Virus record (IMG/VR): IMGVR_UViG_3300042314_000359
Span: 1-49,553 of that record
Reading direction: 5' to 3' (one strand)
From: a virus
DNA length: 49,553 nt
The position numbers and the translations under genes were made by a program. How positions within the stretch are numbered: the stretch's first letter is position 1; each line of letters starts with the position of its first letter. The notes under the pieces were generated by a model that made no database searches, had not been told where the DNA came from, and worked only from the letters and a program-made list of their open reading frames with translations. Below are positions 1 to 49,553 of this stretch, piece by piece.

Positions 1-1920
1 TTCGCGGCGACCAACTTCTACACCGCGCAGCGCAAGACGCACGTCCAGTACCTGACGCAGCTCGACTATGAGCAGCGCGTCGAGAGCGGCATGTACCGCG
101 ACGTCGACCTGACGCCCGCCGGTCTTGAGCCTGAGCGCTCGGCAGCCGACGTGGCCAACGACAAGATCGAGGGTCGCAACGACACCAGCTACAACGAAGA
201 TGGACTGCGCACCGTGTTCGAGTGCCACGTCATCGCCGACGTCGAGGGTGACGGCAACGCGCCGTACATCATCACGATCGACAAGCCATCGAGCAAGGTG
301 CTCGCGATCTACCGCAACTGGGACGAAGAGGACGACAGCCGCGAGCCACTCGACTGGTTCGTCGAGTTCCCGTTCATCCCGTGGCGCGGCGCCTACCCGA
401 TCGGCCTGCCGCACATGATCGGCGGCCTATCCGCTGCCGCGACCGGCGCGCTGCGCGCACTGATGGACAGCGCGCACATCCAGAACGTGCCGACGATGCT
501 CAAGCTGAAGGGCGGCACACGCGGCGGCCAGTCGCTGAACATCCAGCCGACGCAGGTCGAGGAGATCGAGGGCGGCCTCAACGTGGACGACGTCCGCAAG
601 CTGGCCATGCCGATACCGTTCAACCCGCCGTCGCCGACCCTGTTCCAACTGCTCGGCTTCGTGGTCGACGCAGGCAAGGGCGTGGTCCGCACGTCGATGG
701 ACAATCTGGCCGACCAGAACCCGAACGCACCAGTCGGCACGACGCTCGCGCTGATCCAAGAGGGCATGACCGTGTTCTCGTCGATCCACGCGCGTCTGCA
801 CGGCGCTATGGCCCGCACGCTGCGCATCCTGCACCGCCTCAACGCGATGTATTTGGACGACGCCGACGTGAAGCACGAGGTCGGCGAAGTGCTGGCCACG
901 CGCGCAGACTTCGAAGGCCCGATGGACGTCGTGCCGGTGTCCGACCCCGCGATCTTCAGCGAGAGCCAACGCTTTGCGCAGGTTCAGGCGGTGTCGCAGC
1001 GCGCCGCCGCACTGCCGCAACTGTACAACCTGCGCAAGGTCGAGGAGCGTCTGCTTGAGACGCTGCGCGTACCGAACCCGAAGGAGCTGCTCGTCCCGCC
1101 GATGGAGCCGAAGCAGCAGAACGCGGTTAACGAGAACGTCGCGGCCACTATGGGCCGACCGATCGTCGCCTTCCCTGAGCAGGACCACATCGCCCACCTC
1201 AAGACGCACTTGGCGTACATGACGAACCCCGCGCTCGGCGCAAGCCAGCTCATCGCGCCAGCCTATCTGCCGGTGATACTCGGCCACATCAAGGAGCACC
1301 TTGCGTTGTGGTACGCGTCAACCGTGCTTGAGCTGGCCGAGGACACGTCGGGTATCGACATCAGCGAGGACATGAAGAACCTCAAGGATGACGAGGCACG
1401 CCGTGCGTTCGATCGCATGCTGGCCGAGGCATCGCAGACGGTGGTCACCGACGCGACCGAGGTGTTCGCATCGCTGCCGCCTGTCATCGCGCAGGCCATG
1501 CAGATGATGCAGCAACTCGCACCGCAGCCGCCGCAAGATCCGCGCGCCGCCATCGAGGGCCAGAAGCTACAGGCACAGCAGCAGCGCGATCAGGCGCAGA
1601 TGCAGCTCGACGGCCAGAAGATGCAGATGCAAATGCAGAAAGACCAGACGGCCATGCAGATCGAGGGCCAGAAGATGCAGGCCGAGGCAATGCAGAGCCA
1701 AGCCGAGATGCAGCTTCAGGCGCAGAAGCTCCAGATCGAGCAGCAGCTTGAGCAGATGAAGCAGGACCGCGAGGACGCCCGCAAGTCAGCCGAGCTCAAC
1801 GCCCGCATGACCATGAACCAGCAAGACAACCAAACGGCCATGCAGCTTGCGCAGGCCGAGATCATGTCTGGCGAACGCATCGCAGTGTCAACCGGCACTG
1901 GGATAAACCCGAACCCATAA
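1..1920 (+). CDS. Portal protein, P22-like (5' end outside window)
   Basis: The frame is open from base 1, so the true start lies upstream and only the C-terminal 639 residues are visible. The portal is the dodecameric ring at the unique capsid vertex through which DNA is packaged and ejected. The stretch NAPVGTTLALIQEG followed by VFSSIHARLH is typical of P22-type podovirus portals, as is the preceding helical region. The last 120 or so residues are extremely Gln/Met-rich (repeated GQKMQ and QKLQ units) and should form a long coiled coil, comparable to the barrel of P22-like portals. Position upstream of scaffold and capsid genes fits. Terminase should lie just upstream, outside the window. 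Confidence 0.88.
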   Translation, partial: FAATNFYTAQRKTHVQYLTQLDYEQRVESGMYRDVDLTPAGLEPERSAADVANDKIEGRNDTSYNEDGLRTVFECHVIADVEGDGNAPYIITIDKPSSKVLAIYRNWDEEDDSREPLDWFVEFPFIPWRGAYPIGLPHMIGGLSAAATGALRALMDSAHIQNVPTMLKLKGGTRGGQSLNIQPTQVEEIEGGLNVDDVRKLAMPIPFNPPSPTLFQLLGFVVDAGKGVVRTSMDNLADQNPNAPVGTTLALIQEGMTVFSSIHARLHGAMARTLRILHRLNAMYLDDADVKHEVGEVLATRADFEGPMDVVPVSDPAIFSESQRFAQVQAVSQRAAALPQLYNLRKVEERLLETLRVPNPKELLVPPMEPKQQNAVNENVAATMGRPIVAFPEQDHIAHLKTHLAYMTNPALGASQLIAPAYLPVILGHIKEHLALWYASTVLELAEDTSGIDISEDMKNLKDDEARRAFDRMLAEASQTVVTDATEVFASLPPVIAQAMQMMQQLAPQPPQDPRAAIEGQKLQAQQQRDQAQMQLDGQKMQMQMQKDQTAMQIEGQKMQAEAMQSQAEMQLQAQKLQIEQQLEQMKQDREDARKSAELNARMTMNQQDNQTAMQLAQAEIMSGERIAVSTGTGINPNP

Positions 1921-1930
1921 GGAAAACCAT

Positions 1931-2065
1931 ATGGCCGACAATGCAAAGAGCGCGACACCGAAGGGCAAAACCCCGAAGGCGAGCGACAAGACCATGCCCA
2001 TGCATAAGAAAATGGCACAAGGCATCATGCCTCATCCGGTTAAGTCACCCAAGACACCGGCATGA
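1931..2065 (+). CDS. Small basic protein, 44 aa, unknown function
   Basis: A 44-codon gene begins at ATG 1931 behind the ribosome-binding site AAGGA and stops at 2065, sharing ATGA with the next gene. The product is rich in Lys, Pro, Met and Ser (for example KGKTPKASDK) and has no recognisable domain. Its composition resembles the other small Lys-rich proteins at 6711-8005. A disordered nucleic-acid-associated or virion accessory role is possible but not shown. Confidence 0.6.
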   Translation: MADNAKSATPKGKTPKASDKTMPMHKKMAQGIMPHPVKSPKTPA

Positions 2066-2250
2066 GAATAGAGACCCTCCTCCAACGCCTTGAGACAGAA
2101 CAGGCAGCAATGGCTGTTGAGGCGCTGGAGAGGCCGTCTGGCAAGACCGAGTTTGATTATGGACGCGCCGTTGGCCTGTACGCTGGGATACAGCGGGCCA
2201 AGGAAATCCTGATCAACACGGTGGCGGAAGACGACAAACGTGAATTTTAG
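2062..2250 (+). CDS. Small hypothetical protein, 62 aa
   Basis: Starts at the ATG of an ATGA overlap with the preceding gene, which implies translational coupling. The 62-residue product is mostly helical, opening with RIETLLQRLETEQ and ending in an acidic-basic tail. Small helical proteins of this kind are common between portal and capsid genes in podoviruses, but I do not recognise a function. It is followed by a strong TTAGGAG ribosome-binding site for the next gene. Confidence 0.6.
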   Translation: MRIETLLQRLETEQAAMAVEALERPSGKTEFDYGRAVGLYAGIQRAKEILINTVAEDDKREF

Positions 2251-2258
2251 GAGCACAC

Positions 2259-2684
2259 ATGCAGATAAATGGAAACAGCGTCGAGTTTAGTTACGACGGT
2301 CTCGACGAGGCATTCCCACCCTGTGACGCAGGCGTGAAGCCATTCGGCTCGCGCGTCCTGTGCCAGATACGGACGCCCAAAACAAAGACGAAGGGTGGCA
2401 TCATCCTGACAGGCGACGTCCGCGAGACGGAGCACTACAACACGCAGGTCGCCAAGGTCATCGACATCGGCAGCCTCGCGTTCAAGAACCGCAACACAAT
2501 GGAACACTGGCCCGAAGGGTCGTGGTGCGAAGTCGGAGACTTCGTCCGCGTGCCCCGCTACGGCGGTGACCGTTGGTCGGTAAAGACCGACGATGGAGAA
2601 GAGGCCATCGTCGTAATCTTCAACGATCTTGATTTGGTGGGTAAGGTCACTGGTGACCCGCTTGCCGTCAAGGCATTCCTCTAG
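2259..2684 (+). CDS. GroES-like co-chaperonin
   Basis: The 141-residue protein reads as a Cpn10 fold. PFGSRVL near residue 29 corresponds to the GroES beta-barrel entry (PLHDRVIV in E. coli). A mobile-loop-like segment, KGGIILTGD, carries the Ile-Ile-Leu tripeptide that matches the GroEL-contacting IVL of GroES. Then come KVIDIG, a VGDFVRVPRYGG stretch matching the VGD strand, and a closing IFNDLDLVG. Known phage co-chaperonins (T4 gp31 and others) direct host GroEL to fold the capsid protein; location four genes upstream of the capsid gene suits that role. It is longer than GroES (97 aa) because of an extended N-terminus and an insert between the roof and VGD strands. Start ATG 2259 has a good TTAGGAG site. 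Confidence 0.75.
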   Translation: MQINGNSVEFSYDGLDEAFPPCDAGVKPFGSRVLCQIRTPKTKTKGGIILTGDVRETEHYNTQVAKVIDIGSLAFKNRNTMEHWPEGSWCEVGDFVRVPRYGGDRWSVKTDDGEEAIVVIFNDLDLVGKVTGDPLAVKAFL

Positions 2685-2694
2685 GAGCATGTAA

Positions 2695-3645
2695 ATGGCT
2701 GACAACCAACTGACAGAAAATGACGAAGACGATATCGTAATCATCGAAGGCGAAGAACCCGTACAGGAACCTGTACAGGAAGAAGCTGACACCGATGACA
2801 GCGATGACGATGATGACGACGATGATGGTGACGAGCGTCTTGGCGACAGCGAAGACGACAGTGACGAAGAGATCGCCCGCAAGAGCCGTAGCAACGTCAA
2901 GCGCCAGAAGCAGCGTGAGCGGCGGCTACGCGCCAAGGAGCACGCCGATCGCGAGCTTGCCGAGTTGCGTGAGCAGAACGATGCGCTGTTGCGCCGCGTC
3001 TCTGCCATCGAGGGCAACACGCTTGCCAGCAACGTAAGCGCCATCGACCAACGCATCGCGCAGGCTCAGGCCGACGTGAAGCAGGCCGAGGCCATCATCG
3101 CACGCGCAGTCGAGGCCGGTAACGGTGACGACGTGGCAACGGCGATGCGTCTGCGTGACGAAGCGCAGTACGAGGCGCAGCAACTGTGGCAGCAGAAGCA
3201 GCAAGTGGAGCAGGTCCGCCAGCAACACGCCAACCCCGGCCCTGACCCGCGCGTGGTAAATTACGCAAAGGAATGGATGAACGCGAACCCATGGTACGAC
3301 CCTAGTGGCCGTGACGAGGACAGCGCCATCACGAAGGTCATTGACAACCAGCTCGCCGCCGAGGGGTACAACCCCAAGGACGCCGACTACTGGCACGAGC
3401 TGACCCGCCGCGTGGCCGCGCGCATTGGCGACGACGAGGCGGAAACCCGCCAAAGTCCTAGCAAACGCAAGGCACCCCCGACCGGAACGACGCGTGAGCA
3501 CGCGCCCGTTTCGACTAAGAAAGAAATATACGTGACACCCGAACGGAAGCAAGCTATGATAGACGCAGGTATTTGGGATGACGTTCCGCGTCGTAACCAA
3601 ATGCTCAAGGCTTATCAGGCTTACGACAAAAGTTCGGCTCGCTGA
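2695..3645 (+). CDS. Scaffolding protein (probable)
   Basis: The 316-residue protein has a very acidic N-terminus with a run of Asp at about residues 38-45, then a long charged coiled coil (about 60-180) rich in Gln, Glu, Arg and Ala, and a shorter C-terminal part with basic clusters. This composition and its place between portal and major capsid genes are characteristic of procapsid scaffolding proteins, which nucleate shell assembly and then leave. There is no protease motif. ATG 2695 follows a clear AGGAG. The identification is by composition and position rather than a signature motif. Confidence 0.7.
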   Translation: MADNQLTENDEDDIVIIEGEEPVQEPVQEEADTDDSDDDDDDDDGDERLGDSEDDSDEEIARKSRSNVKRQKQRERRLRAKEHADRELAELREQNDALLRRVSAIEGNTLASNVSAIDQRIAQAQADVKQAEAIIARAVEAGNGDDVATAMRLRDEAQYEAQQLWQQKQQVEQVRQQHANPGPDPRVVNYAKEWMNANPWYDPSGRDEDSAITKVIDNQLAAEGYNPKDADYWHELTRRVAARIGDDEAETRQSPSKRKAPPTGTTREHAPVSTKKEIYVTPERKQAMIDAGIWDDVPRRNQMLKAYQAYDKSSAR

Positions 3646-3663
3646 AAACTGGAGTGAGACAAC

Positions 3664-4203
3664 ATGACAAATAGTACTGATGAGCGTTTGAAGAAGGAAC
3701 TCGGTGTTGGACGGCAGTCCCGCGAAATGGAAGACCGACAGGTCACCGAAAATCGCGAAGTGACTGATGACGACCGACTTGAAATGTTCCGGGCGCAGTT
3801 ATTTAATGACGCACTACCTGATCTACCGAATATACCGGGATATCACATGTGCTGGCTCACGACGACGAACCCTCGTGACCCTATCCACCGTCGCATTCAG
3901 CTCGGATACGAGCCGATAAAAGCGTCGGAGGTGCCGGGCATGGAGTTCGCCTCAATCAAGACAGGCGAATGGTCTGGAATGATTGGTGTCAACGAGATGA
4001 TCGCGTTTAAGCTGCCCGAAGCCTTGTATCAAAGGTTTATGCAGGAAGCTCACCACGATGCTCCGTTACGTGAGGAGAACAAGCTGGCTGAAACCGCAGA
4101 GATCATGCGGCAACAGGCAGAAGGTTCAGGCAGCACGTTGTTCGAAGGTGACGGTTTGATGGAAATGCGTGAGCATAACCCGCGCATTGGTCTTTTCGAC
4201 TGA
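3664..4203 (+). CDS. Virion-associated protein of the head operon, unknown
   Basis: A 179-residue acidic protein starting at ATG 3664 after GGAGTGAG. The N-terminus is charged and helical. The core contains GYHMCWLTTTNPRDP and an RRIQLGYEPI segment, and the C-terminus is a Glu/Gln-rich helix. Proteins with this middle motif are often encoded between scaffold and capsid genes in environmental podoviruses, so a minor head or assembly role is likely. I cannot name the family. Confidence 0.6.
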   Translation: MTNSTDERLKKELGVGRQSREMEDRQVTENREVTDDDRLEMFRAQLFNDALPDLPNIPGYHMCWLTTTNPRDPIHRRIQLGYEPIKASEVPGMEFASIKTGEWSGMIGVNEMIAFKLPEALYQRFMQEAHHDAPLREENKLAETAEIMRQQAEGSGSTLFEGDGLMEMREHNPRIGLFD

Positions 4204-4239
4204 TGACGGTTTCATCCATTTAACAAGAGGATTAAGGCT

Positions 4240-4815
4240 ATGTCTTCGGTATCACAACCGTTCGGCCTACGTCCTGTCTATTCACCAAGCGGCACGGTTC
4301 GTCCTACCGCCTTCACGATCCAGACAGGCTACGCCGTTAACATACTACAGAACCAACCCGTCCGCATCGCGCCAGCAACATCTGGTGGCGAAACGGAAGG
4401 CACACTCGTGGCTGCCGCTGTCGGTGCCGCTTTCATCGGCACCTTCCAAGGCGTTGAGTTCACGGACAGTGACGGTCGCCGTCGCGTGTCCAACAAGTGG
4501 ACTGCATCGCTCGCAGCGACTGACATCGTTGCTTACGCTACGCTCGACCCAACCATCGTCTATGAAATCCAGAGCGACGCTGCTCTGAACGTAGCCGACA
4601 TTGGTAAGCAGTATGACACCACCACCATCGGTACTGGCTCGACTGTAGTCGGCATCAGCCAGATGATGTTGGGCGTTTCAACTGCTGCTGCGAACGCTCA
4701 AATGCGCCTCATCGGGATCACTCCCGGTCCCGACAACAACTGGGGTGACACGTATGTCATCGCTCAGGTCCAAATCAGCGAACATCAAAACGTCGCCGAT
4801 AAGGCCGCGTACTAA
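4240..4815 (+). CDS. Probable head decoration or structural protein
   Basis: A 191-residue, beta-rich, Ala/Thr/Val-rich protein directly upstream of the major capsid gene and separated from it by only 14 bases with a strong AGGAGGG site. It opens with QPFGLRPVYSPSG and has alternating hydrophobic strands typical of small capsid-binding beta barrels. Position and composition suggest a decoration or cement protein present in high copy. No decisive motif is present. A 139-residue out-of-frame reading across the same bases is treated as a shadow. Confidence 0.6.
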   Translation: MSSVSQPFGLRPVYSPSGTVRPTAFTIQTGYAVNILQNQPVRIAPATSGGETEGTLVAAAVGAAFIGTFQGVEFTDSDGRRRVSNKWTASLAATDIVAYATLDPTIVYEIQSDAALNVADIGKQYDTTTIGTGSTVVGISQMMLGVSTAAANAQMRLIGITPGPDNNWGDTYVIAQVQISEHQNVADKAAY

Positions 4816-4829
4816 GGAGGGCTTGAACA

Positions 4830-5744
4830 ATGGCTACCCCAATGAGAAGTACAGACTTCCGCTCGATCGTTGAACCGATCCTAAACGAAGAGTTCAACGG
4901 AATTTACGATCAACGCGCTGATGAGTGGGCGCAGGTCTTCAAAGAGTTTAAGGGCATTCCCCGTAACTACCACGAAGAGCCTGTCCTGTTCGGCTTTGGT
5001 GCCGCGCCAGAATTGCCAGACGGCATGCCTGTCACGTATCAATCCGGCGGCGTGCTGTTCATCCAGCGCTACGTGTACCGCGTCTACGGCCTTGCCTTTG
5101 CATTGACAAAGGTTCTGGTGGAAGATGGCGATCACATCCGTATCGGTCAGACCTATGCTCGTCACCTTGCACAGTCGCTGATCGAAACCAAGGAAACCCT
5201 TGGTGCCAACATCCTGAACCGTGCCTTCAACAGCGCGTATGCAGGCGGCGACGGCGTATCGTTGGTCAACACGTCTCACCCGATCGCAACTGGTACGTTC
5301 TCGAACCAGCTTACGACCGCAGCCAACTTGTCGCAGACCTCGCTTGAGCAGATCCTCATCCAGATCCGCAACGCAGTAGACAACAACGGCAAGCGCATCC
5401 GCTTGACACCTAAGAAGATCGTTTCCGGTCCTTCAAACGTGTTCCAAGCTGAAGTATTGCTGAAGTCCGCACTGCGTGCAGGCACCGCGAACAACGACGT
5501 GAACCCTGTGAATTCTATGGGTTTATTGGCGGAAGGACAAGCCAACCTGTCGCGTATCACCTCGACCACTGCATGGTGGGTACAGACTGATGCGCCAGAA
5601 GGTTTGAAGCTCGCTATGCGTCGTGGTCTTGAGAAGAGCATGGAAGGTGACTTCGAAACCGACAGCATGCGCTACAAGGCTACCGAGCGTTATGCGTTCG
5701 GTTGGACCGATCCACGCGGCGTATACGGTACGGCTGGCATCTAA
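4830..5744 (+). CDS. Major capsid protein, HK97-like fold (inferred)
   Basis: The 304-residue protein forms the shell. It begins with an N-terminal arm (MRSTDFRSIVEPILNEEF), followed by YDQRADEW and a beta-strand/E-loop region. A long helix around ARHLAQSLIETKETLGANIL is followed by TSHP and later a strand pair ending in YAFGWTDPRG. This order and size match capsid proteins of the Mu-like/HK97 superfamily in marine phages. The ribosome-binding site AGGAGGG is the best in the region, and a UUCG-loop hairpin follows the stop; both fit very high expression. No cleaved delta domain is apparent, so the separate gene at 2695 probably provides scaffolding. Confidence 0.85.
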   Translation: MATPMRSTDFRSIVEPILNEEFNGIYDQRADEWAQVFKEFKGIPRNYHEEPVLFGFGAAPELPDGMPVTYQSGGVLFIQRYVYRVYGLAFALTKVLVEDGDHIRIGQTYARHLAQSLIETKETLGANILNRAFNSAYAGGDGVSLVNTSHPIATGTFSNQLTTAANLSQTSLEQILIQIRNAVDNNGKRIRLTPKKIVSGPSNVFQAEVLLKSALRAGTANNDVNPVNSMGLLAEGQANLSRITSTTAWWVQTDAPEGLKLAMRRGLEKSMEGDFETDSMRYKATERYAFGWTDPRGVYGTAGI

Positions 5745-5751
5745 TTGGGTT

Positions 5752-5769
5752 GGGGGACTTCGGTCCCCC
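5752..5769 (+). terminator. UUCG-tetraloop hairpin after capsid gene
   Basis: GGGGGAC, loop TTCG, GTCCCCC forms a perfect 7-bp stem eight bases past the capsid stop. No U-tract follows (CTCCCTTCTC), so it may be a partial terminator or an mRNA 3'-end stabiliser allowing read-through into the next gene at 5794. Confidence 0.65.
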
Positions 5770-5793
5770 TCCCTTCTCTAAAGGAGAAACTAA

Positions 5794-6237
5794 ATGTCAC
5801 AAACTACTTGGAGCGGCCCACTTGCCTCCGGCGACATTAACGCCGGTAAAGCAGGCGGCCCAAACATCGGTCTCGCGGTTCTTTCGCAGACCGTGTTGAT
5901 CAACTTCGACGCCACACTCGTGCAAAACGGCACAGTCTACTTGCCTTTCGGTTCGCAGATTGTGAACATCATCGTTGACGTGCTCACGCAGTACGACAGT
6001 GCCACCTCGGCAACTGTCTCTGTCGGTACGGCATCGGGTGCGACCACCTACGCAAGCGGCGTCAATGCCAAAACTGGTGTCCGCGTTCTGCCTACGTTCA
6101 CTGCGGCACAGCTTGCTGCAATGGACAACATCGGAACAAACGGAACTGTCGTTGCGACAGTGACGTCCGTTGGCCAGCCTACGGTTGGACAAGTCCGCGT
6201 CACGTACCAGTACGTGCAAACAACGGCTAATGACTAA
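5794..6237 (+). CDS. Probable virion surface/structural protein
   Basis: A 147-residue Thr/Val/Ala/Gly-rich beta protein starting at ATG 5794 behind AAAGGAGAAA. It contains the segments NFDATLVQNGTVYLPFGSQ and VSVGTASGATTYASG, which suggest a small beta sandwich. It sits between two UUCG hairpins (5752-5769 and 6261-6282), so it may be made from its own stabilised transcript segment at high copy, as expected for a head decoration or tail-surface protein. No named family is recognised. Confidence 0.6.
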   Translation: MSQTTWSGPLASGDINAGKAGGPNIGLAVLSQTVLINFDATLVQNGTVYLPFGSQIVNIIVDVLTQYDSATSATVSVGTASGATTYASGVNAKTGVRVLPTFTAAQLAAMDNIGTNGTVVATVTSVGQPTVGQVRVTYQYVQTTAND

Positions 6238-6260
6238 GCGTTAGTCTTATGTTATAAGAG

Positions 6261-6282
6261 GGGGTCGCCTTCGGGTGGCCCC
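6261..6282 (+). terminator. Terminator-like hairpin with UUCG loop
   Basis: GGGGTCGCC, loop TTCG, GGTGGCCCC gives a 9-bp stem with two G-T wobbles, followed by the AT-rich TGATTATTG. It lies 23 bases after the stop of the preceding gene and just before the ribosome-binding site of the next. Confidence 0.7.
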
Positions 6283-6303
6283 TGATTATTGAGGAATACA
6301 CAG

Positions 6304-6711
6304 ATGGCAGATGCAGTAGCAACACAAACCCTGTTCGATGGCGAGCGTATGGCCATTATGAAATTTACGAACATCTCCGACGGCACCGGCGAGACCAAGG
6401 TGACCAAGGTTGATGTTTCGACGCTCAACCCTAGCTCTTTCAGCAAGGCTTGCGACGGCGTTACTATCGTTAAGATGCACGTCTTTACGCACGGCCTAAT
6501 TGTTGACATGTTCTGGGACGCCACCACGGACGTGCTTATCACGTCAATCCCGCAGAACACCATGTACTCGATGGACCTGACGGAGTTCGGCGGTCTGTGG
6601 AACAACGCAGGCGCAGGTAAGAATGGCGACATCCAATTCTCTACTCACGACGCCAGCGCCGGTGACAGGTACACTATCATCCTTGAGATGGTTAAGTCCT
6701 ACGCAGATTGA
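6304..6711 (+). CDS. Hypothetical virion protein, 135 aa
   Basis: ATG 6304 is chosen because GAGG at 6291-6294 is its ribosome-binding site; an in-frame TTG at 6289 would place that site inside the gene. The 135-residue product is beta-rich, with MKFTNISDGTGETKVTKVDVS near the start and a Trp/Gly-rich centre (FGGLWNNAGAGKNGD). This arrangement is seen in small structural proteins next to capsid genes of environmental phages. A role in the particle is inferred from position only. It overlaps the next gene by one base. Confidence 0.6.
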   Translation: MADAVATQTLFDGERMAIMKFTNISDGTGETKVTKVDVSTLNPSSFSKACDGVTIVKMHVFTHGLIVDMFWDATTDVLITSIPQNTMYSMDLTEFGGLWNNAGAGKNGDIQFSTHDASAGDRYTIILEMVKSYAD

Positions 6712-7331
6712 TGATGGACAACGCCTTCGACCTCCGACAGTTTAAGGCCAAGAGCCACATCGACGACGCGCTGGGCGTGAACAAGCGCGGGCAGCAGCCC
6801 ATGCAGCAACCAATGCAGCAAGGACAACCGCCCCGCGCCAACGCGAACTTAACACCGAACGGCATGCAGGTCGGCGCTCAGATGCCCATGCGCAACGGCC
6901 AGTTCGACATTGGCGCTCAGATGCGCGTCGACCCCAAAGGCGTCGCGCTCCAGCAGCTTCAGGCGCAGTACAGCAATCCAAAGTTCTCTGCGGGCGTGGG
7001 CTACAATCCGCAGCAACGCGGCGTCAACGCCAACTTGCGCATGCCCTTTGCCAAGGGCGGTCTCGCTATGGCCGAGGGCGGCGGCGCATGGACCCGCAAG
7101 GAGGGGCAGAACCCCGAAGGCGGCCTCAATGCCAAGGGCCGCGCATCGCTGCGCGCTCAGGGCAAGGACATCAAGCCTCCTGTCAGCGCGAAGCAGGCAA
7201 AGAAATCACCAAAGGCAGCCGCGCGTCGCAAGTCATTCTGCGCACGCATGTCTGGCATGCCGGGGCCGATGAAGGACGACAAGGGTCGCCCGACACGCAA
7301 GGCACTTTCACTCCGTAAATGGGATTGCTGA
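6711..7331 (+). CDS. Basic Gln/Gly-rich protein with conserved C-terminal DUF6321-like motif
   Basis: The 206-residue protein starts at ATG 6711 (6714 is an alternative), sharing one base with the previous stop. Residues 20-100 are low-complexity Gln/Met/Asn/Gly. The C-terminal half carries AWTRKEGQNPEGGLN, then ASLRAQGKDIKPP, then KKSPKAAARRKSFCARMSGM and a final SLRKWDC. That series strongly resembles a widespread phage family of unknown function (I believe DUF6321). Known members are small basic proteins in structural or DNA-metabolism neighbourhoods. The module also includes FAKGG and AEGG, short motifs repeated in several other proteins of this phage. Confidence 0.65.
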   Translation: MMDNAFDLRQFKAKSHIDDALGVNKRGQQPMQQPMQQGQPPRANANLTPNGMQVGAQMPMRNGQFDIGAQMRVDPKGVALQQLQAQYSNPKFSAGVGYNPQQRGVNANLRMPFAKGGLAMAEGGGAWTRKEGQNPEGGLNAKGRASLRAQGKDIKPPVSAKQAKKSPKAAARRKSFCARMSGMPGPMKDDKGRPTRKALSLRKWDC

Positions 7332-7332
7332 T

Positions 7333-7509
7333 ATGAGCGACTTTGCAGTAAAACCTGTCTGGGACAAGAAGCGCCCGAAGGATCTCGGCAAGCCGAAAGA
7401 CTTGTCGGTCAAGCGCAAGAAAGCTGCCAAGGCTCGCGCCAAGGCGGCTGGACGACCCTACCCCAATTTAATTGATAACATGGCTGCGGCCCGCAAGAAA
7501 GGTAAGTGA
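7333..7509 (+). CDS. Very basic 58-aa protein
   Basis: Begins at ATG 7333, one base after the previous stop region, and ends at 7509 one base before the next ATG. The product is Lys/Arg/Ala-rich (SVKRKKAAKARAKAAGR) with a short hydrophobic patch PYPNLIDNM. This histone-tail-like composition suggests nucleic-acid contact, possibly with packaged DNA. No family is recognised. Confidence 0.6.
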   Translation: MSDFAVKPVWDKKRPKDLGKPKDLSVKRKKAAKARAKAAGRPYPNLIDNMAAARKKGK

Positions 7510-7510
7510 C

Positions 7511-8005
7511 ATGGACGGATTTAAGAATAGCACTCGGATGAAGTACATGACCGGCGGCCCAGTAAAGATGTTCGAGGGCGGCACGTACAACGAACGCGGC
7601 AAGCGCGCAACGATGGCCGAGATTGCGGCGGAAGATCGTCGCATGTCTGGCCGCAAGGCACCCGTCGAAGGCATCTCAACACGCCCGACCGACGCCTCTG
7701 GCCGCCGCGCAACTGACGCAGATCTTGGCGTAGGTCGCCCCGCAGTTAAGAAGCCAATGCCAAAGGCTCCTGCCAGTGGCATAGGCGGCGGTGCTTTGGC
7801 TGGCGCTGCTGCTGGCGCTTTGGCTGGTGCCGCAGCCCGCGCGGCTGCTAAGGCTGGCGCTCGTGGAATGGGCGCTATGTCCGACCGCGAAGCGCAGATG
7901 ATGAAAGCTGCGGCAGCAAAGAAAGGCGTTCCAGCACACAGCAGCAAGCCTATGATCCGCCGCAGCAAGGGCGGTCTGACCGCAATGCCAAAGGGTAAGT
8001 GCTAA
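7511..8005 (+). CDS. Gly/Ala-rich basic protein, 164 aa
   Basis: ATG 7511 is preferred over an upstream in-frame start at 7472 because it abuts the stop of the 58-aa gene. The product has an N-terminal MTGGPVKMFEGG segment, a charged linker, then an Ala/Gly-rich helix-like stretch (GGGALAGAAAGALAG, about residues 92-110), and ends RRSKGGLTAMPKGKC. The hydrophobic Ala/Gly stretch could be a weak membrane segment or a packed helix. It is the last gene before a strong terminator at 8014-8043. Function is unknown; virion association is inferred from the KGG/EGG motifs shared with other structural proteins here. Confidence 0.6.
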   Translation: MDGFKNSTRMKYMTGGPVKMFEGGTYNERGKRATMAEIAAEDRRMSGRKAPVEGISTRPTDASGRRATDADLGVGRPAVKKPMPKAPASGIGGGALAGAAAGALAGAAARAAAKAGARGMGAMSDREAQMMKAAAAKKGVPAHSSKPMIRRSKGGLTAMPKGKC

Positions 8006-8013
8006 TATAAATG

Positions 8014-8043
8014 AACTGCTCGCCTTGCTGGCGGGCAGTTTTT
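8014..8043 (+). terminator. Rho-independent terminator
   Basis: AACTGCTCGCC, loop TTGCT, GGCGGGCAGTT is an 11-bp stem with one G-T pair, followed at once by five T. This is the clearest intrinsic terminator in the window and closes the head operon. The remaining 74 bases to the next gene hold only a weak promoter-like pair (TTGCTG and GATAAC). Confidence 0.88.
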
Positions 8044-8117
8044 GCGCTATACCACCCACGCTAGAGGTGCTTGCTGTCATCGGCTTGCTGCTGCGATAAC
8101 AATGCGAGCACATCCTT

Positions 8118-9104
8118 ATGGCGTTTTCAGACACAGTTTCACAGACTAATTTTAACACACGGCGCGTCATCGACAACGCGATCCGTCGCTGTAAACTGAC
8201 GGCGCAACAGATCACCGCCGAACACATCGACATAGCCAACGACCAGCTATACCTGTTCCTCTCCGACTTGGCCAACCAAGGCGCGCCGCTCTGGTGCATT
8301 GAGAAGCAGATCTACCCGCTGTACGACGGCGTGGGCGACATCACGATGCTCGACGGCACAGTCGACATCCTGAACAGCAACTTCCGCTGGCTCCAGCAGG
8401 TGACCGGCATCAATTACACAACGTCAACGGCCCGCGAAGTGGACTTCACCGACGACGTATTCGTCTCCAACACCGGCATCCTTTGGTCCGCTCCCGCCGT
8501 GCCTATCGTATTTGAGCGTTCAGACGATAACGTGACGTGGGTCACGATCCAATCTGAGACGCCAACCGCGACCGCAGGCCAGTGGACTTGGTACGATCTG
8601 GAAAGCAGCGTGGCGTCTCGGTATTTCCGCATCCGCGCGACGTCAGGCACGCTCGGCTTCAGCCAAATCTATCTGGCAAACACGCCGACCGAGATCCCGT
8701 TGGCGCGCATGAACCGCGACGACTACACAAACTTGCCAAATAAGGCGTTTCAGTCGAACCGCCCGCTGCAATTTTGGTTCGATCGTCAGGTCAACAACCC
8801 AATTATGCACATGTGGCCGGTGCCGAATCTGGCCGCGACCGTCTGCCAGATCGTCGTGTGGCGTCAGCGCTACATTATGGACGTCGGCACCATGACGCAG
8901 GACGTTGAAGTGCCTCAGCGCTGGCTTGAGGCCATCGTTTCGGGTCTGGCGGCCAAAATGGCGCTTGAATTGGTCGAAGTTGACGTCAATTTGATCCCGA
9001 TTTTGGACCAAAAGGCGGCGATTTCACTGAATATCGCGCAAATGGAAGAGCGCGACAACAGTCCGATGATGATCGCCCCCAATATTTCACCGTACACGAG
9101 GTAA
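8118..9104 (+). CDS. Head-tail adaptor (P22 gp4-like) with discoidin-like insertion
   Basis: The 328-residue protein has an N-terminal helical part (RRVIDNAIRRCKLTAQQI), a PLYDGVGDI strand, and a C-terminal part with ARMNRDDYTNLPNK, PLQFWFDRQ, MWPVPN and VPQRWLEAIVSGLA. This order matches adaptor proteins of short-tailed phages that bind below the portal and connect to the tail nozzle. About residues 115-195 look like an inserted beta-sandwich resembling F5/8C (discoidin) domains: SDDNVTWVTIQ, WTWYDLES, ASRYFRIRATSG. In known tails such insertions point outwards and may bind fibres or glycans; that is inference here. The ribosome-binding site is weak. Confidence 0.7.
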   Translation: MAFSDTVSQTNFNTRRVIDNAIRRCKLTAQQITAEHIDIANDQLYLFLSDLANQGAPLWCIEKQIYPLYDGVGDITMLDGTVDILNSNFRWLQQVTGINYTTSTAREVDFTDDVFVSNTGILWSAPAVPIVFERSDDNVTWVTIQSETPTATAGQWTWYDLESSVASRYFRIRATSGTLGFSQIYLANTPTEIPLARMNRDDYTNLPNKAFQSNRPLQFWFDRQVNNPIMHMWPVPNLAATVCQIVVWRQRYIMDVGTMTQDVEVPQRWLEAIVSGLAAKMALELVEVDVNLIPILDQKAAISLNIAQMEERDNSPMMIAPNISPYTR

Positions 9105-9108
9105 AATC

Positions 9109-9342
9109 ATGGCTGTTGAGGGCTACATCAACACCATCGGGCGAAATCACCTCGGCATCGGCATTTGTGACCGCTGCAAGCGTAAATTTCCTATTGATGA
9201 CCTGTACAGCGACCGGAATATTCCGACGCTAAAGGTCTGCATCGACGACGTGGACGATTACGACCCGTGGCGCGAGCCCGCGCGGCAGCCAGAGGACATC
9301 ACCCTGCGCTTTCCGCGCCCAGACGTGGCGTTGGACGGCTGA
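9109..9342 (+). CDS. Small CxxC protein, first of a tandem pair
   Basis: A 77-residue protein starting at ATG 9109 after GAGGTAAAATC. It carries GIGICDRCKRKFPIDDLY, LKVCIDDVDDYDPWREPARQPEDI and a PRPDVAL tail. Cys20, Cys23 and Cys44 have the spacing C-x2-C-x20-C, so a zinc ribbon with Asp or His as fourth ligand is plausible. The next gene is a clear paralogue. Similar small proteins lie between adaptor and fibre genes in other phages, so a tail-assembly role is likely but unproven. Confidence 0.65.
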   Translation: MAVEGYINTIGRNHLGIGICDRCKRKFPIDDLYSDRNIPTLKVCIDDVDDYDPWREPARQPEDITLRFPRPDVALDG

Positions 9343-9662
9343 TGCCCCGCTATCTCAACACACGCGGCAATACGACGCTGGCGATCGGCATATGTGGGCG
9401 CTGCTCCATCAAGATGCCGCTGGCTGACTTGATGCCCGACCCAAATTACCCCGGCTTGCTGGTCTGCGAGAGGGATCGCGACCAATACGATCCGTATCGC
9501 CTTCCCGCTCGCCAGCCGGATAATATTCTGCTACCATTCTTGCGTCCCGATGTGCCTCTCGCTACAAATCCGGCGGGCGTTATCGCGCAAAACAGCGAGC
9601 AGTTCCTCATCACTGAGGACAGCGATGATTATCTAATCTTTTTCGAGGATGACGAGTTTTGA
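9342..9662 (+). CDS. Small CxxC protein, second of the tandem pair
   Basis: The start ATG 9342 uses the last base of the previous stop (TGATG), giving 106 residues. It repeats the paralogue's plan: GICGRCSIKMPLADL, LLVCERDRDQYDPYRLPARQPDNI and LRPDVPLA, again with C-x2-C-x20-C (Cys18, Cys21, Cys42). It adds an acidic C-terminal tail (SEQFLITEDSDDYLIFFEDDEF is its acidic end in part). That tail overlaps the start of the giant fibre gene by four bases. The pair probably arose by tandem duplication. Confidence 0.65.
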   Translation: MPRYLNTRGNTTLAIGICGRCSIKMPLADLMPDPNYPGLLVCERDRDQYDPYRLPARQPDNILLPFLRPDVPLATNPAGVIAQNSEQFLITEDSDDYLIFFEDDEF

Positions 9663-12600
9663 GCAACGTCCCTACAAATCTCATCCCTACCCGCATTACC
9701 GGCCTCCCTGAATATCAGGGAACGAGCACACTCGGCTACATGCCGTACATCATCGACGGTCAGACGTTCAAGGTCCAGTTTGCGAACATCGCTGCCGTCG
9801 GCGCGGTGCCGTCCTCGCGTGAAATCAACTCCGGCAGCGGTCTGGGCGGCGGCGGAGACCTGTCAGCCAACCGCACGCTCTACATCTTGCCATCAGGTGT
9901 TGACGACAGCATGCTGACCACCACGGGTGTCACGGCTGGCAATTACGGTGCCGCCGACAGCGTGCCAGTCCTCACGGTCAACGCGCAGGGCCGCGTCACG
10001 GGTGCGACCTCGGCACCTATCGTGCTTGCAAATTACGTCCCCACCAGCCGCACAATCACGGCTGGCGCGGGGTTAACGGGCGGCGGAGATCTTTCCGCCA
10101 ACCGTTCCTTCGCTGTAATCTTTTCATCTACAACGCCTGAGCCTCTCGGTCCCGGATCACCCGGTGTCTCGACTGTTGCCGCGCGTGGAGATCACGTCCA
10201 CCCTGCGGTGGACCTGAGCGACACCACGGAAACGCAAGGCGTGCTCCCCTTGTCCCGTGGCGGCACCGGCAACAGTCTGTCTCCTGTTGTCGGTGCCATC
10301 GCATATTCCAGCAATGACGCGCTGTATTTAACGCCTACGGCTGGCACCGCAGGTCAGGTGTTGGTCTCTGGCGGTGGCGTGGCTCCGCCGTTCTGGCAGA
10401 CGATCACAGGCACAGGTACGGTCACTTCGGTGTCTGTTACCACCGCCAACGGCTTTGCCGGAACGGTTGCTAACGCAAGCACGGTGCCCGCGATTACGCT
10501 TTCGACGACCGTGAGCGGCTTGCTTAAAGGCAACGGCACCGAGATACTTCCGGCCACCGCAGGCATTGATTACGTCGCGCCGGGCGCATACACCGCCAGC
10601 GGCCTCACATTGGCCTCTGCGCGGCTTCTAGGCCGCACTACGGCATCAGTCGGCGCTGCGGAGGAAATCTCCGTCGGCAATGGTCTGACGCTCGCCAGCG
10701 GCTCTCTGGTTAACGCTGCGCCCGATCAGGTCGTGGCGCTGACAGGCGGCACCGCGATCTCGGTCACCGGCAGCTACCCGTCGTTCACGGTCACCAACAC
10801 CGCGCCAGATCAGGTCGTATCCCTAACAGGCGCAGGCACGACGACCGTCACTGGCACGTACCCTAGCTTCACAATCACATCGAACGACAGCACCGCAGGC
10901 ACCGTGACCAGCGTCAATGCCAGCGGCGGCACAACGGGCATGTCGTTTACCGGCGGCCCAATTACGTCGGCGGGCACACTGACCCTCAACGGCACGCTTG
11001 CCGTCGCCAATGGCGGTACTGGCGCAACGGACGCAGTCGCTGCTCTAACGAACTTAGGTGCGTACCCCGCAAGCAACCCTTCGGGCTTCACATCTAACGT
11101 AGGTACGGTGACGTCAGTCTCAGGCACCGGCACCGTCAGCGGCCTGAGCCTGAGCGGCACAGTGACGTCCGCAGGTTCGCTGACACTTGGTGGGACGCTT
11201 GCCGTCCTGCCGTCCAACTTCGCGTCGCAGACGGCCAACACGGTCCTTGCGGCACCGAACGGCTCGGCAGGCACGCCGACGTTCCGCGCTATCGTCGCGG
11301 CGGACATCCCGACGCTCAACCAGAATACAACGGGCACGGCCTCAAACGTCACGGGCATCGTCGCCATCGCCAATGGCGGCACAGGCGCGAGCGTGGCGGC
11401 TACGGCGCGCACGAACCTCAGTGCGGCGGCCTCTGGTGCCAATACCGACATCACGTCGATTGCGCTCACCACAGGCACGATCAGCACGTCGCCAGTCAAC
11501 GGCACCGACATCGTCAACAAGGCGTATGCCGACAGTATCGCGTCAGGCATCAACTTCCATCAGTCCGTGCGCTTGGCAACGGCTGCGGCGTTGCCTGCCA
11601 ACACGTACAACAACGGCACTTCTGGCGTCGGCGCGACGCTCACGGCCAATGCCAACGGCGCACTCTCGGTCGACGGCGTGGCCGTGGTTGCGGGCAACCG
11701 CATCTTGGTCAAGGACGAGGCGGCGGGGGCCAATAACGGCGTCTACGTTGTTACGCAGGTCGGCAGCGGCTCGACGCCGTACATCCTGACACGCGCCACA
11801 GACTTCGACAGCGCAGGCACTGGCGTTGACCAGATCGACGCGGGCGACTTCTTCCTTGTCACGGCGGGATCGACGCTGTCCAACACGTCGTGGGTGCAGC
11901 AGACGCCGCTGCCGATCACTGTCGGCACAACGCCGATTACGTTTACGCAGTTCGCCGCGCCGGTCCTGTACTCGGCGGGCACTGGCCTCACGCTGACCGG
12001 TACGGTCTTCAGCATCACGAACACAGGCGTAAGCGCATCGACCTACGGCAGCGCGTCCTCCGTGCCCGTCATCGCGGTCAACGCGCAGGGTCAGATTACG
12101 TCTGCGTCGTCGTCTGCAATCGCTATCGCCGCGTCGCAGATCACGTCTGGCGCACTCGCCATCGCTAATGGCGGTACTGGCGCGACGAGCGCGGCGACGG
12201 CCCTGACGAACCTTGGAGCGTACCCCGCGAGCAACCCGTCTGGTTTTACCTCGAACACCGGCACCGTCACCAGCGTCAACCTGACTGCGGGAACGGGCGT
12301 CAGCGTCTCTGGCGGCCCTATCACGTCCTCTGGCTCTATCACCGTCACCAACACGGCTCCCGATCAGGTTGTGTCGCTGACAGGGTCTGGCGCTACGACC
12401 GTGACAGGCACGTACCCGAACTTCACTATCTCCTCACCCACGAGCGGCGCGGGCACCGTGACGAGCATCAACGTCAGCGGCGGCACCACCGGCCTGACGA
12501 CGTCTGGCGGTCCGGTCACCAGCAGCGGGACGATCACACTCGCAGGCACGCTGAACGTCGCCAACGGCGGCACAGGCGCAACGACCCTGTCGTCGGGCTA

Positions 12601-15600
12601 CGTCCTCAAGGGTAACGGCACGTCGGCTGTAAGCGCGTCGGTGATCTACGACGATGGGACGAATGTCGGGGTGGGAACGACTTCAGTCAGTGCTACCTAC
12701 GGAAAACTTACAGTTGCGGGTGGTATACGGACTACAGACGACACAAGCTCAAAGCTGGAACTTGGCCGCTATAGTGCTGGCGCTCCGAACAGCTACATCA
12801 AACTTGGCCCAAATAGCGGTGCGTTGAGGGTTACAAACTCCGACGACACCGTAGATATACTAACGCTGACAAATGCTGGCAGTCTTTCAGCCGTTGCTGA
12901 TATGCGTGCGCCTATCTTTTACGATAGCAACGACACCGCGTATTACGCAGACTTTGCAGGCTCAACGGCTATTTTTAGCAATGGCGTAATTGTGGCTGGC
13001 ACGCAGGGTTTCCAGAGCAGGATTGTTACGGTTGGCGACCGCAACCGTATTTGGAGCTTTAACAGCGCCGATGGTTTCGGGCTAAGTTACTTCCAAGGCA
13101 CCGCTGGTACCGGCGGCGCAAGCACAATCGGTTTGCATTTCGGGACAGCAACTGCCGCCGCATCTACCCTTCAAGTTGTAGCAAACTCATATACGTTGTC
13201 GCTTGGCTCTATGCGTGCCCCGATCTTCTACGACAGCGACAACACTGCGTATTACGGTGACTTCGCTTCTACTTCCTCTTTGAACTCGCTTATTGTCGGG
13301 ACTAACGGAAGCGGTTTGGCTTATGACGCTGCGGCTACTGGGAAGCTGTATTTTGGTTCGGCGGGCGGCGATGCCTCAACAAATTACCACATCACCACCA
13401 ACATGGAGAATGTTGGGGGTAACTACTCTAAGCTCGACTTTAAGTGGTATACGGGCCAGCGTTTTTACGCCCACTATGCCTATGGCGGCTTCCGCTTTAA
13501 GGAAATTACCACTGGTAATACGCTGTTTTCGGTAGGTGAAGGCGACTTGCGCGTCCGTGTTTACGACAGCATTTCCGCACCAATCTACTACGACAGCGCC
13601 AACACTGCTTATTATGTTGACCCCGCTGGCTCCAGCGTGCTTGGGATCATCACGGCACAATCCTCTAATGACGCGCAGCTATACCTGAACGGCAACGGCA
13701 CTTCGTGGGCTGGTATCCAGTGGACGGATGTCAGTGGCAGCGACAACATGTGGTACAACGGTTCAACATCTACGTTTGCCATTGGCGGCGGTGGGTCGGT
13801 TGTTGCTAATAAAAAGCTCCACATCAACGGTGGGACAACCATCGGAAGCGGGCTTGCCGCAACGGCGGTAGCGACCAACGGGCTGCTGATTGAAGGTGCG
13901 CTAAACGCGGGTAACGGCAACCTCACACCCGCAGGAACAACCTTTAGCAACGTCATTACTGGTCGCGGCACAAATCGTGTCGTGGCCTTCGACGGCAATG
14001 GCACCGTGCCGTCTGTCTGGTGGACCAACGGCGGCACTGCCATCGGCGCTATCGACGCCATTTCTGGCGGCGGTCTTGCTCACTGGGCGAACAACGGCAG
14101 TAGCTGGCAACAGCAGATGGCGGTTAACTATGGCAACGTCACCATAAATACCGATATCCGCTCGCCGATATACTACGACAGCAACAACACTACGTATTAT
14201 GTCGATCCCGCATCTGGTTCAAATCTAGTAGGGCAAGTCCAGATTAACGGCGGGACTACAATGTCTGGCGGTTGGAACAGGGCGCTATACCTTGCATCCC
14301 AATTCCCTGTCATTGTGATGAACTCAGGAAGCGTCAAATACTCCGCTATCGGCGTTGATTACACCGAAGCTCAGAGCGGCATGGTGTTTTGGGTTAACGG
14401 CAACAGCGCCGACATAACCAACGGCTCTGCGACAATAGCGCTGCGGATAAACACTGGAAACTTCATCGTAGCCAATGACGTCCGTGCGACTATCTTCTAC
14501 GACAGCAACAACAGCGCGTTCTTCCTAGACCCAAGCAGCACATCCGTTTTGAACGTCATGCGGGCGAATAGGGTTCAGTTTTCTAGCGGTGTTAACGCCG
14601 TCACGCTGGACAATGGTAGCTACCAAATACTTTACGATCCGGCGGGAAATGCCGCCCTCTACCTCGGCGGCGCGGACCCAGCCAACTATTACGACAACAG
14701 CACGCACTACTTCCGCACCCGTGGCGGTAGCAATATGGCGGTCATGAATAGCAACGGTATTCAGGCCCCTATCTTCTACGACTTAGCTAACACTGGGTAT
14801 TACGGCGACTTTGCCGGTACTTCTAACCTTTTTAATCTTACCATCAGCGGCGGGGGTAACAAGTACCTCCAAATCCAATCGACCGACGGCGGCGAAGCTA
14901 TGGTGCGTTATCTCGGCGCTACTGGCCCCTCTTGGTATGTCGGTAAGCGAACGACATCGCAACTTGTTGATACTGCGTCCTTCCATTTTTACTCCGAGAG
15001 CGCGGGGGCTACGGTTGGCGGTATTGATGTATCCGGCAATATGTTTGCTTCTACCTCTTTCCGTGCGCCCATTTTCTACGACAGCAATAACACCGCGTAT
15101 TACGTTGACCCCGCTTCAACGTCCGTACTAAACCAAATCCAATTTCCCCCAAATACGGCGCAGATTTCTGGCAACGACACGTCTAGCTACGGCTCTATAG
15201 CTATTCGTGGCGCTAGGAACGGCTGGTACGGTATACACATCCAAGGCGGTGGAAACGCACCGCACTTAATGTTTGACGGCTCAGCTAATGGCGGTATTTA
15301 CTTTGAAGGTGGAGGACGTTGGGCGTCTTATTATAGTTATGCTGCTAACTGCTGGGGCTTTGGTACATCGGCTACTTCAAGTGCATATAATATCTATTGC
15401 CCTACCGGCGTGTACTCAGGCGGTCGTGTTGACGGCACTATCTTCTACGATAGCAACAACAGTGCTTATTACGCCGATCCGAGCGGCACATCAGCGTTAT
15501 CTACCGTTACGTTTGGGTCATCCCCCAATGGCGGTGGTGGCGGAGGTCGGATTACCCCGTCTACTGGTTCGCCCTATTCAATCCGGCAAGAGTTCGGTTC

Positions 15601-15991
15601 AGACAACAGCGGTTGGCGTTATGGCATCGCTAAGAACGTCAGTGGCACAGTCACCATTATGTTCTACGTTCAGGACAATGGTGACTGCGTTGCAACCGGC
15701 AACGTCACTGCATATTCCGACGTCCGTCTTAAGGCCAACATCGAGACAATCCCAAGCGCGCTGGACAAACTCGACCAGATACGCGGCGTCACATACACCC
15801 GCACGGACATGGACGACAAAGAGCGTCGGTATGCTGGTGTCATCGCGCAGGAAATCGAAGCGGTTCTGCCAGAGGCAGTTGGCGGTGATGAAGACATCAA
15901 GACCGTTGATTACAACGCGACTATCGCGCTGCTAATTCAGGCTGTAAAAGAACTCACAGATAAGGTAAAAGCGTTAGAAGCAAAGGAATAG
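9659..15991 (+). CDS. Giant tail fibre/spike with C-terminal S74 intramolecular chaperone
   Basis: A 2110-residue receptor-binding fibre. The likely start is TTG 9659, overlapping the previous stop by four bases, with GAGGATGACGAG upstream. Residues 1-1050 are Gly/Thr/Ser-rich fibre repeats built on GGTGAT, NLGAYPASNPSGFTSN and GTVTSV units. Within them, at about residues 640-770, is a globular module (NFHQSVRLATAAALP to TPITFTQFAAP) seen in many phage fibres. From about residue 1082 there are eight copies of an APIFYDSNNTAYYVDP-like motif spaced by beta-helical segments. Residues 2019-2110 are a Peptidase_S74 chaperone with the self-cleavage motif YSDVRLKANI and later AGVIAQEIE and VDYNATIALLIQAVKEL. 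S74 domains trimerise the fibre and then cut themselves off. Confidence 0.9.
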   Translation: MSNVPTNLIPTRITGLPEYQGTSTLGYMPYIIDGQTFKVQFANIAAVGAVPSSREINSGSGLGGGGDLSANRTLYILPSGVDDSMLTTTGVTAGNYGAADSVPVLTVNAQGRVTGATSAPIVLANYVPTSRTITAGAGLTGGGDLSANRSFAVIFSSTTPEPLGPGSPGVSTVAARGDHVHPAVDLSDTTETQGVLPLSRGGTGNSLSPVVGAIAYSSNDALYLTPTAGTAGQVLVSGGGVAPPFWQTITGTGTVTSVSVTTANGFAGTVANASTVPAITLSTTVSGLLKGNGTEILPATAGIDYVAPGAYTASGLTLASARLLGRTTASVGAAEEISVGNGLTLASGSLVNAAPDQVVALTGGTAISVTGSYPSFTVTNTAPDQVVSLTGAGTTTVTGTYPSFTITSNDSTAGTVTSVNASGGTTGMSFTGGPITSAGTLTLNGTLAVANGGTGATDAVAALTNLGAYPASNPSGFTSNVGTVTSVSGTGTVSGLSLSGTVTSAGSLTLGGTLAVLPSNFASQTANTVLAAPNGSAGTPTFRAIVAADIPTLNQNTTGTASNVTGIVAIANGGTGASVAATARTNLSAAASGANTDITSIALTTGTISTSPVNGTDIVNKAYADSIASGINFHQSVRLATAAALPANTYNNGTSGVGATLTANANGALSVDGVAVVAGNRILVKDEAAGANNGVYVVTQVGSGSTPYILTRATDFDSAGTGVDQIDAGDFFLVTAGSTLSNTSWVQQTPLPITVGTTPITFTQFAAPVLYSAGTGLTLTGTVFSITNTGVSASTYGSASSVPVIAVNAQGQITSASSSAIAIAASQITSGALAIANGGTGATSAATALTNLGAYPASNPSGFTSNTGTVTSVNLTAGTGVSVSGGPITSSGSITVTNTAPDQVVSLTGSGATTVTGTYPNFTISSPTSGAGTVTSINVSGGTTGLTTSGGPVTSSGTITLAGTLNVANGGTGATTLSSGYVLKGNGTSAVSASVIYDDGTNVGVGTTSVSATYGKLTVAGGIRTTDDTSSKLELGRYSAGAPNSYIKLGPNSGALRVTNSDDTVDILTLTNAGSLSAVADMRAPIFYDSNDTAYYADFAGSTAIFSNGVIVAGTQGFQSRIVTVGDRNRIWSFNSADGFGLSYFQGTAGTGGASTIGLHFGTATAAASTLQVVANSYTLSLGSMRAPIFYDSDNTAYYGDFASTSSLNSLIVGTNGSGLAYDAAATGKLYFGSAGGDASTNYHITTNMENVGGNYSKLDFKWYTGQRFYAHYAYGGFRFKEITTGNTLFSVGEGDLRVRVYDSISAPIYYDSANTAYYVDPAGSSVLGIITAQSSNDAQLYLNGNGTSWAGIQWTDVSGSDNMWYNGSTSTFAIGGGGSVVANKKLHINGGTTIGSGLAATAVATNGLLIEGALNAGNGNLTPAGTTFSNVITGRGTNRVVAFDGNGTVPSVWWTNGGTAIGAIDAISGGGLAHWANNGSSWQQQMAVNYGNVTINTDIRSPIYYDSNNTTYYVDPASGSNLVGQVQINGGTTMSGGWNRALYLASQFPVIVMNSGSVKYSAIGVDYTEAQSGMVFWVNGNSADITNGSATIALRINTGNFIVANDVRATIFYDSNNSAFFLDPSSTSVLNVMRANRVQFSSGVNAVTLDNGSYQILYDPAGNAALYLGGADPANYYDNSTHYFRTRGGSNMAVMNSNGIQAPIFYDLANTGYYGDFAGTSNLFNLTISGGGNKYLQIQSTDGGEAMVRYLGATGPSWYVGKRTTSQLVDTASFHFYSESAGATVGGIDVSGNMFASTSFRAPIFYDSNNTAYYVDPASTSVLNQIQFPPNTAQISGNDTSSYGSIAIRGARNGWYGIHIQGGGNAPHLMFDGSANGGIYFEGGGRWASYYSYAANCWGFGTSATSSAYNIYCPTGVYSGGRVDGTIFYDSNNSAYYADPSGTSALSTVTFGSSPNGGGGGGRITPSTGSPYSIRQEFGSDNSGWRYGIAKNVSGTVTIMFYVQDNGDCVATGNVTAYSDVRLKANIETIPSALDKLDQIRGVTYTRTDMDDKERRYAGVIAQEIEAVLPEAVGGDEDIKTVDYNATIALLIQAVKELTDKVKALEAKE
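12902..15490 (+). repeat. Eight interspersed fibre motifs (IFYDSNNTAYYVDP type)
   Basis: Coding repeats begin near 12902, 13211, 13574, 14159, 14480, 14757, 15061 and 15430. The consensus is AP-I-F/Y-YDS-N-NTAYY-V/A-DPA-STS-L. DNA copies have diverged (FLDPSS and GDFAGT variants) but keep TTCTACGACAGC-like cores. Each copy probably marks the junction between trimeric beta-helix segments. Confidence 0.85.
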
Positions 15992-15995
15992 TAAT

Positions 15996-16370
15996 ATGGC
16001 ACTTACGTACACTTGGGCGGTAACGTCCCTGAAGAAAACCACAGACGGCAGCGTAGACAACTTTGTCGTTCAATCCACATGGACCTGCACTGGCACGGAC
16101 GAAGACGGCGACAGCGGTACCTTTAATGGTGCAACGCCATTCCCGTTGGACAGCCTCGATCCTGCCACGTTCATTCCCTATGAAGACTTGACAGAAGCCG
16201 ATGTCCTTGGTTGGATAGAAGCCGTTGTTGTCGGTTCTTACAAGGAGCACGTCGATGCGCAAATCAACAAGCAGATTGCGCTAATCAAAGACCCAGTAGT
16301 GGACGTCCCCGAAGGCGATTTCCCTTGGGAAGAACCAACCCCGACACCAACACCACCACCAGCTAGTTAA
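15996..16370 (+). CDS. Small fibre-adjacent protein, 124 aa
   Basis: Begins at ATG 15996 four bases after the fibre stop, with AAAGGAATAGT upstream. The product starts LTYTWAVTSLKKTTDGSVDNFVVQSTWTCTGTDEDG, of which the alternating hydrophobic strands suggest a beta domain. It then has a helical stretch EADVLGWIEAVVVGSYKEHVDAQINKQI in two parts and a Pro/Thr tail. Small phage proteins with this W-V...L....G..D.V....W layout commonly follow fibre genes, and may be fibre assembly factors or virion parts. No function is established. Confidence 0.6.
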   Translation: MALTYTWAVTSLKKTTDGSVDNFVVQSTWTCTGTDEDGDSGTFNGATPFPLDSLDPATFIPYEDLTEADVLGWIEAVVVGSYKEHVDAQINKQIALIKDPVVDVPEGDFPWEEPTPTPTPPPAS

Positions 16371-16387
16371 ATCAAAGGAGACAGACT

Positions 16388-16585
16388 ATGAATAAAGAAC
16401 TAGACCACCTCGACGTAGACAATCAGGCTGCGCCACAGGAGCCAGTTGTAAAGTTGGAACTGGCCGTCAACGACATAAACCTCGTCCTCGCCGCATTGCA
16501 GGAGCTGCCACACAAGATAGCCGACCCGATGCTGCGCAAGATCATGGAGCAGGCAAACGCCCAGCTCGCTCCGAACGGCGCGTAA
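16388..16585 (+). CDS. Short helical protein, 65 aa
   Basis: ATG 16388 follows a strong AAAGGAGACAGACT. The 65-residue product is acidic and helical, with LELAVNDINLVLAALQELPHKIADPMLRKI as two helices. This pattern is common in short phage proteins next to fibre genes. It ends one base before the next gene. No family is known to me. Confidence 0.55.
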   Translation: MNKELDHLDVDNQAAPQEPVVKLELAVNDINLVLAALQELPHKIADPMLRKIMEQANAQLAPNGA

Positions 16586-16586
16586 C

Positions 16587-16949
16587 ATGATCGAGGAACT
16601 CATCAGCCGCGTGTTCTACGCACGCAACGTGGCGCACTTTGAGCACTGGCGCGCCAAGGGTGATGGTAGTTTCGCAAAGCATATGGCACTGGGCGGCTTC
16701 TACGACGACGTAATCGACGCAATCGACCGTCTCGTAGAAGCCTACCAAGGCGCGTTCAGCATCATCGGGAACATACCCGCTCCCGATGTGTCTGAACGCG
16801 ACGTGCTAAAGCTGCTTGAGGCCGACGCGGCATGGATTGAAGAGCATCACGAAGACATCTGTCAGGGCAACCGCGCAGTGGCTAATTTAATTGACGGTGT
16901 CACAGAAGTGTATCTGTCGGCGGTGTATAAGCTACGGAACTTGAAATGA
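16587..16949 (+). CDS. Four-helix protein with Dps/ferritin-like ligand spacing (DUF5856-like)
   Basis: The 120-residue protein looks like a helical bundle. It resembles a phage family of unknown function (I believe DUF5856): RNVAHFEHWRAKGDGSFAKH followed by FYDDVIDAIDRLVEAYQG. His20, His32, Asp47 and Glu51 are spaced 12, 15 and 4 apart, identical to the ferroxidase ligands His31, His43, Asp58 and Glu62 of Listeria Dps. The fifth ligand (Dps Asp47) is Gly36 here. It is shorter than Dps (about 150-160 aa). Iron binding or DNA protection is an inference; a structural bundle without metal is equally possible. It is translationally linked to its neighbours. Confidence 0.65.
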   Translation: MIEELISRVFYARNVAHFEHWRAKGDGSFAKHMALGGFYDDVIDAIDRLVEAYQGAFSIIGNIPAPDVSERDVLKLLEADAAWIEEHHEDICQGNRAVANLIDGVTEVYLSAVYKLRNLK

Positions 16950-17158
16950 ACTTCGACGTCAACACCATAGTCACTGTGCTGGCCTTCATCGGAGGCTTGA
17001 TAACAGTCTGGGTCAATCTCAACAGCCGTCTGACGCTGCTTGAGGCGCGTCTTGGCTTTGGTGACGAGAAGTTCAACGCCATCGACAAGAAGTTCGACGA
17101 GGTGATGATGCACCTCCGCCGGATTGAGGACAAACTGGATAATAAGGCGGATCGATGA
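16946..17158 (+). CDS. Membrane-anchored coiled-coil protein, 70 aa
   Basis: Shares ATGA with the gene before and with the gene after. Residues 6-25 (VNTIVTVLAFIGGLITVWV) form one transmembrane helix, followed by a charged coiled coil (LNSRLTLLEARL to RRIEDKLDNKADR). The plan resembles small inner-membrane phage proteins such as Rz-type or holin-associated components. With the exported and membrane proteins that follow, it likely belongs to an envelope/lysis block. It has no lipobox. Confidence 0.6.
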   Translation: MNFDVNTIVTVLAFIGGLITVWVNLNSRLTLLEARLGFGDEKFNAIDKKFDEVMMHLRRIEDKLDNKADR

Positions 17159-18156
17159 TGAAACGGTTTCTGTTTGGTTTTGTGGCCGCCACTAGCGCGG
17201 CTTCTCTCGTGTTCGCGCAGACCGCGCCGGTATCGGTGGCTCCGACGGAGTATATCTACAACACGACCACCAATAGCACGTCGAACAACACCAACACGTC
17301 CACCAACACGAACAACAACAATTCCACCAGCACATCGACGAACACGAATAACAACAACAACGTATCTGCCAGCACTTCGGTAAATACCAACACCAATAAC
17401 AATTTCAACACCAACGCAAGCACCAGCACGTCGGTCAACACGAACAACAACAATAACGTGAGCACGTCGGTCAACACGAACAACAATGTTTCGACGAACA
17501 CGAACATCAACCAAAATACTGGCACGATGACGAACATCAACCAGAACACCAACGTCAATTCTGGCACGATGACGAACATCAACCAGAACACCAGCACGTC
17601 TGATAATACCAATCGGAACATCAACACCGACACGAGCAACAGCACGATCAACCAGAGCGTGAACAGCAGGTCCGATAACACCAACCGGAACATCAACAAC
17701 GACACGTCGAACTCGACAATCAACAGCACGACGAACAACGTCAACCAGAACAACAACGTCAACGTCTCCGACAGCAAAAGCTATAGCGAGAACGTCTCTC
17801 GGCAGGTTATCGATCAGAACATCAAGTCGCCTCCGCCCAGCGCCATTGCGCCGTCCATGATGTCCTACAGCCAAGACCTCTGCACCACCGGCCAGTCTGG
17901 CGCAGTGCAGACGCAGATCATCGGCTTGTCGGCTGGACGCACTGTGCGCGACCAGAACTGCGAACGGATGAAGCTCTCGAAGACCTTGTACGACATGGGT
18001 ATGCGCGTTGCCGCAGTGAGCCTCCTGTGCCAAGACACCCGTGTCTTTAAAGCGATGGAAATGGCTGGTACGCCTTGCCCGTTCATGGGTGCAATCGGTG
18101 AGGCTGCAACAGCGGCATGGGAAGAAAATGCTGACCGCCGCCCCGACGCAGACTAA
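17155..18156 (+). CDS. Exported Asn/Thr/Ser-rich protein with four-Cys C-terminal domain
   Basis: The 333-residue protein starts at ATG 17155 inside an ATGA overlap. Residues 1-22 form a signal peptide (KRFLFGFVAATSAASLVFA, cut before QTAP). Residues 35-215 are almost wholly Asn, Thr, Ser and a few Val/Ile, in units such as NTNNNN and TNINQNT. The last 100 residues are a normal domain with Cys in DLCTTG, QNCERM, LLCQDT and TPCPF, so two disulphides are likely in the periplasm. It lies just upstream of a second exported protein and the lysis genes. Adhesive, periplasmic or virion-surface roles are possible; none is shown. Confidence 0.7.
   Translation: MMKRFLFGFVAATSAASLVFAQTAPVSVAPTEYIYNTTTNSTSNNTNTSTNTNNNNSTSTSTNTNNNNNVSASTSVNTNTNNNFNTNASTSTSVNTNNNNNVSTSVNTNNNVSTNTNINQNTGTMTNINQNTNVNSGTMTNINQNTSTSDNTNRNINTDTSNSTINQSVNSRSDNTNRNINNDTSNSTINSTTNNVNQNNNVNVSDSKSYSENVSRQVIDQNIKSPPPSAIAPSMMSYSQDLCTTGQSGAVQTQIIGLSAGRTVRDQNCERMKLSKTLYDMGMRVAAVSLLCQDTRVFKAMEMAGTPCPFMGAIGEAATAAWEENADRRPDAD
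17260..17775 (+). repeat. Low-complexity Asn/Thr codon repeat tract
   Basis: About 500 bases of degenerate AAC/ACC/AGC/ACG codon repeats inside the exported protein gene. Near-duplicate units include ACGATGACGAACATCAACCA twice and two longer copies starting near 17600 and 17671. Strand slippage could change its length readily. The bias also opens a long antisense frame, which I treat as an artefact. Confidence 0.8.
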
Positions 18157-19777
18157 ACGTCTAATTTCGTTATTGGCTGCATTGCTGGTCAGCACATCTG
18201 CGGCTGCGCAGACTTACGAGCCTGCCTTAATCCCCCCGCAAATCAACGGCGCGCCTACCACAATGACGCCCCTCAATCTGGGTGACGATGGCACGCGGAA
18301 CGTGTCTCTCGGCTTTGAGTTTGAATATTGGGGCCAGACGTTCACCGACGCGTGGGTGTCCTCCAACGGCTTTGTGTCGTTCCAGAGTGGCGCGCATCTG
18401 TGCTGCAATGGTCAGCCTATCGAAATGGCGCAGCGCAACACAATCTACGCCTACTGGTCAGACCTAATCAGCTATACGGGCAACCCATATTATCGCCGCG
18501 ACGACGGCTCGATCCTATTCGGCTGGTATGGCGTGAACGAGTATGGCACGAACAACAGCAGCACCTTCGAGATTGGCCTCTTTGCCGACGGTAAGATACA
18601 ACTGAATTTCGGCAATCTGGGCTTCTCCGGTCGGCGCGACTTTACTGCGGGTCTTACCGGCCCCACTGCGGATGATAACATCCCGCTCTTCTACGGTCGC
18701 AACGCGCAGTTCCTCCAGAACCAGTCGGGCCTCTTGTCGTGGATTGCGCCTGAGCCAGAGGTTGTGCCTGTTGACTGCAACGCAACGCCCATGGACCCCA
18801 CTTGCCCACCGGCATCCGTAGCCATCGATGTCGGCGCACCTGATCCTACGGAAAGCACATCGGACACTGCCGTTGCTTCAGTCGAGCAGACGCCGCAGGA
18901 AGAAGTGCAGATGGAAGATGTGGCCGAGCAGGAGATTGAAGAAGCGCAACAGGCGCTGGAAACTGCCGAAGCATCGCTCGAAGCTGACGCCGAAGCTGCC
19001 GCTGAGGAGGCTGCCGTTGAAGAGGCGGTCGAAGACGACACCGTCGAAGAACTGGTGTCGGAACAGGATTTAGAAGATATTGATGACGAGCGCCTGTCCC
19101 CTGAAGAATTGGCTGCATTGGCGGCGCAAGGCCCCGAAGATGATAAAGAAACTTTAGCCAGTGAAACCTTGGCGTCGCTGGAAGGCGCAGAGAACGCTTT
19201 GGAAAGCCAAGACGCATCGGGCGCGGAGCAAGAAGCAAATGCTACGGCGCTTGAGGAGAGCGCGCAGCAATCGGCCTTCTTCGAGGAGGCCGAACAGGCC
19301 AGCCAAGCGTCGGCCTTTGAAGGCAACGCACAATCGGTGCAGGGCTTTGCTGGCTTCCAAATGCGCGTTGATTTTGGGTCGAGTGCTTCCGTTGCAGGCG
19401 GCAGCGGTGTCGGCCTTGGTTCGTCACCGCTCGACGCCGCCATATCAGTGGGCAGCCCTGTTTCGATGGCTAATACCTTTGAAATTCTGAACAGCGTCGG
19501 CGGTCAAAGCAACGCCGCGCCCGCTGCGGCAACCGCCTCATCTGAAAAATCAGAAAACGAGATGTCAGAAGGCCAATCGGAAACCATCAATGAAATGGGG
19601 GCCGTGCCGGGCTTCGCTGCGTACACTCAGACATCCCTGCAAGATAGGGCTGACTTTTACGCAATTCGTGATATATACAGCCGACGTAGGCTGCAAGACG
19701 CAAACTTTGAATTGTATCGACTGATGCAGACGAATGATGCCCGCTGGCAGGAGATGGTAGATGAGCAGTACAGATGA
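18128..19777 (+). CDS. Exported protein with nidogen-like domain and long acidic coiled region
   Basis: ATG 18128 (549 residues) is chosen because it starts a good signal peptide, KRLISLLAALLVSTSAAA cut before QTYEP; it overlaps the preceding gene by 29 bases. Residues about 40-215 resemble nidogen extracellular-like beta domains: GFEFEYWGQTFTDAWVSSNGF, then NTIYAYWSDL, FEIGLFADGKIQLNFG and DNIPLFYG. Residues 250-400 are Glu/Ala-rich and should be helical. The C-terminus has a Gly/Ser/Ala stretch and a final helical ADFYAIRDIYSRRRL segment. Location in a block of membrane and lysis proteins suggests a periplasmic or surface role. Function is unknown. Confidence 0.65.
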   Translation: MLTAAPTQTKRLISLLAALLVSTSAAAQTYEPALIPPQINGAPTTMTPLNLGDDGTRNVSLGFEFEYWGQTFTDAWVSSNGFVSFQSGAHLCCNGQPIEMAQRNTIYAYWSDLISYTGNPYYRRDDGSILFGWYGVNEYGTNNSSTFEIGLFADGKIQLNFGNLGFSGRRDFTAGLTGPTADDNIPLFYGRNAQFLQNQSGLLSWIAPEPEVVPVDCNATPMDPTCPPASVAIDVGAPDPTESTSDTAVASVEQTPQEEVQMEDVAEQEIEEAQQALETAEASLEADAEAAAEEAAVEEAVEDDTVEELVSEQDLEDIDDERLSPEELAALAAQGPEDDKETLASETLASLEGAENALESQDASGAEQEANATALEESAQQSAFFEEAEQASQASAFEGNAQSVQGFAGFQMRVDFGSSASVAGGSGVGLGSSPLDAAISVGSPVSMANTFEILNSVGGQSNAAPAAATASSEKSENEMSEGQSETINEMGAVPGFAAYTQTSLQDRADFYAIRDIYSRRRLQDANFELYRLMQTNDARWQEMVDEQYR

Positions 19778-20282
19778 GGAACCCAAGGTCGCCTTTGATG
19801 AGAGCGGCTTCAGTTTTAAGATTGGTGGCCTGAGCAGTGGCAAGATTGCCATTATCTTCGCGGCTATATCGACCATTGTCGGCGGCCTCTGGGCTGGCTT
19901 CCAAGTGTATCAGCAGTTCTTGACCATGAAGGAAGTCACAGCGGCTTATGTGCCGCCTGACCTGTCTGGCATTGAAGGACGCATTTCGGTGCTGGATGAG
20001 CGCGTCACGAGCGTCGAGCGTCTGACCAAGATTAACAGCGAAGCCCTTAATTATATGACGGGCAGCATTTCCAGCAGCGTAAGCGGGACGCGCCAAACGG
20101 TTGACGCGGTGTCGAGCAGCGTTAGAAACAGCGATGCGCAGAACATGGCGATGCAGCGCGCCGTCATAGAGCAACTGCGTCAGCAGGATCAGGAGCAGCA
20201 GCGTCGCATCAAGGAACTTGAGGCTGAGACTGCCGAACGTATTCAAAAGACGCTGGCGAACCCGCTGGCCGGAAAGGACTGA
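19761..20282 (+). CDS. Single-pass membrane protein with coiled coil, 173 aa
   Basis: ATG 19761 overlaps the previous gene by 17 bases, and the stop shares bases with the next ATG (TGATG). After a 28-residue cytoplasmic-type start (TDEEPKVAFDESGFSFKIGG) comes one transmembrane helix (IAIIFAAISTIVGGLWAGFQV), then a long Gln/Glu/Arg coiled coil to the end (QLRQQDQEQQRRIKELEAE). The plan resembles the inner-membrane subunit of a two-component spanin. However, no lipoprotein partner is visible, so that assignment is tentative. Confidence 0.6.
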   Translation: MSSTDEEPKVAFDESGFSFKIGGLSSGKIAIIFAAISTIVGGLWAGFQVYQQFLTMKEVTAAYVPPDLSGIEGRISVLDERVTSVERLTKINSEALNYMTGSISSSVSGTRQTVDAVSSSVRNSDAQNMAMQRAVIEQLRQQDQEQQRRIKELEAETAERIQKTLANPLAGKD

Positions 20283-20791
20283 TGATGGAAGATAAATTAA
20301 TGGACGCGCGCATCAAGGCGCTCCTCATGGCCGCCCGCACGATGGCGTTTGTCATCTGCACTATTACCGTTGCCATGATTGCTGGCCTGTTCGTGTCGAA
20401 CGAAGTCATCGACAACAAGGATGTGTTCGGCTTGCTGTCATACGTCATGACCTCGGTTGTCGGCGCTGTGGCTGGCTCCTACGCCACGCTGATGGGCATG
20501 AAGGGCGAACTGGTCCCACCGCCACCGGAAGACCGCAACGACCCTGAGCCAGAAGAGCCTGCGCCAGCACCACTGCCGCCGCTCGACCTGACACCAGAGA
20601 TGCAGCCTGAAGCACCAAAAACATACGACAATCCGCAGGCCACAGTCTTTATCGACGAGCCTGAAGACGACGATGATGACGATGACATGGAGCCTTGGGA
20701 GAAGTATCGCAACGATATGCGCTATGATGCGAACGGTGACGGCGTGGTGGACGAGAATGACTTTCCAGATTGGCGGAGTGCAGGGAAATGA
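20282..20791 (+). CDS. Two-transmembrane holin-like protein with Pro-rich linker and EF-hand loop
   Basis: The 169-residue protein has two transmembrane segments (about 20-39 MAFVICTITVAMIAGLFV and 48-71 VFGLLSYVMTSVVGAVAG), the class II holin plan. Next is a Pro/Glu-rich linker (77-115) and an Asp run (129-135). The C-terminus has an EF-hand-like loop from Asp149 to Asp160 with ligands D149, N151, D153, D157 and D160 and the central DANGDG. The endolysin gene begins inside its last codons. A calcium-sensitive holin or a structural stabilising loop are both possible; the loop is unusual for phage holins. Start could also be the second ATG at 20285. Confidence 0.65.
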   Translation: MMEDKLMDARIKALLMAARTMAFVICTITVAMIAGLFVSNEVIDNKDVFGLLSYVMTSVVGAVAGSYATLMGMKGELVPPPPEDRNDPEPEEPAPAPLPPLDLTPEMQPEAPKTYDNPQATVFIDEPEDDDDDDDMEPWEKYRNDMRYDANGDGVVDENDFPDWRSAGK

Positions 20792-21402
20792 GCCTTATAA
20801 ACCTACAAGATAAATGTGGATGCCATCCAGATGGCGCGTTTGGTCCGGGGACGCTGAAGGCCGCCTGCGCGCACTTCAAGCTGAACAAAAACCGCGCCGC
20901 ACATTTCTTCGCTCAGACGGCGCATGAAAGCGGCAATTTCAAAGCGTTCAGTGAGAACCTGAACTATGGCGCAAAGGGTTTGCGCGGCATCTTTGGGAAG
21001 TATTTTCCCACGGATGCTATGGCCCGTGCTTATGAACGCCAGCCGCAAAAGATCGCCAATCGCGTCTACGCCAACCGTATGGGCAACGGCGATGAAGCGT
21101 CAGGCGAGGGCTGGAAATACCGGGGCAGGGGTCCGCTCCAACTCACCGGGAAGAACAACTACCGCGCATTCGGCAAGTACATCGGGCGCGAACAGGAGGT
21201 GTTAGACAACCCAGACATCGTCGCTAACGAACTCGGCTTCGAAAGCGCGTTGTGGTTCTTTGACGCAAACAAGCTGTGGTCGATCTGCGATCAGGGCATC
21301 AACGACGCTGCCATTCTGCAACTCACCAAGCGGATCAACGGGGGCACACACGGCCTCGACGACCGCAAAGCCAAGACCAAGAAATACGCTGCTTGGTTAT
21401 AA
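20788..21402 (+). CDS. Endolysin, glycoside hydrolase 19 type
   Basis: ATG 20788 shares ATGA with the holin-like gene and gives 204 residues. It cleaves peptidoglycan at lysis. Residues 5-30 (LQDKCGCHPDGAFGPGTLKAA) look like a short peptidoglycan-binding motif. The catalytic GH19 core follows: FFAQTAHESGNF with the likely general acid Glu47, then YRGRGPLQLTGKNNY, and INGGTHGLDDR near the end. No signal peptide is present, so release should depend on the neighbouring holin-like proteins. Confidence 0.88.
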   Translation: MSLINLQDKCGCHPDGAFGPGTLKAACAHFKLNKNRAAHFFAQTAHESGNFKAFSENLNYGAKGLRGIFGKYFPTDAMARAYERQPQKIANRVYANRMGNGDEASGEGWKYRGRGPLQLTGKNNYRAFGKYIGREQEVLDNPDIVANELGFESALWFFDANKLWSICDQGINDAAILQLTKRINGGTHGLDDRKAKTKKYAAWL

Positions 21403-21413
21403 GGAGAACGACA

Positions 21414-21599
21414 ATGCTTAATTTGAAGAAACTAATCCAGAAGGAAGCCGAGAAGGCAATCCTCAAGAAAACTGTAGGCAAAATCCTGCCTATGGACGGC
21501 GCAGAGAAGCCCGCCCTCGGCCCCAAGGCTAAGTTGGCTGGTGGTCTGGCGGCTCTCGGAGCGTTTTTCGCTCTGCTTGCGCAGTTCCTCGCTGGGTAA
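21414..21599 (+). CDS. Small C-tail membrane protein, 61 aa
   Basis: Starts at ATG 21414 behind AAGGAGAACGAC directly after the endolysin gene. A basic amphipathic N-terminal helix (LKKLIQKEAEKAILKKTVGK) is followed by a C-terminal transmembrane helix (LAGGLAALGAFFALLAQFLAG). The form fits a second holin or pinholin, or an antiholin; I cannot tell which. Confidence 0.6.
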   Translation: MLNLKKLIQKEAEKAILKKTVGKILPMDGAEKPALGPKAKLAGGLAALGAFFALLAQFLAG

Positions 21600-21608
21600 A
21601 CAATATCT

Positions 21609-21637
21609 TCGACAGTCGCGGCGAAGGCTGTTATTAT
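21609..21637 (+). promoter_or_regulatory. Sigma70-like promoter before second tail block
   Basis: TCGACA at 21609-21614, a 17-base spacer, and TATTAT at 21632-21637. Each hexamer differs from consensus at one position. It lies 27 bases upstream of ATG 21665 in the 65-base gap after the lysis genes, so it could drive the second tail module independently. Confidence 0.55.
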
Positions 21638-21664
21638 GCGCTAAATCTGATATAGGGGCACGTT

Positions 21665-22318
21665 ATGGCCACTGCGATGACATTCACGACGTTGAAACAA
21701 GACGTGCAGCGCTACCTTGAGCGCGGCAATACGCTTGCGTCCGACCCGATTGTCTTTGAGCAAATCCCACGTTTAATCAACCTCGCCGAGCGTCGCATCG
21801 CCCGTGAGCTTAAAGTCGAGGGCTTCATCAACGTCGTGACTGGCACGCTCTCTGCGGGCCAGTCCGTCTACCCCAAGCCTGATCGCTGGCGCGACACGGT
21901 GTCGATTAACATCGGCACTGGCACAACAGGAAACGACCGCAAAATCCTGTTCTCCCGCGTCTATGAATATCTGCGGTCCTATTGGCCGAACGCGTTGGAG
22001 ACGGACACGCCCATCTTCTACAGCGACTATGACTACAGCCACTGGCTGCTTGCGCCGACACCCGACGCAGCATACCCATTCGAAATCCTGTATTACGAAC
22101 TGCCGCCATTGCTCGACGAGAGCGTGCAGACGAACTGGATCACCGAATACGCCCCGCAGCTCTTGCTCTACGGCACGCTGGTTGAAGCGACGCCGTTCCT
22201 CAAGAACGACGAACGCATCCCAGTTTGGCAGAGCATGTACGATCGCGCGGCGGCAATGTTGAACGGCGAAGACCTCGCCAAAATCCTAGACCGATCCGCC
22301 GTGCGCAAGGAGGCGTAA
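21665..22318 (+). CDS. Second adaptor-like tail protein (SU10/gp6-type, tentative)
   Basis: A 217-residue protein with an N-terminal helical pair (LKQDVQRYLERGN, IPRLINLAERRIAREL), then beta strands (GTLSAGQSVYPKPDRWRDTVSIN) and a C-terminal helix after WITEYAPQLLLYGTLVEA. This matches the adaptor or head-completion family of short-tailed phages, such as the SU10 adaptor. The gene at 8118 has a similar plan, so this phage may build two adaptor rings, or one of the two may have another role. It directly precedes a fibre gene. Confidence 0.6.
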   Translation: MATAMTFTTLKQDVQRYLERGNTLASDPIVFEQIPRLINLAERRIARELKVEGFINVVTGTLSAGQSVYPKPDRWRDTVSINIGTGTTGNDRKILFSRVYEYLRSYWPNALETDTPIFYSDYDYSHWLLAPTPDAAYPFEILYYELPPLLDESVQTNWITEYAPQLLLYGTLVEATPFLKNDERIPVWQSMYDRAAAMLNGEDLAKILDRSAVRKEA

Positions 22319-22320
22319 TA

Positions 22321-25300
22321 ATGTCCACGTCATTCACTCAAGTCTTCGGCGGTACGACGATATACCCCTCAGACGTATCGTACCTCCCGCTTGCGCTGAC
22401 CAGCGACATCGTCCTTGAGTGGCCGCTTGAGGCCACCACCGGCAACAACGTCGTCGCGCGCATCATCGACGTCACGCCAACCGGCCCCTACACGATAACT
22501 TTACCTGACGCGATGTCAGTCGGCGTCGGCCAGACAATCCTGTTCAACAACCTCGGCCCAGACACCATCACCGTCGACAACGCCGCCGGTAACGCGATCC
22601 TGAGCATCGGCGCAGGTGAGCAGTGGCAGTGCTACCTCATCAGCAACACCACCGTAGGCGGTGTCTGGCGCACGTTCCGCTACGGCGCTGCCGTGGCGCA
22701 GGCCCAAGCCGCAGCGCTGGCTGGCGCTGGTCTGATCGCGACTGGGTCGACCCTCGCGCAGAATTACGAGGTCGTTGACTTCTCCATTACGCCGTACACT
22801 CTCACGGCCCCTGATCGCGCCAAGATTTTTGTCTGGACTGGCGGCCTCGGCACGCTCAACTTGCCGACTGCCGTGGCGGCTGGCGACGGCTGGTTTGTGC
22901 AGGTCCGCAACGGCGGGCAGGGCGACTTGACTATCGACCCGTCTGGCTCTGAGCTTATCAACGCGGCAGCCACACTGCGCTTGCAGCCGGGCGACAGCGC
23001 CGTGGTCGTAAGCGACGGCATCCAGTGGTACACCATCGGCCTCGGCCAGCAGGCGGTCTTCGCCTTCGACTACACGACCATCGCCGTCACTGGCGGCACG
23101 TACACGCTTGCTGGCTCTGAGCTTAACCGTATCGCGTATAAGTTCACAGGCACGCTGACTTCCAACGTCAACATCGTTGTGCCCGCGACGGTGCAGCAAT
23201 ACTGGGTGAACAACGCCACGACTGGCGCGTTCACGCTCGGCATCAAGACTGCCAGCGGCGCAGCCACATTGGTCACTCAGGGCGCGACAGGTATCCTGTA
23301 CTGCGACGGCACGGACATCATCTCGGCCACCACGTCAGCAGCCTTTGCGGGTATTGTTCCTGTTGTCCAAGGCGGCACCGGAGCGACCAACGCACCGTCG
23401 GCCCTGACCAACCTCGGCGGCACAGGCATCGGCACGGCGGTCTTTACGGCTACCACAACGGCGGCGGCGCGCTCCGCCATCGCGGCGGCGGCCTCTGGCG
23501 CTAACTCTGACATCACATCGTTGTCTGGCCTCACGACGCCACTGAGCGTTGCGCAGGGTGGCACGAACGCCACGACGGCTGGCGCGGCGCGCACGAGCCT
23601 TGGCGCAGCCGCATCAGGCAGCAACGCGGACATCACTGCGCTGACCAACGCGGCAGGCATCCAGATCGGCGCGCCTACCGCCGGAGCGCAGGGTGCGGGC
23701 ACGATCAACGCCACGGGCCTCTTCATCAACGGCGTGGGCGTCGGCACGGGTTCAGGCTCGGTGACCAGCGTCGCGGCGACCGTGCCGTCGTTCCTGTCCG
23801 TAACCGGCTCGCCGATCACGACGTCGGGCACGCTGGCAATCTCGCTGTCGGGCACTGCGCTCCCTGTCGCCAACGGCGGCACAGGCCAGACCACGTACAC
23901 CGACGGGCAGTTGCTCATCGGTAACAGCACAGGCAACACGCTCACGAAGGCGACCCTGACGGCTGGGTCGGGCATCAGCATCACAAACAGTGCCGGGGGT
24001 ATCACCATCACGTCTACCGCTGGCGGCGGTACAGTTACCTCAGTGGCCGCGTCGGGCGGTACAACCGGTCTATCTTTTACCGGTTCGCCCATCACCACCT
24101 CCGGCACACTGACACTCGCGGGCACGCTCGCGATAGCGTCTGGGGGCACTGGCGCGACCAGTGCCTCCGGCGCGAGACTTACCCTCAGCGCGGCTGGCTC
24201 TGGCGCGAACTCCGACATCACGTCACTGACAGGCTTGACCACCGCACTCAGCGTGGGACAAGGCGGTACCGGCGTCGCGACTGCCCCGTCAAACGGCCAG
24301 CTCCTGATCGGCAACGGCACAGGATACAGCGTTGCGACGCTCACCGCAGGTTCGGGTATATCCATCTCGAACAGCGCGGGCGGCGTCACCATCACCTCTA
24401 CCGCTGGCGGTGGCACGGTCACATCCGTGGCCGCGTCGGGCGGCACTACGGGCCTCACTTTGGCTGGTGGGCCGATCACAGGGGCGGGTACGTTTACCCT
24501 CGCTGGTACGCTTGTTGTCGCCAACGGGGGCACAGGCACCACCACTCTTACGGGCCTCGTTAAGGGCAACGGAACTGCGGCGTTCACTGCCGCTACCGCA
24601 GGCACTGACTACGTCGCTCCGGGCGGCGCGCTTGGCACACCCTCCTCTGGCACGCTGACAAACTGCACATTCCCGACCCTCAACCAGAATACGACTGGGA
24701 CGGCGTCGAACGTCACTGGCACTGTCGCCATACTTAATGGCGGTACAGGCGCAACGACTGCGGGCGCTGCGCTCACCAACCTTGGCGCTTATCCCGCGAG
24801 TAACCCGTCTGGTTTCACCTCGAACACAGGCACGGTCACCTCAGTTGGCGGCACAGGCACTGTCAGCGGACTGAGCCTGAGCGGTACGGTTACGACCTCT
24901 GGCTCCCTTACGCTTGGCGGCACGCTTGCCGTTACTGCTTCTAACTTTGCGTCACAATCCGCCAATACGTTCCTGTCCGCGCCGAACGGCACGGCGGGTA
25001 CGCCTACGTTCCGTGCGATTGTAGCCGCTGACGTCCCAACGCTTAACCAGAACACGACTGGGACGGCAGCCAACGTCACTGGCACCGTAGCCGTGGCCAA
25101 CGGCGGTACCGGCGCAACAACCGCTGGATCTGCGCTCACCAACCTTGGCGCTTACGCCGCAAGCAACCCTTCGGGCTTTACGTCGAACACAGGCACTGTC
25201 ACTTCAGTCTCTGGCTCAGGCGGCTCGACGGGCTTGACCTTGACCGGCGGCGCGATCACGACGTCGGGCACGCTGACGCTTGGCGGCACGCTCGCTGTGG

Positions 25301-25884
25301 CCAATGGCGGCACAGGAGGAACTACGCAAGCCACCGCGCAGTCCGCGCTTGGTGTGCCTTCCGCCACGGGTTCGGGCGCAAGCGGTACTTGGGCCATCAA
25401 CGTCAGCGGCAACGCGGCGACAGCCACCTCGGCGACAACCGCTACGACGGCGACCACCGCAAACGCGCTGAACACAAGCAACAACTATCAGGTTAACAGC
25501 CTCGGCGTCGGCACGGCAGGCTCTGGCACTGCCGGTGAGATCCGTGCGACGAACAACGTCACGGCGTTCTATTCGTCCGATGCGCGTCTGAAAGAGAACG
25601 TGCGTCCGATTGAGAACGCGCTCGACATCGTGACTACTGTTGGCGGCAAGACGTTCGATTGGACCGACGCCTACATCGCGGAGCACGGCGGCGAGGACGA
25701 CTACTTCGTCCGCAAGAACGACTTCGGCGTCATCGCGCAGGACGTGGAGGAAATGTTCCCGCTGGCCGTTCGCACCCGCGACGACGGCACACTGGCGGTT
25801 GATTACGAGAAACTGGTCGCCGTGGCGTTCGCTGCCATCGCAGAGTTAAAGGCGGAACTGGACGAGCTACGGGGAGCTAAATAA
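22321..25884 (+). CDS. Second tail fibre with C-terminal S74 chaperone
   Basis: ATG 22321 follows the previous stop by two bases and gives 1187 residues. Residues 1-330 hold repeated small beta modules (for example YTITLPDAMSVGVGQTILFN, LTAPDRAKIFVWTG). Residues 340-1040 are Gly/Thr/Ser fibre repeats, very similar at protein and DNA level to parts of the first fibre (NLGAYPASNPSGFTSN, GTVTSV, GGTGATTAG). The last 100 residues are an S74 chaperone: SSDARLKENV, FGVIAQDVEEMFP and VDYEKLVAVAFAAI. Unlike the first fibre, it lacks the YDSNNTAYY repeats. Two fibres imply two receptors or a branched apparatus. Confidence 0.88.
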   Translation: MSTSFTQVFGGTTIYPSDVSYLPLALTSDIVLEWPLEATTGNNVVARIIDVTPTGPYTITLPDAMSVGVGQTILFNNLGPDTITVDNAAGNAILSIGAGEQWQCYLISNTTVGGVWRTFRYGAAVAQAQAAALAGAGLIATGSTLAQNYEVVDFSITPYTLTAPDRAKIFVWTGGLGTLNLPTAVAAGDGWFVQVRNGGQGDLTIDPSGSELINAAATLRLQPGDSAVVVSDGIQWYTIGLGQQAVFAFDYTTIAVTGGTYTLAGSELNRIAYKFTGTLTSNVNIVVPATVQQYWVNNATTGAFTLGIKTASGAATLVTQGATGILYCDGTDIISATTSAAFAGIVPVVQGGTGATNAPSALTNLGGTGIGTAVFTATTTAAARSAIAAAASGANSDITSLSGLTTPLSVAQGGTNATTAGAARTSLGAAASGSNADITALTNAAGIQIGAPTAGAQGAGTINATGLFINGVGVGTGSGSVTSVAATVPSFLSVTGSPITTSGTLAISLSGTALPVANGGTGQTTYTDGQLLIGNSTGNTLTKATLTAGSGISITNSAGGITITSTAGGGTVTSVAASGGTTGLSFTGSPITTSGTLTLAGTLAIASGGTGATSASGARLTLSAAGSGANSDITSLTGLTTALSVGQGGTGVATAPSNGQLLIGNGTGYSVATLTAGSGISISNSAGGVTITSTAGGGTVTSVAASGGTTGLTLAGGPITGAGTFTLAGTLVVANGGTGTTTLTGLVKGNGTAAFTAATAGTDYVAPGGALGTPSSGTLTNCTFPTLNQNTTGTASNVTGTVAILNGGTGATTAGAALTNLGAYPASNPSGFTSNTGTVTSVGGTGTVSGLSLSGTVTTSGSLTLGGTLAVTASNFASQSANTFLSAPNGTAGTPTFRAIVAADVPTLNQNTTGTAANVTGTVAVANGGTGATTAGSALTNLGAYAASNPSGFTSNTGTVTSVSGSGGSTGLTLTGGAITTSGTLTLGGTLAVANGGTGGTTQATAQSALGVPSATGSGASGTWAINVSGNAATATSATTATTATTANALNTSNNYQVNSLGVGTAGSGTAGEIRATNNVTAFYSSDARLKENVRPIENALDIVTTVGGKTFDWTDAYIAEHGGEDDYFVRKNDFGVIAQDVEEMFPLAVRTRDDGTLAVDYEKLVAVAFAAIAELKAELDELRGAK

Positions 25885-26447
25885 TGACGCTTAACTCTTC
25901 AGGCCCAATCAGCTTGGGTGGCAGCACTGCGGGGCAGTCTATCAACCTTGAGTTGGGTAAAGCTGCTACCGCCACGGTTTCACTAAACGACACCGATGTC
26001 CGCACGTTAGCGGGCGTTGCGTCTGGCGCTATTGTCATGCCAACCAACTTCTACGGCAAGAGCAATGTCCTTATTACTTTCAGCGATTACGGCGTTTTCG
26101 CTGCGGGTTTTGGGTATTCCGAAGCAGCGTACGCAATTTTCGGTGCTGGTGCCGCCATAGGCCAAGTATATGAGGCGCTTAACGGCGGCTCTTATATGTA
26201 TGTAGAACAGTGGTGCACACCAACCAGCCAAGGTGGAAACTACGAAGTTTACGCTAGTGTGACAGCCGGTTCGGTTACTGGCACGGTTAACACTTGGATA
26301 GCGACGACTGGTAACCCCGCTTGGCTCGTAGATATTTCTGGGTCAGGAAACTCTGTGTATGCCCAACTAGCCTTCCAAGTTCGCCGCACTGGCACTGCCA
26401 CGGTGCTTGATACGTGGACCGTAGACCTCAACGCGGAAGCTCTATAA
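25884..26447 (+). CDS. Fibre-tip-like small tail protein, 187 aa
   Basis: The start shares a base with the previous fibre stop (TAATG). The N-terminus TLNSSGPISLGGSTAGQSINLELG is a very common opening of phage tail or fibre-associated proteins, and MPTNFYGKS follows near residue 53. The rest is an aromatic- and Gly-rich beta domain with one Cys. I infer a small tail or receptor-binding subunit acting with the fibre; there is no experimental assignment. Confidence 0.65.
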   Translation: MTLNSSGPISLGGSTAGQSINLELGKAATATVSLNDTDVRTLAGVASGAIVMPTNFYGKSNVLITFSDYGVFAAGFGYSEAAYAIFGAGAAIGQVYEALNGGSYMYVEQWCTPTSQGGNYEVYASVTAGSVTGTVNTWIATTGNPAWLVDISGSGNSVYAQLAFQVRRTGTATVLDTWTVDLNAEAL

Positions 26448-28222
26448 TGCCCGAACAAATCGTACAGATACGCTCTGCCCCCGGCATCAAGCGCGACGGC
26501 ACCAAGTTCGAGGGCGACCAGTACGTTGACGGCCAGTGGGTCCGTTTCCAGCGCGGGCTGCCGCGTAAGATCGGCGGCTACCGCTCGATCAACAAGTTCC
26601 TGCGCGGCTTGCCGCGTGCGCTGCACGAGTACACGCAGGACTTGCAGACATATGTCCACGCAGGCTCGGCAGACCGTCTCGAGCGCTTCTTCATCGACGG
26701 CACGTACAACACGAGCGTCATCACCGACCGCACGCCCGCGTCGGGCTTCACCGTAGACAACGGCAATATGTGGCAGTTCGCCACGGCCTATGACACGACC
26801 AACGGCAACCAGATCGTCGCGCAAGTCGCGCCGAACCTGAACTGCATCTGCAACAGCGACGGCGGCGCGCTCTTCGTCGGCGACCTTCTCGGCACGAGTG
26901 CCTTGACTGAAGTCACCACGGTGCCCGCCAACTTCAGCGTCACTGGCGGCGTCGTCACGCTGCCGCCGTACACGTTCGCCTTCGGCAACGACGGCTACGC
27001 GGCGTGGTCCGTGCCGAACGATCCGGCGGACTTTACCAGCTCTGGCGCAGGCAATGCGTACATTACAGGTCAGAAGATCGTCAAAGCCATGCCACTGCGC
27101 GGCGGACCGGGCAACAGCCCGTCTGGCCTGTTCTGGTCGGCGGACAGCCTGATACGCGGCACGTATGTCGGCGGCACGGCGGTATTCCAGTTCGACACTA
27201 TCAGCGCGCAGTCGTCGATCCTGTCGGCCAACAGCGTCATCGAGTATGACGGCATCTTCTACTGGATCGGCACTGACCGCTTCCTGTCGTTCAACGGCGT
27301 TGTGCGCGAGATCGAGAACAACCTCAATCTCAACTTCTTCTTCGATAACCTAAACTATCCGCAGCGCCAGAAGGTGTTCGCGTATAAGGTTCCGCGCTTC
27401 GGTGAGATATGGTGGTGCTTCCCGTTTGGCGACAGCATCGAGCCGAACCACGCCGTCATCTACAACGTGCGCGAAGGCACATGGTACGACACCGAGCTGC
27501 CCAATGGCGGGCGCGGTGCGGGCCTCTTCCCTGCCGTGTTTAGCAAGCCGCTCCTGTCAGGCGTCGAGCCGCAAGAGGCTGAGGCCGTTTCGGCTGCGAT
27601 AGTCGCGGCAGGAACTGGCTACGCCGTAGGCAACACGCTCACCGTTGCGGGCGGTCTAGGCCAGCTCGACACGGAGCTGACGGTCACCACCATCAACGGC
27701 TCAGGCGGCATTACTGGCATCAGCATCAGCAACGCGGGCCAGTACACCGAGATCCCGACCAACCCTGCCAGCGTGACTGGCGGGGCGGGTTCTGCCGCGA
27801 CGTTCAATTTGGTATTCGACAACCCGTACAAGTTCTGGGTTCACGAGGTCGGCACCGACGAGATCGACGGCCTGACGCTCAACCCGATACAGTCGTTCTT
27901 CGAGACTGCCGACCTGTCGCTGCCTGTCACGGCGCAGATCAACAAGTCGCTTCAGGCTTTGATGATCGAGCCTGACTTCGTGCAGAGCGGTGACATGACC
28001 GTTCAGGTTATGGGCCGAGCCAACGCGCGTGCGCCTGAAGTCAACGGCATCATCATGACGTTTGTGGAAGATCCACAGACGCCGCAGGAGCAGGTCGTCT
28101 TCCTCAAGACGCAGCGCCGCGAGCTGCGCTTCCGCTTCGAGAGCAACACCCTCGGCGGCGACTATCAGATGGGCCTCGTGCTTGCGCATGTCCAGCAAGG
28201 CGATGGGACGACATTGGGATGA
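26447..28222 (+). CDS. Tail hub/nozzle protein, P22 gp10-like
   Basis: ATG 26447 shares a base with the previous stop and gives 591 residues. The opening (YVDGQWVRFQRGLPRKIGG, then LPRALHEYTQDLQTYVHAG) is characteristic of gp10-like proteins that close the short tail and hold the packaged DNA. Further blocks are AYVTGQKI-like strands, FYWIGTDRFLSFNG and WWCFPFGDSIEPNHAVIYN, typical of a beta-propeller-like nozzle. About residues 385-465 form an inserted module (GYAVGNTLTVAGG, NAGQYTEIPTNP, GAGSAATFN), widespread in phage tail proteins. The C-terminal part returns to the core fold. Confidence 0.72.
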   Translation: MPEQIVQIRSAPGIKRDGTKFEGDQYVDGQWVRFQRGLPRKIGGYRSINKFLRGLPRALHEYTQDLQTYVHAGSADRLERFFIDGTYNTSVITDRTPASGFTVDNGNMWQFATAYDTTNGNQIVAQVAPNLNCICNSDGGALFVGDLLGTSALTEVTTVPANFSVTGGVVTLPPYTFAFGNDGYAAWSVPNDPADFTSSGAGNAYITGQKIVKAMPLRGGPGNSPSGLFWSADSLIRGTYVGGTAVFQFDTISAQSSILSANSVIEYDGIFYWIGTDRFLSFNGVVREIENNLNLNFFFDNLNYPQRQKVFAYKVPRFGEIWWCFPFGDSIEPNHAVIYNVREGTWYDTELPNGGRGAGLFPAVFSKPLLSGVEPQEAEAVSAAIVAAGTGYAVGNTLTVAGGLGQLDTELTVTTINGSGGITGISISNAGQYTEIPTNPASVTGGAGSAATFNLVFDNPYKFWVHEVGTDEIDGLTLNPIQSFFETADLSLPVTAQINKSLQALMIEPDFVQSGDMTVQVMGRANARAPEVNGIIMTFVEDPQTPQEQVVFLKTQRRELRFRFESNTLGGDYQMGLVLAHVQQGDGTTLG

Positions 28223-28455
28223 TCGACCCTCGCGGAATGACTTGGCAAGACTGGGCCTGTTCAGTTATACTGTCGGTCAACGACGCGTGGGCATTCGGCA
28301 CGCCTCCCGATGAGGCCGAGTGGCAAGGCTGGGCTATAGGGCTGTTGCGTGCCTCTCCATTTACGCAGCAAATTATTCCTGATCCCTATCAGTTCTCTGA
28401 TTGGCGTGAGTGGGGAATGCGTGTATATCCAATGCTCGAAGGTAAAAGCTCATGA
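28219..28455 (+). CDS. Small Trp-rich protein, 78 aa
   Basis: Overlaps both neighbours by four bases. The product is rich in Trp (MTWQDWACSVILSVNDAW, EWQGWAIGLLRASP, DWREWGMRVYPML) and likely forms a compact helical unit. Proteins of this sort between the nozzle and internal-protein genes are common in related environmental phages. Function is unknown. Confidence 0.6.
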   Translation: MIDPRGMTWQDWACSVILSVNDAWAFGTPPDEAEWQGWAIGLLRASPFTQQIIPDPYQFSDWREWGMRVYPMLEGKSS

Positions 28456-30977
28456 ATTACATCCCCGGCTTCAGCAAATATCTGGAAACGTCCGTGCCGC
28501 GTTACGCTATTGGCGGACGCGTGATGGATGGCGAGCGCATGATGTATGACATGGACCGTTACGGCGAGCCTATGATGTACGACATGGGCGGCTACGGTGA
28601 CGGTGACACGCGCGGCTACAGCGAGCCGTATCAGTACACACCCCCCATCGAACAGTATATGCCTGTCGAGCAGCCTATGATGTACGGCGGATACGACATG
28701 GGCGGCTATAACGAGCTGCCATACGGCGGTGGCGGCATGCTGCCCGCGCCTGTTGAGCAGCCGTACCAGCAAGCGGCAGTCGAGCCGATGACGACAGAGG
28801 CTGTGCCTGCCGAAGTGCCGTTTGACCCTAACACGTTTGACTTTAGCAAACTTGACCTGAGCGGCCTAAACAACCTGTACGGGATGAATTTCGGTTCGAA
28901 CTTCGGTGGCGGCCCGATGGGCGGCATATATCAAGCCGATCCTAATTTGCAGTACATCGGCGCGCCGTTATCTAACAAAGGCAATCCCACCTCGCAGACA
29001 GGTGGCAACACCTTCGCGGTGCGGGCCGACCAGCCTGTACGCCTCGTTGACCACCGCACCAACCAGATCGTGTTCGAGGGTACAGGCTTCGACGCCGCGC
29101 GCAAGGCAACCGAATTAGGTCAGGGCCTGACGGACCAGTTTGGCCGCAAGGCGAACTACAGCATCCAAACCGCAGACCCGACTGGTAACTACTCGACTGT
29201 CGCGTATGAGAAGAAGAACAAGAGCACGCTGGGCAAGATTGCTGGTGCGGTCGGAACGGCTCTGCCATTGGCAACGATGTTCATACCGGGCTTGAACGTC
29301 CTTGGCACCATCGCCGCTGGGGCTGGTCTTGGCGGCGCAGGTGCGGCGCTTAGGGGCGACAATATCCTCAAGGGCGTTGCGATGGGCGGCTTGTCTGCCG
29401 CTGGCGGTCAAGTACTCGGCCCTGCACTGGAAGCTGGAGGTAAATTCGGCACCGCTTTAGCTCCAAAACTTGCCACGGCAGTAGGTACAGGTCTCGGCTC
29501 GACCGCAGGCGGTTTAGCCACGGGCCAGAGCCTGAAGAACGCACTCCTTGGTGGCGTTGCTTCGGGCGCGCTTAGTTACGTAGCGCCCACTGTGGCCAAC
29601 GAGCTAGGTCTCAAACCGATAAACCTTAACGGCACCAAGGGTACGTCCGGTTCGAGTGGTATGACCGCCGACGGCGGCTTACAGGTGACTGCGTCTACTT
29701 TAGGTACGCCAAGCATAGGCACCACTCTCGGTGGCTCGCCTAACAAAATTCAACAAGCATTGGCCGAAAAGCCGTATGACGGCCTCACCGTTACCGGCAG
29801 CAGGCTCGGCAACGCGTTTGGTGTTAACCTTGGAGGCAACCAGTTCGGCGCGCCCGGAGAAGATGTATCCGCGTTCGACCGACTGACCGACACCGCTGAC
29901 CCCAACGATATCCTTGTTAAAGCAAGCCCACTTGAACAGGCAGTCCCAGCTCCCGTGAATACTGGGCTATCGCCCGATGTACTCGCTGGAATAGCTGAAT
30001 TTGAGAAGAACCCTATCATCTCTGAAGGTTCTAAGATTGAGCAGGCAACCCCTGTTTCTGTCCCAGTCACGAGTGGGCTATCGCCCGATGTACTCGCTGG
30101 AATAGCTGAATTTGAGAAGAACCCTATCATCTCTGAAGGTTCTAAGATTGAGCAGCCTACCGATACCGGTGGCCTCAATTTAGATCTCGGCGTAATCGAC
30201 AGGGTTTCCGGTATGGAAAACTACAAGGAGCCAATCGTTGTAGAAGGTTCTAAGATTGAGCGGCCCGAACCCACATCGGTTTCGGTGATGCCCCCCTTAG
30301 ACCCTCTTCCTCCTTTGGACTTAAAGCCCGACCCCGCGCTGACAGACGAGAAGAAGCTCGGCCTCGAAGAGTACCTGCGCATCGCGAGCCTCATTTCCGG
30401 CTTAGTCGGCGGTGGTGGCGGTGGCTCAGGCCAAACTGGCACATACGGTGGCGGCGGCACAGGCCGGTTGAACCCGATCTTCTCGGCCAAGCTGCCATCC
30501 GCAGGCGGCCTCGGCGCTATCGGCGCGACCCGCACAGCGCGTCCGATGGGCGACCAAGACTGGCTGACTTACGGCACACGGCCTGAGCTTAACTTCTTCG
30601 ACTACGCATCGCAAGCCAACCCTGCGCCTATCACCACACCTATTCCAAACGAGCCGAGGGGGCCGTCGATGTACGCCCCTGACGTTGACAACATGCGTTT
30701 CGCAAAGGGCGGCTCGTCTAAGCGCAGCGAATTTGCAGTCAACGGCCCCGGCACTGGCCGCAGCGACGACATCCCTGCGGTGCTGTCCGACGGCGAATAT
30801 GTGATCGACGCCGAGACTGTCGCCCTGCTGGGTGACGGGTCGAATAAGGCTGGCGCAAAGAAGCTGGACGAGCTTCGAGTTAAAGTTCGTAAACACAAGG
30901 GTCAGAAGTTGGCAAAGGGCCGTTTTAGTGCTAACGCCAAGAAGGCCGAAGCATATCTGTCTGGAGGACGCATTTAA
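28452..30977 (+). CDS. Large internal/ejection protein A, 841 aa
   Basis: Starts in an ATGA overlap. Residues 25-110 are Met/Tyr/Gly-rich with repeated MMYD and MGGY. Residues 255-385 are a Gly/Ala-rich membrane-active-looking stretch (GAVGTALPLATMFIPG, AAGAGLGGAGAAL). Residues 495-600 contain a 37-residue repeat. The C-terminus has a known phage motif (GPGTGRSDDIPAVLSDGEYV, then ALLGDGSNKAGAKKLDELR and VRKHKGQKLAKG). Known proteins with this ending are virion structural proteins near tail genes. I infer that it is packaged and ejected with the DNA. Confidence 0.65.
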   Translation: MNYIPGFSKYLETSVPRYAIGGRVMDGERMMYDMDRYGEPMMYDMGGYGDGDTRGYSEPYQYTPPIEQYMPVEQPMMYGGYDMGGYNELPYGGGGMLPAPVEQPYQQAAVEPMTTEAVPAEVPFDPNTFDFSKLDLSGLNNLYGMNFGSNFGGGPMGGIYQADPNLQYIGAPLSNKGNPTSQTGGNTFAVRADQPVRLVDHRTNQIVFEGTGFDAARKATELGQGLTDQFGRKANYSIQTADPTGNYSTVAYEKKNKSTLGKIAGAVGTALPLATMFIPGLNVLGTIAAGAGLGGAGAALRGDNILKGVAMGGLSAAGGQVLGPALEAGGKFGTALAPKLATAVGTGLGSTAGGLATGQSLKNALLGGVASGALSYVAPTVANELGLKPINLNGTKGTSGSSGMTADGGLQVTASTLGTPSIGTTLGGSPNKIQQALAEKPYDGLTVTGSRLGNAFGVNLGGNQFGAPGEDVSAFDRLTDTADPNDILVKASPLEQAVPAPVNTGLSPDVLAGIAEFEKNPIISEGSKIEQATPVSVPVTSGLSPDVLAGIAEFEKNPIISEGSKIEQPTDTGGLNLDLGVIDRVSGMENYKEPIVVEGSKIERPEPTSVSVMPPLDPLPPLDLKPDPALTDEKKLGLEEYLRIASLISGLVGGGGGGSGQTGTYGGGGTGRLNPIFSAKLPSAGGLGAIGATRTARPMGDQDWLTYGTRPELNFFDYASQANPAPITTPIPNEPRGPSMYAPDVDNMRFAKGGSSKRSEFAVNGPGTGRSDDIPAVLSDGEYVIDAETVALLGDGSNKAGAKKLDELRVKVRKHKGQKLAKGRFSANAKKAEAYLSGGRI
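29963..30155 (+). repeat. Direct 82-bp perfect repeat (37-codon period)
   Basis: Bases 29963-30044 are repeated exactly at 30074-30155, offset 111 bases. A third partial copy (GAAGGTTCTAAGATTGAGC) lies at 30243-30261. The repeat encodes GLSPDVLAGIAEFEKNPIIS and EGSKIEQ, so the protein has a tandem array. Confidence 0.92.
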
Positions 30978-32023
30978 TGTCTCGCAGTTCATTTCTAGCC
31001 GAGGGGGCTGCAATCCCTCAAGGCTCCGCCCTCACGGACATGACCAAGCAGCAGGTTTTGCCTGAGTGGTACTCTAACTACGCGATGGACATCCTGTCGG
31101 GGCAGCAGGCCATAGCCAACCGCCCATACGAAACTGCGCCAATGCCGCGCGTCGCGGGCTTCACGCCGACGCAGCAGCAAGCCTTCGGCATGACTGGCAC
31201 CGCCGCCACGGCGTACCAGCCACTATTCAATCAAGCCACAGGCGTTGCGCAGAGCGCCGCGAATGCGCCGGGCGCGTTAAACACCGCACAGCCGTTCTTG
31301 ACGCAGGCCGGTCAGACATCCGTGTCGAACATCGGCCAGTACATGAACCCGTATACCGACGCCGTTGTCAACCGCATCGGCGAGCTGGGCACGCGCAACC
31401 TCACCGAAAACCTTATGCCTGCGATCGAGGGCCGCTATATCCAAGCCGGTCAGCTCGGCTTCGGCGGGCGTGGTGGCTTAGGCGGAACGCCGTCGGGCAT
31501 GATGACCGACACGGCGCGCGCCCTTCGCGACACCAGTGCCGACATCCTCGGCAAGCAGACCGAGGCGCTCCAATCCGGTTACACGCAGGCCGCTGGGCTC
31601 GCAGGCACTGACCTGTCGCGCTTCGGCACTCTCGCAAGCACGGCTGGCGATCTGGCGCGGGCGCAGCAGCAACAGCAGCTCGCCGCCTCTGGCGCTCTGT
31701 CGACACTCGGCGAGCAGGCGCAGAGCCTCGGCCTCACTGGCGCAGGCGCGCTGGGCGGCGTCGGCGCACTGGAGCAGCAGCAGGGTCAGAAGAACCTCGA
31801 TATTGCCTACGGCGACTTCCTGCGTCAGCAGGGCTATCCGCAAGAGCAGATCAACAACATGCTGGCCACCTTCAAGGGCGTCAGCACTGGCGTTCCGACT
31901 GCGGAGACACAGTACGGCATCTCGCCGTCGGGCGTCAAACAGGAATACTCATCGACTGGGCAGGACATCGCCAGCGCACTAGCCGCTGCGGCGGGCCTCG
32001 TCGGCAAAATTAAAGGGGTTTAA
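30977..32023 (+). CDS. Internal virion protein B, 348 aa
   Basis: Begins at ATG 30977, sharing a base with the previous stop. The protein is Gln/Ala/Gly/Thr-rich and mainly helical. It has PEWYSNYAMDILSGQQAIAN near residue 30, a Gly-rich QLGFGGRGGLGG at about 158, and a Gln run at about 235. The QVLPEWYSNYAM opening and the Ala/Gly-rich body recall internal virion proteins of podoviruses, which form the trans-envelope channel during ejection. Context in the internal-protein operon supports this; no catalytic motif is visible. Confidence 0.65.
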   Translation: MSRSSFLAEGAAIPQGSALTDMTKQQVLPEWYSNYAMDILSGQQAIANRPYETAPMPRVAGFTPTQQQAFGMTGTAATAYQPLFNQATGVAQSAANAPGALNTAQPFLTQAGQTSVSNIGQYMNPYTDAVVNRIGELGTRNLTENLMPAIEGRYIQAGQLGFGGRGGLGGTPSGMMTDTARALRDTSADILGKQTEALQSGYTQAAGLAGTDLSRFGTLASTAGDLARAQQQQQLAASGALSTLGEQAQSLGLTGAGALGGVGALEQQQGQKNLDIAYGDFLRQQGYPQEQINNMLATFKGVSTGVPTAETQYGISPSGVKQEYSSTGQDIASALAAAAGLVGKIKGV

Positions 32024-32025
32024 TC

Positions 32026-33267
32026 ATGGACGAAGATATTGAACCCGGCCTAGAGGCGATTGGCACCACAGACACCGCTGATGTAGAGGAAGAAGCTGGC
32101 GCGCTGCCGTATGCTGCCGTCCGTTCGGCCATGACTGCGCGCAAGGAGGCCGCAAAGGCGCGGCAGGCGTATTACGACGACCTCACCGCAAAACTAACGG
32201 CCCAACGCACTGGACCGTCGTTCAGCGAGCGCATGTTCCAGTTGTCGGCGGCGTTGGCCAAACCGACATCAAGGCGTGGTTTCGGTGCCGTCTTGGAAAA
32301 TGTTGCGCCCGTCTTGCAGGCACAAGAGCAGGCCAAGCGTGAGGGTGAAATCAAACGTCGGGACGCGCTTAACGCGCTGCAAGCCGCCCAGCTTAATCAG
32401 CAAGAAGAGCTGCTCGGACAAGAACTCGACACCGAAATCGAACTTGCCAAACTTACAACACCAAAACCCGCAAGGATGGTGGGAACTCAGATTGTTGACG
32501 GGGTGCCTGTCGCAATCATGCAAGATGCATCCGGCGCAATTACTACTAAACCGCTTGGGTCCGCAGGTGCTACGGGTTCGCCAACTAACATAGGCGAGGT
32601 GTCGGAACGCGGCGGTGTGAAGGGTTTCATAAACGAACGTGGCGCTTGGACGCCTCTGCCGCAGCGCACGGAGAAGGAAACTTTCCGCCCCGCTACGCCG
32701 GAAGAAGCCGCGATGTACGGCGCGACGACGGGTCAGATATCGAACCTAACAGGCAAGTTCATTCCGGGTGCTGCACCGAAGACGCCTACCTTATCGGGGT
32801 CTGAGCAGAAAATACTGATACAGTCCGAGGACGTCCTTAACAGCGCGGAGGACACACTCGGTAAACTCCGCCGCGTAATGGAGCTTAACCCGAAGGCACT
32901 TGAAGGCAGCCTGACAGGCTTCCGTAAACAGATAGGGTCGCTATTCTCCAGCGACGACCCAACGTATGTGGCAACGGAAGAGCTAGACAATACGTTAAGT
33001 TCTATGGCTCTCAGCATGTTGAAGAGCACGTTCCCCGGCTCGGTCACTGAGGGCGAGCGTAAGGCGTTAATGGCTTTGCAGGGAAGTTCCAGCTTGCCAC
33101 GCGCTGCACGCGACCGCATCTACCGTAACGCCTTTGAAGCGGCGCAGACCGTTGCCGCAAGGGCGAGAGATCGCATCCAGAAGACGCAAACAGGCTTCTA
33201 CAGCAAACGGACGTCACCAACCACGCCAGCGGCAGGTAAACCACGCGTCATTAATTGGAACAAATAA
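32026..33267 (+). CDS. Internal virion protein C, 413 aa
   Basis: Starts at ATG 32026 two bases after the previous stop. An acidic N-terminus is followed by helical regions (SAMTARKEAAKARQAYYDDL, FSERMFQLSAALAKPTSRRG and a Gln/Glu-rich coiled coil at 95-140). A middle beta segment (IVDGVPVAIMQDASGAI) and a C-terminal helical domain (QKILIQSEDVLNSAEDTLGK) follow. Similar proteins occur in internal-protein operons of environmental podoviruses. Function is inferred from position. Confidence 0.6.
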   Translation: MDEDIEPGLEAIGTTDTADVEEEAGALPYAAVRSAMTARKEAAKARQAYYDDLTAKLTAQRTGPSFSERMFQLSAALAKPTSRRGFGAVLENVAPVLQAQEQAKREGEIKRRDALNALQAAQLNQQEELLGQELDTEIELAKLTTPKPARMVGTQIVDGVPVAIMQDASGAITTKPLGSAGATGSPTNIGEVSERGGVKGFINERGAWTPLPQRTEKETFRPATPEEAAMYGATTGQISNLTGKFIPGAAPKTPTLSGSEQKILIQSEDVLNSAEDTLGKLRRVMELNPKALEGSLTGFRKQIGSLFSSDDPTYVATEELDNTLSSMALSMLKSTFPGSVTEGERKALMALQGSSSLPRAARDRIYRNAFEAAQTVAARARDRIQKTQTGFYSKRTSPTTPAAGKPRVINWNK

Positions 33268-33268
33268 C

Positions 33269-36200
33269 ATGCCAAGAAATGTAACCGTTACCCTTAGCAG
33301 TGGTGAGACGCTCCAGTTTGCCGACGTGCCTGATGACGTCACGCCAGATCAGATACAAGCGCGTGCCGAAAGCGAAAGCGGTGGCGCTTCAGTCGTGTCT
33401 ATCGACGGTGGCCGAGGTGCAACCCCACCTGCCGGTGCCGCGCCTGCCGAGGGCGCGCCCACAACTGCCGAAGCTGTGCCGATGGATGGTGTCGCTCCGC
33501 AAGCGCCGCAAGAGGACATCGCAGGTTACGAGGCCGGTCTGCGCGATCTGTACCAACAATACACCGAGAAGAAGCGGCCATTTGCCGCCGCCGACATCGA
33601 GAGTTTGGCAAGCAAGTATAACTTGCAGGGGCGCATATCCAACATACCCCAAATCCAAGAGTTCTTCGAACAGTATGGCACGCTGAACCCGTCGCTGGTT
33701 TCTGTTGCGCCAGACGCTCCACCGCCTGAAGCAGTAAAGCAGGACGAGATCATAGGCACCGTGCCACAGGGTGGTGAGAACACGCAGCGCGTGCGGGCAT
33801 TCGGTAAGGGCGTCCTGTTCGACTTCGCGGACGAGCTTGAGGCAGGGGCACGTATGGTTGCGTCGGGACAGATGTCCTCGGACGAATACTATCGCCTCAA
33901 AGAGCAAATCAACAACGACTACAACGCGTGGGCAAAAGCCAACCCCGGAGAGGCGCTTGCGCTAGAGGCGGCTGGTGGTATCGCTGGGTCGTTCGTCCCC
34001 GGCGTCGGCATCGTGGGTAAGGGCTACCAAGCCGCGACAGGCATCGGCAAGTTGGCTGGTGTCGGCACGCGTGCCGCGCTTGTCGGTGCCAGCACTGGCG
34101 CATTGTCTGGCGTTGGACAGGCGAAGACGCTTGGCGACATACCACAATCCCTCATCGAGAACGCGGCATTAGGCGCGGCGTTCAGCGCCCCTGTTGCCAA
34201 GGTGGTGGAATACGGCGGTCGCGGCGTTAACACCGCCGCACAGCGCCTGCGCGAGAAATACGGGCCGGGCATTGAAGTCTTAGATGACGTGACCGGTGAG
34301 TTTACCCGCGTGCCTCAAATACCGCTGACAGCGGCAGATCGCAAGGCGGCAGAGATTTTGACTGACGCGGCTGGCGATACCAGCGTACAACGCTCCATTG
34401 GCTTGACCGCACTGGCAAACCGGCAGGGCGTCCCGCTGCAACTAGGCACGTCCACCCCGCGCATGACTGCGCTCGCCGAAAAGGTGGCAGGGAAGCCGAG
34501 TTCAGGGCAAGAGGATTTAATATCGAATTTGGTAGAGACCCGCGCCGGAACGGCAGCGCGCGCCGGAACGGCAGAGCGCGTTAGAGACCAAGCCGAAGCG
34601 GCGTTGCCCGGCGCGAAGAATGATTACTTTGCCGAGGAGGAGGCGATATCAGACCGCCTTCGCGCGATTGGCGACACTGAGTACCAACGTGCATTTGCCG
34701 TGGGTGAAGTCAACGACCCTGAAATCATGGCCATCATCAACAATCCGTCGCCTATTATCCGCAGCATATGGCAATCTGTGCAGAACACCGCGCAGATAGC
34801 GGAAAAAGAGCTGCGTATGGCTATGGAACCTGTGCTCGACGCAGGTGGAAACCTTGTCGGTCTGGCACCGACAGCAAACGCCATACCCGACGTGGAGGTG
34901 CTGGACTTGTTCAAGCGCGCCCTCGATGACCGCATCGATAAAGGCTTCAGGGGCACTGGCTCTGAAGGAAAGTTTGAGGCGGATGCGCTTAAAAAACTTC
35001 GCAACAATATGGTGAAGCGCTTAGACTTCCTCGTCCCTGAATACGCCGCAGCGCGTAAAAAGTACGCAGGCGACCTCGAAGTGCGCGATGCAATGCGGTA
35101 CGGTCTGGACATATTCTCGCGTAAGATACGCCCAGCGGAACTTCGGATGAAGCTCAAGGACATGTCCGACGCAGAAAAGGAAGCCGTCAAGACTGGCGGG
35201 TTAGAGGCCATGTTCCGTAACATCGAAGGCGCTAGTGGCGGCGACCTAGCCAAGAAACTGGCTGGCACGCCTGAGAAACTGCAAAAGCTGAAAAGCATCA
35301 TGGGGCCGCAAGAGGCTAAGTTCTTCGAACGCGTCATGCAGAAAGAAAGCCAACTGTACCAGCGCACGGGCAAGATTACCGGCGGATCGCGGACTGCTGT
35401 CCTCGCCGAAGGCATGGACGCCCTCGACGCCGCCCTCCAGAAAGGAAACATAGAGGAGGCCGTCAACTTCTTGATGGCAGGCCCGCAGGGTAGGCTCGCC
35501 GCCTTCGGTCGGTTTGTCGGCAGGATGAACCCGCGCAAGGAGTTCGGCGACCAAGTCTACACGAAACTGAGCCGCGCCCTTTCGGCACAGAAGCCAGAAG
35601 AACTGCGCGAAGTCTTCGACATGCTGCGCCGCTCCAAAAGCTACACCGACTATATGACCTCGGTCAAGAATGTCGCCACCGGTAGGGCCGCCGCAGTCAC
35701 TGGCGCTACCGCGCCGTCAATGTTCGAAGATCGTAGCTTTGCGCCACCACCACCAACTGAAGTAGAGCCAGACCCTGAAGCGTTGCTTATGGACGCGTTG
35801 TCTTCAGGCGGCCTCGGTACCGCCATAGGTGACGGGGCTGCTGCGGATGAGGCGGCGATGCAAGAAAATCTGGCCGCTGAAGAAACCATACCAGAAATCG
35901 GCACTGTCATGATGAATAACCGCGAGGTGCAAGAGGGTGCTGACGGTCGCATGTATTACGTTGACGACAATACACTCGCTGAAGGCATCTCTATGGGCAT
36001 GTACCGTGGCGGCAGCGTGCAGGCGTTCAACAAGGGCGGCAATAAGGGCAAGACGGTGCCAGTCAGCTACGCGGGAAACGTCGGACGGTCTATCCTTGAG
36101 GGGTTGACGTTCAACAACGCGGGCGAGCTTGAAGCTGCTTACAGGGCTTACCTTCGTGGTCAAGGCAACTACCGCGATTTGAAGACTGGCATCGAGAATG

Positions 36201-36637
36201 ATTACAGCGGGTTCAAGGCCAAAAACCCCGGCACGGCGCTGGCCGCTAATTTAGGTGGGGCCATCGTTCCGGGTGTTGTGGGCGCATTCGTGCCGGGCGG
36301 CCAAGGGGTGGCCCTGTCCACTTTGGGCCGCGTAGGTCGCGCGATGGCGGAGCCAGTAACTGTGGCAACACGTAGGCTTCTGCCTAACGCGGGCGTGCGC
36401 CTGCAACGCGCTCTGCCGTATCTGGACGAGGGGTTGACCGGTATCGTACAGTCCATCGGATCGGCCAACACTATGGCCGACGCTCCACGCCAAATTGCGG
36501 AAGATGCCCCGTATAACATAGCGGGTAGTCTCGGCGTCCGTGGTGTCAACGTCGGCATCAAGAAAGGCGTAAATAAGTTCCGCGCACGGAAGAAAGCAAC
36601 CGGCGGTCTCGCCGTTAAGAAAGGTGCAAGTAAATGA
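33269..36637 (+). CDS. Large internal/ejection protein D with duplicated module, 1122 aa
   Basis: ATG 33269 follows the previous stop by one base. The opening (VTLSSGETLQFADVPDDVTP) is common at the start of long phage internal proteins. Residues about 178-300 and about 939-1060 are similar: both contain a DELEA or GELEA helix, NDY, then ANPGEAL or KNPGTAL, and a hydrophobic Gly-rich tract with FVPG. A long helical region occupies the centre. Short GG motifs (YRGGSVQAFNKGG, ATGGLAVKKG) occur near the C-terminus. The hydrophobic Gly-rich tracts could insert in host membranes during ejection. No lytic transglycosylase motif is visible. Confidence 0.65.
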   Translation: MPRNVTVTLSSGETLQFADVPDDVTPDQIQARAESESGGASVVSIDGGRGATPPAGAAPAEGAPTTAEAVPMDGVAPQAPQEDIAGYEAGLRDLYQQYTEKKRPFAAADIESLASKYNLQGRISNIPQIQEFFEQYGTLNPSLVSVAPDAPPPEAVKQDEIIGTVPQGGENTQRVRAFGKGVLFDFADELEAGARMVASGQMSSDEYYRLKEQINNDYNAWAKANPGEALALEAAGGIAGSFVPGVGIVGKGYQAATGIGKLAGVGTRAALVGASTGALSGVGQAKTLGDIPQSLIENAALGAAFSAPVAKVVEYGGRGVNTAAQRLREKYGPGIEVLDDVTGEFTRVPQIPLTAADRKAAEILTDAAGDTSVQRSIGLTALANRQGVPLQLGTSTPRMTALAEKVAGKPSSGQEDLISNLVETRAGTAARAGTAERVRDQAEAALPGAKNDYFAEEEAISDRLRAIGDTEYQRAFAVGEVNDPEIMAIINNPSPIIRSIWQSVQNTAQIAEKELRMAMEPVLDAGGNLVGLAPTANAIPDVEVLDLFKRALDDRIDKGFRGTGSEGKFEADALKKLRNNMVKRLDFLVPEYAAARKKYAGDLEVRDAMRYGLDIFSRKIRPAELRMKLKDMSDAEKEAVKTGGLEAMFRNIEGASGGDLAKKLAGTPEKLQKLKSIMGPQEAKFFERVMQKESQLYQRTGKITGGSRTAVLAEGMDALDAALQKGNIEEAVNFLMAGPQGRLAAFGRFVGRMNPRKEFGDQVYTKLSRALSAQKPEELREVFDMLRRSKSYTDYMTSVKNVATGRAAAVTGATAPSMFEDRSFAPPPPTEVEPDPEALLMDALSSGGLGTAIGDGAAADEAAMQENLAAEETIPEIGTVMMNNREVQEGADGRMYYVDDNTLAEGISMGMYRGGSVQAFNKGGNKGKTVPVSYAGNVGRSILEGLTFNNAGELEAAYRAYLRGQGNYRDLKTGIENDYSGFKAKNPGTALAANLGGAIVPGVVGAFVPGGQGVALSTLGRVGRAMAEPVTVATRRLLPNAGVRLQRALPYLDEGLTGIVQSIGSANTMADAPRQIAEDAPYNIAGSLGVRGVNVGIKKGVNKFRARKKATGGLAVKKGASK

Positions 36638-38106
36638 GCTGGCAGAAAGACTTGGCAAAGCTGGCCGGAGAGTACGGCAAAGAAGTTGTAGACCGACTGG
36701 TTGGTATCCTCCCTGACGACAGCACCGTAGCGCAAGCGCGGAAGGCTCTCAACAACCTTGTGGGCGGCGACAGACCCAATGCCCCCAAAGCGAAGCCTAC
36801 TCAGACAGCAAAACCAAAAGCAAAAAAGCCTCTGGCTGTGAAAACAGAGAAGCCTGCTGCGCCTGCCATTATCCGCAACCGTTCCGGCACGTCTGGCGCA
36901 ACCGCACAAGATGTTCTGAGCGAAGCAAAAAGCCCAAGCAAGGGCGCGCCATCGTATGCTGATTGGCGTGTTAAAAACCCCGGCTACGGTGAGCTTTTTG
37001 ACGTCAGCAGACTTGCAGACGTTCCAGATGTCCCACAGTTCCAAATTCCGCGCACGGTTCCGTCTCGTGGCCCGACAGCGCGTATTGTTGAGGCCCTCGC
37101 CAACCCTGAAGTTGAGCGCGGCATCAACGAAACTGTCGAACGTGGCATAGCGGGCGGTGGTAAAGAGTGGTACAACACTGATCCTATTTTGCGGAGGTTG
37201 GAGGGCCTTTTGCCGAGTGGCGACGCCTCTGGGTCGTATGCGCGTCTGATGGACTTGATGGCGGCCACCAGTCCCCGTGCGCGTGTCCCTGACAACGTGC
37301 GCACCGGCTCGTACTACAATTACCTCCAGTCGCAAGGATTGCCTATTCCAGACCGGCCCGCAGAGGGTTACGGTTCGATTGCGCAAAAACTTCACCGCGA
37401 CAACGTGTTGGGCCTACAAGAACGCGGCGGTTTTGACATTTACAAAAATCCAAAGCCTGCGAGTTTCTCAAGCAATCTGCAAGGCAACCAACAGGTCGCG
37501 ACGATTGACACGCACAATTTCCGGCTGCCCGGCATTCTTTCGGGCGATCCGCGTTTCTTGGAGACATCAATCGCAGAACTGGCGAAAACACCTGAAAGCG
37601 CAATGGAGACCCTGCGTCGCCAGTACCCCGGCCTCCCAGAAGATGTCATTCAGTCTTCGGTTAAAATTAAACCCGGCAAGATTAACAAGAAGGGCGAGAT
37701 AGGCGAGGACGAAGTGTCCATGACGTACCGCCCGCAAAGCTGGGTAGCCGAGGGCTACATACCTATGGAAGACGCCCTGCAAGACCCAGCGCTCTGGGCT
37801 GCAAAGCCGCGTGATAATGAGTACGGCTACTACGAAAACTGGCAGCAAGACCAAGCCCAAAAGATGGGGATTTCACCAGCGCAGTACCAAGCATCGATGT
37901 GGCTCGGCGGAGGTGATACAACAGGCCTCGGCTCGGCAGCCGAACCTTTCCTCGGCACTTTTGAAGCGCGCGCCCGTTATACGGCAGACCGCCTCGGTAT
38001 GGACCCCGACGAAGTCTTGAACATGATGCTCAGGGGTGAGATACCGTTTTTGGCCGAGGGCGGTTCGGTTGAGGTGCGGGAACTGGCGGAGAAATACGAC
38101 GTGTGA
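36634..38106 (+). CDS. DNA-glycosylase-like (HhH-GPD-resembling) protein, DUF7178-like
   Basis: A 490-residue protein starting in an ATGA overlap, last of the internal-protein operon. Residues 1-100 are basic and Pro/Ala-rich. The central part (about 180-310) has LMDLMAATSPRARVPDN, then YKNPKPASFSSNLQGN and VATIDTHNFR. Lys274 and Asp292 lie 18 residues apart, exactly as catalytic Lys120 and Asp138 in E. coli endonuclease III, where the Asp also sits in a VDTHIFR context. The helix before it resembles the LLSAQATD helix of that family. The C-terminus has a GISPAQYQASMWLGG segment and a final FLAEGGSVEVRE. This suggests a base-excision-type fold in a virion-linked protein. Activity is unproven, and a degenerate non-catalytic fold is possible. 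Confidence 0.6.
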   Translation: MSWQKDLAKLAGEYGKEVVDRLVGILPDDSTVAQARKALNNLVGGDRPNAPKAKPTQTAKPKAKKPLAVKTEKPAAPAIIRNRSGTSGATAQDVLSEAKSPSKGAPSYADWRVKNPGYGELFDVSRLADVPDVPQFQIPRTVPSRGPTARIVEALANPEVERGINETVERGIAGGGKEWYNTDPILRRLEGLLPSGDASGSYARLMDLMAATSPRARVPDNVRTGSYYNYLQSQGLPIPDRPAEGYGSIAQKLHRDNVLGLQERGGFDIYKNPKPASFSSNLQGNQQVATIDTHNFRLPGILSGDPRFLETSIAELAKTPESAMETLRRQYPGLPEDVIQSSVKIKPGKINKKGEIGEDEVSMTYRPQSWVAEGYIPMEDALQDPALWAAKPRDNEYGYYENWQQDQAQKMGISPAQYQASMWLGGGDTTGLGSAAEPFLGTFEARARYTADRLGMDPDEVLNMMLRGEIPFLAEGGSVEVRELAEKYDV

Positions 38107-38109
38107 CCA

Positions 38110-38144
38110 TTTCGGGGATTGGCATCTGATGCGCGTCCCCGAAA
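38110..38144. terminator. Symmetric stem-loop between convergent operons
   Basis: TTTCGGGGA at 38110-38118 pairs perfectly with TCCCCGAAA at 38136-38144; the 17-base loop contains a smaller GCATC/GATGC palindrome. It lies between the + strand stop at 38106 and the - strand stop at 38167, so it could block transcription from both sides. U-tracts are short. Confidence 0.7.
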
Positions 38145-38166
38145 CTCCCAGTGTTAATGCGTTTCT

Positions 38167-38547
38167 TCATCGTCCGTCCCCCTTCGCTTCGGCCAGCAAC
38201 GCGGCATAGGCAATATTATCCTCGGCGCTGTCGGCGTGGTACTCGCTGCGCGTAAACAGCCGCACGAGCTTGACCTGCTGCATGAACATCCAGCCCTCGC
38301 TCTCGGTCAGGTCGCGCCCTGTGATGGCGTTGAAGGCCGTCACGATCTTGCCCATCGACCGCTCGCCCTCTGGCTCGTCATAGGTCGACGCTCGATCGTG
38401 CATGTGCGCCGCAGCGCGGCCCAGCAACTCGGCGGCCTTCGGCTCTGGCACCTTTGCCGCCTCCTCATGCGACTGGAAGCATTCCAGCGCCAGCGTCACC
38501 GTGTCGTGCTCGACAGCGCAGGTGCTGCATATAAAGCTCTTGCTCAT
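38167..38547 (-). CDS. DUF6378-like protein with N-terminal zinc motif, 126 aa
   Basis: Start ATG at 38547 shares ATGA with the helicase stop. The N-terminus (FICSTCAVEHDTVTLALECF) has three Cys and a following His, so one zinc site is likely. The C-terminal part (RASTYDEPEGERSMGKIV, then KLVRLFTRSEYHADSAEDNI) matches a helical phage family I believe to be DUF6378, distantly like MazG-type nucleotide pyrophosphohydrolases. Possible substrates are unknown. It is the last gene of the early operon before the convergent terminator. Confidence 0.65.
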   Translation of the reverse strand: MSKSFICSTCAVEHDTVTLALECFQSHEEAAKVPEPKAAELLGRAAAHMHDRASTYDEPEGERSMGKIVTAFNAITGRDLTESEGWMFMQQVKLVRLFTRSEYHADSAEDNIAYAALLAEAKGDGR

Positions 38548-39908
38548 TTCTTTTTCCTTTTTAACGCTTCCAATAGAACCTCCTGCACGCTCTTCTTCGA
38601 CGTGAGGCGATCCATGACGAGATCGTCGACCGTGTCGCGGGCGAGGATCGGGTAGATAAAGACTGGGCGATCGTAGCCCGCCTGCTTCTGCCGCATCGGC
38701 CCTATGCGCTCGATGATCTGCATATGCTCTTCGAGGTTCCAGTTGACCCCGAAGAACGCCAATATGTTGCCGCCGTCGGCGAGGTTCAACCCGTGCCCCG
38801 CCGACGCAGGGTGAGCGAATAGTAACCCAATTTCCCCCCGGTTCCACTGCCGGATCGTGTCAGGGTCAGTGTCCAAGACGCGGCCTTTAGGGTAACGCTT
38901 CTGTAGCCGGGCCAAGTCGTGCTTGAAATTGTAGGCCACCAGCACAGGCGCGCCATTGGCTTCCTCAATGATACTATCCAGCGCGTCCAGCTTGGCATCG
39001 TGAGCCGTCTCCCAGTTGCCGTTGTCGTCGATATACAGCGCACCGTTGGCAAGCTGCAAGCACTTCTGCGTCCGCACGGCAGCGTTAGCCGCCTCGACAC
39101 CCTCGTTGTTCAGGACGGAGAACATCTCCTTTTCCATCTCGTTATAGACCTTGCGCGCCATGGGCGGCAGGTCGACGTAGATCGGGTTGTTGATCGGCTC
39201 GTCGACTGGCAGACCGCGCACGGTCAGGCAGATGTCCTTGAGCCTCTCTTCCACTTCGGTCTGCGTGTGATCATAAGGCACGAGGCTGTAGCCGTCATAC
39301 CCCTTGCGAAACCACCGCTGCTCGAAGGCACTGAACGTGCGGCCCAGACGCTCGCCCTGATCGAGGAACCAGATCTGGCCCCACAGATCCTTGACGCCAT
39401 TTGGCGCAGGCGTGCCTGTCAGACCGATGAAGCGGCTGACGTGCGTGTGCGCCACTTGACCCAAGGCGCGGGCGCGAGATCCGCCCTGCCGTAGCCGGAA
39501 AGACTTCAGCCGGGTGAACTCATCCGCGATCACGGTCTTGAACGGCCACGCGTCGCCCAGCTCTTTGCGCAGCCAGACAAGGTTGTCATAGTTGGTCGTG
39601 TAGATGTCGGCCTCCTTGGCCAACGCACGCTCGCGCTGCTTCGGCGTCCCTGTGATGGCGCTGACGCGCAGGTGCGACAGGTGGGGCCACTTCTCGACCT
39701 CGTCAGGCCACGTCGTGCGCGCAACGCGCAGCGGGGCAAGCACAAGGGCCGGATAGACCTCCTCGACCACGGACAGGGCCTCCAGAGCCGTTAGGGTGGT
39801 TACGGTCTTCCCACCGCCCATCGGCATCCACAGGGCTGCCCTGCGCTCCTTGTATAGGTGCGCGAGGGCCTCTTCCTGATAGTCGTGTGGCTTGAACGCT
39901 TTGGTCAT
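38544..39908 (-). CDS. SNF2/DEAD-family helicase of the phage replication cassette
   Basis: ATG 39908, chosen because it shares ATGA with the upstream gene, gives 454 residues. Motifs follow SF2 order: Q-motif-like HDYQEEAL, Walker A MPMGGGKT (Lys34), LAPLRVARTTWPDEV, Walker B VIADEFTRLK (Asp129, Glu130), TGTPAPNG (164-171), and a C-terminal QIIERIGPMRQKQ corresponding to motif VI. It hydrolyses ATP to move along or remodel DNA. The set of this helicase, VRR-NUC, DNA polymerase, DUF2815 and DUF2800 proteins is a known phage replication module. Confidence 0.85.
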   Translation of the reverse strand: MTKAFKPHDYQEEALAHLYKERRAALWMPMGGGKTVTTLTALEALSVVEEVYPALVLAPLRVARTTWPDEVEKWPHLSHLRVSAITGTPKQRERALAKEADIYTTNYDNLVWLRKELGDAWPFKTVIADEFTRLKSFRLRQGGSRARALGQVAHTHVSRFIGLTGTPAPNGVKDLWGQIWFLDQGERLGRTFSAFEQRWFRKGYDGYSLVPYDHTQTEVEERLKDICLTVRGLPVDEPINNPIYVDLPPMARKVYNEMEKEMFSVLNNEGVEAANAAVRTQKCLQLANGALYIDDNGNWETAHDAKLDALDSIIEEANGAPVLVAYNFKHDLARLQKRYPKGRVLDTDPDTIRQWNRGEIGLLFAHPASAGHGLNLADGGNILAFFGVNWNLEEHMQIIERIGPMRQKQAGYDRPVFIYPILARDTVDDLVMDRLTSKKSVQEVLLEALKRKKK

Positions 39909-40105
39909 GCGCAACGAGGCGAAACGATTTGGAGCTTCAACTCTTCACCGTACCTATTTTCCATCGCCTTGACGTAGGCACGAAGCAGCCAGAGGGAGGC
40001 CGTGCGTGTTTCTATCAAACGCCACTTGGGGCCACCGCCACCTTCAATGGCGCGGGGATCGTCTGAGCCTTCAAGGTACTCATAAATATGTGCGGTGGTC
40101 TTCAT
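39905..40105 (-). CDS. Small basic protein, 66 aa
   Basis: Starts at ATG 40105 behind AGGAGCACATC and shares ATGA with the helicase gene. It has an acidic stretch (YLEGSDDPRAIEGGGG) and a helical, basic C-terminal part (RTASLWLLRAYVKAMENRY). Function is unknown; its coupling to the helicase suggests a DNA-metabolism accessory role. Confidence 0.6.
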   Translation of the reverse strand: MKTTAHIYEYLEGSDDPRAIEGGGGPKWRLIETRTASLWLLRAYVKAMENRYGEELKLQIVSPRCA

Positions 40106-40126
40106 GTGATGTGCTCCTGAAAAGGT

Positions 40127-40144
40127 GGGGAACCGAAGCTCCCC
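40127..40144 (-). terminator. UUCG-loop hairpin between early genes
   Basis: On the - strand GGGGAGC, loop TTCG, GTTCCCC forms a 7-bp stem with one G-T pair, then ACCTTTTC. It lies between the 88-aa gene and the 66-aa gene. It may cause partial termination or protect the 3' end of the upstream message. Confidence 0.55.
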
Positions 40145-40150
40145 GTTGGG

Positions 40151-40417
40151 TTACGCTGCGGCAAGCGCTTCAAGACGGGCGAGACGAGCAGCGCGACCTT
40201 CGGCTGGTGAGCGGCGTGTAACTACGCAACCACCTTGACGAGCAGCGCGGCGCTCGGCTTCTGCTTCCGTCGCACAAGCGGCCTTTTCACTATAAGGTGA
40301 TACCCAACCGTTAACTGGTCCGGCACAAAGCTCGCCGTCAGTAGCTACGAAATAATCTGGCGCGACTGGCACTGTGGCAAGGCGGGCGATTTCTGCTTTA
40401 GCTTCGATGTTGGTCAT
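40151..40417 (-). CDS. Small protein, 88 aa, first gene after an internal promoter
   Basis: ATG at 40417 follows a good GGAG site; an upstream in-frame extension has no support. The product has an N-terminal helical part (NIEAKAEIARLATV), a central aromatic segment (DYFVATDGELCAGPVNGWVSP) and a long Ala/Arg/Glu helix at the C-terminus. Function is unknown. It is served by a motif-bearing promoter at 40437-40485. Confidence 0.6.
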   Translation of the reverse strand: MTNIEAKAEIARLATVPVAPDYFVATDGELCAGPVNGWVSPYSEKAACATEAEAERRAARQGGCVVTRRSPAEGRAARLARLEALAAA

Positions 40418-40436
40418 GTAATTTACTCCGTGTCTT

Positions 40437-40485
40437 CGTTGCTGATGCACTCTAGTGGCACATGCAACGTCAGGTTGCAACCCCC
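40437..40485 (-). promoter_or_regulatory. Early promoter with shared GGGGGTTGCAA and ATCAGCAACG elements
   Basis: On the - strand GGGGGTTGCAA (40485-40475) is followed by a second TTGCA 13 bases after the first, a poor -10 (ACTAGA near 40456-40451) and ATCAGCAACG (40446-40437). The same arrangement occurs at 46452-46501. The region overlaps the end of the VRR-NUC gene. Confidence 0.55.
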
Positions 40486-40763
40486 TTCTGCACTTTTTTC
40501 ACTATTTCGTCGATTTCTTCTATCGTCCGAGCGATAAAGACCGGAAAACCGTCGTTTCTCATGCGCTCGATCTCGCGCTGCTGGTGCCCGCTGACGCGAT
40601 CGGCGTCCGCCTTGATCTCTATAAAGGCCGCCTTGGGCCACGTCCACCACACAAAGCAGTCTGGGCAGCCCCTACGGCCCTCCCAGCGCACCTTGCGGTA
40701 CTGACCCCCACTCTTCTGCACAACGTGCTTGAGGTGGTCCTGTAGGCGTCCTGCGGGCGTCAT
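40470..40763 (-). CDS. VRR-NUC domain nuclease, 97 aa
   Basis: The 97-residue protein is a minimal VRR-NUC (PD-(D/E)XK-type) nuclease. It has GCPDCFVWW with Asp35, then FIEIKADADR with Glu49 and Lys51, and QQREIERMRNDG with Gln61. These form the canonical catalytic set. In phages, stand-alone VRR-NUC proteins accompany family A polymerases and SF2 helicases and probably process branched or recombination intermediates. Start ATG 40763 shares ATGA with the polymerase stop. Confidence 0.85.
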   Translation of the reverse strand: MTPAGRLQDHLKHVVQKSGGQYRKVRWEGRRGCPDCFVWWTWPKAAFIEIKADADRVSGHQQREIERMRNDGFPVFIARTIEEIDEIVKKVQKGVAT

Positions 40764-42724
40764 TCCTTCCTATACCTCTTCGTCTCGAACCCAGCCGCCG
40801 ACAAGGGCAGTCCCCCAGACCAGCTTGGGTTGGTCGACATGAGCGCGGCCAGACCATCACTCGTGTAGGTCGGGTTGTCCGGCGTCTCGCACACGAGCTC
40901 GTCATGGACGCGGATGCAGACGTTGAAGCCGTCGATCTCGGCGCGCAGCATGCCAGACATGAAGACGTCGCGGGCGATCGCCTGCACCGCGTTCTCCGTC
41001 AGCTTGCCGCCGTAGGTGTCGAGGCGCTCCCACTTGCGGGTGTATTGGTTCATGCCCTCGTGCGTGATGGTGCCGCTCTCCGACACCTCTGGGGACGGGT
41101 AGCACAGGTAGCGACCGCTCGGCAGCCGCATGCGCAGCCACGCGATGCCCTGCGTGTCCGCCTTGACGTCGAACGTAATCAGGCCGCGCACGCCGAAGCT
41201 CTCACCCAGATTGTTGATCGCCTCGCGGGCAGCCGCCTCCATGTCGTACCACAGGCTGCGCGTGCGCGGGTGCGCCTTGCGCCACGCCGTGACGATCTCT
41301 TGTATGGCCTCGTCGGTCATCGCGTCAAAGACCGCGCCGCCCATCTTCCTGTACGCGCCGACGCCGCCCTGATAGCCCCCCGCGAGCTCAGGCACCTTGC
41401 CTTGGAGCTGCCGCTCGGTCTTCGTGATGTCGCTCGGATCTTTGTCGAGGATGCGTCCAGCGGTCACCTTGTACAGGTCGTGCCCGTCGCCGCTGTCATA
41501 GGCCTTGAAAGCCTTGATCTTCCATTCTTCGTTCGCCAGCCACGCCAGCACGCGACCTTCGATGTTCGACAGATCGGCGATGACCAGCTTCTTGCCCACA
41601 GGCGCGACCAGCGCACCGCGCACGCCGAAGGCGCAACGCTCGCTGACGTTGTCCCAGATGATGTCTTCGCAGTCCGCCTTAAACGCGGCCACGGTCGTCT
41701 CCTGTACGACGTCGTCGAACCAGTCGGGCGATCGGGGCAGGTTCTGGGGCTGAAACAGCCGCCCAGCATCACGCCCAGTGCGCGCCGCGCCGCAGAACTG
41801 GATCAGGCCGCGCAAGCGACCGTCGCGTGACGCGCCGTTGAGCAGCACAGTGTACTTGGCCGGTGACGTTGCGGCGGCCTGCTGCCGGATCTCCAGCAAC
41901 TCGCGCACCTTCGGGTCGAGCTTTCCGCCGAGCAGGTTGCCAAGCGTGGCGCGCGTCAGGTCTTCGGGCTCGAAGTCCAGAGTGTCCTTGAAGTGGTCGA
42001 GCAGCCGCTGACGCTGCGTGGCCGAGGTGACGCTGCCGCCAGTCAGATGGGCTGCACGAGAGGCCAGAGTTCTTGAAGCTCGGTCAAAAGCTCGGAGAGC
42101 GGATCGCGCGAAATCGAGGTCGACGGCGATACCACGGTCATTAATTCTCTGGTCGACCCGCCAAAGGTTTCGTTCATAATCACTATCGTTCCAATGCGGC
42201 AGGCGTCCATGTATGTCTCGCATCGCGTCCACATCAAGTCGGGCGTATTCGATGAAGGCTGTCCAGTCATTGGGGTGCGTCTCCCGTGTTGCGCGCCGTA
42301 GTTTCCAATTCTTGGGGCACGGCTTGGTGAATAAGTGTATCAGCTTTTTGCCTGCTTTGTCTTTAGCTTTATCCTGCGGCACGTTTAACGCGTCGCAGAG
42401 CTGGCCCAGAGAGCCCGGCAGGCTGTGCTGTAGCGCCATCACCATCGTGTCGACAATCTTCTCGACGGGGATGTTGACGCCCTGCTCGCGCAGGACGGTG
42501 CGATCGAAGTTGCTGTTGTGGATCACGACGGTGTCGGCAGCCTCAACTGCCTCACGCAACGCCTCACGCCAGTTCGGCATGTCCTGCGTGTCCCAGACGT
42601 CCACCGGATCGTTGTCTTTCGCAATGGCGACAAGCATCACCTCTGCCTCTTCGGCGTAGCGATACGCGCCGTGCCTGATGTTGACGGGGCAAAAGGTTTC
42701 CAAATCGAGGTACAGGACGCTCAT
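40760..42724 (-). CDS. Family A DNA polymerase, bacteriophage type
   Basis: A 654-residue replicative polymerase with a 3'-5' exonuclease domain. Exo motifs are YLDLET (Asp7, Glu9), HNSNFD (Asn70, Asp74) and YARLDVDAM (Tyr160, Asp164). Polymerase motif A is VIADLSNIEGR (Asp384). The O-helix reads TERQLQGKVPELAGGYQGG with Lys443 and Tyr451. Motif C is IRVHDELV (His607, Asp608, Glu609). By Lys-to-Tyr spacing, the residue matching E. coli Phe762 is Leu447, a replacement linked in the literature to temperate or slow phages. There is no 5' nuclease domain. It is coupled to the HTH and VRR-NUC genes by ATGA. Confidence 0.92.
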   Translation of the reverse strand: MSVLYLDLETFCPVNIRHGAYRYAEEAEVMLVAIAKDNDPVDVWDTQDMPNWREALREAVEAADTVVIHNSNFDRTVLREQGVNIPVEKIVDTMVMALQHSLPGSLGQLCDALNVPQDKAKDKAGKKLIHLFTKPCPKNWKLRRATRETHPNDWTAFIEYARLDVDAMRDIHGRLPHWNDSDYERNLWRVDQRINDRGIAVDLDFARSALRAFDRASRTLASRAAHLTGGSVTSATQRQRLLDHFKDTLDFEPEDLTRATLGNLLGGKLDPKVRELLEIRQQAAATSPAKYTVLLNGASRDGRLRGLIQFCGAARTGRDAGRLFQPQNLPRSPDWFDDVVQETTVAAFKADCEDIIWDNVSERCAFGVRGALVAPVGKKLVIADLSNIEGRVLAWLANEEWKIKAFKAYDSGDGHDLYKVTAGRILDKDPSDITKTERQLQGKVPELAGGYQGGVGAYRKMGGAVFDAMTDEAIQEIVTAWRKAHPRTRSLWYDMEAAAREAINNLGESFGVRGLITFDVKADTQGIAWLRMRLPSGRYLCYPSPEVSESGTITHEGMNQYTRKWERLDTYGGKLTENAVQAIARDVFMSGMLRAEIDGFNVCIRVHDELVCETPDNPTYTSDGLAALMSTNPSWSGGLPLSAAGFETKRYRKE

Positions 42725-43014
42725 CGTTTGCCGTGCAGGATCTCGCTGACGCGACCGATGTTGATGTTATGCGCTTCGGCGATCTCTTGATGCGATGCGT
42801 CTGGGGTATCTTTGGCCATAGCCCAGACCGACAGACGCACAGCGTTGGTAATCCGTTTGCTCGTCACAGGCGCGCGGCTGTAGCTGCGGCGGTACGTCTC
42901 CTGCATCAAAGCGTTGATGCGCAAGTTTATCTCATACTGCCGACGGGACAACTTTATGCCTTCATCGGTCAGTTCAGAAATCAAGTCGCGGATTTGTGGG
43001 ATTGTAAGTTTCAT
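42721..43014 (-). CDS. Helix-turn-helix regulator, 97 aa
   Basis: ATG 43014 is preceded by GAAGGAG at 43029-43023. The N-terminal 60 residues are charged and helical (PQIRDLISELTDEGIKLSRR). The C-terminal HTH is HQEIAEAHNINIGRVSEILHG, which reads as a recognition-helix motif of a phage repressor-like or Trp-repressor-like fold. It lies immediately upstream of the polymerase gene, so it may control early gene expression or replication. Its ribosome-binding site sits inside the predicted structure at 43014-43107. Confidence 0.7.
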   Translation of the reverse strand: MKLTIPQIRDLISELTDEGIKLSRRQYEINLRINALMQETYRRSYSRAPVTSKRITNAVRLSVWAMAKDTPDASHQEIAEAHNINIGRVSEILHGKR

Positions 43015-43107
43015 GCTGATAACTCCTTCTTTCAGGTGAGCCGCGCGCTTCGGTTATCAGCAACGCAGGAGCAACCCGCACCCGCGCGCGGCTCGCCAGA
43101 AAGAAGG
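43014..43107 (-). promoter_or_regulatory. Predicted H-type RNA pseudoknot over the HTH gene start
   Basis: Stem 1: 43025-43048 pairs with 43084-43107 (22 Watson-Crick pairs of 24, one G-T, one mismatch). Stem 2: TGCTGATAAC at 43014-43023 pairs with GTTATCAGCA at 43053-43062 in the loop, leaving one unpaired base between stems. On the - strand RNA this hides the ribosome-binding site GAAGGAG and the A of the start codon. Possible translational operator; alternatively a replication-origin palindrome. Confidence 0.6.
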
Positions 43108-43147
43108 TGTGCCCGCCCGCAAAGGGTGGATGTGGGGCAGGCACACC
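43106..43147 (-). terminator. Hairpin with pyrimidine tail after GapR-like gene
   Basis: On the - strand GGTGTGCCTGCCC pairs with GGGCGGGCACACC (12 of 13), followed by TTCTTTCT. It lies 13 bases after the GapR-like stop. A smaller 7-bp hairpin (43155-43173) overlaps that stop. The tail overlaps the first arm of the structure at 43014-43107. Confidence 0.6.
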
Positions 43148-43159
43148 GTGGCTATAGAC

Positions 43160-43414
43160 CTAAAGTAGGTCTAAGCCAATAGCCGAAGCATAAGTATCGA
43201 GTATCGCGAAATGCTCGTCCCTGTCATCCTTCGACATCTTGCGGATGCGGACGATCTCGCGGATGATCTTCGGCACATACCCACGGGCCTTAGCCTCGGT
43301 GTACACGTCCTTGATGTCCTCCGCGACGCCCTTCTTCTCCTCTTCGAGACGCTCGATGCGCTCGATCAGAAGGCGGAGCGGATCGCCCGCGCTATTGTGT
43401 CCTACGTCGCTCAC
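43160..43414 (-). CDS. GapR-like protein (DUF2312)
   Basis: GTG start at 43414, overlapping the previous stop as GTGA. The 84-residue protein reads as GapR over almost its full length: NSAGDPLRLLIERIERLEEEKK (in two parts here), VAEDIKDVYTEAKARGY, then IREIVRIRK and a short C-terminal helix. GapR of Caulobacter and other alphaproteobacteria binds overtwisted DNA as a tetramer clamp and helps topoisomerases ahead of replication. A phage copy in the replication operon would suit high-speed replication or interference with host GapR. The function in this phage is inferred. Confidence 0.88.
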   Translation of the reverse strand: MSDVGHNSAGDPLRLLIERIERLEEEKKGVAEDIKDVYTEAKARGYVPKIIREIVRIRKMSKDDRDEHFAILDTYASAIGLDLL

Positions 43415-43995
43415 AGGAGATCGTCCGCGTCAGCCTTGGCCTTCGCCAAAGTCGCGAACTCATCCGCCGACGCTGGGCTTGAGCCACCGCCGACGTTCTC
43501 GCCTTCGCCTGTCAGCATGACACCGCGCAGGGAGCAGTTAATGCGCCGACCCCACTTGTTGTCCTGCGCCCAGATCTCAACCGAAGCGTTAACCAACGCA
43601 CCGCTGAACGCCTTGGCTTCAATGTCGCCCTTGCTCTTCAGTTCGTCGCCGTATTCGTTAAACACGGTCGGCTGGGTCTTGGCGTTGCGGGCAGACAGAT
43701 AGTGCATGCCTTCAAAGCCTTGGTAGGCTTCCCCAGTCTTCTTCGACTTGTACACCTTCTTTGCGAAGGCGACCTTGCCGTCGTCGGCCAGCATGGACAA
43801 AACGCTGTCGGCCTTGTCCTTCCATGCCTCTGTGGCTTCGGCCAGCATGGCAGCCTCAATGGCCTTCTGCTGTTCGCTGTTTGGCTTGATCGGGAACTTG
43901 GCACCATAGGCTGGTTCGCCTTCGCCAAATGCCTGCGGTTCCGCCAGAGCCGGAAACGCCAGTGTGATGCCCTTTAGCATAATACGTGTAGCCAT
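43411..43995 (-). CDS. Single-strand DNA-binding protein, DUF2815
   Basis: ATG 43995 gives 194 residues; an upstream TTG is less likely. Segments RIMLKGITLAFPALAEPQAF, YGAKFPIKP, then HYLSARNAKTQPTVF and SGALVNASVEIWAQDNKWGRR (in parts), NCSLRGVMLTGEGENVG match the DUF2815 family, an OB-fold protein related to T7 gp2.5. Its place between the DUF2800 nuclease and polymerase is the usual one. It should coat displaced DNA during replication and recombination. The acidic C-terminal end (ADADDLL) fits a typical SSB tail. Confidence 0.85.
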   Translation of the reverse strand: MATRIMLKGITLAFPALAEPQAFGEGEPAYGAKFPIKPNSEQQKAIEAAMLAEATEAWKDKADSVLSMLADDGKVAFAKKVYKSKKTGEAYQGFEGMHYLSARNAKTQPTVFNEYGDELKSKGDIEAKAFSGALVNASVEIWAQDNKWGRRINCSLRGVMLTGEGENVGGGSSPASADEFATLAKAKADADDLL

Positions 43996-44013
43996 TATCA
44001 ATTATCCACTTCT

Positions 44014-45192
44014 TCAGTTTGCAGTTTTAAGAAGGTCACGGAAATCGTCCGCGACCGATTGAACGGTCATCTCTGACCGCTTATCCGAGGCAAATGCCAC
44101 AGATGGCTTACCGTCGCTGCGGGTGGTCAATGCTTCGACCTTCTCCCACCGCTTGGGGTTACTCTTGAACATCTTCTCCGCCTTCGTCGGGGAAATCAAG
44201 CTCATATCATACATCTCGTCCTGACGCATGCGGAAAGACTTGAGCAGGGCCTCGACCTCGGCCTCATTCGACCACTTGCGGTTGCCCTTGCGGCCCTCCA
44301 CGAGCTTAAAGCCGTCGACCGTCTGCCCTGCCAGCAAGCGCCGCTCGACTTCGGCGCGGACGCCCTTGCACCAGTCTTCGACCAGCCCGACCTTCGCCAT
44401 GGCCATAGACAGATAGTTATCGCCTGTCTGCATGTCTGGCACGTCGGGCAGGAACTCATCGACCGTGGCCGATCCGCCGACAATCTCCGTCACCTCAGCG
44501 CGCAGGGCGGGGCACGTCGACTTCGCCTTGCAGAAGCGGCACTGCTTCTCGCCGGGGTTAAACGTCGGTTCCTCGATCCTTGACGCCGCCTCACGGACTT
44601 GATCCGCGAAGGTAAGTAATTCACTTACCGGCATGTGGCACTCGGCCACATAGTTCAGGCGCGGCATGTGGATGTACATGCTGACCGTATCGAAGTCGCA
44701 CAGGACGCCGTACAGCTCCAATGCGCCCAGCGCATACATCATGAGCTGCGGGTTGTCTGTGGCGTCCACGGTAACGCCCATGCCGTACTTCAGATCGACG
44801 ATCGACAGGTTGCGATCGGCAACGTCGATGATGACGGCGTCGCTGGTGCCTGTGGCTCCCTCTTCGCCTGTCAGGTGATCGATCGGCACCTTGCTCTCGG
44901 CGTAGAGCGTCTTGCCCTTAGCCAGATCGCGAACGAGCTTGACGTAGTCGGCCACATAGTCAGCCATGGCCTTGTCGACCGTGAAGGTGAAACCGTCGAC
45001 CTCCATGACGTCGCCTATGAACGATGCCGGATCTCTGTCGTCGATCAGACACTGCGCCGCGACGTCGTGCGCCACGGTGCCCTCGGCGGCGTAGACGCTG
45101 CTGCTATCAGGGAACGGTGCCTCAAGGCCAACACTGCCTGAACAGGCCATCCAGCGATGCGCGCCGGACGGACTAAGTTTGGCGTGTGCCAT
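44014..45192 (-). CDS. Cas4/RecB-like Fe-S exonuclease, DUF2800
   Basis: A 392-residue protein. N-terminal SPSGAHRWMACSGS has Cys17; EGTVAHDVA has His42; GTSDAVIIDV and SIVDLKYG give Asp118, Asp133 and Lys135 of the PD-(D/E)XK site. KQCRFCKAKSTCP gives Cys218, Cys221 and Cys227. The spacing C-n-C-x2-C-x5-C matches the 4Fe-4S cluster of Cas4 and AddB nucleases. It probably resects DNA for recombination-coupled replication, with the DUF2815 protein as partner. The start shares one base with the upstream gene. Confidence 0.85.
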   Translation of the reverse strand: MAHAKLSPSGAHRWMACSGSVGLEAPFPDSSSVYAAEGTVAHDVAAQCLIDDRDPASFIGDVMEVDGFTFTVDKAMADYVADYVKLVRDLAKGKTLYAESKVPIDHLTGEEGATGTSDAVIIDVADRNLSIVDLKYGMGVTVDATDNPQLMMYALGALELYGVLCDFDTVSMYIHMPRLNYVAECHMPVSELLTFADQVREAASRIEEPTFNPGEKQCRFCKAKSTCPALRAEVTEIVGGSATVDEFLPDVPDMQTGDNYLSMAMAKVGLVEDWCKGVRAEVERRLLAGQTVDGFKLVEGRKGNRKWSNEAEVEALLKSFRMRQDEMYDMSLISPTKAEKMFKSNPKRWEKVEALTTRSDGKPSVAFASDKRSEMTVQSVADDFRDLLKTAN

Positions 45193-45653
45193 CAGGCCAT
45201 CTCCGCTTCCAGACGGGCGATCAGCTCAGGCCACAGGGACACGGCGAGCTGCGATGCTCGCTCGGTGCCGAACTCTGACAGGACGTCCTGCACGAAAGCC
45301 TTACCCTTGCTGCCAACGGCGCGGAGCACGACAGGAGCAACGTCCAGTTCGAAGTCGAGCTCAGAGGCCGATGCCGCAGGGGCAGGGGTAGAAGATGGTT
45401 CCTCCGTCGTCGGCTGGCTCTCGGAGACTTCTGCAACGGGGGCACTCTTGGGGGCCGGAGTAGGGTCCACGGGTGCCGCTTTAGCTACCTCCCGCAGTTC
45501 AGGCATAACTGGATCAATATTTGATGGGGTTATGCTATTGACTGGTTCGGTGGGCTGAAATGCGGTAGGCGCGCTACGCAAGCTGGCACCGATGGCCAAC
45601 AGCTTGTCGGCCACTTCGGGGATGCTGTTGCCTGTTACTTCGATCTTAATCAT
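45192..45653 (-). CDS. Early protein with Pro-rich linker, 153 aa
   Basis: ATG 45653; ends TGATG with the next gene. An N-terminal 25-residue beta-alpha unit (IKIEVTGNSIPEVADKLLAI) is followed by a long Pro/Ser/Thr/Glu-rich linker (about 30-95), then a C-terminal helical domain (VLRAVGSKGKAFVQDVLSEF). Similar proteins sit just before DUF2800 genes in many phages. It might bind nuclease or SSB. Function is unknown. Confidence 0.6.
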   Translation of the reverse strand: MIKIEVTGNSIPEVADKLLAIGASLRSAPTAFQPTEPVNSITPSNIDPVMPELREVAKAAPVDPTPAPKSAPVAEVSESQPTTEEPSSTPAPAASASELDFELDVAPVVLRAVGSKGKAFVQDVLSEFGTERASQLAVSLWPELIARLEAEMA

Positions 45654-45656
45654 CTA

Positions 45657-45953
45657 TCAGTTTCCTTTTTTCAGTTGTTCAATAGTTTCATCACGCGTGG
45701 CAAGCATCAGTTCAAGCACGTCGATTTTGTGTTGCAACTCGCAGACCTCGTCGTCGAGCTTGTTCGCTTCGCGTTCAAAGTCGGCGGCGCGTTCCCTTGC
45801 GGCTTCGAGCTGTTCGTCAAACTCGAACTGCACTTCCTCCAGACGCTCGGCCAGCACGACGGCCAGCTCTGCGGTTGGGTTGTACTTCGCCCGTTCAAGA
45901 AGGCCGGTGTCTCCGCGCATGCGGTAATAGCTGCGGTCCATTAAAAGTTCCAT
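45657..45953 (-). CDS. Coiled-coil protein, 98 aa
   Basis: ATG 45953, overlapping the upstream 58-aa gene by 13 bases. After a short N-terminal segment (MDRSYYRMRGDTGLLERAKY), residues 30-98 are one long, highly charged coiled coil (ERLEEVQFEFDEQLEAARER, DEVCELQHKIDVLEL). A structural or adaptor role in the early operon is plausible; no enzyme motif is visible. Confidence 0.6.
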   Translation of the reverse strand: MELLMDRSYYRMRGDTGLLERAKYNPTAELAVVLAERLEEVQFEFDEQLEAARERAADFEREANKLDDEVCELQHKIDVLELMLATRDETIEQLKKGN

Positions 45954-46117
45954 GGTTCTGCTCCCTGTTGCTTTGCAAGCTGGCGCGCCTCGCGCTTGCC
46001 TGACACGGTGAATGCGGCCACGCTCGAACGACGTCCGTTCGCGATCCGGTTGATGTAGAGGGTCGGCGGGTACTTGTTAGTACCCGACGTGTATTCTGCG
46101 GCCAAGATGCTCTCCAT
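45941..46117 (-). CDS. Small protein, 58 aa
   Basis: A 58-residue reading from ATG 46117, four bases after the stop of the upstream gene, to TAA at 45941, overlapping the coiled-coil gene start. The product contains SGTNKYPPTLYINRIANGRR and a basic C-terminus (SGKREARQLAKQQG). The spacing and the lack of any other gene in 45954-46121 support it. Its function is unknown. Confidence 0.6.
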   Translation of the reverse strand: MESILAAEYTSGTNKYPPTLYINRIANGRRSSVAAFTVSGKREARQLAKQQGAEPWNF

Positions 46118-46121
46118 CGGA

Positions 46122-46433
46122 TTACGCCTTGCGCGCCACGACCTTAACGGTCGTGTAGCCCTTGGCTACCTTCTGGTTCTTGCTGAACCAGCGACCGTCG
46201 ACGCCCAGCTCGCGGAGCTTGGCTTCGGCTGCCTTGGCGCAGAGCGACGAGCGCTCGGCAATCTCGGACACAGTGGCGCGGAAGGTGTGGCCCTCATGGG
46301 CACCCGCGCCAAGATCCTTGATCTCGTCGAGAAGAAAGGCTTCGATGTCCTTCAAGCGGGCGATCTCGGCCTTGATGTCACCCAGACGGTCGACTGGGGA
46401 AATGTTGGAAATATTTGCGGCTACGGTTGCCAT
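46122..46433 (-). CDS. Small helical protein, 103 aa, first gene of an early transcript
   Basis: ATG 46433 follows AGGAGTACAAAAC. Two helices (LGDIKAEIARLKDIEAFLLD, AERSSLCAKAAEAKLREL) surround a short beta segment HEGHTFRATV, and the C-terminus is basic (KVAKGYTTVKVVARKA). Its promoter is the shared-motif element at 46452-46501. The function is not recognised. Confidence 0.65.
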   Translation of the reverse strand: MATVAANISNISPVDRLGDIKAEIARLKDIEAFLLDEIKDLGAGAHEGHTFRATVSEIAERSSLCAKAAEAKLRELGVDGRWFSKNQKVAKGYTTVKVVARKA

Positions 46434-46451
46434 GTTTTGTACTCCTATTTG

Positions 46452-46501
46452 CGTTGCTGATAGACGCTATATAGGGACTGCAATTTGGGATTGCAACCCC
46501 C
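46452..46501 (-). promoter_or_regulatory. Strong early promoter with shared leader motif
   Basis: On the - strand GGGGGTTGCAA (46501-46491) provides a -35 TTGCAA, then a 17-base spacer holding a second TTGCA, then -10 TATATA (46473-46468) and ATCAGCAACG (46461-46452) where transcription should begin. It lies between the primase-helicase stop and the 103-aa gene. Confidence 0.7.
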
Positions 46502-48552
46502 TATTCGTAAAAAATTACAATACCGTTTTCCATGCGCAGCGGGCCGTCCTTTTCCTTGCTAAGTTGTTGAATTGCCCTGACAACCGTTTGACGGCGGATG
46601 TCGCGCTTGCCCTGTTCTGGCGGTGGTAACATATCGCAAGCCTTCTGGATGAGCTCCTCTGCGCGAACAACTGCGTCTTCTGCAAAGGTGGTCATGACCT
46701 CAAGAATGTGGGTCTCAACGCGCCCGCGACGTTTCACTGATTTCTTGTCGCCAGTGGCTGGCGAACGCAGCTCGTCCTCGACCGCGACGCAGCTCGTGAT
46801 ATCGTCACCGTCCTCGTCGAGGCCCAGCAGGATCGTCTCCAACTTGAAGCCCCACTTCAGCCCGTCCTCGCCGTCCTTTTGCTTGGTGGTGCGGATCTGC
46901 CGTGCGCCGCTGTCCTCGTCGCGCGTCACTTCCAGCTCGGCGTCGACGGCGGCACGGATGCCTGACCAGCCGCGTGAGCCTCGGTGCGCGTCCTTGCCTG
47001 CGTGGTGTACAAGCTCGACCGTCGCGCCTGTGGCATCGCCCAGCACACGCACGTTGGACAGGGCGAGGCCCATGTCCTCCGCGCCGTTCTCGTTCGCGCC
47101 CGGCGTCACCTGCGCAAAGGTGTCGATGATGATCAGCGACACGTCGCCGACCGCCTTGATCGACGCCGCGAGCTCGGTCACGTCGCCCTCCTCCATGAGG
47201 TTCGGCGGCACGACGATCACGCCAATGTCCAGATCCTTGGGCGAGATGCCCAGATACTGCGCCAGCGCCTTGATACGCTTGCCGTAACTGCCTGCGCCTT
47301 CCGCCGCGATGATGATGACGCGGCCCTTCTCGGCCTTGTGCCCGCGCCACGGCACGCCCAGTGCGATGCAGGCCGCCATCTCAAGCACGACAAAGCTCTT
47401 GCCTGAGCCTGACGCGCCGAAGATCGTGACGATGTCGGCGGCAGGCAGCACGCCCTTGATGAGCCACTTAGCCGTCTTCTGCTTGGTCATCTCATCGGCG
47501 GACAGGACAGGGAACTTGCCGGTGTAGCCCGCAGGCGAATACACGCCCTCTGAAGCCCCTAGCTCTGCGACGAGCGCATCGGCCTTGGCCGACACCTCTT
47601 GGGCGCTCGCCGCCTTACTGGGGCGCGTTGCTGCGGCATCCTTCACCATCTTGATGACCGAGGCCATGGTGACCTGCTTGCGGTTCGATCCCTTGCGCCG
47701 CTCGAAGCTGTCCCACTGGACGCGCAGGGCCTCAGTGCCGGGGTAGGTGTAGCCATTGCTCGACCAGTCGTCCCACAGCTCAAAGCCGTCATCGCCGCCG
47801 TCGGTCTCATGAGCCACGGCCATGCCGATCTTGATCCACTGCTCGCGGCCCATGTCGGGATCGAGGGCGGCCAACAGTTCTTCAATGCGGCCTATGGTCA
47901 GGCCCAGCCTCGGCTCGCGGCCTGCCATGAAGTCGTCGGGGTCGACGATGTTGTTCTGCACTGAGCCGAAGCGCTTCTCGCACATGTCGATCGTGTACGG
48001 GTCGACGTCAGCCACTGTGTTCTGGAGGCCGATCATCTCGCAGGCGGGCAGGATGTTGCCCGTGAAGGTCACGAAGCCTGAGCTGCTGAACGTCTCGAAG
48101 CCGAAGCGATCGGGCGTGGCGTGGCTCTTGTGGTTGCCCAGATTGCCCTTCAGCGCGGCGCGGATGCCTTTGCCGCTGGGGCTGTACTCGGCATAGGTAC
48201 GCACGATGATGCGCTCGATGTCGTTCGGGATCTCGCCGTTTGGCCCGACGCAGTGGTCGAAGTCGAGGAAGGTGTAACCGAAGTCAGGCAGCGGCGCGAA
48301 GCCGACGCCGTCATAGCCCATGCGCGCTGCGGCGTCACGCGCTGCGGCGAAGGTTGTCAGCCGCGTGCGATCGGTCGGCGAGCCTTGCTGGCCGTGGCGG
48401 ATGGTGCCGTCGGTCCAGTAGGGCACCTTGCGTGGCTTAGGTTCACTGTTGTATTTCTCAAAGCGCCAGATGAGCCACGCGGGAACTGAACGCAGTTCCT
48501 CTGGCACTTCCAGCGAGAGCAATTTGGGCGCAATAGCCCTTACGCTTGCCAT
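46501..48552 (-). CDS. Primase-helicase (AEP/PriCT-2 and RecA-like)
   Basis: ATG 48552 is chosen because GGGAGAGG is its ribosome-binding site, so the GTG at 48570 is unlikely. The 683-residue product has an N-terminal archaeo-eukaryotic primase-like domain (LDFDH with Asp97 and Asp99; EYSPSGKGIR at 122-131), a middle PriCT-2-like domain (LDPDMGREQWIKIGMAVAHE), and a C-terminal RepA-type ATPase. Walker A is GASGSGKS (379-386), Walker B SLIIIDTFA (472-480), and VELVHHAGKD follows. It synthesises primers and unwinds the fork. The last 100 residues include a small winged-helix-like part. Confidence 0.85.
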   Translation of the reverse strand: MASVRAIAPKLLSLEVPEELRSVPAWLIWRFEKYNSEPKPRKVPYWTDGTIRHGQQGSPTDRTRLTTFAAARDAAARMGYDGVGFAPLPDFGYTFLDFDHCVGPNGEIPNDIERIIVRTYAEYSPSGKGIRAALKGNLGNHKSHATPDRFGFETFSSSGFVTFTGNILPACEMIGLQNTVADVDPYTIDMCEKRFGSVQNNIVDPDDFMAGREPRLGLTIGRIEELLAALDPDMGREQWIKIGMAVAHETDGGDDGFELWDDWSSNGYTYPGTEALRVQWDSFERRKGSNRKQVTMASVIKMVKDAAATRPSKAASAQEVSAKADALVAELGASEGVYSPAGYTGKFPVLSADEMTKQKTAKWLIKGVLPAADIVTIFGASGSGKSFVVLEMAACIALGVPWRGHKAEKGRVIIIAAEGAGSYGKRIKALAQYLGISPKDLDIGVIVVPPNLMEEGDVTELAASIKAVGDVSLIIIDTFAQVTPGANENGAEDMGLALSNVRVLGDATGATVELVHHAGKDAHRGSRGWSGIRAAVDAELEVTRDEDSGARQIRTTKQKDGEDGLKWGFKLETILLGLDEDGDDITSCVAVEDELRSPATGDKKSVKRRGRVETHILEVMTTFAEDAVVRAEELIQKACDMLPPPEQGKRDIRRQTVVRAIQQLSKEKDGPLRMENGIVIFYE

Positions 48553-48575
48553 GTCGTCGTCCTCTCCCACGGTGG

Positions 48576-48824
48576 TTACAGCAGATCTGCGCTTGCGCTC
48601 GGCGTGTTCAGGGCGCGCATAAGGTCAGGGTTCATGAGGTCCGATCGAGGGATAGCAAAGACGGCCTCCAAGATGATGGCCTTCTCCACGGGTGCCCAGC
48701 CGCGACTTTTCCACGCATAGACGGCCTGATGGCTTACGCCCATGCGCTTGCAAAACTTGACGATACCGCCGCCTCGCTCGATGGCGAGGTCAATGGCGGC
48801 GATACGTTCTTCTTTGGTGGTCAT
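48576..48824 (-). CDS. Cro/YdaS-like HTH regulator, 82 aa
   Basis: The 82-residue protein has an N-terminal helix-turn-helix FCKRMGVSHQAVYAWKSRGW, then VEKAIILEAVF. This is the plan of Cro/YdaS-type DNA-binding proteins, in which a gap after the recognition helix is followed by a conserved ILEA helix. A lytic-lysogenic or early-gene switch is possible, although no repressor partner or integrase is in the window. It is coupled to the upstream gene by ATGA. Confidence 0.8.
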   Translation of the reverse strand: MTTKEERIAAIDLAIERGGGIVKFCKRMGVSHQAVYAWKSRGWAPVEKAIILEAVFAIPRSDLMNPDLMRALNTPSASADLL

Positions 48825-49012
48825 GCGGCTACTTTCGTTGTCTCTTGCCTGAAACTTTCCTCGCGGAGGCCCCAGACGCGGGTGATGACCATGTGCTCGG
48901 CCTTGAGCTGGTTAATCTGGTTGTTGAGGGCGCGCAGCTCGGCTTCGAGCTTGTCGCGCTTGGTGAAGACCTTGCGGGCCTCGGCGTGGATGGTTTTGAG
49001 ATCCCGTGTCAT
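48821..49012 (-). CDS. Coiled-coil protein, 63 aa
   Basis: ATG 49012 shares ATGA with the upstream gene. The product is one charged coiled coil (TIHAEARKVFTKRDKLEAEL, ALNNQINQLKAE) with a short Trp-containing tail. Function is unknown; position before a Cro-like gene is common for small early proteins. Confidence 0.6.
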   Translation of the reverse strand: MTRDLKTIHAEARKVFTKRDKLEAELRALNNQINQLKAEHMVITRVWGLREESFRQETTKVAA

Positions 49013-49239
49013 TTGAAACGCTCCCCCTTGCGACCAATACGGCCTGTCTTCGGATTGCGGAAGTGGGCTTTCTTGAGCAGATCTTGCAGACGCTCAAGCT
49101 CGGTGCGCAGTATGCGCTGATGCAACTCGCTCTCTTTCAGCTTTTTCTCAAGCCGAGAGTTCATGGCGTCCAGACGGTCGGCGTCTAACTTGTAGGCGTC
49201 AATCACCTTGCGGGCGGCCCATGGCCAAATTATGTTCAT
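49009..49239 (-). CDS. Small basic coiled-coil protein, 76 aa
   Basis: ATG 49239, coupled by ATGA on both sides. An N-terminal IIWPWAARKVIDAYKLDADRL is followed by a basic coiled coil (RLEKKLKESELHQRILRTEL, QDLLKKAHFRNPKTGRIGRK). The basic end could bind DNA. Function is unknown. Confidence 0.6.
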   Translation of the reverse strand: MNIIWPWAARKVIDAYKLDADRLDAMNSRLEKKLKESELHQRILRTELERLQDLLKKAHFRNPKTGRIGRKGERFK

Positions 49240-49550
49240 GCGTACTCTCCCATTTCTCCGGCGATGATCGCCTCTTGAATGATGTTGGTGAGGTTGGCGG
49301 CCAGCTTCTTGTAGTTACCAGCCCAACCCTTTGAGGTGTAGTGGCGCTCGCCTGTGCGTGCGTAGATGTCAAAAGAAGTCCCGTGGTCCCAGACCACCAG
49401 ATCGGTCGTGTCGCCGTCGAGGTAGACTTCGAAGTCCGCCGTCCCGCCGCGCTCTGGCTCGTAGCCGTCCCACATGACGGTGATGTCGAGCTGCGTGTGC
49501 GCCTTGAGGGCTTCGTTGATCTGGCGTTCGGTGTAGTCGGGGTTTTCCAT
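49236..49550 (-). CDS. Acidic protein, 104 aa, at right edge
   Basis: ATG 49550 lies three bases from the window edge, so regulatory sequence upstream is not visible. The product has an acidic beta part (LDITVMWDGYEPERGGTADF, VYLDGDTTDLVVWDHGTSFD) and a helical end (YKKLAANLTNIIQEAIIAGE). Function is unknown. More early genes probably continue outside. Confidence 0.6.
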   Translation of the reverse strand: MENPDYTERQINEALKAHTQLDITVMWDGYEPERGGTADFEVYLDGDTTDLVVWDHGTSFDIYARTGERHYTSKGWAGNYKKLAANLTNIIQEAIIAGEMGEYA

Positions 49551-49553
49551 TTG

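What the first reader, a model, noticed from the sequence alone, without database searches (positions are those of the whole stretch)
36634..38106. DNA-glycosylase-like protein encoded at the end of the internal-protein operon
Lys274 and Asp292 are 18 residues apart, as in endonuclease III (Lys120 and Asp138). The sequence around the Asp, ATIDTHNFR, closely resembles the family's VDTHIFR. An upstream LMDLMAATSPRARVPDN block looks like the first HhH-GPD helices. Most phage genes of this kind are described only as unknown. If packaged, it would be a repair or base-excision activity delivered with phage DNA, or one directed at host DNA.
Basis: partly seen in the sequence, partly recalled or inferred. 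Interest (0 to 1): 0.78.

Follow-up and report, generated by a model that had tools for sequence, protein, structure and literature searches.

The report
Phage effector with DNA-glycosylase-like fold
A virus of bacteria carries, at the end of the gene block for proteins it probably injects with its DNA, a distant relative of DNA-repair glycosylases that keeps both predicted catalytic residues and, in related viruses, shares a start-of-protein tag with a neighbouring ADP-ribosyltransferase-like gene, so it may be one of a set of swappable injected enzymes.

Summary
The ORF is real (36634-38106, +, 490 aa, no Cys), and K274 and D292 are 18 residues apart. Both are invariant in 46 viral homologues, down to 25% identity. 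The family is a decorated, phage-only branch of Pfam DUF7178 / phrog_3842, both filed as unknown function. Foldseek with the window protein's own confident AF2 model (pLDDT 93) finds nothing usable in the PDB. The compact 198-aa DUF7178 protein of a cyanophage (hhalign E 5e-12 to the window family) folds at pLDDT 94, and its best PDB matches are almost all 8-oxoguanine DNA glycosylases (MjOgg, Pa-AGOG, OGG1). A merged DUF7178+window profile aligns to HhH-GPD enzymes with K on K129 and D on D147 of MjOgg; score 32.8, against at most 16.2 in 100 column permutations. Packaging and activity are unproven. Supporting context: homologues fused to SLT transglycosylase, cell-wall hydrolase and ART-PolyVal; in seven relatives the last two genes of the block (the first ADP-ribosyltransferase-like in at least five) share an N-terminal leader that differs between phages but matches within each, like a capsid-targeting sequence.

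The parts
36634..38106 (+). Gene for the 490-aa glycosylase-like protein (decorated DUF7178 / phrog_3842 relative)
36634..36768 (+). N-terminal leader (residues 1-45, MSWQKDLAKLAGEYGKEVVDRLVGILPDDSTVAQARKALNNLVGG). In relative L007 a near-copy starts the adjacent ADP-ribosyltransferase-like gene
36769..36870 (+). Lys/Pro/Ala-rich low-complexity linker (about residues 46-79)
   Evidence: sequence
37141..37548 (+). First part of the HhH-GPD-like core (residues 170-305): WYN motif, LMDLMAATSPRARVPDN helices, YG..A helix, K/D segment
37453..37455 (+). Codon of Lys274, predicted Schiff-base nucleophile (equivalent to MjOgg K129 and E. coli Nth K120)
37507..37509 (+). Codon of Asp292, predicted catalytic Asp (equivalent to MjOgg D147 and Nth D138)
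37543..37812 (+). Insertion with beta strands (about residues 304-393), absent from compact DUF7178 proteins
37816..37923 (+). Second part of the core (residues about 395-430): EYGYYENWQQDQAQKMGISPAQYQASMWLGGG helix pair, aligned with the last two helices of Ogg2
38050..38070 (+). C-terminal tail motif LAEGGSV (residues 473-479); similar GG tails occur in other proteins of the operon and in the ADP-ribosyltransferase-like neighbours of relatives
33269..36637 (+). Upstream gene (likely start ATG at 33269, MPRNVTVTLSSGETLQFADVPDD...); phrog_5880, unknown function; overlaps the finding by 4 bases
32026..33267 (+). Operon member, phrog_24990 relative, unknown function
30977..32023 (+). DNA ejection protein relative (phrog_4287)
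28452..30977 (+). Tape-measure-like protein with GG / GPGTG...DDIPAxLSDGEYVI C-terminal module

Best explanation
The protein is a divergent member of the HhH-GPD DNA-glycosylase superfamily (the DUF7178 branch). It has an N-terminal leader and a GG-type C-terminal tail around a glycosylase-like core that carries a family-specific insertion. It most likely works as a bifunctional DNA glycosylase/AP lyase: Lys274 attacks C1' of a flipped nucleotide with Asp292 as the catalytic acid, the base leaves, and the Schiff base collapses by beta-elimination to nick the strand. It is most likely made late, placed in the head with the ejection proteins (the leader being the best candidate targeting signal) and delivered into the host with the genome. 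There it either repairs the incoming genome or attacks host or rival DNA carrying a particular base. Shown: ORF, conservation, fold relationship through the compact homologue, register of K and D, gene position, fusion partners in homologues, matched leaders. Inferred: catalysis, lyase step, substrate, packaging and role of the leader.
For: K274 and D292 invariant in 46/46 homologues; the equivalents K119 and D137 invariant in 37/37 compact homologues. The window family matches compact DUF7178 by hhalign at prob 97.5, E 5e-12, and 38 of 46 members hit PF23802, best 1e-13. The compact model (pLDDT 94) has top PDB hits MjOgg 3knt (prob 1.00, TM 0.62), Pa-AGOG 1xqp (prob 1.00, TM 0.57) and many OGG1. 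The merged profile versus HhH-GPD scores 32.8, E 3.6e-4, permutation maximum 16.2, pairing K with K129, D with D147 and the terminal W. The window family alone versus Ogg2 scores 23.9 and exceeds 200 of 200 permutations. Depositors independently call compact homologues glycosylase or N-glycosylase/DNA lyase. Delivery: last gene of an ejection/tape-measure block; homologues fused to SLT transglycosylase, cell-wall hydrolase and ART-PolyVal; located between portal and coat genes in Roseobacter and Microcystis phages; leader matched to that of the neighbouring gene in 7 phages.
Against: Foldseek with the window protein's own model finds no HhH-GPD structure at E <= 10. The compact model's best PDB E-value is only 0.02. 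The window family alone versus the Nth/MutY/AlkA profile is not above its permutations (20.4 against a maximum of 21.2). There is no PF00730 hit in the window and no canonical HhH hairpin sequence. The insertion and extra helices may change or block the substrate pocket. No proteomics or biochemistry exists for any member that I could find, and the window genome itself has only one gene with this leader.
Confidence: 0.55

Rival explanations
1. Active HhH-GPD-type glycosylase that is not packaged: an intracellular repair or host-DNA-processing enzyme whose late-operon position is incidental.
For: Compact DUF7178 relatives are stand-alone genes outside the structural block in cyanophage S-CBP42 and sit among small genes of unknown function in several actinophages, which suggests an intracellular role in those phages.
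Against: The decorated branch sits in structural/ejection blocks and is fused to virion-type SLT and hydrolase domains; the matched leaders and GG tails are shared with neighbouring operon proteins.
Confidence: 0.18
2. A catalytically dead HhH-GPD fold reused as a DNA-binding or structural ejection protein.
For: Virion-operon position; large insertion and extra helices; direct fold search finds no enzyme.
Against: K274 and D292 are among the very few absolutely invariant residues across 46 divergent sequences. A dead scaffold would be expected to lose one of them.
Confidence: 0.14
3. Not related to HhH-GPD; an unrelated all-helical phage domain with a chance K-x17-D and DTHxxR resemblance.
For: The direct window-model Foldseek search is negative; short helical motifs recur by chance; permuted profiles reach scores of 20 or more in single comparisons.
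Against: Compact-homologue Foldseek hits converge on one enzyme class. The merged-profile score is twice the best of 100 permutations, in the catalytic register. Independent annotators call compact homologues glycosylases.
Confidence: 0.07
4. On the leaders only: the matched leaders are the relic of a tandem duplication whose second body was replaced, and have no targeting role.
For: Within L007 the two leaders are about 64% identical in DNA and 62% in protein, as expected for an old duplication; several leaders are low-complexity A/K-rich helices.
Against: Leader type changes between genomes yet stays matched within each (2 of 5040 assignments reach the observed sum, these being the true one and a swap of two near-identical leaders), which requires repeated duplication or conversion. 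T4 and P1 use N-terminal capsid-targeting sequences in this way (PMC3012670, PMC9024508).
Confidence: 0.4

Closest known systems
Pfam PF23802 (DUF7178) / phrog_3842, compact phage proteins such as Synechococcus phage S-CBP42 gp36 (198 aa)
   Same: WY...SPR...N, K-x(~17)-D, DxH/DxW and QAxxW core; hhalign E 5e-12 over the whole core
   Different: Window protein adds leader, linker, an insertion of about 90 aa between the D helix and the last helix pair, extra C-terminal helices and a GG tail; its own Pfam score is below the cut-off (15 versus 27 bits)
Ogg2 / AGOG 8-oxoguanine DNA glycosylase/lyases (MjOgg 3knt/3fhf, Pa-AGOG 1xqp)
   Same: Fold of the compact homologue (TM 0.57-0.62); K-x17-D in [24 protein letters not shown] versus KPASFSSNLQGNQQVATIDTHNFR (10/24 identical, ungapped); last helix pair ending in W
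   Different: Overall identity near background; hairpin sequence not conserved; insertion and extra helices; substrate unknown; phage late-operon context
Endonuclease III (Nth) / PF00730 HhH-GPD
   Same: Position and spacing of catalytic Lys and Asp, VDTHIFR-like motif
   Different: No PF00730 hit, no 4Fe-4S cysteines, no canonical LPGVGRK hairpin, shorter connection before the hairpin
T4 internal proteins with capsid targeting sequence; P1 DarB (N-terminal 30 aa sufficient for packaging)
   Same: Common N-terminal leader in front of different bodies, in phages that inject effector proteins (PMC3012670, PMC9024508)
   Different: No sequence similarity tested; leader function and protease cleavage unknown here; different phage type
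Polyvalent proteins (Iyer et al. 2017, PMC5512222), ART-PolyVal
   Same: DUF7178-like domain fused to ART-PolyVal in L034 and beside ART-like genes in relatives
   Different: A text search of the paper for glycosylase, endonuclease III and base excision found nothing; the window protein is a single-domain protein rather than a large multidomain one
Brig1 / Brig3 antiphage DNA glycosylases
   Same: Glycosylases used in phage-host conflict (PMC11078745, PMC13160076)
   Different: Bacterial defence; Brig1 belongs to the uracil-DNA-glycosylase superfamily, and both are reported without significant lyase activity; here the gene is the phage's

Membership tests
HhH-GPD DNA glycosylase superfamily | Catalytic Asp at the start of the helix after the HhH (VDxHxxR) | tested here: met
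   D292 invariant in 46 homologues, aligned with D138 (Nth) and D147 (MjOgg)
HhH-GPD DNA glycosylase superfamily | Lys at the start of the second HhH helix (bifunctional enzymes) | tested here: met
   K274 invariant; aligned with K120 (Nth) and K129 (MjOgg); N-terminus of helix 273-282
HhH-GPD DNA glycosylase superfamily | Overall two-lobed helical fold | tested here: inconclusive
   Window model: no PDB match. Compact homologue model: matches OGG2/AGOG/OGG1 with prob 1.00, TM about 0.6, best E 0.02
HhH-GPD DNA glycosylase superfamily | Canonical helix-hairpin-helix sequence (LPGxGxK) | tested here: not met
   Helix 251-264, loop 265-272 (residues 265-274 read GGFDIYKNPK), helix 273-282: helix-loop-helix present, consensus hairpin sequence absent
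HhH-GPD DNA glycosylase superfamily | Hit to PF00730 profile | tested here: not met
   No hit for the protein up to E 1 or in the genome; only profile-profile comparison detects the relation
HhH-GPD DNA glycosylase superfamily | Base excision / AP lyase activity | not testable with these tools
   Needs purified protein
DUF7178 (PF23802) | Score above curated cut-off (27 bits) | tested here: not met
   Window protein 14.7-15.6 bits; homologues L034, L051, L016, L077, L054 and L070 pass
DUF7178 (PF23802) | Core motifs and alignable whole domain | tested here: met
   hhalign prob 97.5, E 4.9e-12, 167 columns
Ogg2-type 8-oxoguanine glycosylase | 8-oxoG specificity and C-terminal recognition residues | not testable with these tools
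   C-terminus extended and pocket residues not assignable
Capsid-targeted internal protein (T4 IP / P1 Dar type) | Leader shared with another late protein of the same phage | tested here: inconclusive
   Met in 7 related phages and weakly in Roseobacter phage CRP-901; not in the window genome itself, which has a single such gene
Capsid-targeted internal protein (T4 IP / P1 Dar type) | Presence in the particle and injection | not testable with these tools
   Needs virion mass spectrometry or reporter fusion

The most novel reading that the evidence does not exclude
These phages carry a modular effector locus at the end of the ejection-protein operon. Interchangeable enzymes (ADP-ribosyltransferases and DUF7178 glycosylase/AP lyases) sit behind a phage-specific, co-evolving N-terminal capsid-targeting leader and are injected with the genome. 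The glycosylase nicks DNA at a particular base, to cripple host or rival DNA or to clear damage or host-made lesions from the incoming genome. This would be an injected base-excision enzyme.
Probability: 0.3. Interest if true: 0.82.

Novelty: new variant of a known kind. Interest (0 to 1): 0.62.

Why it matters
It links a domain of unknown function (DUF7178 / phrog_3842, found in cyanophages, roseophages and actinophages) to a defined enzyme superfamily with two named catalytic residues, so its chemistry becomes directly testable. Base-excision enzymes are known weapons of bacteria against phages (Brig1, Brig3), and a phage-delivered counterpart would extend that arms race. The matched leaders suggest a packaging code for injected effectors in environmental phages that could be used to find further injected proteins from sequence alone.

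Tried and rejected
PDB sequence searches with the protein and with family profiles gave nothing. Foldseek of the window model against PDB gave no usable match, so the compact homologue was folded instead. NCBIfam gave nothing meaningful for the window protein, the compact homologues or the ART-like gene. No relatives were found in plasmids or by pattern scan in genome contigs; a DUF7178 profile search of 398 genomes found one hit, inside a 3606-aa open frame. The idea of an Fe-S endonuclease III was rejected because there is no cysteine. Overlapping - strand ORFs (36202-37395, 36984-37304) were rejected as genes because the + strand protein is conserved across divergent phages. No paper mentions DUF7178 in the library searched, and none was found for Microcystis phage MJing1. 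The single-profile hhalign scores were judged too weak alone and were supplemented by the merged profile with permutation controls.

Full report
Observation. The ORF at 36634-38106 (+) encodes 490 aa. It begins in an ATGA overlap with the preceding gene, which encodes more than 1100 aa, and is the last gene of a + strand block that holds portal, head, tail-fibre, tape-measure-like and DNA-ejection-like genes. It is followed by a convergent - strand block that includes a DNA polymerase.

Conservation. tblastn finds relatives in only four cultured phages at E <= 0.01: Microcystis MJing1 and Roseobacter CRP-901, CRP-3 and CRP-212, all annotated hypothetical. About 200 stretches in environmental viral contigs encode relatives. 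None was found in plasmids or by a genome-contig pattern scan. Across 46 divergent members only six residues are fully invariant, and K274 and D292 are two of them. The motif is NPKPxxFxxNLxGNxxxxTxDTHxxR.

Family. The window protein scores below the cut-off for PF23802/DUF7178, but 38 of 46 members match that family, best 1e-13, and several pass its cut-off. hhalign of the window family against compact DUF7178 proteins gives prob 97.5, E 4.9e-12 over 167 columns. Compact DUF7178 proteins (about 200 aa) occur in Synechococcus and Prochlorococcus phages, roseophage SIO1 and many actinophages. Some depositors call them glycosylase, DNA glycosylase or N-glycosylase/DNA lyase, without published evidence that I found.

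Fold. The window model is confident (pLDDT 93) but Foldseek against PDB gives no HhH-GPD match; against viral models it finds polyvalent proteins and compact 198-202-aa proteins. For the compact model (37 sequences, pLDDT 94), twelve of the thirteen best PDB matches are 8-oxoguanine DNA glycosylases and the other (1xg7) is deposited as a hypothetical protein. They include MjOgg (prob 1.00, TM 0.62), Pa-AGOG (prob 1.00, TM 0.57), SsOgg and OGG1. E-values are modest (0.02), so sequence profiles were used as an independent test. A merged DUF7178+window profile against an Nth/MutY/AlkA/Ogg2 profile scored 32.8 (E 3.6e-4), while 100 column permutations reached at most 16.2. The alignment pairs the Lys with MjOgg K129, the Asp with D147 and the final helix Trp. 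The window family alone aligned its last helix pair to that of Ogg2 with a score above 200 of 200 permutations, and aligned its K/D segment to Nth K120/D138, though there within the range of permutations. The MjOgg sequence, and the K129Q change in 3knt, were seen. The comparison [24 protein letters not shown] versus KPASFSSNLQGNQQVATIDTHNFR is ungapped with 10 of 24 identities (read directly from the sequences).

Differences from the classical family. There is no cysteine, hence no Fe-S cluster. The loop before K274 does not have the LPGxGxK sequence. About 90 residues with beta strands are inserted after the Asp helix, and further helices follow the core. Substrate specificity therefore cannot be carried over from 8-oxoG enzymes.

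Context and delivery. In homologues the domain is fused to SLT transglycosylase, cell-wall hydrolase or ART-PolyVal, which are typical parts of proteins that phages deliver through the envelope. In Roseobacter and Microcystis phages it lies between portal and coat genes (for MJing1, between the terminase and DUF5309 genes). In L007, whose glycosylase-like protein is 97% identical, an extra gene sits exactly between the upstream gene and the finding. It encodes an ADP-ribosyltransferase-like protein (28% identity, E 3e-13, to the ART-PolyVal region of L034) with a 62% identical 50-residue leader. The same arrangement, two adjacent genes with a common leader and different bodies, occurs in L004, L010, L024, L025, L303 and L304. 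The upstream body is related to the L007 ART-like protein by BLAST in L010, L025, L303 and L304, and is not shown to be so in L004 and L024. The second gene of L304 carries a divergent DUF7178-like domain by eye; the second gene of L303 has another, unidentified body. The leader type varies between phages but is matched within each: among all 5040 assignments only the true one and a swap of the near-identical L303/L304 leaders reach the observed sum. A weaker leader similarity links CRP-901 gp68 with gp66, annotated nuclease (E 0.001). Tails with a GG motif recur in several proteins of the operon. This resembles the capsid-targeting sequences of T4 internal proteins (PMC3012670) and P1 DarB (PMC9024508). 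It is an analogy, not evidence of packaging.

Mechanism. Best supported: a Lys/Asp HhH-GPD-type glycosylase/AP lyase delivered with the genome. Shown: gene, conservation, superfamily relationship, catalytic register, neighbourhood. Inferred: catalysis, lyase step, packaging, target. Repair of the incoming genome and attack on host or rival DNA are both open.

Limits. Structure coordinates could not be read, so the active-site distance is not measured. The fold link rests on an intermediate. The control permutations destroy helix periodicity as well as homology, so the margin is somewhat generous; reversed-profile controls in the single comparisons gave 10.5-16.7. The leader test uses seven related genomes, and the leaders were first noticed in the same data.

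Noticed in passing
L007:6826-7938, L004:6643-7806, L010:6322-7593, L024:6697-7815, L025:6362-7537, L303:1512-2522, L304:4866-5882: The gene directly upstream of the glycosylase-like (or second leader-bearing) gene shares its N-terminal leader; the upstream body is ADP-ribosyltransferase-like in L007, L010, L025, L303 and L304; leader type differs between phages but matches within each.
   Followed up: partly
L015:7806-9176 and 9955-11514 (Roseobacter phage CRP-901 gp68 and gp66): Weakly shared leader (MGNPLKDFIGDLGQGVIDT / MANPVKGAISQLGERVIDT) between the glycosylase-like protein and a protein annotated nuclease, in a phage that can be cultured.
   Followed up: partly
window 6708-7331, 7472-8005, 28452-30977, 33269-36637, 36634-38106: Several late proteins end in or contain [AKR]xGGx[VA]-like tails, also seen in the ART-like proteins of relatives; possibly a second sorting signal.
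   Followed up: partly
L188 (G101:C12:266710-267198): A DUF7178 domain inside a 3606-aa open reading frame of a bacterial genome, the only hit among 398 genomes; probably a polyvalent protein of a mobile element.
   Followed up: no
L304:5878-7263: A divergent DUF7178-like protein (GGGKVPSFYNNIANPYSEAPISTIDTHSAG, QSATW) occupies the second leader-bearing gene in a different phage, with a longer K-to-D spacing; recognised by eye only.
   Followed up: no
window 33134-33269: The mechanical ORF start of the upstream gene overlaps the previous gene; the likely start is ATG 33269 (MPRNVTVTLSSGETLQFADVPDDVTPDQIQARA).
   Followed up: no
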